Source of the DNA: a virus
IMG/VR virus record: IMGVR_UViG_3300017758_000062
Coordinates: 1 to 32,566 of that record
Direction: 5' to 3' (one strand)
Length of the DNA stretch: 32,566 nt
A program made the position numbers and the translations under genes. Below the pieces are notes generated by a model. It did no database searches. It had not been told where the DNA came from and saw nothing but the letters and a program-made list of their open reading frames with translations. Below, piece by piece: positions 1 to 32,566 of this stretch; within the stretch, counting starts at the first letter, position 1, and the number at the start of each line of letters is the position of its first letter.

Positions 1-1515
1 TCTAGTGCTGACAAATGGGCTATATATTCTTATGACCGAACTAATGGACATTACGCAGATTTATCATTTGGAGGCAATTATCTTTATTTAAAATCTGGTG
101 GAAACGTAGGCATAGGAGAAACCTCTCCATTAGGAAAATTACACGTTAAAACAGCAGATAGTGGAGTTTCATCTGCTAATGCAAATGCTGATGATTTAAT
201 TGTAGAAAACTCAGATTATACAGGTATCAGTATTCTTGGTGAAAATGAGTCTAATATTCATTTTGGAGATAATGAAGACCCAGATGTAGGTAGAATTGAA
301 TATTCTCATAGCTCTAATCACATGGTTTTTAGAACTAATGGTAGTGACAAAATGCTTATTAATTCCTCTGGAGTAGTCAGTATAACAAAAGCAGGTAGTC
401 TGTTTACTCCTTTGTCTAATGATGGTTTAGTTGTACAACATAGTGATGCAACAGGTATAAGAATTATTGACTCAGGCGATGCTGGTGGTAATGGAGGTCA
501 TGTTGGCATTGGTAACGACAATGGTAATTTACAATTATCTACTGCAGGTGACATGTTATTTGATACAGGTTTTGAAGCTACAGACCAATTATATAATGGC
601 AGACATGAAAGAATGCGTATTACTTCAATCGGAAATTTAGGATTAGGAGATGCGGCAAGTGAAGTACCTGTGAATGACTCAGGAGGAAGTCAACCTTTAT
701 ACTTAAGTATGCACAGAAATGCAGGAAACTTAATAACAATGTCAGCAGACCATTCCTCTACTGGAGAACTAATTGGTGGAATTGATTTTGCAAACGATAA
801 TAACGCGGATGCTGCAAACAATGATGCAGATGGTAAACTTGTAGCGTTGATGCGAGCAAGGACATACACAGACGATAGCAATGCAAGTGATGACTCAGGA
901 GGAATTCTACAATTCGCAACAAAAGATGACGGGGGCGTTCTTGCTGAAAGACTGAAAATTAATGAGACTGGCGAAATACAGATTAAAGGTCAATATAACT
1001 CAAGTGGAAATAGTCAGTTTGCATTTAAAACAGTTTTTTACCAATTTGATATGGATAGTGGTGGAACACATTATTTACAAGTACCTTTGTACTCATCTTA
1101 CTCAAGTTCAAACTCAAGTGGCTGGGCAGAGATGGACATAGCTTGGTTTCCAGATCACGCATCACATACACACTTACATAGTTATAAATTTATGTGGGGA
1201 TCAGATCATACCAGAATTCTGAATCTAGGTGTAATTAGTGCAACAGCAAATGAAACTGGCTCTTCATACGGTCCTTACAATATTACAAGTAAATCTCAGC
1301 TTTTCAGACATCCAACTGCAGGAGAAAACAATATGACTTATTTATACATCAAAATGCAGGGATATCACGGAGTAAATAAACGTAGAGTTATAACACTTAG
1401 AGGAGTTGCAAGTGCAGATGCTAACATCGCCTCTATCGGTCCAGTGATCGACCATGGAAGCACAGAGCCAGTTGCCAATATGGTTTCTGTGAATGCTGAG
1501 ATAGAGTCAGCTTAA
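1..1515 (+). CDS. Phage tail fibre / appendage protein, 5' partial
   Basis: The reading frame is open from the first base of the window, so the N-terminus is missing; 504 residues are visible. They are rich in G, S, N and D and carry recurring short modules (GNVGIGETSP followed by KLHV, GVVSITKAG, GNLGLGDAASEVP, GEIQIKG). Such modules are typical of beta-helical shafts of phage tail fibres and host-recognition appendages. The last 170 or so residues change character (aromatic, His-rich, HTHLHSYKF) and probably form a distinct C-terminal head domain. No S74 peptidase-like autoprocessing motif was seen. It is the only clear structural gene here and converges on the replication genes, so the late module probably lies to the left. 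Binding target unknown. Confidence 0.8.
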   Translation, partial: SSADKWAIYSYDRTNGHYADLSFGGNYLYLKSGGNVGIGETSPLGKLHVKTADSGVSSANANADDLIVENSDYTGISILGENESNIHFGDNEDPDVGRIEYSHSSNHMVFRTNGSDKMLINSSGVVSITKAGSLFTPLSNDGLVVQHSDATGIRIIDSGDAGGNGGHVGIGNDNGNLQLSTAGDMLFDTGFEATDQLYNGRHERMRITSIGNLGLGDAASEVPVNDSGGSQPLYLSMHRNAGNLITMSADHSSTGELIGGIDFANDNNADAANNDADGKLVALMRARTYTDDSNASDDSGGILQFATKDDGGVLAERLKINETGEIQIKGQYNSSGNSQFAFKTVFYQFDMDSGGTHYLQVPLYSSYSSSNSSGWAEMDIAWFPDHASHTHLHSYKFMWGSDHTRILNLGVISATANETGSSYGPYNITSKSQLFRHPTAGENNMTYLYIKMQGYHGVNKRRVITLRGVASADANIASIGPVIDHGSTEPVANMVSVNAEIESA

Positions 1516-1519
1516 AATT

Positions 1520-1597
1520 ATGAAAGACAATACAAAACCAATAGGAAATGAAGAAAATGTAGTTACTCACCCTCTAGGAGAGGATGGAGAAATATAA
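1520..1597 (+). CDS. 25-aa hypothetical ORF after the tail fibre gene
   Basis: An ATG four bases after the tail-fibre stop opens a 25-codon frame (starts MKDNTKPIGNEE, ends GEDGEI). It ends just before the bidirectional terminator, so it fills the gap exactly. There is no good Shine-Dalgarno sequence, so it would rely on coupling to the upstream gene. No function is recognised; it could be a chance ORF. Confidence 0.35.
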   Translation: MKDNTKPIGNEENVVTHPLGEDGEI

Positions 1598-1604
1598 AAA
1601 CAAT

Positions 1605-1631
1605 AAAAAACCCGCTAATTAGCGGGTTTTT
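1605..1631. terminator. Bidirectional rho-independent terminator
   Basis: A perfect palindrome (CCCGCTAATTAGCGGG, 1611-1626) is flanked by an A-run on the left and a T-run on the right, so it makes a GC-rich hairpin followed by U-residues on either strand. It sits where the plus-strand tail gene and the minus-strand replication operon converge. On the minus strand it overlaps the last codons of the 80-aa gene. Confidence 0.9.
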
Positions 1632-1857
1632 CATCTTCAGTAACTGGATCAGGCTCAGTAAGAAGCTGTTTTAGTCTACTGCTATAGCCTTCTTTAGCTA
1701 ATACCAATCTATCTAATGCTCTTCTTGCCTCCTGTTCATCTTGTGCGACAGCGTTTAATTCTATCACAAAAGCTTTTTGCTGGTCGGTCATATCATTTAT
1801 AAGATACTTCTCTCCATCAATTTCCAATACTGGTTCGTTTGTGATTTCTTCACTCAT
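1615..1857 (-). CDS. Small conserved phage protein (DUF6447-like)
   Basis: This 80-aa acidic protein starts 4 bp inside the NrdB stop (ATGA overlap), so it is translationally coupled and is the last gene of the replication operon. The pattern IDGEKYLINDMTDQQ followed by a Q/E/R-rich helix and YSSRLKQLL resembles short phage proteins of the DUF6447 type (a beta hairpin, then a long helix). That match is from memory. The stop codon lies inside the terminator stem. Function unknown. Confidence 0.7.
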   Translation of the reverse strand: MSEEITNEPVLEIDGEKYLINDMTDQQKAFVIELNAVAQDEQEARRALDRLVLAKEGYSSRLKQLLTEPDPVTEDEKPAN

Positions 1858-2816
1858 TTGAATATATCCTTCCAGTTTCCATGTGTACTACCTTTAGCAT
1901 ACTCAGTAGCACGGTTTTCAAAGAAGTTTGTATGCTCAACTCCATTTAACATATAGTCCAGCCAACCCAATGGATTTTCTGTACTATGAAAGATTCCTTT
2001 TAGTCCCAAACCTAATAATCTTCTATCCGCAATATAACGAATATAAGCTTTTACTTCATCAGCAGTTAAGTCTGGAATATCTGCATCTTTAAAACAGGTA
2101 TCAATAAAAGCATCTTCTAAGTCTACTACTCTTTCAGCAGCACAATAGATTTCATACTTTAGTTTATCATCCCATAATGTAGGATTTTCTCTAATAAATT
2201 CTCTGAATAAATTAGTCATTCCTTCTACATGAAGTGTTTCATCTCTTATACTCCACGTTACTATTTGTCCCATTCCTTTCATAAGATTATGACGAGGAAA
2301 GTTTAATAGTATAGCAAAACTACTAAACAACTGAACTCCCTCTGTAAATCCACTATAGACAGCCATTGTTTTAGCCATCTCAAAAGGTGAATTCATATTA
2401 AAGTCAGTTAAGTAGTCATGCTTGTCAGACATAGCTTGAATTTCAGAAAACATTTGATACTCGCTTTCATCAAATTCAAGAGTGTCTAGTAATAAAGAAT
2501 ATGCTTCTTGGTGTACTGCTTCCATAGAAGCAAATGCAGATAGCATCATTCTCACTTCGGGCTGTTTAAATGTAGGTAAGTAATGTTTTGCATAACCACA
2601 ACATACATCTACATCTGCCTGTGTAAAAAACCTAAATATTTGACTTAATAGTCGTTTATTTGGTTCTGTTAGTTTTTCTCTAAAATCTTTTAAATCATCT
2701 GCAAGACTAACTTCTTCTGGCATCCAATGCATCTGTTGTTGCATTTTGTATGCTTCGAACGCCCACGGATAATTAAAAGGTTTATAATAATTTCTTTCTT
2801 CTAGTAAATTTGCCAT
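1854..2816 (-). CDS. nrdB: Ribonucleotide reductase class Ia, beta subunit
   Basis: This is the radical-generating R2 subunit, which makes dNTPs with NrdA in the cytoplasm. The di-iron ligands are all visible: D68, E99, H102, E159, E193 and H196. E99-x2-H102 is followed by Y106 at the spacing of the E. coli radical tyrosine Y122, and E159 to E193 is 34 residues as in E. coli. At 320 aa it is slightly shorter than typical R2. It starts one base after the NrdA stop and is coupled by ATGA to the next gene. The set of ligands and tyrosine supports an active class Ia enzyme. Confidence 0.95.
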   Translation of the reverse strand: MANLLEERNYYKPFNYPWAFEAYKMQQQMHWMPEEVSLADDLKDFREKLTEPNKRLLSQIFRFFTQADVDVCCGYAKHYLPTFKQPEVRMMLSAFASMEAVHQEAYSLLLDTLEFDESEYQMFSEIQAMSDKHDYLTDFNMNSPFEMAKTMAVYSGFTEGVQLFSSFAILLNFPRHNLMKGMGQIVTWSIRDETLHVEGMTNLFREFIRENPTLWDDKLKYEIYCAAERVVDLEDAFIDTCFKDADIPDLTADEVKAYIRYIADRRLLGLGLKGIFHSTENPLGWLDYMLNGVEHTNFFENRATEYAKGSTHGNWKDIFK

Positions 2817-4592
2817 TTATCCCTCACACGCAAGACAGCCTTCTTCGTCACTATAGTCGAAGATGTACTCTCTTAATTTCTTGTCCGATACATTATCGGC
2901 TCGTTTAATCGCTTCACTACGAAGGTAGTAAAGAGTTTTCATTCCTTTTTTCCACGCCATCATATGAACATTGTGTAGCTCTTGCTTTGATACATCAGCA
3001 GGAAAAAATACATTACAACTTTGAGACTGGCAAATGAACTCCTGTCTTTCTGCTGCTAAATTTACAACCCATCTTTGATCTATTTCTACTGCTGTTGCAA
3101 ATATAGATTTTTCATGTTCATTCATAAAATCTAAGTGCTGAACCGATCCGTGATTTGTAATAATACTTTTCCATATTTCGGGTGTGTTTCTATCTTTTTT
3201 ATTAAGTAGTTGTTCAAGATACTTGTTTTTAAGTAGAGAACTACCTGTTTTAGTTTTTTGAGTAAATGCATTAGCACGATATGGCTCAATGCTAGGGCTT
3301 GTGTTACCACATATAATGCTACTACTAGCATTAGGAGCCACAGCCAAAAGGTGAGCATTACGTACTCTGTTATCTTTGTCATCTGGGCATGCTCCTCTTT
3401 CTCTTGCAAGTTCTTCAGTTTCAAACTGTGCTTGCTCTTTTATGTGCCTAAACATTGTATAGTTTGTACTTTGTGCAAACATACTTTCAAAAGGAATATT
3501 TTTCTTTTGCAAGTACGCATGGAATCCCATAGCACCTAGTCCAATACTTCTTTCTCTTTCAGCACTAAATTTAGCTCTTGATAAAGCATCAGGAGCTGTT
3601 TCAATAAAGTAGGTTATTACATTATCTAAAAAACGAACTAAATCTGGTATAAAAAACTCATCGTCTTGCCACTCGTCAAAATTCTCCAGATTAACACTAG
3701 AAAGACAACATACTGCTGTTCTTTCTTCATTAGTCGGAAGGGTAATTTCTGAGCAAAGATTACTATGATTTACTTTTAATCCTAAATCTTTTTGAAATTC
3801 AGGTAAAGCATCTTGCACAGTATCTTCAAACATTATATAAGGTTCTCCAGTTTCTACTCGATTTTGTATAAGTTTAACCCAAAGTGTTTTTGCTTGGACT
3901 GTCTTTTTTACTTCTCCACTATGTGGATCTATTAAGTCCCAGCTATCATCAAAATCTTCTTCTTGTGTTGCTTTATCTATCAGTTTCATAAAAGAATCTG
4001 GTATGACAACAGCATGATGAAGATTGGTAGATTTTCTATTTATGTCACCACCTGTAGGCTTTCTAATATCTAGAAACTCTTCTACTTCAGGGTGACTAAT
4101 ATGCAAGTATGATGCATAACTACCTCGTCTTGTGACGCCTTGGCTGAACGCTAACATTTGTGCGTCAACCACTTTCATAAAGGGTATAACCCCTGTACTT
4201 TCACTTCCGCGAGATGTAGTAGATCCTACACTTCTCACAGAACTCCACGTTCCGCCTATTCCTCCTCCCACAGAAGAAAGCCACGCATTTTCTGTATAAT
4301 GATCGCTAATTCCACCTCTACTATCCTCTACATAGTTTAAGAAACAACTTATGGGCAAGCCTCTATCTGTTCCACCATTTGTGAGTATAGGAGTTGAAAA
4401 CATAAACCAAAGTTTACTAGCGTAATCATACATTCGTTGGGCATGTGAATCATCATCAGAGAAAGCAGCTGCAGCGCGTGCAAAAGCTTCCTGTGGTGAA
4501 GTTTCAGTCTCCAACATATATCTGTCTTGCAGAGTTTTTAAACTAAATTCGTCTAATAGTTCATCTCTGTCATAATCAATTATTACTGCCAT
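2817..4592 (-). CDS. nrdA: Ribonucleotide reductase class Ia, alpha subunit, without ATP cone
   Basis: Catalytic R1 subunit, 591 aa. Active-site residues are present: C83 (ISCFL) and C295 as the redox pair, N278-L-C280-S-E282 as the thiyl radical site, Y555/Y556 (TLYYLR) for radical transfer, and the C-terminal CLAC pair C586/C589, which is re-reduced by thioredoxin or glutaredoxin. It is about 150-170 residues shorter than E. coli NrdA; the missing part is the N-terminal ATP cone, so dATP feedback inhibition through that domain is absent. Its start overlaps the FEN stop by 17 bp. Glutaredoxin at 25597 is a plausible reductant. Confidence 0.95.
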   Translation of the reverse strand: MAVIIDYDRDELLDEFSLKTLQDRYMLETETSPQEAFARAAAAFSDDDSHAQRMYDYASKLWFMFSTPILTNGGTDRGLPISCFLNYVEDSRGGISDHYTENAWLSSVGGGIGGTWSSVRSVGSTTSRGSESTGVIPFMKVVDAQMLAFSQGVTRRGSYASYLHISHPEVEEFLDIRKPTGGDINRKSTNLHHAVVIPDSFMKLIDKATQEEDFDDSWDLIDPHSGEVKKTVQAKTLWVKLIQNRVETGEPYIMFEDTVQDALPEFQKDLGLKVNHSNLCSEITLPTNEERTAVCCLSSVNLENFDEWQDDEFFIPDLVRFLDNVITYFIETAPDALSRAKFSAERERSIGLGAMGFHAYLQKKNIPFESMFAQSTNYTMFRHIKEQAQFETEELARERGACPDDKDNRVRNAHLLAVAPNASSSIICGNTSPSIEPYRANAFTQKTKTGSSLLKNKYLEQLLNKKDRNTPEIWKSIITNHGSVQHLDFMNEHEKSIFATAVEIDQRWVVNLAAERQEFICQSQSCNVFFPADVSKQELHNVHMMAWKKGMKTLYYLRSEAIKRADNVSDKKLREYIFDYSDEEGCLACEG

Positions 4593-5436
4593 TCAAATAT
4601 CCTTTTATGTCTGAGGATAAATCCTCTATATTCATTCCTGATTCGATTATTGCTTGCTCTGAATAGCTCTCTAAATCCATGAGTTCAGCATTAAGCAATA
4701 GTCTATCTGCATTTTCGTTGAGAGACTGTATAAATTTATACTTGCTATCTATAGGACAGCTATTGTATATATCATATAAGTCTCCGTAATCATTGATAAG
4801 TGAGACAGCACGTTTTGGACCTATCCCTGCTATTCCAGGAATGTTATCTCCAGTATCGCCTGCTAAACATTTGAGTGTCAGATATTTATCTGGTTCTACA
4901 TCATAATGTTCTTCCCAATTATCAATAGTAATCTCTTTTCGTGTTACTGTAGAAAAGCGAGATACTCCGTCCCTAATAAGTAAATCCCAGTCTTTATCTG
5001 ATGATATCAACCATATATCTCCTATATTAAATTCTTCCTTCTTTCCTACGATCCATGCGGCTAAATCATCAGCTTCCAAGCCTTTATTCTTTAGCACCAT
5101 ATAACCTTTGCTTTTTAATTTCTTAAAAGCATTTGCGAATTCTCCCAAAAATTGTTCAAATTCTTTCTTTTCTGTTTCAGTCTGCGTGTCATACTTGTCC
5201 TTTCTATTCCCTTTATACTCGGGATAGATATTCTTTCTATAGGTACTTCCACCATCAGCTAATATAATCATGTTACCACAATTATATGACTTTGCTAAAC
5301 TTTCAACAGTTCTCACGTAATCATTTGTATAGTAAGGTACTCTTTTATATCTCCATCTAAATGCGATATTAAGTCCATCAACTATTATTAGATTTTCGTT
5401 GTGTTCTTGTTTCTTTAATGTTTCTGCGAATTCCAT
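4576..5436 (-). CDS. 5'-3' exonuclease / flap endonuclease (FEN, T4 RNase H / T5 D15 type)
   Basis: It removes RNA primers and 5' flaps during lagging-strand replication. Numbered from the chosen start: VDGLN around D20, ADGG D61, YKGNRK arch motif 74-79, EADD E121/D123/D124, SSDKD D147/D149, GDTGDNIPG D194/D197, and a helix-three-turn-helix (GIAGIGPKRA, 201-210). These are the acidic metal ligands and DNA-binding motif of FEN nucleases. The longest frame begins with GTG at 5460, but the ATG at 5436 is preferred because AGGAAG lies just upstream. Length 286 aa, normal for phage FENs. PolA in this phage lacks a 5' nuclease domain, so this gene supplies it. Confidence 0.9.
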   Translation of the reverse strand: MEFAETLKKQEHNENLIIVDGLNIAFRWRYKRVPYYTNDYVRTVESLAKSYNCGNMIILADGGSTYRKNIYPEYKGNRKDKYDTQTETEKKEFEQFLGEFANAFKKLKSKGYMVLKNKGLEADDLAAWIVGKKEEFNIGDIWLISSDKDWDLLIRDGVSRFSTVTRKEITIDNWEEHYDVEPDKYLTLKCLAGDTGDNIPGIAGIGPKRAVSLINDYGDLYDIYNSCPIDSKYKFIQSLNENADRLLLNAELMDLESYSEQAIIESGMNIEDLSSDIKGYLNGSNN

Positions 5437-5509
5437 CTTCTTCCTGTTTGCAATTCCCACAAGATCTACCTACGGGAACATAAATTATTCTATCTGTTAT
5501 TGGACACAT
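5378..5509 (-). CDS. 43-aa CxxC micro-ORF overlapping the FEN start
   Basis: ATG at 5509 follows GGAAG by a few bases and opens a 43-codon frame (starts MCPITDRIIY, contains GRSCGNCK). A CxxC pair plus the Cys next to the initiator could bind zinc or be redox active. It fills the gap between SbcC and FEN but overlaps the FEN coding start by 59 bp in another frame, so it may be a chance ORF. Its N-terminal half lies outside FEN and has a good ribosome site, which is the main support. Confidence 0.4.
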   Translation of the reverse strand: MCPITDRIIYVPVGRSCGNCKQEEDGIRRNIKETRTQRKSNNS

Positions 5510-5529
5510 ATGCTTCCAAAACGTGTGGG

Positions 5530-7320
5530 TCACTCTAACCTACTTATATTGTCCTCTTTTATTACTTCTACTTTTGCAAGAAGGGGGTGAGTCCAGCCAT
5601 GAGAAACTAAATATGTATTTAGATCTTCTCCAAGTAGTATCTCTACTAGTTTTTCTTTTCCTTCATCATCGAGTACCGAAATTATTTCATCGAGAAACAA
5701 TGTATTGATGCGTGAACTAGATATACTACTCATTAATTTCCTTATTGCTAGCAATGTTGCTGTATTAACTCTTGCTAGTTCTCCTGAGGATAAAGCTAGA
5801 ATGTCTACTATCTTTGCGTTATCCGTTATTTCCACATTCAATCTATCATTTGTTACTACAAACTCAAGACTAAATCTTCCTGCTGAAAGTTCAGCAAGGT
5901 ATTCATTTGTTAAATCTTCTAGATCTTTTACTAGATTTTCAATCTTATATGCAAGTAGTCCATTTGTACTAAATGCTTTTTTCAGTATCTCTAGATGTGT
6001 TGCCTTTTCTTCGACTTTACCCAATGCTGCGACAATTTCTTCCAATTCGTTCTCAAAGTTATTTGTCTGTTCAGAGATTATATCAAGCCTCGTATTATGT
6101 CTTTCGGCTTGCATATTGCTTTCCGCAATTTTTTCTATTTCCATTCTTACATTTTGTATTTTGGAAGTAATTTCGTCAATTTTGGAAGATAGCTTCTCAC
6201 CGTCGAAAATCTCTGTCGGAAGAGAGTTGTCCACATTTCGAATAAGATTCTCAAAGTCGTTCTGCAAAGAGTCTCTTCTTCCAACCCGAAGGTTGTTGTC
6301 TCGAGCTCTTTCAAGTTTTTCCTCTATATCCTCTTCTTGATCGACTCCTGAAGTTATGCTTCTTACATAACTCATTCTTAATTCTTCCATCTTATCCCAA
6401 TCTATATCCTGTTCACAGGTTGGGCATTGTCCGTCAAGTTCCGAGACTTTTTCCAAGTGCGCTTGAGCATCAGACAATTGAGCACGTACTGTGCCAAGTT
6501 TCTGCAGCATAGCGTCAAGATCAATCTTCTCACCTTTGAAGAGACGGTTCTCGTCTGCTTCAAGCTGTTGCAACTGCTCCTTATTAAAATTATTGTCTAT
6601 AATTTTTTTATTTTTCTCAGAGATTTTTTCAAAATCGTTTCGTAACTGCTGTAACTCTTGTTCGTCTTTTTCTGACGATTTTGGTAAATTTAATATAGGA
6701 AGTATGTCTATACTCTCCAATTTATTTTCATTTAACCATTTTATTATTGTGTCAGACTTACTCTCGAGGCTATTCATTTCTAGAGAAATCTCTCTTGATG
6801 CTTCTTTGAATATCTCAAAGAACTCTACATACTCAGTTAACTTTAAAAGATCGATTAGAAACTTTTTTCTGTTCGTATCTGTCGCAGTTAAAAACTGAAG
6901 TGATGTATTAGTATTCTGATATACAAGCTGCGTAAAGGTCTTGAAATCAAGTCCCAATAATTCTTGTACGGTTTTATATGTATTTGTTGCTGTGTGCGAG
7001 GATATATCTTCTCCATTTTCATAGAGTTTACACTTTATACTTGCCTTTCGAGTTACGTCTATTTCGTACTCACTATCGTCAACAGAGAAAGTAAGGTTGA
7101 TAGCATAGCCATCATTTACAAAGCGGTTTTGAATTTCCTGCTTTTTTATACCTTTACTATTCTTGTTGAATAAGACTTCTTCGATAATAAGTGGAATGGA
7201 AGACTTACCCATTCCGTTGGTACCGACAAGTTGAGTGAGATTGCTAGAGTTAAGATCAAGAATGTTTCCTTTACCATAACTAAAACAATTATCCCAGCGT
7301 AGCGTTTTTAGAATAATCAC
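5530..7320 (-). CDS. Recombination endonuclease subunit, SbcC/Rad50-like ATPase (T4 gp46 type)
   Basis: SMC-like ATPase partner of the SbcD nuclease, used in double-strand end processing and recombination-dependent replication. N-terminal Walker A GTNGMGKSS (33-41), long heptad-rich coiled coil (about 170-480) with a zinc hook CPTC at 299-302, ABC signature SSGELAR (511-517) and Walker B TLFLDEI (540-546). 596 aa, close to T4 gp46. The start is GTG at 7320, with GGGAG six bases upstream. The frame overlaps the end of the SbcD gene by 32 bp, which couples the two subunits. Confidence 0.93.
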   Translation of the reverse strand: MIILKTLRWDNCFSYGKGNILDLNSSNLTQLVGTNGMGKSSIPLIIEEVLFNKNSKGIKKQEIQNRFVNDGYAINLTFSVDDSEYEIDVTRKASIKCKLYENGEDISSHTATNTYKTVQELLGLDFKTFTQLVYQNTNTSLQFLTATDTNRKKFLIDLLKLTEYVEFFEIFKEASREISLEMNSLESKSDTIIKWLNENKLESIDILPILNLPKSSEKDEQELQQLRNDFEKISEKNKKIIDNNFNKEQLQQLEADENRLFKGEKIDLDAMLQKLGTVRAQLSDAQAHLEKVSELDGQCPTCEQDIDWDKMEELRMSYVRSITSGVDQEEDIEEKLERARDNNLRVGRRDSLQNDFENLIRNVDNSLPTEIFDGEKLSSKIDEITSKIQNVRMEIEKIAESNMQAERHNTRLDIISEQTNNFENELEEIVAALGKVEEKATHLEILKKAFSTNGLLAYKIENLVKDLEDLTNEYLAELSAGRFSLEFVVTNDRLNVEITDNAKIVDILALSSGELARVNTATLLAIRKLMSSISSSRINTLFLDEIISVLDDEGKEKLVEILLGEDLNTYLVSHGWTHPLLAKVEVIKEDNISRLE

Positions 7321-8233
7321 TAAACACTCCCATTATTTGTTGTATTTTTTCATCATTCAAATCGAGTATCGCACTCAGATATTCTGCTAGTTCTTCTTCG
7401 ATTGTTAAGTCTTTGAGATTTAACGTAGCTTCTGTACTTCGTTTTACTACTTTCTTATCAAGCAGCTCTGAGTTCTTTATTGAAGCTAAGTCAGCAACAT
7501 CTCCTTCGATTTCATAGATTGTATGATGAAACTCTGTTTGTACCATATCCTCTGGATCGGTAACTGTTTTTCTCAGTAATTGTGGTAGGTCAAATTCATG
7601 CCATGTCCAGTCACTACCATCAATCATAAGATATCCTGTCTTGACTATATCTCTGTGAAAAGATGTAGTCATAGGGGAGCCTGGATAGATAATGTTTCTT
7701 TGTGTATTTGTATGACTATGTAGGTCTCCTGCGTACACAAGAGGAAAAGCATTAAATCTATCTAGGTCTACCTCAGGTGTTACATGAGGGGGTATTTCAC
7801 CCCTTACATGTGTATATAAAGGTTTGTCAGTATTGCATTTTTCTATAGAGCCTTTTCTATGTAAGTCTACATAGGGTAGAATAGTTCCCCATTCATACTC
7901 TGTAGTTTTATCTACAATCTCAACAAGAGGATTTACATCAGATGTGGCTCTTTGTAGATTAGAAAAGAAAGTCTTGTACTTTTTAGTAGCTTCATGATTA
8001 CCATCATAAATAATAGTAGGTATTGAAACATCTTTAATAAAATCAAAGTAAAGTGTAAGCTCGTCCATTGAGGGCACTCTATCAAATAGGTCTCCGCCTA
8101 TGATATGCAAGTCAACTTCTTTTTCTAATTCATGTACTGTTTCAAAAAATAAGTCATATCTTGCGCAGGCCCAAGCCATTGGAACATTCTTTTGTCCTAA
8201 TTTTATATGCCAATCTGCTGTAAATAAAATCAT
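7289..8233 (-). CDS. Recombination endonuclease subunit, SbcD/Mre11-like nuclease (T4 gp47 type)
   Basis: Metallophosphoesterase nuclease that works with SbcC. From the chosen start: ADWH D7/H9, GGDLFDR D48, DGNHEAT N79/H80, then YAGDLHSHT, the ordered metal-binding motifs of calcineurin-like phosphoesterases. A longer frame starts at 8266, but ATG 8233 overlaps the peroxiredoxin stop as ATGA and gives the family's usual start just before the first metal motif, so 314 aa is preferred. It is translationally coupled to peroxiredoxin upstream and SbcC downstream. Confidence 0.93.
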   Translation of the reverse strand: MILFTADWHIKLGQKNVPMAWACARYDLFFETVHELEKEVDLHIIGGDLFDRVPSMDELTLYFDFIKDVSIPTIIYDGNHEATKKYKTFFSNLQRATSDVNPLVEIVDKTTEYEWGTILPYVDLHRKGSIEKCNTDKPLYTHVRGEIPPHVTPEVDLDRFNAFPLVYAGDLHSHTNTQRNIIYPGSPMTTSFHRDIVKTGYLMIDGSDWTWHEFDLPQLLRKTVTDPEDMVQTEFHHTIYEIEGDVADLASIKNSELLDKKVVKRSTEATLNLKDLTIEEELAEYLSAILDLNDEKIQQIMGVFSDYSKNATLG

Positions 8234-8733
8234 GCTACGAAATCCTCGCCTGGTTGCCATGCGCAACCTGTGAGACCACCAGCTTTTAAAGCTTGTAGTG
8301 TTCTTAGCACTTCTTTTGCATCTCTTCCCGTATCTAATGCATTTACTGATACGTGTTGGATAAAGCCTTCATCATCAACTATAAAAGTTGCTCTGTAAGG
8401 TACTCCTTCATCGGGGTCAACTATCCCTAATCTATTAGCGAGAGATAGTCCACTATCTGCTGCCAAGTTGTGTTTGATATTGCCTATGAGATCATTTTGT
8501 TCTTTCCACGCAAGTTTACAGTATTCATTGTCGCCACTGATACCTGTAACTATTGCTTCTCCTACCAAACAATCCATGTCTGCTATTTCAGTTGGACAGA
8601 TGAAAGTAAAATCTTTTGGGTAAAAGTAAACTACATTCCATTCTCTGTCATCAAAGTATGCTTCTACAATATCATTGTTAGAACTTACTGCAGGCAGTGA
8701 AAAGTAAGGAAATTCTTCTCCTATTCCAATCAT
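8230..8733 (-). CDS. 2-Cys peroxiredoxin (AhpC/TSA family)
   Basis: Thiol peroxidase of 167 aa that would reduce hydrogen peroxide or alkyl hydroperoxides. The peroxidatic site is FTFICPTE with T43 and C46; R114 (YRATF) fits the conserved arginine; C157 (GLTGCAW) near the C-terminus fits the resolving cysteine. It lies between SSB-like and SbcD genes with AAGGAG before its ATG and ATGA coupling to SbcD, so it is made together with recombination proteins. Peroxiredoxins are uncommon in phages. The reductant is unknown; host thioredoxin or AhpF, or the phage glutaredoxin, are candidates. Confidence 0.93.
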   Translation of the reverse strand: MIGIGEEFPYFSLPAVSSNNDIVEAYFDDREWNVVYFYPKDFTFICPTEIADMDCLVGEAIVTGISGDNEYCKLAWKEQNDLIGNIKHNLAADSGLSLANRLGIVDPDEGVPYRATFIVDDEGFIQHVSVNALDTGRDAKEVLRTLQALKAGGLTGCAWQPGEDFVA

Positions 8734-8743
8734 GTTTTTCTCC

Positions 8744-9379
8744 TTACGAAATTGAGAACTCAGAGTCTACATCAGATGGAGCTTCAGCGCCGTCAGATGG
8801 TTGAGTAACTCTTTGTAATAGTTCTAATTGAGCATCAGGTGTAGGTCTAGGTAAAACGTCGTCCATTGAACGAATACCAGCTATAGCTGCGTTTTCTGCC
8901 TCTGACAAAGCACGGACTTTGCATTTTAGTGCTTGAAGTCTATACTCTACATTGAAAGCCATTGGACCAGTTTTGACTCTTTGAAAATGTATGTCCCAAC
9001 CAGTTTCTACATCAGTTGGATCTCCAAGATCTTCTGCTGCAACCATGATTTGTTCCATTAGTTTCTTTTTAAGATTTACTACTTTTACATTTCCATCAGC
9101 AGGGTCTATGCATTGACAAGCATATGCCCAGCCACATTTAAGGTCTGGAAAGAATTCACGAACGTGATCTTTCTCTTTGTTGTTGAATGTTTCTGTTTCT
9201 CTGTCGAAAGCAAGACATTCCATAGGAATATTTTTGCCGTTCTCACCTTTGATCCAGTAAACATATCTAGGTAATAGATCTCCTACTATACGGAGTACAT
9301 TGTCTCCTTCTTTGTATGTGTATTGATCTATTTTTTCTTTTTTTGCGCTCCCTTGCGCTTGGTTAAATTTTATTGCCAT
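8744..9379 (-). CDS. Probable single-stranded DNA-binding protein
   Basis: 211 aa. Residues 1-160 contain a beta-rich region (EGDNVLRIVGDLLPRYVYWI, then Cys and aromatic residues) and ETGWDIHFQRVKTGP, a pattern seen in phage SSB proteins of the gp32/gp2.5 kind. The last 20 or so residues are acidic and Ser-rich and end in SEFSIS, as in SSB tails that recruit partner proteins. C83, C88 and C90 (CGWAYACQC) might bind zinc as in T4 gp32, but no full ligand set is clear. It sits in the operon with SbcCD, FEN and RNR. Family assignment is by pattern only. Confidence 0.65.
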   Translation of the reverse strand: MAIKFNQAQGSAKKEKIDQYTYKEGDNVLRIVGDLLPRYVYWIKGENGKNIPMECLAFDRETETFNNKEKDHVREFFPDLKCGWAYACQCIDPADGNVKVVNLKKKLMEQIMVAAEDLGDPTDVETGWDIHFQRVKTGPMAFNVEYRLQALKCKVRALSEAENAAIAGIRSMDDVLPRPTPDAQLELLQRVTQPSDGAEAPSDVDSEFSIS

Positions 9380-9753
9380 TTTAATTGTTTTCCTGTATGA
9401 TTTTCTTCGTATCTAAAATAAACATAGTTATCTACGATTTGAAGTAATCGATTGTCGTTTGTTATTTGTTTTATTAATGGGTTATACAACATATGTAATC
9501 TTGTATCACCCTGTTCTTTATATGTAAAATAATTTCTAAAAGAGGCAACCATTAAATATGTTGCACACTCTTCTGGGGAATACTTTTTGTGATTAGCTAA
9601 TAATTTTTCAGGGTGGAGTAAAAAGCTTCCACCGACAAAATTACCCGCCCGATATTTATAGGCAGGGTCTTTTCGATTAATTGCTATACGCTTGTAAGTA
9701 AGAACATGAATAATTGCGAGTATCTGAATGGCATCGCCTTCTGTTACTTTCAT
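9370..9753 (-). CDS. Conserved hypothetical protein, first gene of its operon
   Basis: 127 aa from ATG 9753 (MKVTEGDAIQ). A longer frame starts at 9780, but that ATG lies only 3 bp from the -10 box and would be outside the predicted transcript. The protein is basic with mixed helices (GDAIQILAIIHVLTYKRIAI) and a C-terminal YVYFRYEEN segment; no family is recognised. Its stop overlaps the SSB-like start by 10 bp, so it is coupled to it. A replication or recombination accessory role is a guess from context. Confidence 0.7.
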   Translation of the reverse strand: MKVTEGDAIQILAIIHVLTYKRIAINRKDPAYKYRAGNFVGGSFLLHPEKLLANHKKYSPEECATYLMVASFRNYFTYKEQGDTRLHMLYNPLIKQITNDNRLLQIVDNYVYFRYEENHTGKQLKWQ

Positions 9754-9783
9754 TATTTTTTCCCAATTATATTTTATCATTAT

Positions 9784-9812
9784 ATTATATCAAAATTTAG
9801 AATCCGTGTCAA
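9784..9812 (-). promoter_or_regulatory. Sigma-70 promoter of the SSB/SbcCD/RNR operon
   Basis: On the minus strand TTGACA (9812-9807), a 17-bp spacer, then TATAAT (9789-9784), both perfect consensus, with TG at the extended -10 position. It lies right after the helicase stop and drives the genes from 9753 down to 1615. Confidence 0.92.
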
Positions 9813-9832
9813 GTAGTATTTTTCGGAGGTCT

Positions 9833-11113
9833 TTACAAGGTTGATATATCATATCCTTGCTTGATATAATATCCTAGTCGTTGACTAGCCTGTCGCCGTG
9901 CAGTATTTCCGATTAAATTTATATCAACAACTGTAGGTTGTTGTTTTCCTTCATATGTACGAATAATTCTTCCAATGAGCTGTGTAAGTAACGGCTCGTT
10001 ATTTACTGGTGTGCCAAGAATTAAACAGCTAAGAATGTCTAATGAAATACCTTCTGAGAATATACTTTGTGTCCCATATAGTATGTTTTTATCTTCAAAT
10101 ATCTGTTTAATTATATCTGGTCTTTCTTCGTGTGGGATTGCTCCTGTCACACAAACTGCACTATCACCAGTGAGTTTCGCACAGTTTTTTAGGAAATCCA
10201 CTCTATCAGATACTACGAGTACCTTATGACCTCGTGCAGCATATGCACTAGCAGTCATGGCTATAGAGTTTTGATACTCTGAGTCGTAAGCCAACTCATT
10301 TACTCTATTAGCCCATGGGATAGAGTTTCCGTCCATGAACCTAATTGGAAGTTTTAAGATGTCAATTTTTGGCATCATAAAGTTTTCCTTTGGTGGTTTA
10401 TAAACATTGTCTCCAAAATAATCTCTAAAGACTACATGTCTACCATCTTTTCTTTGTAGTGTACCAGTAAGACCTATCTTATATCGTGCACAATTTTTAT
10501 CTATAATTCTTGAGAATGTGGGACTACTAACATGATGCATTTCATCTAGGATAATAGTTCCGAACTCTTGTCGAATTTGTGGAATCTTTCTATATAAACT
10601 CTGAATATTTCCTATTACGATAGGACTATCAATTTCAAACTTACCGCTACCTATAATTCCAGGCGTAAATCCAAATACTTTTTTACATTCAGTTTCCCAC
10701 TGCTTTCTTAATGATAAAGTATGTGTTACTACTAGTGTCTTTTGACCCAGCTTTCCAGCTATAGCCAAAGCTGTAAATGTCTTACCCCAGCTTACCCATG
10801 CGTTAATTATACTACTGTCTTCAATATCGTCATATACAGACTGTTGAGAAGGTCGTAAAGTAAACTTAAATGAGGGAAATTCTACGGGTATATCGGTTCG
10901 TTTATCTACTATTTCGTGATCTTCTGGTATTAAATCCATTCTTCCCACAGGTATAGCTATCAACCCTTGTTTAATAAGTGCCATGTTTTTAATTATGATA
11001 GGTGGATCTCCATACTTAAAAGAAGGTATAGCATACGTTAGTTCGTCATCTATTTTCTTTTGGGTATGAGGAAGTACTTCTAAGTATATCCTATCACTTA
11101 TAACTGCTTTCAT
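9833..11113 (-). CDS. Superfamily 2 DNA helicase, UvsW-like
   Basis: 426 aa ATP-dependent helicase of the UvsW/RAD25-like group, which branch-migrates recombination and stalled-fork structures. Motif I AWVSWGKTF (105-113), Ia (THTLSLRKQW), II DEMH (190-193), III GLTGT (214-218) and VI QLIGRIIR (378-385). Motif I has S where many relatives have G before xGKT, a conservative variation, so activity is expected. It is the last gene of the polymerase operon and starts just after the 52-aa membrane protein. It fits with SbcCD for recombination-dependent replication. Confidence 0.9.
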   Translation of the reverse strand: MKAVISDRIYLEVLPHTQKKIDDELTYAIPSFKYGDPPIIIKNMALIKQGLIAIPVGRMDLIPEDHEIVDKRTDIPVEFPSFKFTLRPSQQSVYDDIEDSSIINAWVSWGKTFTALAIAGKLGQKTLVVTHTLSLRKQWETECKKVFGFTPGIIGSGKFEIDSPIVIGNIQSLYRKIPQIRQEFGTIILDEMHHVSSPTFSRIIDKNCARYKIGLTGTLQRKDGRHVVFRDYFGDNVYKPPKENFMMPKIDILKLPIRFMDGNSIPWANRVNELAYDSEYQNSIAMTASAYAARGHKVLVVSDRVDFLKNCAKLTGDSAVCVTGAIPHEERPDIIKQIFEDKNILYGTQSIFSEGISLDILSCLILGTPVNNEPLLTQLIGRIIRTYEGKQQPTVVDINLIGNTARRQASQRLGYYIKQGYDISTL

Positions 11114-11114
11114 C

Positions 11115-11273
11115 TTACCAATGATGGATTATTCCACCAATAATAAAGAAGCATGTTATAAAATTTACAAGTACAATTATACTACGAAGAATCGCTATGC
11201 GATCGGCTTCCTTTGCATCATCAGATGCTTTTTCTCCTAGGCTTTTTGCCCATATTTTCCAGAGTGTTCTCAT
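11115..11273 (-). CDS. Small single-pass membrane protein, 52 aa
   Basis: MRTLWKIWAK start, a charged stretch (GEKASDDAKEADR), then one hydrophobic helix (about residues 28-48, ILRSIIVLVNFITCFFIIGG) ending HHW. The ATG overlaps the SET gene stop (ATGA) and the frame ends one base before the helicase ATG, so it fits the operon exactly. I recall similar short proteins in marine phages, without known function. Confidence 0.75.
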   Translation of the reverse strand: MRTLWKIWAKSLGEKASDDAKEADRIAILRSIIVLVNFITCFFIIGGIIHHW

Positions 11274-11602
11274 TGTATAATATCATCATAGCCTACAGTA
11301 TAATAAACCACTAGCTCTTCACCAGCTTTTATAGGTTTAATTGTGTATAGCTCCCGTTGATCTCCATGGTGATAGTGTACATTAGTATTTATGAAACAGT
11401 TTGGAACTTCTGAATGGTTTATAAAACCTCCTAAGGGTGTTCTTATCCATTCATGCCTATTACTTTCCCAAACATGCGACACTCCCAAGAATGTGCCTGC
11501 TTTTAAATCTTCTTCAGCAAAGAGTCCAAGTCCGTTTACGGAACTAGGTTTTACTCTAAGGTATTCTGGTAAAGGTCTGTAATGGTGTGGTCCAAACTTC
11601 AT
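11270..11602 (-). CDS. Small SET-domain protein (putative protein-lysine methyltransferase)
   Basis: 110 aa with the hallmarks of a compact SET fold: GLGLFAEEDLKAGT (24-37), GGFINHSEVPNC (58-69, the NHSxxPNC knot motif) and IKAGEELVVYYT (91-102). SET enzymes transfer methyl groups from SAM to lysine side chains; the target here is unknown, and host ribosomal or chromatin-like proteins are possible. There is no long post-SET region, so it is close to a minimal SET domain. ATGA-coupled to the small membrane protein. Confidence 0.8.
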   Translation of the reverse strand: MKFGPHHYRPLPEYLRVKPSSVNGLGLFAEEDLKAGTFLGVSHVWESNRHEWIRTPLGGFINHSEVPNCFINTNVHYHHGDQRELYTIKPIKAGEELVVYYTVGYDDIIQ

Positions 11603-11603
11603 A

Positions 11604-11900
11604 TTATCTAAATGTGTATCTTATCTCTGTTTCTAGTTTATTGTTGTTTTCGTTTTTAAACTCTATCTTTCCTTTGAATGTCCAATTAACTCCATCAAAT
11701 TTATATCCAAACTCTTGTGTCTCTCCGAGTTCAAGGTACATATTGTTGTCAAATTTATACCCAGCTCTAAAATAGTTTGAATTTTTAATATAGTTATCGT
11801 ATTGAAACTGTGCTTCATTCTTATACTCTATATAAGGAGCCGCACCTAAATATGGTACTAAAAATCCTGTTAAAATTATTGATTTCACACTTTTCTCCAT
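11604..11900 (-). CDS. Small exported beta-rich (outer-membrane-like) protein
   Basis: 98 aa. The N-terminus (MEKSVKSIILTGFLVPYLGAAP) looks like a signal peptide with a likely cut after GAA. The mature part alternates hydrophobic and polar residues with many Y, F, N and K (YFRAGYKF, NNMYLELGE, NKLETEIRYTF), as in short outer-membrane beta-barrel or porin-like proteins, and it nearly ends in F. Possible roles are superinfection exclusion or envelope change; this is inference. It overlaps the preceding gene by 16 bp. Confidence 0.65.
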   Translation of the reverse strand: MEKSVKSIILTGFLVPYLGAAPYIEYKNEAQFQYDNYIKNSNYFRAGYKFDNNMYLELGETQEFGYKFDGVNWTFKGKIEFKNENNNKLETEIRYTFR

Positions 11901-12364
11901 GTATCTTTTTGTTTATTTTCAGATACTTCATATAGTATCCACGGTATGCCCTCCCTGTAAAGAACTCCTGCCCAAGTACAAGACTCGGGCAGAGGTCTCT
12001 CAAGAGTAAATGGGAAGGGGCAATCCTTTATCCATAGCACGGTGGCTATGACCTTTTTATCTACTCTTAAAATCTTGTGATACTTCAAAGGAATATTATG
12101 TTTTTTATCCTTTCTAAAAAAATATCCTGAATTATCTATGTAATATTTACCCTGATGCTTTAAGTATGAGGGTATATCACTAAGCATATATTTTATAGGA
12201 TATATACTCTTCATTGGACTCTGTAATCGTCTAATTCCTAGAGTCTTGCCTTTCATGTTTGTGTCATCAAGAACTTGATTCTCTATCCATAAAATGCCAT
12301 CAGCTAATAATATTTCGTCTGTGTGTACTGGAAATACGGGAAATTTTAGTTTATCATATATCAT
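11885..12364 (-). CDS. Conserved hypothetical protein downstream of DNA polymerase
   Basis: About 159 aa from ATG 12364, which overlaps the polymerase stop by 11 bp. A longer frame begins at 12421, deep inside the polymerase gene, so the internal start is preferred. Contents: HTDEILLADGILWIENQ, SDIPSYLKHQGKYYIDNSG, and a C-terminal VLWIKDCPFPFTLERPL, a mixed alpha/beta protein with many aromatic residues. It has the look of a conserved phage family near DNA polymerase, but no function is recognised. Confidence 0.75.
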   Translation of the reverse strand: MIYDKLKFPVFPVHTDEILLADGILWIENQVLDDTNMKGKTLGIRRLQSPMKSIYPIKYMLSDIPSYLKHQGKYYIDNSGYFFRKDKKHNIPLKYHKILRVDKKVIATVLWIKDCPFPFTLERPLPESCTWAGVLYREGIPWILYEVSENKQKDTWRKV

Positions 12365-14624
12365 ACATCTTTTCAAACTTTCCAAAAGAGTAGTCATCTC
12401 CAATATCAAAGTCACAACCAACTGGTGAGCCTGGTATACTGAATCCTCTATCTTTTTGTATAAAAAGCTGTAGTTTTTCTGAGTATGCTTCTATTTCACC
12501 TTCTGGCACTTCTGCTAGAATGGAGTCATGTACTAAAGCAAATATCTTTGACTTCATATTATTACTTTTAATATAGTCATTCATTTCAATAGCACCAAGT
12601 AAATTAATGTCAGAAGCAACAGACTGAACTAAAAAGTTTAGACCAGACCTTACTTCATGACTTTGTATTCCTCTGTTATCAGAATTAACATTAGGTAGTC
12701 TTCTTTTTCTGCCTGTAGCACCGTAGATAAAACCATTATCTCTAATAAACTTAGATGATTTATCAATCCAAGCTCTTAGTTTAAAGAACTGTCGGAAGTA
12801 ATCATCAATAACTTCTTGTGCATTATTGACACTAAAGTGTTTGCCTGAGTCTTGTGTTACCTGTTGAGATATTTTATTTGCACCAGCACCATACATAATA
12901 CCAAATGTTACAGCTTTAGCAGCCTGTCGTTCAGTTGAATAGTTTACTGTAATATCTTCTACGTCGCCAGGAAGTCCGAAAACTAACTTAGCAATACTAC
13001 TATGAAAATTACCACCATCTTGGAATACTTTCTGTAAGTTCTTATCATCAGCCAGAACAGCGGCAACATATACTTCGGCAGTTGTCAAATCCATAGCAAC
13101 AATCTTGTTGCCAGGCTTAGCTTTAATACAACCCTTAACTATAGGATTGTCCCGAGGTATCTGTTGCATATTCATTTTACCACTAGAAGATAGTCTGCCA
13201 GAAGTAGTACCATGTAGATTAAACCCTGTGCGTAATCTATCATCACGGTCTAGTTGAGGGTAGATTTTATCTAAGTAAGTATTCTTAATCTTTGATTTCT
13301 TTCTAATATCTAGAATATGTTTTGGTATTGCATGTTCTTCTGCTAGTTGTCCTAAGACTTCTGCATCTGTACTATGCGCACCTGTACCAGTTTTCTTCCC
13401 TGTAGGCTTGAGACCTACAAAATCAAATAATAACTCTCGTAATTGTACTGTGCTATTAGGGTTAAATTCTTTTGCCTTTACTTGTTCAAATCGTGCTACT
13501 TCGTCAAATTCATATAGTTCAGCAACTGCTGAATCAATATCTTCTTGCATAAGAACAGTACCTTTTGCTAATCTATCTTTGTCAAAAGGCACGCCATTGT
13601 CCTGTATATCTGTCAACATTCTACAGCCTGGTATCAGTATATTTTCATACACAGACCAGAGCTTAGGGTTTTTCTTGACAGCAGGATATAACTTCTCAAA
13701 GACTAATAGTGTTACTACTGCGTCCATCGCAGCATATACTTTCATAACTTCAAAAGGAATACTATCCCATTGAAAGTCATCTTTAAGTATTCTATTTTGT
13801 CTTTTATAGTTTGCTATCCAATCATGCATTGGTTTTTCATAATCTCCATAGGGAGTATATTTCAGAGCAAGTTGTTTTAATCCATGTGTACCAGGTACTT
13901 CTTCTAAGCAATAGTGTAGAAGCATGGTGTCATGAAATTTTGGAAACTTGAATCCAAAGTGATATTCAAAGAAGGCTAAGTCAAACTTTGCATTATGAAA
14001 GACTACTTGTTTTGTATCAAATATCTTTTGCATTAGTTGTTCTACTTCTTCATCTATTATATCTGTGAGTACGTATGCACCCTTATCTTTTTCATAGGAT
14101 AAACTAAAGCCAATCATATGTCCATCTCTAGGATATAGTCCTGTTGTTTCAGAATCTAGCCCTATAAATTGATTGGGGTGAGCAAGAGCAGCTTCTAGGA
14201 ACTGCATTGCTTCTGCTTTTGTATCAATCCCTATTGCATTATCTTCTGTTACTTTAGCTACTACTAAATCTCCACTAATAAACTTAGTGATGTTTGCTTT
14301 ACTCTCATCCCACAAAGGCTTTGCCTCTGGTTTGAAAGAAAGCATGGCAGGGTTAATTACAGGAAGATACTTGTCTTCTACACACCTACCACTATATTCT
14401 GTTATTGAATTTATACTTGTAAAGTATTTCAGACTTTCTGAACCTACAAGTATAATCCAATCAAAATCTGCTGTGTTGATTTCTATATCAACATCAGCTT
14501 TTAAAATCTTTTTCTTACTACTGTCTGAGCAGAGAGCAAATCTCTCGAACTCAAACGCATTATCAAATCTGTCCGCCCAGTTTGTGCGACTCATCTTTGA
14601 TTCTATTATTGCTACTTTTGCCAT
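12354..14624 (-). CDS. polA: DNA polymerase, family A, with UDG-like N-terminal region
   Basis: Replicative DNA polymerase with 3'-5' proofreading, 756 aa. Exo motifs: D157-S-E159, N211-x3-D215 and Y297-x3-D301. Polymerase motif A around D512 (MDLTTAEVYV), motif B R566-x3-K570-x3-F574-x3-Y578, where F574 matches E. coli position 762, and motif C H698-D699. There is no 5' nuclease domain; FEN is separate. Residues 55-112 (DWIILVGSESLKYF, ITEYSGR, VINPAML) resemble part of the uracil-DNA glycosylase fold, as reported for SPO1 polymerase. First gene of its operon, behind a consensus promoter. Confidence 0.95.
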   Translation of the reverse strand: MAKVAIIESKMSRTNWADRFDNAFEFERFALCSDSSKKKILKADVDIEINTADFDWIILVGSESLKYFTSINSITEYSGRCVEDKYLPVINPAMLSFKPEAKPLWDESKANITKFISGDLVVAKVTEDNAIGIDTKAEAMQFLEAALAHPNQFIGLDSETTGLYPRDGHMIGFSLSYEKDKGAYVLTDIIDEEVEQLMQKIFDTKQVVFHNAKFDLAFFEYHFGFKFPKFHDTMLLHYCLEEVPGTHGLKQLALKYTPYGDYEKPMHDWIANYKRQNRILKDDFQWDSIPFEVMKVYAAMDAVVTLLVFEKLYPAVKKNPKLWSVYENILIPGCRMLTDIQDNGVPFDKDRLAKGTVLMQEDIDSAVAELYEFDEVARFEQVKAKEFNPNSTVQLRELLFDFVGLKPTGKKTGTGAHSTDAEVLGQLAEEHAIPKHILDIRKKSKIKNTYLDKIYPQLDRDDRLRTGFNLHGTTSGRLSSSGKMNMQQIPRDNPIVKGCIKAKPGNKIVAMDLTTAEVYVAAVLADDKNLQKVFQDGGNFHSSIAKLVFGLPGDVEDITVNYSTERQAAKAVTFGIMYGAGANKISQQVTQDSGKHFSVNNAQEVIDDYFRQFFKLRAWIDKSSKFIRDNGFIYGATGRKRRLPNVNSDNRGIQSHEVRSGLNFLVQSVASDINLLGAIEMNDYIKSNNMKSKIFALVHDSILAEVPEGEIEAYSEKLQLFIQKDRGFSIPGSPVGCDFDIGDDYSFGKFEKMYDI

Positions 14625-14646
14625 ATTTTTCCCATTTATAAACTAT

Positions 14647-14675
14647 ATTATATCAAATTTTAACCGCCATGTCAA
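14647..14675 (-). promoter_or_regulatory. Sigma-70 promoter of the DNA polymerase operon
   Basis: Minus-strand TTGACA (14675-14670), 17-bp spacer, TATAAT (14652-14647), with TGA before the -10. The primase stop codon TGA (14674-14672) lies inside the -35 box, so coding and promoter sequence are fused without spare bases. Confidence 0.92.
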
Positions 14676-15511
14676 GAAGAATATAATCTTTCCCTCAAAC
14701 TGTGTACTTTCACTTCAGCTAGCGCACCTGGGTCTATGTTTGCTCCCAAGTTTACATTTCTACTTACTAGTCCTACTTTTTCCGCCAGTACTTTGACATT
14801 CTCTGCGGCTGATTGCCCTGCTTCGTCCCCATCAAAAACTATATCTACTCCATCTATGTTTTGCATTTTCAATATAGCTAATTTATCTGCATCTATATTG
14901 TTTGTTCCAAAACAACATACTGCATTTGTTAAACCTTTATCATGTAAGTTTATCATATCAAAGATACCTTCTACTAGAATTATCTTTCCTTTGACAGACT
15001 TAACATTAGAGGGGAAAAGAGGCATAACGGCTTGGGGAGGATATATTAAATACTTTGGCCTTTCGGTCATAGTCATATGTCTACCATTAAATGCTACTAC
15101 TTTTCCCGTAATGTCACGGATAGGAAAAACGATCCTGCCGTTGAAACTCCTATCATGATGTAAGAAGGCTTCAAATCTTTTATAGGTTTCGGGTTTAATG
15201 CCCCGCCAGTTTCCCACATAAGGTGCGAAACCTTTAGGAAATTCAAAACCAATACTTGAACTTCTTGTTTCCTCTATTTTATCTTTTAACTTTTGTCGTC
15301 TTATTTCTAAGAAATTTGCTTCTGCTCCAAAGTGTTTAAAGATGCTACCTCTAAATCCACAAGCAAAACAATGAAAGATGCCTGTAACGTTGTCAACCCT
15401 CATACTTGGATTTTTATCATCGTGTTCTGGGTTTAAACAACCTATGACATAGTCTCTACCCGAGACTTTAAAGTCAAGATTTCTTTCTTGTAATAACTCG
15501 TCTACTCTCAT
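14672..15511 (-). CDS. DNA primase (CHC2 zinc finger and TOPRIM)
   Basis: 279 aa primase that lays RNA primers for the lagging strand. N-terminal zinc-binding site C25, H30, C48, C51 in a CHC2 arrangement, then TOPRIM residues E181-G-x2-D185 and D227-x-D229. It is shorter than bacterial DnaG (about 580 aa) and lacks a helicase-interaction domain; the separate DnaB-like helicase is encoded upstream in the same unit. It begins just after the ParB-like gene stop. Confidence 0.93.
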   Translation of the reverse strand: MRVDELLQERNLDFKVSGRDYVIGCLNPEHDDKNPSMRVDNVTGIFHCFACGFRGSIFKHFGAEANFLEIRRQKLKDKIEETRSSSIGFEFPKGFAPYVGNWRGIKPETYKRFEAFLHHDRSFNGRIVFPIRDITGKVVAFNGRHMTMTERPKYLIYPPQAVMPLFPSNVKSVKGKIILVEGIFDMINLHDKGLTNAVCCFGTNNIDADKLAILKMQNIDGVDIVFDGDEAGQSAAENVKVLAEKVGLVSRNVNLGANIDPGALAEVKVHSLRERLYSS

Positions 15512-15514
15512 TAA

Positions 15515-16051
15515 CTAACAACCAATATCACTATCAGAATCAGAATCATTGCTGTAATCACTTCGATCATGTTCCCACTTTAGTTTCTCGCCTAAGTCTT
15601 CAAAATCCGTCATTTTAGTTCCTTGCCCATCAGCTTCATGAGTATAGTACAGGCTTTTGAATACTACCTCTTGCATCTGGAACCAAATTGCGATCGCTTT
15701 GTCTCTAAACTCCTTATCATTCCAAACATAATATACATTATGCCAGTCCTTAAGAAATCTATGAACAGTTATGTTTAAATTATAGTTTTCATCTATATTG
15801 TCTCGAATATGAGCAACAGCTCTTATTCTTTGACTTCCCGCTATAGGATACCAGCTTTCCATACATAGATGAGGGTTTTTAATACCTTCTTCTAGTATAC
15901 TTTCTACTAGTGGTTCATTTAACGGTACATTGCGTATGTTCTCAGCTACTGTGGGCTGAGCCAATACAAAATTCGTTGTTACAGCTCTTACTTCAAAAGG
16001 AGGTACTGCAACTAGTTTTGCTGCTGTTAGACCTATTCTATCACTTGCCAT
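15515..16051 (-). CDS. ParB-like protein with acidic Ser/Asp tail
   Basis: 178 aa. Residues 41-80 (PLVESILEEGIKNP, then YPIAGSQRIRAVAHI) match the ParB/sulfiredoxin-like pattern in which a G-x-x-NP loop is followed by a v.dG..R..A motif that binds nucleotide. The C-terminus ends in repeated DS pairs before IGC, an acidic tail like those used by SSB or helicase-loader proteins for contacts. It lies between helicase and primase genes, which suggests a replication accessory role such as loader, partition-like factor or nuclease. No helix-turn-helix was seen. Activity unknown. Confidence 0.6.
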   Translation of the reverse strand: MASDRIGLTAAKLVAVPPFEVRAVTTNFVLAQPTVAENIRNVPLNEPLVESILEEGIKNPHLCMESWYPIAGSQRIRAVAHIRDNIDENYNLNITVHRFLKDWHNVYYVWNDKEFRDKAIAIWFQMQEVVFKSLYYTHEADGQGTKMTDFEDLGEKLKWEHDRSDYSNDSDSDSDIGC

Positions 16052-16298
16052 AAGGTTCTTTTCCTACACTAACATCATTCATATATCTGTTGAATTTATC
16101 TACTAAACTTTCTGTATTGTAGTCAACTCCTGTCTGCCACTTTTTACCTGTAGCTGTTTCTTCAAAGTGTTTTTGTCCATTATTATATGCAACTTCTATT
16201 ATTCCACTTCCTGCGTGTAGGTACTTTACTTGTTTCCCCCACTCTTCTGCGGCTAATAGTTCTGCGTGTCTTTCTACTTCATCTTTATACTGCGTCAT
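16041..16298 (-). CDS. Conserved hypothetical protein between helicase and ParB-like genes
   Basis: 85 aa, ATG preceded by AGGAG. It overlaps both neighbours (14 bp with the helicase end, 11 bp with the ParB-like start), so it is clearly part of the unit. Helical N-terminus (DEVERHAELLAAEEWGKQ), then a short beta segment (GSGIIEVAYNNGQKHFEE) and W/Y residues. No family recognised. Confidence 0.75.
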   Translation of the reverse strand: MTQYKDEVERHAELLAAEEWGKQVKYLHAGSGIIEVAYNNGQKHFEETATGKKWQTGVDYNTESLVDKFNRYMNDVSVGKEPYGK

Positions 16299-17640
16299 GT
16301 ATATCTTCTCCTGTTGAAAGGCTATCTTTTATAGCATCTCTATCCTTAGGGTTCATTGTAGACTGCGGGCCGATTTTTAATGTTTCCCAGTCCATTACAC
16401 TTGTAAACCCTTCCATTTTTGCTGCACGCATTTTTGTACAGTTGAATGTAATACATTCATCTTCGGGTGACCATGTTTCCATAGTAAATGCCGCGTCTGC
16501 TGCATCTAAAATACCTTTTGCAAATCTTGCCTCTCCTGTATTATCTGTTTGATAAGGAGAGAATACTGGCACTTCATATTCTTGTGCCATTGCTTTTAAA
16601 GCTTTACTAACTTCAATTTGTTCTGTCCAATCATACTGTCCACCTTTGGCGGGTACGTTTGATCTTTTTACTTGGTTTATGTAATCTACAATAATTACTC
16701 CAACATCTGTTTGTTTTACTTTTGCTTCTAGTTCTTTTCTTATTCTAGTTAAGCTTAGTACTGGGTCGTAGACTACTTCTAGCTGTCTGTCTTTGTGTAA
16801 AGGATTTTTTATAAGAGCTGAATGAAAATCCTCAAAATTTCTATCATCATAGAATCTTGGCAATAATTCATTACCTCCATCAAATCTTCCTGCCCACCAC
16901 TCTGCTACTCTGTTCCACTCTGTGTTTGTAAGGTTCTTAGTAGTTAATCTGCCCACAGGTACTCTTGCACCTAGTGAACACATTCTTTGTAGTATAGAAC
17001 GACTATCCATTTCTATTGTAAAATAGATAGCACTTCGTCCTTGATTGTAAACATTTGTTGCAATATTTACACAAGTAAGAGTTTTACCAGCACCTCTACG
17101 TCCACCAATTAGAACTAAGTCTCTTGGTGAAAATTTCATACTTTGGTCATACTCATCATTGAGTCCTAGAGGTAAATACTTTTTAAGTTGATCTTCAGAA
17201 TCAAACAGACTAATTGTTTTCATGTCTTCTTCTGGAGTTTTTAAGTCTACTCTTTCTCCTATGTCTAAAACTATTTGTTGTAGAGACTCCACATTATCTT
17301 CAGCAGCTGATATAGCTACTGTCTTTTCGATAAACTTGTCTAATTCATCTAGGATTTCTACTTGTGTGTATTCATTTTTTAGATACTCAAGCAAAACCCA
17401 GGCGTCGACATCTACTTCAACAGCCTCTACAGCAAATATTTTTTCTTGTAGTTTTCTATCACGAACGGATAGTTTGAGGTCTTCGAAAGTCGGAAGACTT
17501 CCAAAGTTTTTTAAGTGAGTGGATATAACTTTATGAACAGATTGATATTCGCCAGGTAAATAATTCTCCCTTAGGTTGCCCCAAGTATCAAAATCTTCTT
17601 GCGTAATAATTTGCTTCAGTAAAGCTGAAGTTAAGTTCAA
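16285..17640 (-). CDS. Replicative DNA helicase, DnaB-like
   Basis: 451 aa hexameric RecA-fold helicase that unwinds DNA at the fork. Walker A GGRRGAGKT (179-187), Walker B VGVIIVDYINQ (313-323), Q/T-containing sensor PYQTDNTGEARFAKG and a C-terminal NCTKMRAAKMEG. The N-terminal 130 aa are helical like a DnaB N-domain. The start appears to be TTG at 17640 with GGGAGG eight bases upstream (17649-17654); no ATG gives a full domain. It is in one unit with primase, as expected for a primosome. Confidence 0.92.
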   Translation of the reverse strand: MNLTSALLKQIITQEDFDTWGNLRENYLPGEYQSVHKVISTHLKNFGSLPTFEDLKLSVRDRKLQEKIFAVEAVEVDVDAWVLLEYLKNEYTQVEILDELDKFIEKTVAISAAEDNVESLQQIVLDIGERVDLKTPEEDMKTISLFDSEDQLKKYLPLGLNDEYDQSMKFSPRDLVLIGGRRGAGKTLTCVNIATNVYNQGRSAIYFTIEMDSRSILQRMCSLGARVPVGRLTTKNLTNTEWNRVAEWWAGRFDGGNELLPRFYDDRNFEDFHSALIKNPLHKDRQLEVVYDPVLSLTRIRKELEAKVKQTDVGVIIVDYINQVKRSNVPAKGGQYDWTEQIEVSKALKAMAQEYEVPVFSPYQTDNTGEARFAKGILDAADAAFTMETWSPEDECITFNCTKMRAAKMEGFTSVMDWETLKIGPQSTMNPKDRDAIKDSLSTGEDIHDAV

Positions 17641-17659
17641 TATTATATCCTCCCAGATA

Positions 17660-17689
17660 AAGAAAGATAAGGGAGACTAAATCTCCCCT
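17660..17689 (-). terminator. Hairpin between HTH gene and helicase gene (possible terminator or processing site)
   Basis: On the minus-strand RNA a 6-bp GGGAGA/UCUCCC stem with a 5-nt loop (17671-17687) is followed by a U-rich but interrupted tract. It is just upstream of the GGGAGG ribosome site and TTG start of the helicase. It may be a weak terminator that lowers helicase expression, or an mRNA processing site. Confidence 0.5.
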
Positions 17690-17711
17690 ACCTTATGAAA
17701 ATTAAAAAGAA

Positions 17712-18437
17712 TTAGCTAGAAGCTTTTTCTTTTCTTGCAGCACCATCGTAATCAGCACAAGTTAGACCTCTTCTGGTCAACATTGTTTTAACGCCTCTTA
17801 CAGTTTTGCCAATTTCGTCAGCTATAGCTTCGACAGTCATGTCGCCTAAGTCACTGACTTCCGCTAAAGGATCAGCTTTGCTAGAACCTTTAGTTTCTTT
17901 TTGCTTAGGTATAGCGCCTATGTCGCCACTTCTAAGTAAGCTAAGAGCCTTTCCTCTGATAGAGTTAACAGTTTTGCCAAGTGCGTCTGCGATTTCTTCA
18001 ACAAATGCACCATCGTTTACCATGCTAGTAAAGGTTGCTTCTTCTTCGGGAGAGTAAGTTCTAACTGATTCAGGTTTCTCAGCTGGTTTTACATGAGAAG
18101 TTAATTCCATTGAGAGGATCTTCCCTTGTATTGATTTAGCAGAAAATGCTCCGCTCTCGAAAGAGTTAGCAATATCTGCATATGTGTATGCACCAGAGTT
18201 ATCTGTTACAAATGCTTGTAGTGTGGCTTCTTGTTCTTCAGAAAAAGTTCTGTTTGATACTGAAGAAGCGAGTTCTACGTCGTGTCCCATTTTTCTTAAT
18301 TTGCTAGAAACTGATCTTGTTGAAGTTTCTAACTCATCAGCAGCGTTAGCTACTGTGGCTTGTGAGATAGGTGACTCACTGCCTACGAAGTCAACTAATT
18401 GTTGAGTTCTTTCATCTGTCCATTTTGGTAATGCCAT
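17712..18437 (-). CDS. DNA-binding protein with four SANT/HTH-like repeats
   Basis: 241 aa containing four related helical units: KWTDERTQQL to KLRKMG (5-51), FSEEQEATLQ to ILSM (65-110), YSPEEEATFT to SLLRSG (128-171) and DMTVEAIADEIGKTVRGVKTMLTRRG (in 199-224). Each ends in a recognition-helix-like S/R-rich segment (TSTRSVSSKLRKMG, GKTVNSIRGKALS, GKTVRGVKTML). The linker near 175-190 is basic and Ser-rich. Strong RBS-sized gap to ligase-C and single-copy position before the helicase suggest a regulator or replication-origin binder; both are inferences. Related repeats occur in genes at 21838, 28962 and 30397. Confidence 0.75.
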   Translation of the reverse strand: MALPKWTDERTQQLVDFVGSESPISQATVANAADELETSTRSVSSKLRKMGHDVELASSVSNRTFSEEQEATLQAFVTDNSGAYTYADIANSFESGAFSAKSIQGKILSMELTSHVKPAEKPESVRTYSPEEEATFTSMVNDGAFVEEIADALGKTVNSIRGKALSLLRSGDIGAIPKQKETKGSSKADPLAEVSDLGDMTVEAIADEIGKTVRGVKTMLTRRGLTCADYDGAARKEKASS

Positions 18438-18439
18438 GA

Positions 18440-19204
18440 TTATTTTCCTATTATTATTTCTTCTAAGTTTGTTATTATTTTAACACCCCTACCTCGGGCT
18501 GTCTGTGTTTTGGCGGATTCGATCCCGCTTTCGTTTACTAAAATTGTTACATCTTTGGTTAAACTGCTTTTCACAAGATAGCCCATTTGTTGTAATACTT
18601 CTGTAGCGGCTGCTTTAGTTTTATAGCTAGTTAGTTTTCCTGATATGCATACGACTCCCATGTCCTTAGCACTATTTTCTGTAGTGATTTTTGCTAGTTG
18701 TTGCCATCTAAATGGTAGTCGGTCATACCCACCAGTGAATTCTTCAATTATCCAATCTAGTAAGTTATTTGTAGCAGCTGGTCCTAAGCCTGCTTTCTCA
18801 CAATTTTCTTCTGTTATCTCTGTAATACTTTGTACTACTGAACAAATCTTTTGAGAAGCGGTTTTACCAATCAACTTTATAGAAAATGCAGGTAGTAAAT
18901 CGACTAAGTCGGTAAGTTTACTATTCTCAATTTCTCTATGGAGTTTTACTGCTAATTTCTCGGAGCCAAGTGCGTCTATCATCATATCTAATGGTAGCTC
19001 ATATAAATCAAAAAAGTTTACTATTTTTAATTTTTCTATAGTGGCTGGGCCGAGTCCCTTAATTTTAAGAGTCTTTGCAAAGTGTTCCAGTTTTCTACTT
19101 GTTTTACCAGAGCAATCTGGATTATAACAAAATAACTGATCTTTCTCCCACACAAGTTCTGTACTACAAGTAGGGCAGGTTGTTGGTGGTGTTATCGTTT
19201 GCAA
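18440..19204 (-). CDS. ligA-C: NAD+-dependent DNA ligase, C-terminal half (zinc finger, HhH, BRCT)
   Basis: 254 aa matching the second half of bacterial LigA: PPTTCPTC opening with zinc ligands C10, C13, C26 and C31, helix-hairpin-helix repeats (IKGLGPATIEKL 48-59; also around 108-120 and 137-150) and a BRCT domain (182-254). It has no adenylation domain; that is in the gene at 20209-21150. The two parts together cover a whole LigA. The start appears to be TTG at 19204 in the transcript from promoter 19232-19260, with only a weak GAGAG upstream. The break falls in the linker between OB fold and zinc finger. Confidence 0.9.
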   Translation of the reverse strand: MQTITPPTTCPTCSTELVWEKDQLFCYNPDCSGKTSRKLEHFAKTLKIKGLGPATIEKLKIVNFFDLYELPLDMMIDALGSEKLAVKLHREIENSKLTDLVDLLPAFSIKLIGKTASQKICSVVQSITEITEENCEKAGLGPAATNNLLDWIIEEFTGGYDRLPFRWQQLAKITTENSAKDMGVVCISGKLTSYKTKAAATEVLQQMGYLVKSSLTKDVTILVNESGIESAKTQTARGRGVKIITNLEEIIIGK

Positions 19205-19231
19205 TGTTTGTCTCTCAATTTCTATTTATAT

Positions 19232-19260
19232 ATTATAACAAAAATGAGTTGCCATGTCAA
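19232..19260 (-). promoter_or_regulatory. Sigma-70 promoter of the ligase-C / helicase / primase unit
   Basis: Minus-strand TTGACA (19260-19255), 17-bp spacer, TATAAT (19237-19232), TGT before the -10. The TGA stop of the GIY-YIG-like gene (19259-19257) is inside the -35 box. Confidence 0.92.
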
Positions 19261-19628
19261 GATTTATTTTTCGGAAAGTCCTGAAGAATAAGCGAATCAA
19301 TTTTGAAACACTCAGTATGACCTCCAAACTTGACTTTTGGTTCATATTTGTCATGTTGGTAAATTTCATGTAGGTATTGTTCTTGAATCCAGACATGATA
19401 AAGAGTATCTGACCAAGTTTTTTGAATACGAATATCGTATCCTTTAAAACCGCCACTACGCTTAATTACATGCCTCCAATCCTTTCCCGAAGCGATCCCT
19501 ACCTTTATACATTCTCTTTCAAATGTCTTTTTATTTACTAGAACAATGCCATATAAGACTCCGTCTTTCTCAGCTTCTTCGGGGTGATTACGAAAATATG
19601 TTTCGTTATATTTGCCTATACTTGGCAC
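19257..19628 (-). CDS. GIY-YIG/T5orf172-like putative nuclease
   Basis: 123 aa. The order of motifs fits small GIY-YIG superfamily proteins: LYGIVLV (24-30) as the first strand, IKVGI (41-45) as the YIG-like strand, R52/R57 in the next helix (DWRHVIKRSGGF), an acidic E84 (IQEQYLHE) and a final KFGGHTECF (99-107). The family includes homing endonucleases and T5orf172-type phage proteins. The gene lies between the two halves of the ligase, which is the usual place for a homing nuclease in a split phage gene. Whether it cuts DNA is not known. Confidence 0.6.
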   Translation of the reverse strand: MPSIGKYNETYFRNHPEEAEKDGVLYGIVLVNKKTFERECIKVGIASGKDWRHVIKRSGGFKGYDIRIQKTWSDTLYHVWIQEQYLHEIYQHDKYEPKVKFGGHTECFKIDSLILQDFPKNKS

Positions 19629-20209
19629 TACTGTTCATCAAACCATGTTAAAACAGCGTCATCCATCCACTCTTGTGGAATAATACCACTATCTTTATGC
19701 TCTTCCCACCATTCAAAATCGTCTGGCAGTTCGTCTATACCTAGTTTTTCACATAATTGCTCTACAAAGTCGTCGCCGTCTGTTTCTTCAAAAGAAGTGT
19801 TGCCCATATCGTCTGACCAAGCAACTCCCACAAAGTTTCTAAACTCATCTTCATAAGTCATTCGTAAATGTGCTTTCATATGCCCAGCTAAATGCCCTAA
19901 CATTTCTATTGGGGGTGACCATGCTGAGTATCCATAAACCTGAGTTTCTTCTACATCTTCAACATTGCACCATTTTGCTCCAACATTTTCACAATACCAA
20001 TCATAGCTATTTTCAAGCCAACTATCGCCATCTTCTAATGACCACTTTTGACCCAGATTTTCCATAAAGGGTTGTTTTTCTAGTTCTATTGCTTCTGTGA
20101 CCTCCCAAGAATTATCTTCCCAAGTGCGAGTATAAGTCTGCATCTTAAATTCTTTAGTAAAATCTACATCTTCGGTTGCTGTTATATAAAATGATACGTG
20201 ATTTGCCAT
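19628..20209 (-). CDS. Api92-like / DUF1281-type acidic protein
   Basis: 193 aa, very acidic and Trp-rich. The segment YDWYCENVGAKWCNVE resembles the W..NWGTKWD motif of Api92-like ferredoxin-fold proteins, followed by a beta strand and WSPPIEML. Start ATG 20209 shares its A with the TAA stop of ligase-N and is preceded by AGGAG, which itself encodes the last residues of ligase-N. It therefore belongs to the segment that separates the ligase halves. Function unknown; some acidic phage proteins mimic DNA, but nothing specific supports that here. Confidence 0.65.
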   Translation of the reverse strand: MANHVSFYITATEDVDFTKEFKMQTYTRTWEDNSWEVTEAIELEKQPFMENLGQKWSLEDGDSWLENSYDWYCENVGAKWCNVEDVEETQVYGYSAWSPPIEMLGHLAGHMKAHLRMTYEDEFRNFVGVAWSDDMGNTSFEETDGDDFVEQLCEKLGIDELPDDFEWWEEHKDSGIIPQEWMDDAVLTWFDEQ

Positions 20210-21150
20210 TATATTCTCCTTACTATACGAGGAATGATTTCTCCACTTCTTATAACTTCTACTTTACAGCCTATCTCTAAGTTTAAAGCTTCTATATGTG
20301 CCATATTATGTAAAGTTGCTCTACTAACAACAGCCCCATCTATTTCAATAGGTTTTAATACTGCTACAGGGGCAACAACACCTGACTTTCCAACGTTCCA
20401 TAGAACATCTACTAGCTCAGTTTCAACTCCTTGTTGTATTGTTTTAAAGGCATATGCGCCTCTAGGGTGGTGTGAAGTATATCCTCGTTTTTCAAACTCT
20501 TCATTATTATTTATTCTGAATACTAATCCGTCGTCAGGATACTCATTCCAATTACTATCTAATACTGTGCAGAAACCAAAAGCTTTTGCCTGTTTTAAGT
20601 CAGCTTCCCAACCCTCATGAATATGAGGTTGGACACCGTAGGCTATAAACTTCAGTTCTCTACTCTTAAATTCGTCAATATCTTTTAGATTTAAAGCACC
20701 AGCAGCATAGTTTCTAGCATTTTTTATTTCTTTTCGTGCTACAACTTCTCCTGTAATTTGATTTATATAAGCGGAACCATGAAACATTTCAGGAACTAAT
20801 GTTCTTAAATGCTCTGTAATGTCCAAGCCTTTTATACCATCACCTCTAGTCAATCCTTGTACAAACTTTCCATTAATATAAAGTAAAGAAACAGCTGCTC
20901 CATCTAATTTAGGAGTAACTAATACTGTTCCTTTGTATTTATTAAAGGGGTCTTTGTTTGTTTCGTTGTCAAATACTTTCTGTAAAGAAAACATTTGAAA
21001 GTGGTGGGCAATTCTATTGTCTTGTTTACTACCAACTTCTTGGTAATTAATAGAACTTGCAAGACTATCAAACTCACTATCACTAATGATAGGTGAGCCT
21101 TTGTAATAGGCATCGCTGGCTTTGTTTAAGAACTCTTTTAAATCTTGCAT
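20209..21150 (-). CDS. ligA-N: NAD+-dependent DNA ligase, N-terminal half (Ia, adenylation, OB)
   Basis: 313 aa. Domain Ia is short but keeps NAD+-binding residues (Y15, Y16, D24, F27-D28 in SPIISDSEFD). Adenylation motif TPKLDGAA with the AMP-accepting K81, TRGDG, VARKE and NARNYAAGAL, DGLVFRI, then YAFKT, and an OB fold (VLWNVGKSGVVAPVAVL to IPRIVRRI). The protein ends exactly where LigA normally enters its zinc finger; the last codons are the ribosome site of the next gene. First gene behind promoter 21181-21209. It can probably self-adenylylate but should need the other half for nick sealing. Confidence 0.92.
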   Translation of the reverse strand: MQDLKEFLNKASDAYYKGSPIISDSEFDSLASSINYQEVGSKQDNRIAHHFQMFSLQKVFDNETNKDPFNKYKGTVLVTPKLDGAAVSLLYINGKFVQGLTRGDGIKGLDITEHLRTLVPEMFHGSAYINQITGEVVARKEIKNARNYAAGALNLKDIDEFKSRELKFIAYGVQPHIHEGWEADLKQAKAFGFCTVLDSNWNEYPDDGLVFRINNNEEFEKRGYTSHHPRGAYAFKTIQQGVETELVDVLWNVGKSGVVAPVAVLKPIEIDGAVVSRATLHNMAHIEALNLEIGCKVEVIRSGEIIPRIVRRI

Positions 21151-21180
21151 AAATCTGTATTATATATTTTCATTTGTACT

Positions 21181-21209
21181 ATTATAACAAAAATTTAAAT
21201 ACAAGTCAA
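21181..21209 (-). promoter_or_regulatory. Sigma-70 promoter of the ligase-N unit
   Basis: Minus-strand TTGACT (21209-21204), 17-bp spacer, TATAAT (21186-21181), TGT before the -10. The mRNA leader would be about 25 nt with no clear Shine-Dalgarno sequence before ATG 21150. Confidence 0.88.
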
Positions 21210-21218
21210 GAACTAAAT

Positions 21219-21521
21219 TTAGTTTAGGTAAATTTCATCTAAAATATCTTTGAAGTGAGTTTCTAAGGTGTCTTTTACTTCTGCAAGGGACAGTATCTCA
21301 ACTAACCCTTCAAATAACGCCTTTGAGTTTTGGAAATCAAGAGCCATGGCTACGCCGTCCTTACTAGGCTTAAAATCTCCATCAAAGTCTAAGTAGTATT
21401 TTCTAAGATGTAAATACTCTGTTCCTCTGAACTCATTAATTGTTAGTTTCACTTGCTCTGTACCATCAGCATTTTGTGAAATTAATTTTTCATACGCTTC
21501 GGGAGCGTCATATATATTCAT
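21219..21521 (-). CDS. PC4-like single-stranded DNA-binding / transcription cofactor protein
   Basis: 100 aa. Residues 23-61 (VKLTINEFRGTEYLHLRKYYLDFDG, then FKPSKDGVAMAL) follow the PC4/p15 pattern of a curved four-strand sheet: INxFxGxxYLxLRxYY, a G/D turn, and KPSKxGV. Residues 68-100 form a helix as in PC4 dimers. PC4 proteins bind melted DNA; phage T5 has such a protein. It is ATGA-coupled to the 88-aa gene. A role in phage transcription or replication is inferred. Confidence 0.65.
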   Translation of the reverse strand: MNIYDAPEAYEKLISQNADGTEQVKLTINEFRGTEYLHLRKYYLDFDGDFKPSKDGVAMALDFQNSKALFEGLVEILSLAEVKDTLETHFKDILDEIYLN

Positions 21522-21784
21522 CGCTTGTTCCTCAGTATTGCACTAAGGGGAACAATGCTTGTTACATTCATTGGTCTTAGTAACCTATATGAATCTGTAT
21601 CCCAACAGAAAAGAAGAACTGTGTCTTTAGTTTCCTTGGCACGGTTCTTCTTGCTCTGAATATACTTATTATCGAAATTTAAAGTACAAACATTATACTT
21701 TAACTTTCTTGAGTTGGTACTTCTATAAGTGATAACTGCGTCACCGCACTTATCAACTTGACTTATAAAGTCTGCTTTTTTCAC
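21518..21784 (-). CDS. Conserved small hypothetical protein
   Basis: 88 aa, basic N-terminal half, then KDTVLLFCWDTDSYRLLRP and VTSIVPLSAIL. The beta-rich pattern suggests an SH3-like or small barrel protein; I recall similar proteins in marine phages but no function. The start is GTG at 21784; its GGAG ribosome site (21792-21795) overlaps the base of a large hairpin. ATGA-type overlap with the PC4-like gene. Confidence 0.75.
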   Translation of the reverse strand: MKKADFISQVDKCGDAVITYRSTNSRKLKYNVCTLNFDNKYIQSKKNRAKETKDTVLLFCWDTDSYRLLRPMNVTSIVPLSAILRNKR

Positions 21785-21793
21785 TAATATACT

Positions 21794-21830
21794 CCATTAC
21801 TGTTAAGAAAACTCTTTCTTCGAGTAATGG
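21794..21830 (-). promoter_or_regulatory. Long stem-loop covering a ribosome binding site
   Basis: Arms CCATTACT (21794-21801) and AGTAATGG (21823-21830) pair perfectly over 8 bp; inside them AAGAAA (21805-21810) and TTTCTT (21815-21820) pair over 6 bp around a 4-nt loop. In the minus-strand mRNA the right arm contains the first two G of the GGAG site of the GTG-started gene below. It could repress translation or be an RNase site; it is not a terminator because no U-run follows. Confidence 0.65.
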
Positions 21831-21837
21831 TAGCTTA

Positions 21838-22278
21838 TTAGTTATTTATTGCGTTGATTACACCTGCGAAGTAAACTGCGGCTTTGCCAGTTAGCTTATC
21901 AATGATGTCAGCGTCAATTTCTTGACCTGCATCAGTTAAAGCACCCTTTAGGGTTTCCTGTGCATCTGCTTTGCTTACTCTAGATGTACCACCACCTGTA
22001 GATGGTGAAGTACTTCTAGCTGCAGGAGATTTTTTCACATAAACGCCAGCTTTTGTAAGAATCATTCTGACTCCATTAGGTGATTCACCTAACTCTTCAG
22101 CTATGTCTTTTACGATTTCCATTGATGTCTCTGGAGTTGCTTCTGCATCTGTGTACATTTCAACTGCCTGAGCTTTGGATTCATCTGTCCATGCCATTCT
22201 TCTTCTCCTTTTTGTACCTCGATAGCCAGGATATGTACCTAGTTTTTCGAGTTGTTGTTGATAAAATCTATCTCCCAT
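21838..22278 (-). CDS. WTDE-type HTH DNA-binding protein
   Basis: 146 aa. A basic N-terminus (GTKRRRRM) leads into AWTDESKAQAVEMY and a helix-turn-helix (IVKDIAEELGESPNGVRMILTKAG, 55-78) like repeats of the 241-aa protein. A Ser/Thr/Gly linker follows, then a helical C-terminal unit (SKADAQETLKGAL to AVYFAGVINAINN) that may dimerise. ATG 22278 lies 8 bp from the -10 box, giving a leader of about 2 nt. A second ATG at 22197 has AAGGAG upstream and could give a shorter form; the basic codons also create that site. Confidence 0.75.
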   Translation of the reverse strand: MGDRFYQQQLEKLGTYPGYRGTKRRRRMAWTDESKAQAVEMYTDAEATPETSMEIVKDIAEELGESPNGVRMILTKAGVYVKKSPAARSTSPSTGGGTSRVSKADAQETLKGALTDAGQEIDADIIDKLTGKAAVYFAGVINAINN

Positions 22279-22286
22279 ATATAAAT

Positions 22287-22315
22287 ATTATACAGAAAAA
22301 TAGACGCCATGTCAA
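22287..22315 (-). promoter_or_regulatory. Sigma-70 promoter, nearly leaderless
   Basis: Minus-strand TTGACA (22315-22310), 17-bp spacer, TATAAT (22292-22287). The ATG of the HTH gene is 8 bp downstream of the -10, so the leader is about 2 nt. Confidence 0.92.
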
Positions 22316-22329
22316 GAACTGTTTTTTGA

Positions 22330-22506
22330 TTATATATCAAATTCCCTTTGTAAATCCGCATACTTTATATATGCACGATATTTCTGTTCTGACTCTTCAG
22401 CAACCATCGATTGTAGCTGCTGTATGTTTTGCTTAAGGATAGCGATCTCCTTTTTTTGTTCACATAGTAATACTCTTAATTCCTCTTCAAGCGTATTGTT
22501 TAACAT
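22330..22506 (-). CDS. 58-aa coiled-coil protein
   Basis: MLNNTLEEEL start, heptad-like leucines (LRVLLCEQKKEIAILKQNIQ) to about residue 37, then a Y/K/E-rich C-terminus (ends REFDI). It begins right after the upstream gene stop and ends before promoter 22287-22315. No family recognised. Confidence 0.65.
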   Translation of the reverse strand: MLNNTLEEELRVLLCEQKKEIAILKQNIQQLQSMVAEESEQKYRAYIKYADLQREFDI

Positions 22507-22508
22507 AG

Positions 22509-22709
22509 TTAGTTTCCTATTTTTCCTAGATAATCTAGTTTTTCTTGAGCTGAGGCCGCCAGCTCTATTTGTTTATCGACTTCTGCTATAATATCTGAGT
22601 GTTCTCCGATTCCAGCAGGATTTTTTAAATAAATTTCTATGTTGGCGTCTGCTTCTGCTATCTGACCTTCATATTTTAATTTAAGTGCCTTTTTCATTAT
22701 TGTTCTCAT
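22509..22709 (-). CDS. 66-aa helical hypothetical protein
   Basis: The ATG at 22709 overlaps the membrane gene stop as ATGA and has GGAG just upstream, so it is preferred over the longer frame at 22745. Sequence MRTIMKKALK, then EGQIAEADANIEIYL, NPAGIGEHSD and a terminal helix (AASAQEKLDYLGKIGN). Probably a small all-alpha protein. Function unknown. Confidence 0.7.
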   Translation of the reverse strand: MRTIMKKALKLKYEGQIAEADANIEIYLKNPAGIGEHSDIIAEVDKQIELAASAQEKLDYLGKIGN

Positions 22710-22966
22710 TTTTTCTCCATTACTGAATTTACATACCCTATACAAAATCTTTTACGAATATTATTATTAAATACTACTCTTGTTATGGGTATGGTTATTA
22801 ATACTATCCCTATTGCAAATATTAATGCATGTAGGGTTCTATATTGAATTATTATACTATCAGGTTTATACTCCTTTATCATTCTAACACAGATAAAGTA
22901 AGTTCTGAAAAATAGCATAATAGATGTCGCGACATACCCTGCCGCTAGGACGATCCAAATGTCCAT
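22706..22966 (-). CDS. Small two-helix membrane protein
   Basis: 86 aa with two hydrophobic segments (about 4-26, WIVLAAGYVATSIMLFF; about 44-64, LHALIFAIGIVLITIPI) and a basic C-terminus. Coupled by ATGA to the downstream gene. No family recognised; not adjacent to the lysozyme, so not an obvious holin. Confidence 0.7.
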   Translation of the reverse strand: MDIWIVLAAGYVATSIMLFFRTYFICVRMIKEYKPDSIIIQYRTLHALIFAIGIVLITIPITRVVFNNNIRKRFCIGYVNSVMEKK

Positions 22967-22977
22967 ATTTTAGTTCC

Positions 22978-23667
22978 TTAAGCTGGTTGAATGTCAGCGC
23001 CGTACTTTTGTAAATGTTTCAAACTACCTAAATCATAGGCTAGTTGATGGGAGTTATACCCACCCACTTCTTGATACCCAAAGTTGGGAGTATCAAAGTT
23101 TGTTATTTCAATTACATAAACATGGTAACAATCTACGCCATATTTATCTTTATAATTTGTTTGTTTTGTATTTGGCATTACTTTTTTAATTATGCCTGGC
23201 AGGTCATATCTTGCACACCAAACTCTTTCTCCTACTTCAAAACTTTCAGAAACACACTCTTCTGGCAAAAAGCCTACTTTGTGTTTCGCACCTTGTTCTG
23301 TTTTAGGACGTTTTTCTGGTACTCCTACTTTATTAATTATGTTTTTAACAAATGTAGAAGAGCGGTACATCCTCTGTGCAATCTCTGACACAGGATGCTC
23401 GCTTAAATACCACTCAATAACTTGTTTTATTTCATCAGGAGTTGCTTTAGTTCCTTTTAGTTGAGATTTACGTTTAGCTCTATACTGCATAGTATCTGTA
23501 TGCTCTTCTAGTATTCTATTAAGTCTAGTAGTATTGTATGTAATATTAAGCATTTCGCATGCTTCTTTCTTTGTAATAGGACTACTACTATTTAGTGCTT
23601 CCCATACTCTCTGTAAGTTTGTTTCATCTAGCTTTTCATATGATTTTGTTCTAACTCCACGTGGCAC
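22978..23667 (-). CDS. DNA-binding regulator with two HTH units
   Basis: 229 aa. First unit ITKKEACEMLNITYNTTRLNRILEE (31-55) is a classical HTH; second TPDEIKQVIEWYLSEHPVSEIAQRMYRSSTFVKNIINKVG (75-114) resembles a homeodomain-like HTH. The C-terminal 100 aa contain GERVWCARYDLPGIIKKVMP and YHVYVIEI with many aromatic residues, suggesting a separate small barrel domain. Start preceded by tight coupling: the upstream gene stop shares a base with it. Likely a transcription regulator of phage genes. Confidence 0.7.
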   Translation of the reverse strand: MPRGVRTKSYEKLDETNLQRVWEALNSSSPITKKEACEMLNITYNTTRLNRILEEHTDTMQYRAKRKSQLKGTKATPDEIKQVIEWYLSEHPVSEIAQRMYRSSTFVKNIINKVGVPEKRPKTEQGAKHKVGFLPEECVSESFEVGERVWCARYDLPGIIKKVMPNTKQTNYKDKYGVDCYHVYVIEITNFDTPNFGYQEVGGYNSHQLAYDLGSLKHLQKYGADIQPA

Positions 23668-23987
23668 TACTCTACTCCTTCTTGCATATGATCTTCAAAT
23701 TCTCTGTGTTCATTTTGTTTTTCCTCTTCCATTTTACCTAGTATCATTACTGTATAGTGTATAATTTTATAGAGGTCTTGTTCGTTTTTTCCTTCTTTCT
23801 TGCCAAATCTTTGAGCATACTTTAAAATATTCCCTATACAGAAACTTTCTCCATGCCCAGAGTCAAAAGTAACTTCTGTTGTTTGAATGTTACCTTTGCC
23901 ATAATGTTGATTATAAGTATTATCTATATAAGCTTTTACTTTATGTAATACTAAATCTTCATTAAATTTATTTTTCTCTGTACCCAT
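23667..23987 (-). CDS. DUF3310-like protein
   Basis: 106 aa. The core HGESFCIGNILKYAQRFGKKEG then EQDLYKIIHYTVMIL fits DUF3310, phage proteins annotated as nucleotide-kinase-like, where GN..KY..R.GKK is followed by a D-L-K helix. The activity of that family is not established. The start overlaps the upstream membrane gene by 20 bp. Confidence 0.7.
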   Translation of the reverse strand: MGTEKNKFNEDLVLHKVKAYIDNTYNQHYGKGNIQTTEVTFDSGHGESFCIGNILKYAQRFGKKEGKNEQDLYKIIHYTVMILGKMEEEKQNEHREFEDHMQEGVE

Positions 23988-24123
23988 ACCACTTATCCTT
24001 AAGTTTGTCAGCTACATCATAATATGCATCTGTACTTGTTATAATTACTAATAAATACCACCAAAATACTAAAGAAAATGCCCACTTGAATAAATAAAAA
24101 GGTAATAAAAATATATCTATCAC
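23968..24123 (-). CDS. Small membrane protein, 51 aa, GTG start
   Basis: Start chosen as GTG at 24123: it overlaps the upstream TGA (GTGA) and has GGGAG seven bases before it; the longer frame from 24168 is mostly the upstream gene in another frame. Hydrophobic residues 2-29 (IDIFLLPFYLFKWAFSLVFW) form one or two helices, followed by a charged tail (DKLKDKWYGYREK). Function unknown. Confidence 0.65.
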   Translation of the reverse strand: MIDIFLLPFYLFKWAFSLVFWWYLLVIITSTDAYYDVADKLKDKWYGYREK

Positions 24124-24329
24124 TTCATAACTCCCATTACCCAGTTTTCTGCGGCATCTTCTGCCCACGACTCACTTTTTCCTTTGTGTATTATGTCTTT
24201 TTGCCAAACACTACCGCTACCACTATTCTCATAATGTCTAGTAGCCCATTCACCTTTTTGTGTTTTCCATACTTCTGCGGTACGTGTTTCGTGTTGAAAA
24301 GTGTGGTAGTGTTGTTTCATTAAAACCAT
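24120..24329 (-). CDS. 69-aa hypothetical protein
   Basis: ATG 24329 with GAGGAG upstream shares a base with the preceding TAA. Hydrophilic and aromatic (AEVWKTQKGEWATRHYEN, SWAEDAAENWVMG). No family recognised; it may be a small beta protein with a C-terminal helix. Confidence 0.65.
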   Translation of the reverse strand: MVLMKQHYHTFQHETRTAEVWKTQKGEWATRHYENSGSGSVWQKDIIHKGKSESWAEDAAENWVMGVMK

Positions 24330-24463
24330 TATATATCTCCTCTTTCTTTATCTATAGCTATCTGTTCTGCTATCTCTACACCAAATAGTTTTTTATCTTC
24401 TCTCCAAGCTTCTACTTCTGCAAAGGCTTGTCTATGATGCGCAGGTATTTTTCTTTTCTCCAT
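24329..24463 (-). CDS. 44-aa hypothetical protein
   Basis: ATG at 24463 shares its A with the MazG TAA stop and has GGAGA upstream; the stop in turn overlaps the next ATG (TAATG). Sequence begins MEKRKIPAHHRQAFAEVEAW and ends ERGDI. Its exact fit between two genes and good ribosome site support it being real. Function unknown. Confidence 0.65.
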   Translation of the reverse strand: MEKRKIPAHHRQAFAEVEAWREDKKLFGVEIAEQIAIDKERGDI

Positions 24464-24882
24464 TATATGTCTCCTTCCTGTCTGTTTTCAGACATTGCTA
24501 CTTCAAATCCGTTAGGGTATCTACTCTCTAGTTTATTTATATTTTCTTCCATAACTTCTTGTGGAGTGTACCCTAACGCAGTGCAACCTTGAACCCAGTA
24601 CCATAGTACATCGCCAAGCTCACGCATGAGGTGAAATCTTTCGTCTTCGTTAAATTCTTTTCCTTGAAATATGATTTTTTTGATTACTTCCGAAAACTCT
24701 CCTGATTCAGCTTGCATACCGATTGATGCTGTGATTAGCTGAGGGAACTCGATTCCGTGTTCGTCTTGTAGACTGTGTAATCTGCCTATTAAGGCTATTG
24801 TGTGTAGACTTTCGTCTGAGGTGGTGCTTCTAACGAATTTTGCATAGTCGTTAAATTGTTTTTGTTCTGTTTCTTCTGTCAT
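24463..24882 (-). CDS. mazG: MazG-like nucleotide pyrophosphohydrolase
   Basis: 139 aa. Metal-binding pattern AESGEFSEVIKK (E59, E62) then ELGDVLWYW (E88, D91), the ExxE...ExxD signature of the all-alpha NTP pyrophosphatase superfamily, followed by N-x2-KL-x2-RYPNGF. These enzymes hydrolyse (d)NTPs to monophosphates; phage versions may clear non-canonical nucleotides or shift host nucleotide pools. Single domain, as in phages. Confidence 0.88.
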   Translation of the reverse strand: MTEETEQKQFNDYAKFVRSTTSDESLHTIALIGRLHSLQDEHGIEFPQLITASIGMQAESGEFSEVIKKIIFQGKEFNEDERFHLMRELGDVLWYWVQGCTALGYTPQEVMEENINKLESRYPNGFEVAMSENRQEGDI

Positions 24883-24891
24883 TATGTCCTG

Positions 24892-25011
24892 TTAATGTAA
24901 TAAATTATTGTGGTTATAGTATTGCCATAACCATTTGTCTATTTTTTCTTGACTCCAGTCTTTTGGGAAAAATACTGTGCATAAAGGTTTATCTCGTAAT
25001 ACGACTCTCAT
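24892..25011 (-). CDS. 39-aa hypothetical micro-ORF
   Basis: An ATG at 25011 inside the end of the 189-aa gene (23-bp overlap) opens a frame starting MRVVLRDKPL, with CTVFFPKDWS and WLWQYYNH. GAGG lies about 9 bases upstream. It fills the gap before MazG, but there is no homolog I can name, so it may be spurious. Confidence 0.45.
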   Translation of the reverse strand: MRVVLRDKPLCTVFFPKDWSQEKIDKWLWQYYNHNNLLH

Positions 25012-25558
25012 AGTCTGCTTCCTCTTCTAACCACCATTGGGGCTTGTCTCTGTACTTCCACTCTGCAAAGGTTGCTTTGTCTTTGTGGTAGAATCGCCTA
25101 TAAGCTTCGACTGCGTTATCTCCTTTGAGTTCGTCTGGCATAGCCTGAGCAAATGACGTGAGTCCACTCCTTGGTAGAATGATGTCGGGTAATTTGAGTA
25201 TGACATCATACACTGATTTATGTTCCTTTCCATACCTGTATCTGTATTCATCATTGAGTGCGAGCGCATAGCAGAAAAGCCACTCATAATTATCAAGACT
25301 AACCCTAGCCCAAATAGTACAAGGGTGGTTGTACATAGTAGGTAAGTAAGGAAAGTCTCTGACTTCATTTGTTTTAGCTTCTTTGATAATTTGCCATTCA
25401 TGTGATTCTAGTTTTCTCGGTATGTGTCCTAAGTATTTTGTTATCCAATGATTTGTACACAACATCTGTGCAGCTTCTAAGGGCATTTTCACAATGTGTT
25501 TATCCACATGAGCTTCTGCACACTTGTCTATGTTTTCGTCAAGTATAAAAATATTCAT
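24989..25558 (-). CDS. Conserved phage protein of unknown function, leaderless start
   Basis: 189 aa. The opening MNIFILDENIDKCAEAHVDKHIVKMPLEAAQML is a pattern I associate with a phage family sometimes annotated as pyrimidine-dimer glycosylase-like; I cannot confirm that name. Many H, W, Y and R residues (NHPCTIWARVS, RRFYHKDKATFAEWKYRDKPQWW) suggest a nucleic-acid enzyme. The ATG starts 6 bp from the -10 TATAAT, so the transcript should begin at the A of ATG with no ribosome site. Confidence 0.7.
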   Translation of the reverse strand: MNIFILDENIDKCAEAHVDKHIVKMPLEAAQMLCTNHWITKYLGHIPRKLESHEWQIIKEAKTNEVRDFPYLPTMYNHPCTIWARVSLDNYEWLFCYALALNDEYRYRYGKEHKSVYDVILKLPDIILPRSGLTSFAQAMPDELKGDNAVEAYRRFYHKDKATFAEWKYRDKPQWWLEEEADYESRITR

Positions 25559-25564
25559 AGTGTT

Positions 25565-25593
25565 ATTATACTAAATTTTAAGTGCTGTGTCAA
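25565..25593 (-). promoter_or_regulatory. Sigma-70 promoter, leaderless transcript
   Basis: Minus-strand TTGACA (25593-25588), 17-bp spacer, TATAAT (25570-25565). Six bases separate the -10 from the next ATG, so transcription is expected to start at or next to that A. Confidence 0.92.
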
Positions 25594-25596
25594 GTA

Positions 25597-25818
25597 TTAT
25601 TTTATGAGTTGTGAAAATTCAGTATACCCACCAATGTTTTTCCCGTCTAAAACTATTTGTGGAAAAGTTCTAGCTGTTGGAAACATTTGAAACATATCTT
25701 CTATTTCAAAATCTACTCCTAATTTTTTGATTGTCAACTCTGTCTTTTTTAGTTTTGCTAAGCCTATTGCTTTGTCGCAAAAGGGACAGTTATCTTTACT
25801 ATAAATTACTATTTTCAA
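25597..25818 (-). CDS. grx: Glutaredoxin
   Basis: 73 aa dithiol glutaredoxin. Active site C11-P-F-C14 at the N-terminus of helix 1 after MKIVIYSK, a TFPQIV cis-proline segment near residue 52, and IGGYTEF for glutathione binding. It is the last gene of the Hsp20 unit. In phages such proteins reduce phage RNR; NrdA here keeps its CLAC tail, which supports that role. ATGA-type overlap with the upstream membrane gene. Confidence 0.92.
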   Translation of the reverse strand: MKIVIYSKDNCPFCDKAIGLAKLKKTELTIKKLGVDFEIEDMFQMFPTARTFPQIVLDGKNIGGYTEFSQLIK

Positions 25819-25907
25819 TTAAATATTACTCCTATTAAATACATACATACAACCATAAAGGCTAGTGCTATAACTTGAACTACCGACATTATGGCAACTT
25901 GCCTCAT
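25815..25907 (-). CDS. Small single-span membrane protein, start uncertain
   Basis: The ATG at 25907 gives 30 aa that are almost entirely a hydrophobic helix (MRQVAIMSVVQVIALAFMVV and on). The open frame runs up to 26000 and the part KKIDNIEKVHP before this ATG also looks coding but has no standard start, so a non-canonical ATT or ATA start near 25945-25950 is possible. It lies between candidate holin and glutaredoxin. Possibly a lysis accessory protein. Confidence 0.45.
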   Translation of the reverse strand: MRQVAIMSVVQVIALAFMVVCMYLIGVIFN

Positions 25908-25942
25908 TGGGTGTACTTTTTCTATGTTGTCTATTTTTTTAA

Positions 25943-26332
25943 TTATTCTTTTTGTCCTGCGGTTGGGGCTTTGTGTGTTCCAGCATATAATCCAAACCAA
26001 GCTGCGCCTGCTCCGACTAATACTGATATTAAGCCTGATTGTTCTAAAGATGGCTCAGGTATATCCATAAACCAAAATGTTGCATAATAGAGAAGAAACA
26101 TATAGATACTTAAAAATGCCCTTGGAAATATTCTCCAGCTATCAACGGTTTGTGCTAAAAACACTACCTTTTGATAAGGGTTTACATTACTTATATCTTC
26201 TAATTCTCTAATCCTGTCTTTGAGTTCGGACTTCTCCTGTAATAAAGCCATAAACTTGTTAAGATCTATCTCAACTTCGTTTCTGTCCATATCACCAGAA
26301 AATTGTCCTATGTTTTGTTGTCCATTTGACAT
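25943..26332 (-). CDS. Two-span membrane protein, candidate holin
   Basis: 129 aa: acidic N-terminal cytoplasmic region with a helix (FMALLQEKSELKDRIRELED), then two hydrophobic segments (about 71-89, FLSIYMFLLYYATFWF; about 100-118, LISVLVGAGAAWFGLYAG) and a short polar tail. The second segment with its GAGAAWFGLY resembles holin helices. It lies in the same unit as the lysozyme, four genes downstream. I recall similar proteins in marine phages. The holin role is inferred from topology and context. Confidence 0.6.
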   Translation of the reverse strand: MSNGQQNIGQFSGDMDRNEVEIDLNKFMALLQEKSELKDRIRELEDISNVNPYQKVVFLAQTVDSWRIFPRAFLSIYMFLLYYATFWFMDIPEPSLEQSGLISVLVGAGAAWFGLYAGTHKAPTAGQKE

Positions 26333-26469
26333 TCTAACTCTCCCAGTTTTTTACGAAGATCGATTAACTCCTCTTCGTAACTTTGCCATAGTGAAGCACT
26401 GTTAGTTGCTTTTTGTTTTTCTTCTATTAAGTTTATGGCTATTCTTAAATTGTTTATTTCGACTGTCAT
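26308..26469 (-). CDS. 53-aa coiled-coil protein
   Basis: ATG 26469 overlaps the upstream stop (ATGA). Sequence starts MTVEINNLRIAINLIEE and contains YEEELIDLRKKLGELE, a heptad-rich helix. It overlaps the start of the candidate holin by 25 bp, so coupling is likely. Position just before the holin is reminiscent of small lysis-cassette regulators, but nothing in the sequence proves this. Confidence 0.65.
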   Translation of the reverse strand: MTVEINNLRIAINLIEEKQKATNSASLWQSYEEELIDLRKKLGELECQMDNKT

Positions 26470-26657
26470 TTGAAGTCCTTTATCCACTTGTGGATAGGGT
26501 CTTCCTTGTCGATAGGACTTACTTCAGTACTAAAAATCTTTTGAGTTTTGTACTTAAAGTGTCCTTCTTCCAATGCTTCAGGCAGCCAATCTTTGGGATC
26601 GCCATCTTCAACATCAGCGTCAAATATTATTTTTATTTCGTATGTCTGCGTTTTCAT
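26466..26657 (-). CDS. 63-aa hypothetical protein
   Basis: Short beta-alpha protein starting MKTQTYEIKIIFDADVEDGD, with KDWLPEALEEGHFKYKTQ and a C-terminal HKWIKDFK. The beginning reads like one strand of a ferredoxin-like fold. AAGGA lies before its ATG. It overlaps the preceding gene by 38 bp in another frame. No function recognised. Confidence 0.65.
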   Translation of the reverse strand: MKTQTYEIKIIFDADVEDGDPKDWLPEALEEGHFKYKTQKIFSTEVSPIDKEDPIHKWIKDFK

Positions 26658-26793
26658 TGTGTTCCTTTAATTTTGTAAATGCTTCTGCGATATACTCATC
26701 TAGTGTCATGCCTCTTTGCAGAGCATGTGCATTCATTTTATCCCACATTTCTTGTCCTATAAAATAAGACTTACCTTCGTACTTAAGTTCCAT
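26620..26793 (-). CDS. 57-aa protein, possible ribbon-helix-helix
   Basis: ATG 26793 (MELKYEGKSYFIGQEMWDKM) overlaps the lysozyme stop by 11 bp and is preferred over the frame from 26844. After a short strand comes AHALQRGMTLDEYIAEAFTKLKEH, in which MTLDEYI looks like the helix start of a ribbon-helix-helix fold. The DNA-binding idea is weak; the protein may also be a small lysis-region factor. Confidence 0.65.
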   Translation of the reverse strand: MELKYEGKSYFIGQEMWDKMNAHALQRGMTLDEYIAEAFTKLKEHNENADIRNKNNI

Positions 26794-27226
26794 GATGTCT
26801 TGCTTCTGCAAAGAGTTCTGCTTCAGATTCTCTTCTTCTTGCAAGACCTTCTAGCACTTGTCCATTTGCTTTGTTCCATCTTAATATTTGTTCTGGAACA
26901 CCATCGTAGTCTCTACTGTTTAATACTTTTAGAAGAGTACTACTTTTTAAGTTACCACTCCCTAAGTTATAAACCCAAGATACTAAAGCATCGAACTGGT
27001 TCTGGCTTAGAGGAACTTCAACGAAATCTTTAATGTAACCTTCATATTCTTCTAGTTCTTCTACTAACATATCGTGTGCTTGTTGTTCTGTAATTACATC
27101 ACCTTCTTGCACTCCTTTAATATGTCCATATCCGATTGTCCATACTCCTGCTGGGCATAAGTATGCTTCTGTTTCGCACCCTTCAAAGTGCTTAATTAAA
27201 TCTATTCCATTATTACTTGTTTTCAT
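26783..27226 (-). CDS. Phage lysozyme (endolysin, GH24)
   Basis: 147 aa muramidase that cleaves peptidoglycan at lysis. E15, C24 and T30 (HFEGCETEAYLCPAGVWTIGYGH read across 13-34) occupy the positions of the T4 E11/D20/T26 triad, with Cys in place of Asp as in P22-type lysozymes. The C-terminal LARRRESEAELF motif is typical. No signal peptide or N-terminal anchor is seen, so release should depend on a holin, for which 25943-26332 is the candidate. Confidence 0.95.
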   Translation of the reverse strand: MKTSNNGIDLIKHFEGCETEAYLCPAGVWTIGYGHIKGVQEGDVITEQQAHDMLVEELEEYEGYIKDFVEVPLSQNQFDALVSWVYNLGSGNLKSSTLLKVLNSRDYDGVPEQILRWNKANGQVLEGLARRRESEAELFAEARHHGT

Positions 27227-27228
27227 TT

Positions 27229-27540
27229 TTACTCCATGTAGAAACTTTCACCACAACCGCAGCGTCCTGTTTCTATGCCTCCGTTTTCGATTACAAATTC
27301 TTCTTGTACTCCTTCTACTTTCCATTCTAATTGTGCGTCTTTTACATAGTTCCAACTGAAACTATCAACTGCTAGTACGTTTTTGTATACCACATCAGTT
27401 AAATCAGGCATGTCTGCATAACTTAACTCATATGTATAGCCTCCGCACCCGCCTCCCTTTACAGAAAGGCGAACGCCCCAAGCTGTGCTTGAGGCGATTC
27501 TTTCCTTTAACTTTACTAAAGCTGTGTCTGATATAATCAT
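27229..27540 (-). CDS. A-type iron-sulfur carrier protein (IscA/ErpA/HesB family)
   Basis: 103 aa with the three conserved cysteines: C32 in KGGGCGGYTYEL, and C94/C96 in GRCGCGESF, plus the family's VVYKNVLAVDSFSWNYV core. These proteins deliver Fe-S clusters to target proteins. It is coupled by ATGA to the small membrane gene and lies 2 bp before the lysozyme. Possible uses are supporting host Fe-S enzymes during infection; none of the recognised phage enzymes here clearly contains an Fe-S cluster. Confidence 0.92.
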   Translation of the reverse strand: MIISDTALVKLKERIASSTAWGVRLSVKGGGCGGYTYELSYADMPDLTDVVYKNVLAVDSFSWNYVKDAQLEWKVEGVQEEFVIENGGIETGRCGCGESFYME

Positions 27541-27704
27541 AAATAATTAAAGAAAGGCCATGTTAGTATATATATTGTTCCTACTATCATTCCCATTCCT
27601 ACTACTGCTTCGCAAGTTTGTCCATCAGGACAGTATTTTGCTTTAATTTCTTGAAACGCTTGCACACTCGCATAACGATCCAAGAATCGTCTTGCTATTT
27701 GCAT
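27537..27704 (-). CDS. 55-aa membrane-associated protein
   Basis: ATG 27704 with AAGGAG upstream, stop overlapping the Fe-S carrier ATG (ATGA). N-terminal amphipathic, basic part (MQIARRFLDRYASVQAFQEI), a CPDGQTC pair, then one hydrophobic helix (EAVVGMGMIVGTIYILTWPFF). Function unknown. The two cysteines next to the Fe-S carrier may be coincidental. Confidence 0.7.
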   Translation of the reverse strand: MQIARRFLDRYASVQAFQEIKAKYCPDGQTCEAVVGMGMIVGTIYILTWPFFNYL

Positions 27705-27715
27705 TTCTTTTCTCC

Positions 27716-28147
27716 TTAGCCAATAAGAATGTCTTTTGGCTTTTCTGCATCAGGTGTATTCACCTGTAAATTGATTACTAATAAACCACTTTTAAACCCT
27801 GCATCTGATACTTCTACCCAGTCACCGAGCGTAAAAATTCTGCTAAAGGTCTTACCGCTTAATCCTTTATGGATGTAGCGTTCCTCATCAGAACCTAGCT
27901 CTTGCTTTTCCTTACCTTCTATGGTAAGTTTATTTTTGTGTTGCTTGATATCAATATTGTCTTTTTTCCAGCCTGGTAGCGCCATCTCGATGCGGTATGC
28001 ATCCTCTCCGATAGCCACTAGGTTGTATCTAGGGTAATTACTAAGAGGCGATGTCTCGGCTCTTCTCGTTAGCTCATTGTGTAAGCGATCAAATCCGACA
28101 AATAATTTGTCGAAATCATTAAAGTTTAATGCTGTTAATCCAGTCAT
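27716..28147 (-). CDS. Small heat shock protein (Hsp20 / alpha-crystallin family, IbpA-like)
   Basis: 143 aa chaperone that holds unfolded proteins. Alpha-crystallin domain about 38-135: YPRYNLVAIGEDAYRIEMALPG, NIDIKQHKNKLTIEGKE, then a YIHKGLSGKTFSRIFTLGDWVEV strand pair and SGLLVINL in place of the GVL motif. Phage Hsp20 proteins are known in T4-like cyanophages and may help virion assembly. It is the first gene of its unit, 28154-28159 AAGGAG being its ribosome site, and its mRNA has a structured leader of about 220 nt. Confidence 0.93.
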   Translation of the reverse strand: MTGLTALNFNDFDKLFVGFDRLHNELTRRAETSPLSNYPRYNLVAIGEDAYRIEMALPGWKKDNIDIKQHKNKLTIEGKEKQELGSDEERYIHKGLSGKTFSRIFTLGDWVEVSDAGFKSGLLVINLQVNTPDAEKPKDILIG

Positions 28148-28368
28148 TGGTTTCTCCTTAGTATCCTTTCGGAATACTCTGTGAAGTTCTTTCGATACTT
28201 CGATTAATAAAATTTATGTCTGAAAAACCCGTCTCATGGTGGAATGAGAACTCCTACCTCGCCCTCGGAAAGCTTTTTGTTTCCTACTCGTGCCAGACAT
28301 AAAACAAGTTTTGTTTATGGGAGACTTGCAACTCCGCGTAACTTTCTGTGAATTTTTATAAATTTCAC
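28148..28368 (-). promoter_or_regulatory. Structured 5' leader RNA of hsp20 (candidate riboswitch or thermosensor)
   Basis: From the predicted start site (about 28368) to the hsp20 ATG lies about 220 nt without a convincing gene. Directly before the ribosome site are two tandem hairpins (28183-28201 and 28160-28178) of the same design: 5-bp stem, one bulged base, 2-bp stem, GAAA loop. Farther upstream a 10-bp perfect inverted repeat (28213-28222 with 28294-28303) encloses a GC-rich segment with inner stems UCUCAU/AUGAGA and GGAAA/UUUCC. The arm UUUAUG (28298-28303) can also pair with CAUAAA at 28314-28319, so two folds compete. No known RNA family was recognised. Confidence 0.7.
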
Positions 28369-28374
28369 TATATA

Positions 28375-28403
28375 ATTATAACAAAATTAAACCACCTTGT
28401 CAA
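28375..28403 (-). promoter_or_regulatory. Sigma-70 promoter of the hsp20 / lysozyme unit
   Basis: Minus-strand TTGACA (28403-28398), 17-bp spacer, TATAAT (28380-28375), TGT before the -10. The new transcript could fold its first 21 nt into a GUGAA/UUCAC hairpin. It lies after the stop of the 47-aa gene. Confidence 0.92.
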
Positions 28404-28413
28404 GAACTATTTT

Positions 28414-28557
28414 TCAGTCCTCATCTAGTTCTAATAAGCCTTTCTCTGCTAAGTGGCTTAGCGTACTTGAGATTCCTTGTCTCTTTCCTAATATCCACGC
28501 AAAGTGAATACAGAAACCTAAGAATACTAAATAATATATGTCTATTTGCCAATCCAT
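28414..28557 (-). CDS. 47-aa single-span membrane protein
   Basis: ATG 28557 overlaps the end of the 98-aa gene by 16 bp. Hydrophobic helix (about 5-24, DIYYLVFLGFCIHFAWILG), then GKRQGISSTLSHLAEKG and an acidic end LLELDED. Similar small proteins come to mind from marine phages, without function. Confidence 0.7.
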   Translation of the reverse strand: MDWQIDIYYLVFLGFCIHFAWILGKRQGISSTLSHLAEKGLLELDED

Positions 28558-28838
28558 TTTACTTCTCCTTTTGGAATAACTTGGTACGCACCTTTGTTGT
28601 ATGCAACTGAGATTGTGTACTGCCTTGAAATTTCTTGTTTGTAAGAGGTATCTTCTATAGGTTTACTACTCGTAGTTTTCATACTAGGGTACTTTGCATC
28701 AAACTCCTCCATATCTTTTAGATACTGTGGTTTCGCCAATGGTTTTCCACTCGCTCTTGCCACTTTTCTTTTACGATTTGCTACAGTCTTTCTTTTGCGA
28801 CCACAAGGACTGTAGTTTATACTGCCGTGTATTATCAT
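28542..28838 (-). CDS. 98-aa basic conserved hypothetical protein
   Basis: The N-terminal half is strongly basic (PCGRKRKTVANRKRKVARASGKP), suggesting nucleic-acid contact, followed by a Y/S/T-rich middle and a C-terminal ISVAYNKGAYQVIPKGEVKW. AAGGA lies before ATG 28838; first gene after promoter 28867-28895. Function unknown. Confidence 0.7.
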   Translation of the reverse strand: MIIHGSINYSPCGRKRKTVANRKRKVARASGKPLAKPQYLKDMEEFDAKYPSMKTTSSKPIEDTSYKQEISRQYTISVAYNKGAYQVIPKGEVKWIGK

Positions 28839-28866
28839 AATTTTTCCTTTTTTATATTTATACTAT

Positions 28867-28895
28867 ATTATAAACCTTTTTCAGAGCCATGTCAA
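28867..28895 (-). promoter_or_regulatory. Sigma-70 promoter, minus strand, divergent pair
   Basis: Minus-strand TTGACA (28895-28890), 17-bp spacer, TATAAT (28872-28867). It is back-to-back with the plus-strand promoter at 28927-28955; the two -35 boxes are 31 bp apart. Confidence 0.92.
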
Positions 28896-28926
28896 GAAAA
28901 ATTACAAGGGTTGGTAAAAATAGTTC

Positions 28927-28955
28927 TTGACTTTAGTTTCTCATTTTGGTATAAT
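28927..28955 (+). promoter_or_regulatory. Sigma-70 promoter, plus strand, leaderless transcript
   Basis: TTGACT (28927-28932), 17-bp spacer, TATAAT (28950-28955). Six bases separate the -10 from ATG 28962, so transcription is expected to begin at that A. Confidence 0.9.
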
Positions 28956-28961
28956 ACTTGT

Positions 28962-29135
28962 ATGGAAAAAATTAATAAATGGACTGATAAACAAGTAAAG
29001 CTTCTCAAGAGGTTTTACGGCGAGATCGAAATCAGTGAGATGGCAATTATGCTAGAAAAATCTCCGCAAGCCATACGAAGCAAAGTGCATTACCTCCGCA
29101 AAAGAGGTTGGACTTTTGATTCAACACGAAGATAA
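28962..29135 (+). CDS. 57-aa WTDK-type HTH protein
   Basis: Single helix-turn-helix unit: KWTDKQVKLLKRFYGEIEISEMAIMLEKSPQAIRSKVHYLRKRG (6-49), matching the repeats of the 241-aa protein. The frame is open further upstream, but the promoter puts the transcript start at this ATG. It is the first gene of the only plus-strand unit on the right, close to the divergent promoters, so it could regulate both. It precedes bS21 by one base. Confidence 0.75.
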   Translation: MEKINKWTDKQVKLLKRFYGEIEISEMAIMLEKSPQAIRSKVHYLRKRGWTFDSTRR

Positions 29136-29136
29136 T

Positions 29137-29352
29137 ATGCGAAGAAAACCACCACAATACAACTTTGACAGACTATTAAGAAACTTTAAGCGTAAGGTTC
29201 AAAAGTCTGGCAAGTTAGAGGATTTTCGAAATAAGCAGTATTATACTAAGCCAGCACAAAAGAGACAACAGAAAATGAACGCTGCAAAACGGAGAGCAGC
29301 ACAGACTCAGAAAGAAAATTCTCTCAAGCCACTTCCACGACACCTACGCTAA
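29137..29352 (+). CDS. rpsU: Phage-encoded ribosomal protein bS21
   Basis: 71 aa from ATG 29137. NFDRLLRNFKRKVQKSGKL (9-27), then EDFRNKQYYTKPAQKRQQK and a basic tail match bS21 (fDxALRRFKRxxexaGxlxexRrRxxYEKPxxkRkrk). bS21 sits on the 30S platform near the anti-Shine-Dalgarno end of 16S rRNA and turns over easily; phage copies are known in marine phages and can replace the host protein. ATG follows the HTH stop (TAAT-ATG). There is no clear ribosome site, so coupling is likely. Confidence 0.9.
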   Translation: MRRKPPQYNFDRLLRNFKRKVQKSGKLEDFRNKQYYTKPAQKRQQKMNAAKRRAAQTQKENSLKPLPRHLR

Positions 29353-29450
29353 CTCACGATTTCATGATTTGCTACTCATAAATTACACTTTTTTATGTTA
29401 GATGAATCCCGCACAGAATTGACGCACAATGAGGTCACCAAAAACTATAC
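29353..29450. other. Non-coding stretch after bS21, no clear element
   Basis: About 100 bases between the bS21 stop and the next promoter. It holds a weak AT-rich inverted repeat (CATAAA/TTTATG, within 29378-29399) that could be a poor terminator, and nothing else I can support. Confidence 0.5.
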
Positions 29451-29479
29451 TTGTAATATTGTTAAAATTGTGATATAAT
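29451..29479 (+). promoter_or_regulatory. Plus-strand promoter of the intergenic region
   Basis: TTGTAA (29451-29456), 17-bp spacer, TATAAT (29474-29479), with TG before the -10. The -35 is weaker than in its relatives, the rest is identical in design. Predicted start about 29486, with no convincing gene behind it. Confidence 0.75.
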
Positions 29480-29485
29480 AATAAC

Positions 29486-29612
29486 ATAAATTGGCAATAA
29501 CGAAGATAGCTACTGTTTATAAACCAACAAAACTAATACAAAGAGCATCACTCGAGAGACAGCTCTTCCTTAGAAGAGATGGTCTCGAAGACTGATGTCT
29601 CTTATTGAATTG
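29486..29612 (+). ncRNA. Candidate structured small RNA
   Basis: Starts at a good promoter. CAATAA (29495-29500) can pair with TTATTG (29602-29607) to close the unit; inside are CTCTT/AAGAG and CGAGA/TCTCG stems around 29550-29586 and AGAC/GTCT (29590-29600), with an alternative AAGAGA/TCTCTT pairing. An alternative reading is a 34-codon ORF from TTG 29491 to the TGA at 29593. No RNA family was recognised and the 3' end is a guess. Confidence 0.4.
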
Positions 29613-29668
29613 TTGTATCTATATATAATTAAATCAATTAATTGTACCACTTGAATCTAACAACGCTA

Positions 29669-29857
29669 ATGTCAATTAAACACTTCAACACAATTGAGTA
29701 CGATTCCGTCCTCTTTTCAACTAAACTTTCTTCCATAACTTCCGCCAACCGAAAATATTTAAAAGCTATTTTACTTATAAGTTTAAGTAACTTAATGCAC
29801 ATTGCACTCATCTTTTGTAAATTCCCCCTAGACTATTACTACCCCGTTGCGGTTTGA
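29669..29857 (+). CDS. 62-aa hypothetical ORF in the intergenic region, doubtful
   Basis: ATG 29669 opens a frame starting MSIKHFNTIEYD with a hydrophobic helix (AILLISLSNLMHIALIF) and ending in the first ACCCCG repeat. No ribosome site is visible and it lies downstream of a putative non-coding RNA. It may be a small membrane protein or simply chance. Confidence 0.3.
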   Translation: MSIKHFNTIEYDSVLFSTKLSSITSANRKYLKAILLISLSNLMHIALIFCKFPLDYYYPVAV

Positions 29858-29891
29858 GGTAAATGGGGTCATTGCAACCCCGCTACGGTTT
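29841..29891. repeat. ACCCCG repeats forming competing hairpins
   Basis: Two 15-bp copies (29841-29855 and 29877-29891) match at 13 of 15 positions (ACCCCGTTGCGGTTT and ACCCCGCTACGGTTT). Between them GGGGT (29865-29869) can pair with ACCCC of either copy. The region separates converging transcripts, so it may act as a weak bidirectional terminator. A related TTGCAACCCCG stretch recurs at 29963-29972 inside the next gene. Confidence 0.6.
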
Positions 29892-29893
29892 CG

Positions 29894-30151
29894 TTAAAAC
29901 TTCTCTTTAAATACTTTATAGCCCTTGAAAGATCCGTCTTCGTTCCATTCATAGATTGGTTTTGCAACCCCGTATGGGTTCTCTCCCTTTCCTACATATT
30001 TAAATTGCTTGTAGACTGTGCTAGGATTTACATAGTCAAAGTATCTATCTACACAAGTATTTTGTTCCTCTGCGTACTTTTCTACCTCGTCATATTGTCC
30101 TAGCACTAATTCTCCATTTTGTAACTTAGCCAGTTCAGTCCCTGTAAGCAC
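29894..30151 (-). CDS. 85-aa hypothetical protein, GTG start
   Basis: GTG at 30151 is chosen because GGAGGT lies five bases before it; longer frames from 30187 have no such site. Sequence LTGTELAKLQNGELVLGQYDEVEKYAEEQ, then DRYFDYVNPSTVYKQFKYVGKGENPYG. Mixed alpha/beta with a G/N-rich loop. Last gene of the right-hand unit. Function unknown. Confidence 0.65.
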   Translation of the reverse strand: MLTGTELAKLQNGELVLGQYDEVEKYAEEQNTCVDRYFDYVNPSTVYKQFKYVGKGENPYGVAKPIYEWNEDGSFKGYKVFKEKF

Positions 30152-30404
30152 TTTGACCTCCATCAATTTCCATAAACTCATCAACACTTAGCTCTTCGCT
30201 AGAGTCAATCCAGCTCATATCAATTTCAGTTTCTTGCTCTTCTGTTTCAGTCTTAGTAACACTACTGGAATCTTCACCAGCACAGTAATCATCTAGCAAT
30301 TCCTCAGCATCTTTCTCTGTCTCAGCTATGATTTGTACTTCTTCAACTATCCAGATAGTTTTCTCTATCTTGCCTATGTATTTCTTCATTACATGATTAG
30401 CCAT
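30135..30404 (-). CDS. 89-aa acidic hypothetical protein
   Basis: A short basic start (MANHVMKKYIGKIEKTIW), a strand-helix unit (VEEVQIIAETEKDAEELLDDY) and a strongly acidic middle (ETEEQETEIDMSWIDSSEEL). The strand-helix part resembles small phage proteins with repeated beta-alpha units. Overlaps its neighbours by 8 and 17 bp. Function unknown. Confidence 0.65.
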   Translation of the reverse strand: MANHVMKKYIGKIEKTIWIVEEVQIIAETEKDAEELLDDYCAGEDSSSVTKTETEEQETEIDMSWIDSSEELSVDEFMEIDGGQSAYRD

Positions 30405-30735
30405 TTTGTATCTCCAGTATTACTTTATTGACATTTTCAGTTAGGTACTTAATATCTTGCTTTGGGGCTTTCTCCAATCCCATAATTCTCGTACTATCTA
30501 TATCTAGTAGCTGGGATAGATTTAATATTATGTCTGCCTTTGTCATTGGCACTTCACCTGTTTTTGTTTTGTAGACTTGCTTTTGGTATACGCCTTCTCT
30601 ACTCAGCTTTCCAATTATAGATTTTATACTCTTGTCAAACTCTTTTGCTAAGGTTTCAACGCAATCTCTAGTTGGGTCAGCTTTGTACCATGCTACCATT
30701 ACTTCTACTTGTTCGTCTGTATAATTCGTCGCCAT
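30397..30735 (-). CDS. YTDE-type HTH protein
   Basis: 112 aa. NYTDEQVEVMVAWY and ETLAKEFDKSIKSIIGKLSREGVY (27-50) form the same HTH unit as in the other family members. A second region (PMTKADIILNLSQLLDIDSTRIMGLEKAPKQDIKYLTENV) is a helical extension. In an operon of unknown early genes it is a candidate regulator. Confidence 0.72.
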   Translation of the reverse strand: MATNYTDEQVEVMVAWYKADPTRDCVETLAKEFDKSIKSIIGKLSREGVYQKQVYKTKTGEVPMTKADIILNLSQLLDIDSTRIMGLEKAPKQDIKYLTENVNKVILEIQNG

Positions 30736-30736
30736 A

Positions 30737-30940
30737 CTACTTATAATATAAATTTAAGCCTAAGAAACAATCTACATTCAAACCTACGTCCAGTTTAGCA
30801 TTACCTGCACTGCTAGCAATCAATGTTGTTTTACCACTAGCGCTGGGTCCGATTTCTTTTGTGGTGTCTATTTTTATAGTTAGCATGCCTTTCTCATCCA
30901 CATCGTATGCTATACTATCTTCTTTTCCTATGTATTCCAT
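30737..30940 (-). CDS. 67-aa hypothetical beta protein
   Basis: Beta-rich: MLTIKIDTTKEIGPSASGKTTLIASSAG, then NAKLDVGLNVDCFLGLNLYY. GPSASGKTT spells a Walker A consensus, but the protein is too small and has no Walker B, so nucleotide binding is not claimed. It starts exactly at the previous gene's last base (TAATG). Function unknown. Confidence 0.65.
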   Translation of the reverse strand: MEYIGKEDSIAYDVDEKGMLTIKIDTTKEIGPSASGKTTLIASSAGNAKLDVGLNVDCFLGLNLYYK

Positions 30941-31242
30941 TAATCCTCCTCTGGATCATCTATGTCAAAATCAGGGGTAAACTCAAAGTCATCTCCCCAC
31001 TCGTTCTCAAAGTGAGCTTGCGGGTCGTATACTCCCGCTTCTCCATTTATTACAGCCATTTCTTTTAATATCTTAGCCATTTCTTCTTTATTCTTTTTCA
31101 AAGCCCTCCCTAGATAAGCAATATCGTCAACCATGTACTGATTTTCTATTTCTATCTCGTCCATTCGATTTTGATATGTACTTATTCTAGCTTTCATAGA
31201 GATGCTTTTTGTTGGAAACTTTATAACATTATCTTTAGCCAT
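30940..31242 (-). CDS. 100-aa coiled-coil protein with acidic tail
   Basis: Basic N-terminus (NVIKFPTKSISMKARIST), a heptad-rich helix (RMDEIEIENQYMVDDIAYLGRALKKNKEEMAKILKEM; read about 26-63) and an acidic end (DIDDPEED). Overlaps the upstream gene by 8 bp. Function unknown. Confidence 0.65.
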   Translation of the reverse strand: MAKDNVIKFPTKSISMKARISTYQNRMDEIEIENQYMVDDIAYLGRALKKNKEEMAKILKEMAVINGEAGVYDPQAHFENEWGDDFEFTPDFDIDDPEED

Positions 31243-31534
31243 CTATCTGTTCCTTTGTTCCTGCAAAGTTTATAAATACTGAGCCTAAAGACATATCCTT
31301 TCTTCTAGCTTGTCCTTCCAATAGTTTTTGTACTTTCTCCTCTGCTTCTTCTGAGGATGCGGCGTTGACTATAAAGTCTTCGCCCTCCTTAGTATCTAGC
31401 GAATAATCTACATTTACTATCCACTTTTGCTTTCCTACTATCTGACCACCATGCGTTCTAACAACACCATCATTCTGCGATACGTGTAGCTGATTCATTT
31501 TCCAAAGCTCTTTAGCTGTTTCTTTACTGGTCAT
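31235..31534 (-). CDS. 99-aa hypothetical protein
   Basis: N-terminal helix (SKETAKELWKMNQLHV), then a beta section (KQKWIVNVDYSLDTKEGEDFIVNA) and a helix (SSEEAEEKVQKLLEG). The W.V.V....DF.V.A.S..EA pattern recalls small phage ferredoxin-like proteins. Overlaps the upstream gene by 11 bp. Function unknown. Confidence 0.65.
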   Translation of the reverse strand: MTSKETAKELWKMNQLHVSQNDGVVRTHGGQIVGKQKWIVNVDYSLDTKEGEDFIVNAASSEEAEEKVQKLLEGQARRKDMSLGSVFINFAGTKEQIDG

Positions 31535-31763
31535 CTGCTAACCTCCACACAATTCTTACTCCCCTTCTTACGAGCTCGTTTACAAACTTTTGTCTGTGTT
31601 TTGGCTTCGTTCTATCACTATTGATAGCATCGAATAAAGTTTGTTCACTTTGGCACTTTAAGTAGTGGTGAACATATCTCTTTGGTCCGCTTGTTTGTTT
31701 TATAGCTCTACCAAAGCCGTCCCTATTGTGTGCTCTTTCGCTGTTTTTAAATTTAGCTGGCAT
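31524..31763 (-). CDS. 79-aa basic hypothetical protein
   Basis: Basic throughout (MPAKFKNSERAHNRDGFGR, GPKRYVHHYLK, KPKHRQKFVNELVRRGVRIVWR). High R/K content with a C-terminal helix suggests nucleic-acid or ribosome contact, but no family is recognised. GGAG precedes the ATG; overlaps the upstream frame by 11 bp. Confidence 0.65.
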   Translation of the reverse strand: MPAKFKNSERAHNRDGFGRAIKQTSGPKRYVHHYLKCQSEQTLFDAINSDRTKPKHRQKFVNELVRRGVRIVWRLADDQ

Positions 31764-31929
31764 TGTTTTCTCCTTCTGTTAAATCGTTGTCTTGTAATTT
31801 CCATGCTATCTTGTTCGATAGCTCCTCTGCTAGTTTGGGGTTCTTTTCCACTAATAGATGTACTAGCCCATCTATATTTGTACCTTGTATGATACGAACC
31901 CCTATATGTGTTTGCTGATCAATAATCAT
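31753..31929 (-). CDS. 58-aa hypothetical protein
   Basis: ATG 31929 lies within the end of the upstream gene (11-bp overlap). Sequence MIIDQQTHIGVRIIQGTNID, then a helix (HLLVEKNPKLAEELSNKIAWKL). It fills the gap between two genes exactly and is likely real. Function unknown. Confidence 0.65.
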   Translation of the reverse strand: MIIDQQTHIGVRIIQGTNIDGLVHLLVEKNPKLAEELSNKIAWKLQDNDLTEGENNAS

Positions 31930-32131
31930 GGTGTTTTTGCGCCTCTCTTATTGGTAGCATATGTCTGTCATGTCTATCCCATTCGTCCTGTGCGGGAGTA
32001 ATCGTGTAAGGCGTGTCGTACTCATCTATAGTTATTTCTTCTGTTTTCTTAAAAGAATTCTTTAGGAAGTTTATTACTCGCCTTCTAGCTGATTTCTTGA
32101 CAATGTTATTCTTAAATCTGCTATTTCTCAC
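31919..32131 (-). CDS. 70-aa hypothetical protein, GTG start
   Basis: GTG at 32131 shares its G with the upstream TAG and has AGGAG six bases before it. Basic N-terminal half (SRFKNNIVKKSARRRVINFLK), then acidic/aromatic (TIDEYDTPYTI, DEWDRHDRHM). Function unknown. Confidence 0.65.
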   Translation of the reverse strand: MRNSRFKNNIVKKSARRRVINFLKNSFKKTEEITIDEYDTPYTITPAQDEWDRHDRHMLPIREAQKHHDY

Positions 32132-32334
32132 TACACGCTCCTGATTGTACCTACTGTAGATTCAGGCTCTACGATTGGGGCTTTAGCATCTATCTGTTCG
32201 ATAGCTGTGCCATCACAATATCCAATCATTTTTCTACGCTGGATTTCTGTTCTAGCGTCTTTTCCGATAGTGTCTTGTCTGTCTCTAAGCATTTGCAGTT
32301 GCTTGTCTGTTGTACTTAATAAAATTGTTGTCAT
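32131..32334 (-). CDS. 67-aa hypothetical protein
   Basis: AAGGAG precedes ATG 32334. Sequence MTTILLSTTDKQLQMLRDRQ, with a possible helix to residue 36 and a polar end (APIVEPESTVGTIRSV). Function unknown. Confidence 0.65.
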   Translation of the reverse strand: MTTILLSTTDKQLQMLRDRQDTIGKDARTEIQRRKMIGYCDGTAIEQIDAKAPIVEPESTVGTIRSV

Positions 32335-32338
32335 TTCG

Positions 32339-32476
32339 CTACTCCTTATCTTTATGTTTTACCTTTCGAGAATATTTTGACCTGTCGCGGAACTTAGTTG
32401 CACGATTAAATAACCTAGCAAATTTTGCTACAGGGTTGAACTTTTTTCTCTTGGTATTTTTTTGTTCTTTTTTCAT
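32339..32476 (-). CDS. 45-aa highly basic protein, first gene of the early operon
   Basis: ATG 32476 lies 9 bp after the -10 box, giving a leader of 2-3 nt. The peptide is very rich in K and R (KKEQKNTKRKKFNPVAKFAR, RDRSKYSRKVKHKDKE), with a short helix, and could bind RNA, DNA or the ribosome. It is not similar to bS21 by motif. Being first behind a strong promoter suggests abundant early expression. Confidence 0.7.
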   Translation of the reverse strand: MKKEQKNTKRKKFNPVAKFARLFNRATKFRDRSKYSRKVKHKDKE

Positions 32477-32485
32477 TATGTGTAT

Positions 32486-32514
32486 ATTATATCAGGCTTT
32501 TAACGCGATGTCAA
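32486..32514 (-). promoter_or_regulatory. Sigma-70 promoter of the right-hand early operon
   Basis: Minus-strand TTGACA (32514-32509), 17-bp spacer, TATAAT (32491-32486), TGA before the -10. It drives 32476 down to 29894. Confidence 0.92.
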
Positions 32515-32533
32515 GAACTATTTTTTGCAGGCA

Positions 32534-32560
32534 CAAAAAAACCCAGCACTTGGCTGGGTT
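32534..32560 (-). terminator. Rho-independent terminator of the unit entering from the right
   Basis: AACCCAGC (32540-32547) pairs with GCTGGGTT (32553-32560) around a 5-nt loop. On the minus strand it is followed by a run of T (32540-32535), so it ends transcripts from beyond the window just before the promoter at 32486-32514. Confidence 0.88.
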
Positions 32561-32566
32561 CAAAAA

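Follow-up and report, generated by a model that had tools for sequence, protein, structure and literature searches.

A T5-type two-subunit NAD+ DNA ligase, with a T5orf172-family gene that behaves as a resident between its subunit genes, in a marine branch of phages

In a viral DNA fragment of 32,566 nucleotides (IMG/VR record IMGVR_UViG_3300017758_000062; "the window" refers to this whole stretch) the two halves of an NAD+ DNA ligase are encoded by separate genes, and the interval between these holds two further genes, one Api92-like and one GIY-YIG-like, as noted in a preliminary description of the sequence. This raises the question whether the ligase gene was split in this phage by a mobile nuclease gene, or whether the split is older, and how the genes in the interval then relate to it.

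The gene for subunit A (ligA; 20209..21150, minus strand) encodes 313 amino acids comprising the adenylation and OB-fold domains (Pfam DNA_ligase_aden, E 6.9e-29; DNA_ligase_OB, E 1.1e-23; PHROG 3359, E 2.4e-105). The gene for subunit B (ligB; 18440..19204, minus strand) has a TTG start and encodes 254 amino acids with a C4 zinc finger, HhH and BRCT domains (PHROG 3498, E 3.7e-53; for the zinc finger and BRCT the Pfam matches are below cut-off only), and its fold matches chain B of PDB entry 9hu3 (E 2.7e-13). The existence of separate PHROGs families for the two halves already suggests that such splits occur commonly. Alignment with Escherichia coli LigA revealed that the pair retains all four zinc cysteines together with K115, D117, G118, R136, E173 and K314; specifically, the KxDG lysine of subunit A, K81, corresponds to K115, and the C4 cysteines of subunit B, which are invariant in 10 subunit B sequences, align with C408/C411/C426/C432. 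The domain matches and this alignment agree that a whole LigA is cut cleanly in two at the OB/zinc-finger linker (E. coli residues about 391-399), such that the preliminary description was correct with respect to the gene coordinates, the break point and the presence of the catalytic and zinc residues. Fused LigA, as in E. coli and large phages (e.g. Pseudomonas phage D6 and Bacillus phage AR9), has the same domains and can be aligned across the junction, but constitutes one polypeptide where the window has two.

A ligase made of two polypeptides had been thought to be a new arrangement. It is of some interest, yet it is already documented in T5-like phages: in phage T5 subunits A and B are annotated (ligA/ligB, T5.116/T5.117, AY543070), with the same split point, domain content, neighbours and a promoter before each gene, and the 2015 genome note on the T5-like phage Stitch names the A and B ligase subunits that it encodes to seal genome nicks (PMC4319617). 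The T5 order ligA/ligB/D5/helicase/primase/polymerase is also that of the window, where ligB is followed by the gene for a D5-like regulator (17712..18437, minus strand), as in T5, and by replication genes, while a gene for a PC4-like ssDNA-binding regulator (21219..21521, minus strand) precedes ligA, as in T5-like phages. The same ligA/ligB arrangement is present in Klebsiella, Vibrio and Providencia T5-like phages. Moreover, a two-chain structure has been deposited, and for each half the best PDB sequence match is a chain of 9hu3/9i5i (9hu3 chain A, E 4.4e-69; chain B, E 1.4e-26). Entry 9hu3, "PR1 phage heterodimeric DNA ligase in complex with 21-mer nicked DNA" (released 2026-01-14), represents the NAD+ ligase of Providencia phage vB_PreS_PR1 (PR1), a T5-like member of the Demerecviridae, and its chains are homologous to the window halves over nearly their full length. 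The difference lies between the genes: in T5 they are 202 nt apart, with two promoters annotated in the spacer, and in PR1 a terminator and a promoter are annotated there; neither phage has a gene in this place, whereas the window has two. Among phage records 1201 match subunit A, a number that includes the fused LigA of large phages, and 916 match subunit B. The split ligase is a known arrangement, normal in the large T5-like family; the window shows it in a marine branch as well, one that is common and uncultured, with the split seen as old and stable.

We are highly confident that the window pair is a T5-like two-subunit NAD+ DNA ligase, which would act as a nick-sealing heterodimer, and that the split is old and inherited; homology, gene order, residues, clade and the absence of fused forms come from the present analysis, and the heterodimer on DNA from the PR1 relative (9hu3). 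By homology with 9hu3, subunit A would bind NAD+ and become adenylated on its lysine, the zinc finger, HhH and BRCT domains of subunit B would close the clamp on nicked DNA, and A and B together would form one heterodimer with a clamp equivalent to that of LigA, sealing nicks during phage replication. We infer that the window phage has this ligase activity.

The preliminary description had pointed to a homing nuclease as the origin of the split: as with the nrdA gene of phage Aeh1, an uninterrupted ligA of this lineage would have been broken in two by the insertion of a GIY-YIG homing endonuclease. The interval does hold a GIY-YIG-like gene, some of whose relatives are phage endonucleases, but the ligase is also split where that gene is missing, within the branch as well as beyond it: in T5, PR1 and nine marine loci (L014, L082, L084, L086-L088, L090, L091 and L093) ligA and ligB are about 60-220 nt apart with no gene in between, so the GIY-YIG-like gene is not the cause of the split here. 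Klebsiella VAC35 likewise has a split ligase without a GIY-YIG-like gene between its parts. Nor did a check of the relatives for an uninterrupted ligase yield any: all 213 distinct pairs are split (0/213 fused), with a stop between the genes in every pair, and none offers an uninterrupted junction as a target site for the nuclease. The ligA-ligB gap, measured between the ends of sequence matches, ranges from 71 to 2119 nt among the 114 distinct pairs of a first survey and is near 4 kb in three further loci. Furthermore, among the nearest relatives searched, the GIY-YIG-like gene is neither duplicated nor found elsewhere, follows the ligase tree and shows no signs of mobility. Because gene-free split forms exist and the fused form was not found, we reject homing as the cause in this lineage, where we regard it as highly improbable; an ancient homing split at the T5-like origin, with later loss of the nuclease, may have taken place. 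In the ligase tree, a branch with 100/99 support separates the nine split ligases included from seven fused LigA, these seven being the only fused sequences and some of them on long branches. We conclude that the split is an old trait shared by inheritance throughout the family, and that it did not arise by insertion in the window phage.

A separate ligase that might replace the split one was not seen: ATP-type ligase domains are absent from the window, T5, D386, Dax and three long marine contigs, each of which has one NAD+ adenylation gene, the search in the window covering this 32.6 kb genome fragment. We give practically no probability to a misassembled or artificially frameshifted locus, or to a ligase pseudogene in decay, as nothing was found in favour of these and the split recurs in isolates; the same split and the same residues are found in many independent contigs and isolates, and dN/dS is well below 1.

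As the preliminary description stated, each half has its own promoter, TTGACT-17-TATAAT upstream of ligA (21181..21209, minus strand) and TTGACA-17-TATAAT upstream of ligB (19232..19260, minus strand). Both rank in the top three of the promoter-like sites in the region scanned, where the total of such sites is no higher than expected by chance. A perfect TTGACA-17-TATAAT is also present at 22287-22315 (minus strand), before a DNA-binding protein gene (21838-22278). In compact loci (e.g. L084 and L086) the ligA stop is directly followed by TTCTTGACA, with a -10 box 17 nt on and then ligB, and in loci with the GIY-YIG-like gene a similar promoter motif follows the stop of that gene, which is therefore situated after the ligA stop and ahead of the promoter of ligB. 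Genes accumulate in this interval ahead of the ligB promoter; in the marine branch the GIY-YIG-like gene became fixed there, and Api92-like genes have been gained and lost.

The Api92-like gene (19628..20209, minus strand; 193 amino acids; DUF1281_C, 24.7 bits vs cut-off 22.8) is closely joined to ligA. Its ATG overlaps the ligA stop (TAATG) and AAGGAG is present in the last ligA codons, in keeping with the ribosome site that had been placed there. It occurs in 24 of 96 loci, for which the ligase tree requires 12 changes; its sequence diverges by 14% in phages that are nearly identical otherwise, and it has relatives also on contigs without a ligase gene in the available stretch. The Api92-like gene is variable cargo that comes and goes.

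The only less usual point of the locus is the other gene, the conserved nuclease-like gene between the halves in the marine branch (19257-19628, minus strand; 123 amino acids). Its product matches PHROG 681 "endonuclease" (E 2.7e-11), and four divergent relatives pass the Pfam cut-off for T5orf172, the window's own member giving no T5orf172 match by itself. The predicted model (pLDDT 87.6) has the order beta-beta-alpha-beta-alpha and matches viral proteins named T5 Orf172 in a viral structure library; a fold search against PDB gave no match below E 0.2. On the basis of the relatives above cut-off and the fold, the product is a T5orf172-family protein with a GIY-YIG/T5orf172 domain. It shares the Pfam matches of divergent members and the fold order with T5orf172 (PF10544)/MUG113 proteins of the GIY-YIG clan, but it is a stand-alone protein fixed at one locus. 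Invariant residues of the inserted family include Y26, K42, G44, R57, E83 and E106, which, judging from the family, are probably catalytic. Neither inserted gene was matched by PADLOC.

With respect to its distribution, the T5orf172 gene occurs in 82 of the 96 loci, with 3 label changes on the ligase tree vs 13 in shuffles. Among 211 distinct relatives, 167 are between ligA and ligB, 42 have one flank and 1 has both flanks off the contig, and one has ligA upstream and no ligB within 2.7 kb of downstream sequence; none was found outside the ligA-ligB interval and the gene is single copy, the relatives being the nearest 80 per query, so that distant paralogues elsewhere could escape. Homing-type mobility, i.e. 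presence at other loci and patchy presence at the cut site, was not seen in these 211 copies. In two Vibrio phages a 38% relative lies close to a gene for a tail fibre. The median dN/dS is 0.100 for the T5orf172 gene, 0.145 for ligA and 0.162 for ligB, which indicates stronger purifying selection on the T5orf172 gene. The gene behaves as a resident and not as a mobile element. In three loci (L078, L079 and L085) about 3.2 kb is inserted between the T5orf172 gene and ligB, and in L079 the insert encodes a 2OG-Fe(II) oxygenase and a carbamoyltransferase (both above the Pfam cut-off) together with an unknown protein.

The simplest reading is that the gene resides in a place where insertion is tolerated and has a role of its own that is not connected with the ligase. 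A more interesting one, which would add to the two-subunit ligase reading, is that the marine-branch gene is a dedicated partner of the ligase, e.g. a site-specific programmed nickase, a third subunit or a regulator, with the interval as a nick-and-seal module. Its confinement to the ligA-ligB interval and its low dN/dS are in line with this, as are the programmed nicks in T5-like genomes (PMC3517423), which are thought to be sealed by the ligase (PMC4319617). Against this, the ligA-ligB interval of T5 and of other T5-like phages lacks such a gene, the nicking activity of T5 maps to the late-region genes sciA and sciB (PMC3517423), compact marine loci without the gene still have a split ligase, and in some loci the gene is separated from ligB by the 3.2 kb mentioned above. 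We regard both the partnership and the nick-and-seal module as rather unlikely; if true, a tie between the T5orf172 gene and ligation would be relevant to the unsolved question of what the programmed nicks of T5-like genomes are for. A literature search, judged by titles and abstract openings, yielded no paper that links T5orf172 with the split ligase.

Some further observations concern the surrounding sequence. Compared with locus L006, the window is 81% identical in ligA and 88% in ligB, and 97-98% in the PC4-like, T5orf172 and D5 neighbours, i.e. the divergence is concentrated in the ligase genes. The replication gene cluster of the window includes a gene for an AhpC/TSA peroxiredoxin (8230-8733, minus strand), and a gene for a small SET-domain protein (11270-11602, minus strand; Pfam SET, 45 bits vs cut-off 22.4), which is unusual for a phage, adjoins the helicase-like gene. 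Finally, a gene for an HSP20 small heat-shock protein is present at 27716-28147 (minus strand).

Follow-up and report, generated by a model that had tools for sequence, protein, structure and literature searches.

The window, by which we mean the whole 32.6-kb virus record that was analysed, carries T5-like replication genes. These include an A-family DNA polymerase whose best phage hits (about 44% identity) we take to be T5-like, an NAD-dependent ligase that is split in two genes and a D5-like protein. No tRNA was found in the window. Near the replication genes, and in the same block, lies a plus-strand unit of two genes driven by a near-consensus sigma-70 promoter. The first cistron (28962-29132, with its stop codon extending to 29135) encodes a 57-amino-acid HTH protein, for which no Pfam match exceeds its cut-off and the similarity to D5-like regulators is weak (phrog_323, E 2.2e-6). 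This one phage has several genes for DNA-binding or HTH proteins, D5-like or of phrog_1725 (17712-18437, 21838-22278, 30397-30735 and 28962-29135). The second cistron (29137-29349, with its stop extending to 29352) encodes a 71-amino-acid ribosomal protein bS21 and has no usable Shine-Dalgarno (SD) motif. Its product is matched by Pfam Ribosomal_S21 (PF01165; 51.2 bits, cut-off 27), by NCBIfam TIGR00030 (49.3 bits, cut-off 28.95) and by phrog_21469 of PHROGs, and most of a profile of the phage bS21s aligns with bacterial bS21 chains in solved ribosome structures.

The promoter of this unit (28927-28955, plus strand) is of the sigma-70 type, with TTGACT and TATAAT separated by 17 nt and a TG before the -10 element. 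It opposes a 12/12 promoter on the minus strand (28895-28867), which makes the unit divergent, as described in the earlier note. The opposing promoter serves an ORF of 98 amino acids (28838-28542) that has no assigned function and is provided with a leader and the SD-like sequence AAGGA. Beyond bS21, a promoter-like sequence (29451-29479, plus strand; TTGTAA-17-TATAAT with an extended -10) precedes a conserved non-coding region (29480-29749) whose core, at 29540-29606, is a structured RNA. The gene after this region (29894-30187, minus strand) is convergent, and there is no plus-strand gene there.

A second conserved RNA is located nearby on the minus strand, where an hsp20 gene (28147-27716) is preceded by a promoter (28403-28375) and a leader of approximately 220 nt that includes the conserved segment 28149-28356. 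This leader has two hairpins ahead of its SD sequence and contains long invariant stretches (GTCTGGCACGAGTAGG, TCCGAGGG, AGGAG, CCACC and CGGG), and 16 of its 30 consensus pairs show double changes among 16 sequences. It has no Rfam match at E values up to 5, and it is possibly a riboswitch or a thermosensor for the phage Hsp20.

Predicted start and translation of the HTH-bS21 transcript

The genes, the promoter spacing, the gene junctions and their conservation can be read directly from the sequences. The -10 element ends at position 28955 and is followed by ACTTGT and then by the HTH start codon at 28962. Transcription starts about 7 nt after a -10 element, and the mRNA is therefore predicted to begin at the HTH AUG or within one nucleotide of it, so that a strong promoter has its expected start at an AUG. 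For comparison we used 21 loci of the T5-like group that hold both the HTH gene and bS21, each of which was scanned for a -10 element with the HTH start no more than 13 nt after it. The gap between the two is 6 nt in 20 of the 21 loci and 5 nt in the remaining one. Fifteen distinct promoter strings are represented, 14 of them with the 6-nt gap, and this spacing is kept although identity of the HTH protein falls to 67% (among four of the 21 loci). Promoter-like sites in the whole region are no more frequent than expected by chance (49 found versus 52.8 expected), and for this reason the evidence for a leaderless promoter is that of position and conservation. Together with the family matches, the conserved gap bears out the proposal in the earlier note that bS21 is the second gene of a transcript predicted to be leaderless.

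In the window, the bS21 AUG is located 1 nt after the HTH stop codon, and in several relatives it overlaps that stop. More generally, the HTH stop and the bS21 start overlap or lie no more than 2 nt apart in 10 of 18 loci; the other eight carry one or two extra genes in between, the first of which is SD-led. Six distinct relatives have genes inserted in this position. The best SD-like match before bS21 is no longer than 4 bases (15 loci). A start that abuts or overlaps the preceding stop with little or no SD sequence of its own, as seen in the window, makes it probable that bS21 is produced by translational coupling to the HTH cistron. Given this weak or absent SD sequence and the predicted leaderless start of the HTH gene, initiation at both cistrons appears to be independent of SD pairing.

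Leaderless starts and bS21 in related phages

The count in the earlier note of at least four leaderless or near-leaderless starts in this phage also stands. In addition to the HTH gene (ATG at +6 from the -10 element), there is a second predicted leaderless gene on the minus strand (24989-25558; promoter 25593-25565, ATG at 25558, +6), whose product is presumably DNA-repair glycosylase-like. Two minus-strand genes are near-leaderless, one encoding a phrog_1725 DNA-binding protein (21838-22278; promoter 22315-22287, ATG at 22278, +8) and the other located at 32339-32476 (promoter 32514-32486, ATG at 32476, +9). A fifth candidate, orf9780, was rejected. In most of the relatives listed, its ATG (position 9780) comes 2-3 nt after a perfect -10 element, which is before the point where transcription could plausibly begin, and the gene is therefore not leaderless in those relatives; its true start is probably an in-frame ATG downstream. 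As a separate observation, most relatives have the ATG of the orthologue of the window gene starting at 22278 at a distance of 5-9 nt from the -10, and in three loci (L009, L010 and L067) the ATG directly abuts TATAAT. Either the promoter or the start must differ in these three, and hence not every such ATG can be a real start.

To describe the group as a whole, we defined strict promoters as those with at least 5/6 matches in the -35 element, a perfect -10 element and a 17-nt spacer, and considered ORFs of at least 40 amino acids. An ATG at exactly +6 is present for 30 of 110 promoter clusters in a first set of 97 loci, compared with 7 of 1780 control TATAAT sites that lack a -35 element, and for 42 of 151 clusters in a larger locus set. 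On this sequence evidence, leaderless starts are a feature of the early genes in this T5-like group of marine phages. The promoters of the group (166 clusters from T5-like loci) have in common an extended motif, AAAATAgTTCTTGACat...TATAATATA, and its AAAATAgTTCTTGACat part extends upstream of the usual -35 element whether the promoter is leaderless or leadered. An SD motif is present for 25 of 54 leadered promoters, or about half. In a 91-kb relative (G001), leaderless genes fall within the first 20 kb, with one more near the other end, and none was seen in the 20-90 kb bins, which include the structural block. Of 97 genes called in G001, 41 are preceded by an SD-like motif of at least 4 bases, compared with 10% of background windows, and the frequency is similar in early and late blocks; gene calls for this record are rough.

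Eleven of the 16 virus records that hold the polymerase or bS21 loci of the group encode bS21. Five of those 11 were found by way of bS21; a fairer figure is obtained from the records selected through the polymerase, of which 6 of 11 encode bS21, and those without it are fragments of 19-39 kb. On this count the gene is common in the group, and it may belong to its core. When genome contigs were searched for a host with a profile of the phage bS21 alignment, only two distant matches were obtained.

The earlier note also suggested that phage bS21 retunes host ribosomes towards mRNAs without ribosome binding sites, and we compared phages with and without the protein by counting, for each record, how many strict promoters are followed by an ATG at any position from +5 to +9. 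Leaderless starts are frequent in the T5-like records G001 (9/23), G002 (8/18) and G004 (8/17), in the window (4/12) and in G003 (4/6), a T5-like fragment in which there is no bS21. Among T4-like phages with bS21, two have leaderless starts (G035, 7/17; G022, 3/8) and four have essentially none (HTVC008M, 1/16; G017, 0/14; G032, 0/9; G033, 0/8). In four T4-like bS21 contigs (L298, L304, L306 and L316), the DNA polymerase gene and another early gene have their ATG at +6. The phages without bS21 were G018 (1/20) and G019 (1/21), with 160 kb of each covered, P-SSM2 (1/23; 200 kb covered), T5 (0/10; 95 kb covered) and the pelagipodophages HTVC010P (0/1), HTVC011P and HTVC019P, the last two of which have no such promoter. 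Pooled, they give 3 leaderless starts among 75 promoters, in a comparison where host and lineage are confounded with bS21. A search of G018 and G019 gave no bS21; for P-SSM2, T5 and the pelagipodophages its absence is taken from the annotation and from the lack of these phages among 21 matched phage records. A 22-kb fragment (L228/G036) has 4 of 5 promoters leaderless and no bS21 was seen in it.

We also scanned for the pattern TTGAC-N18-TATAAT-N6-ATG. Among the at least 120 loci listed, 13 have two or more leaderless starts. Among the matches listed, bS21 is present in 5 of these 13 records, at least 7 of which are relatives of the window, and in 7 of 50 records from the other 107; the seven are mostly very long records, and the contrast is therefore no evidence for an association. 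Judged from these sequences, bS21 does not predict leaderless starts. The part of the suggestion that holds is that a genuine bS21 is the second gene of a unit predicted to be leaderless and that leaderless starts are common in the T5-like group; the lack of an excess in four of six T4-like bS21 phages speaks against the remainder, and the link of bS21 to leaderless translation is weak.

A structured RNA downstream of bS21

A promoter-like sequence and a conserved region follow bS21 in all 16 loci read. The core of this region (approximately 67 nt) was aligned for 12 sequences, leaving out two loci with altered cores (L108 and L279) and the near-identical L002. Thirteen of its 19 consensus pairs have changes on both sides, and 94.7% of cells pair versus 33-48% when the partner is slid. 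U-G pairs occur on the plus strand, which is therefore favoured as the RNA strand. As the next gene is convergent, the structured RNA is not a leader. Some copies (L006 and L097) form a hairpin with one C/U-rich and one G/A-rich strand. The resemblance of this hairpin to an SD/anti-SD duplex was discarded as an explanation, since L011 and L014 do not retain the SD-like strand, and a hammerhead ribozyme was likewise discarded because its core letters are not kept.

The RNA model matches 20 of 49 sources; 19 of these 20 are bS21 loci from the group, and the remaining one, L279, is a bS21 locus at a greater distance. The model has no match in 60 T4-like, T5 and other control sources. When whole records are considered, the RNA is present in 10 of 22 as a single copy each. 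All close T5-like bS21 loci that hold downstream DNA are matched except L108, whose core is altered, and five more distant bS21 records (G042, G043, G046, G047 and G034) have no match. No Rfam 15 family exceeds its gathering score at 29540-29606, and the structured RNA was not found in literature searches on phage bS21 at the level of titles and abstract openings.

Possible roles of phage bS21

Among the ribosomal proteins carried by phages, bS21 is described as by far the most frequent (PMC9976891). Another phage bS21 enters E. coli ribosomes, which keep about 5% of their activity (PMC6375957); these experiments show that the protein is incorporated and that activity is lost, but do not show that leaderless mRNAs are preferred. 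In Bacteroidetes phages, bS21 has been connected with late transcription and with the selection of phage mRNAs (PMC9723584). In Flavobacterium, bS21 helps to hide the anti-SD sequence and the host rpsU gene has an extended SD sequence (PMC9976891), and YchF, a regulator of leaderless translation, crosslinks to bS21 (PMC8138138). The lambda cI mRNA is named among known leaderless mRNAs (PMC9031893), and bS21 binds OLE RNA in a species of Bacillota (PMC12054373). No paper joining phage bS21 to leaderless phage mRNAs was found when the literature was searched by title and abstract opening.

Several known systems share features with the window. Pelagibacter phage HTVC008M is likewise an aquatic phage with an S21-family protein and hsp20 nearby, but it is T4-like, has cobS upstream of bS21 and shows no excess of leaderless starts. 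T5 and other Demerecviridae likewise have an A-family polymerase, a split NAD-dependent ligase and a D5-like protein, with promoters annotated upstream of early genes; Escherichia phage T5, however, is not among 21 phage records with a bS21 match and none of its 10 strict promoters is leaderless. For freshwater Bacteroidetes phages, entry into ribosomes favouring phage mRNAs has likewise been proposed, although their bS21 gene is beside late structural genes (PMC9723584), whereas that of the window accompanies a regulator gene in an early block. Leaderless mRNAs of the lambda cI type have the start codon at the 5' end, as predicted here, but the window group differs in having many such early genes with the promoter at a fixed 6 nt. 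The OLE ribonucleoprotein also combines bS21 with a structured non-coding RNA (PMC12054373); OLE RNA as described there is cellular, approximately 600 nt long and bound by bS21, whereas the phage core is about 67 nt and is known here from adjacency and structure. The new element is thus a phage bS21 in an early module, predicted to be leaderless, beside a structured RNA; phage bS21 itself was already known.

We consider it somewhat probable (about 0.55) that the locus is an early operon in which a leaderless HTH mRNA also yields bS21 by coupling, and that this bS21 is exchanged onto 30S subunits in a way that favours phage mRNAs generally. The main RNA polymerase of the host would start the operon at the strong promoter close to the HTH gene, the mRNA would begin at, or within one nucleotide of, the HTH AUG, and ribosomes finishing the HTH cistron would restart at the bS21 AUG. 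Early in infection, phage bS21 would most likely take the place of the host protein on the 30S platform and would then shift initiation towards phage mRNAs in general. From the arrangement of the locus we infer where transcription starts, that the cistrons are coupled and expressed early, and that the protein may enter ribosomes and affect translation. Some observations do not sit easily with this proposal. In a different phage group, bS21 is transcribed with late structural genes (PMC9723584), and ribosomes containing a phage bS21 retained almost no activity in vitro (PMC6375957). In addition, further genes separate HTH and bS21 in several T5-like groups, and in L009, L010 and L067 the ATG of another gene directly follows the -10 element.

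A narrower proposal is that phage bS21 gives ribosomes a preference for leaderless phage mRNAs, its own included, which would create positive feedback. The co-occurrence of bS21 and leaderless starts in the T5-like group and in G035 and G022, the near absence of such starts from the tested phages without bS21 and the dependence of bS21 itself on a predicted leaderless mRNA agree with this proposal. We nevertheless judge it quite unlikely, given the four T4-like bS21 phages without an excess, the leaderless-rich fragments L228/G036 and G003 without bS21, and the SD motifs of leadered promoters, which imply that the phage also needs SD initiation. Ribosomes that lack several small-subunit proteins, bS21 included, reportedly translate leaderless mRNA, which also argues against a preference of this kind. 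The comparison among phages does not favour the preference, and the layout of the locus alone does not show it. The reverse arrangement, in which bS21 is not needed for the early leaderless genes but assists later SD-led mRNAs, so that ribosomes are prepared for the structural genes, is unlikely but has some appeal: the leaderless genes of G001 are confined to the early block and one far end, SD-like motifs precede many of its genes, and a service of phage bS21 in late translation has been proposed (PMC9723584). The similar SD frequency in early and late blocks of G001 weakens this explanation, and so does the roughness of its gene calls.

It is also conceivable, but quite unlikely, that bS21 binds the downstream structured RNA as its partner and thus has a role outside the ribosome, either instead of or in addition to one within it. 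The consistent position of the RNA after bS21 and the reach of the RNA model across close T5-like loci (L108 excepted) point in this direction, as do the C/U-rich and G/A-rich hairpin strands of L006 and L097, and Halalkalibacterium bS21 binds OLE RNA at a helix like an SD/anti-SD duplex (PMC12054373). By that analogy, a partnership between phage bS21 and the RNA may be regarded as a fair idea. Loss of the SD-like strand in L011 and L014 and the lack of a model match in the five distant bS21 records count against it, and adjacency is not binding. A more elaborate version, which we consider highly improbable, is a three-part early module of leaderless HTH gene, bS21 and RNA, in which the RNA loads or controls bS21 and the resulting ribosomal ribonucleoprotein shifts the cell to phage messages. 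If this were true, a bS21 made only from a leaderless mRNA without SD pairing would reprogramme initiation by host ribosomes together with an adjacent RNA.

The early-operon reading that we prefer would place a bS21 operon without SD signals among the early genes of uncultured marine phages that have many relatives in IMG/VR, whereas the earlier report was of late placement. Such early placement would permit a clean test, in which exchange of bS21 is set against the start signals that the ribosome accepts. Because bS21 is known to bind one non-coding RNA, the adjacent structured RNA may offer a second handle on the function of this protein.
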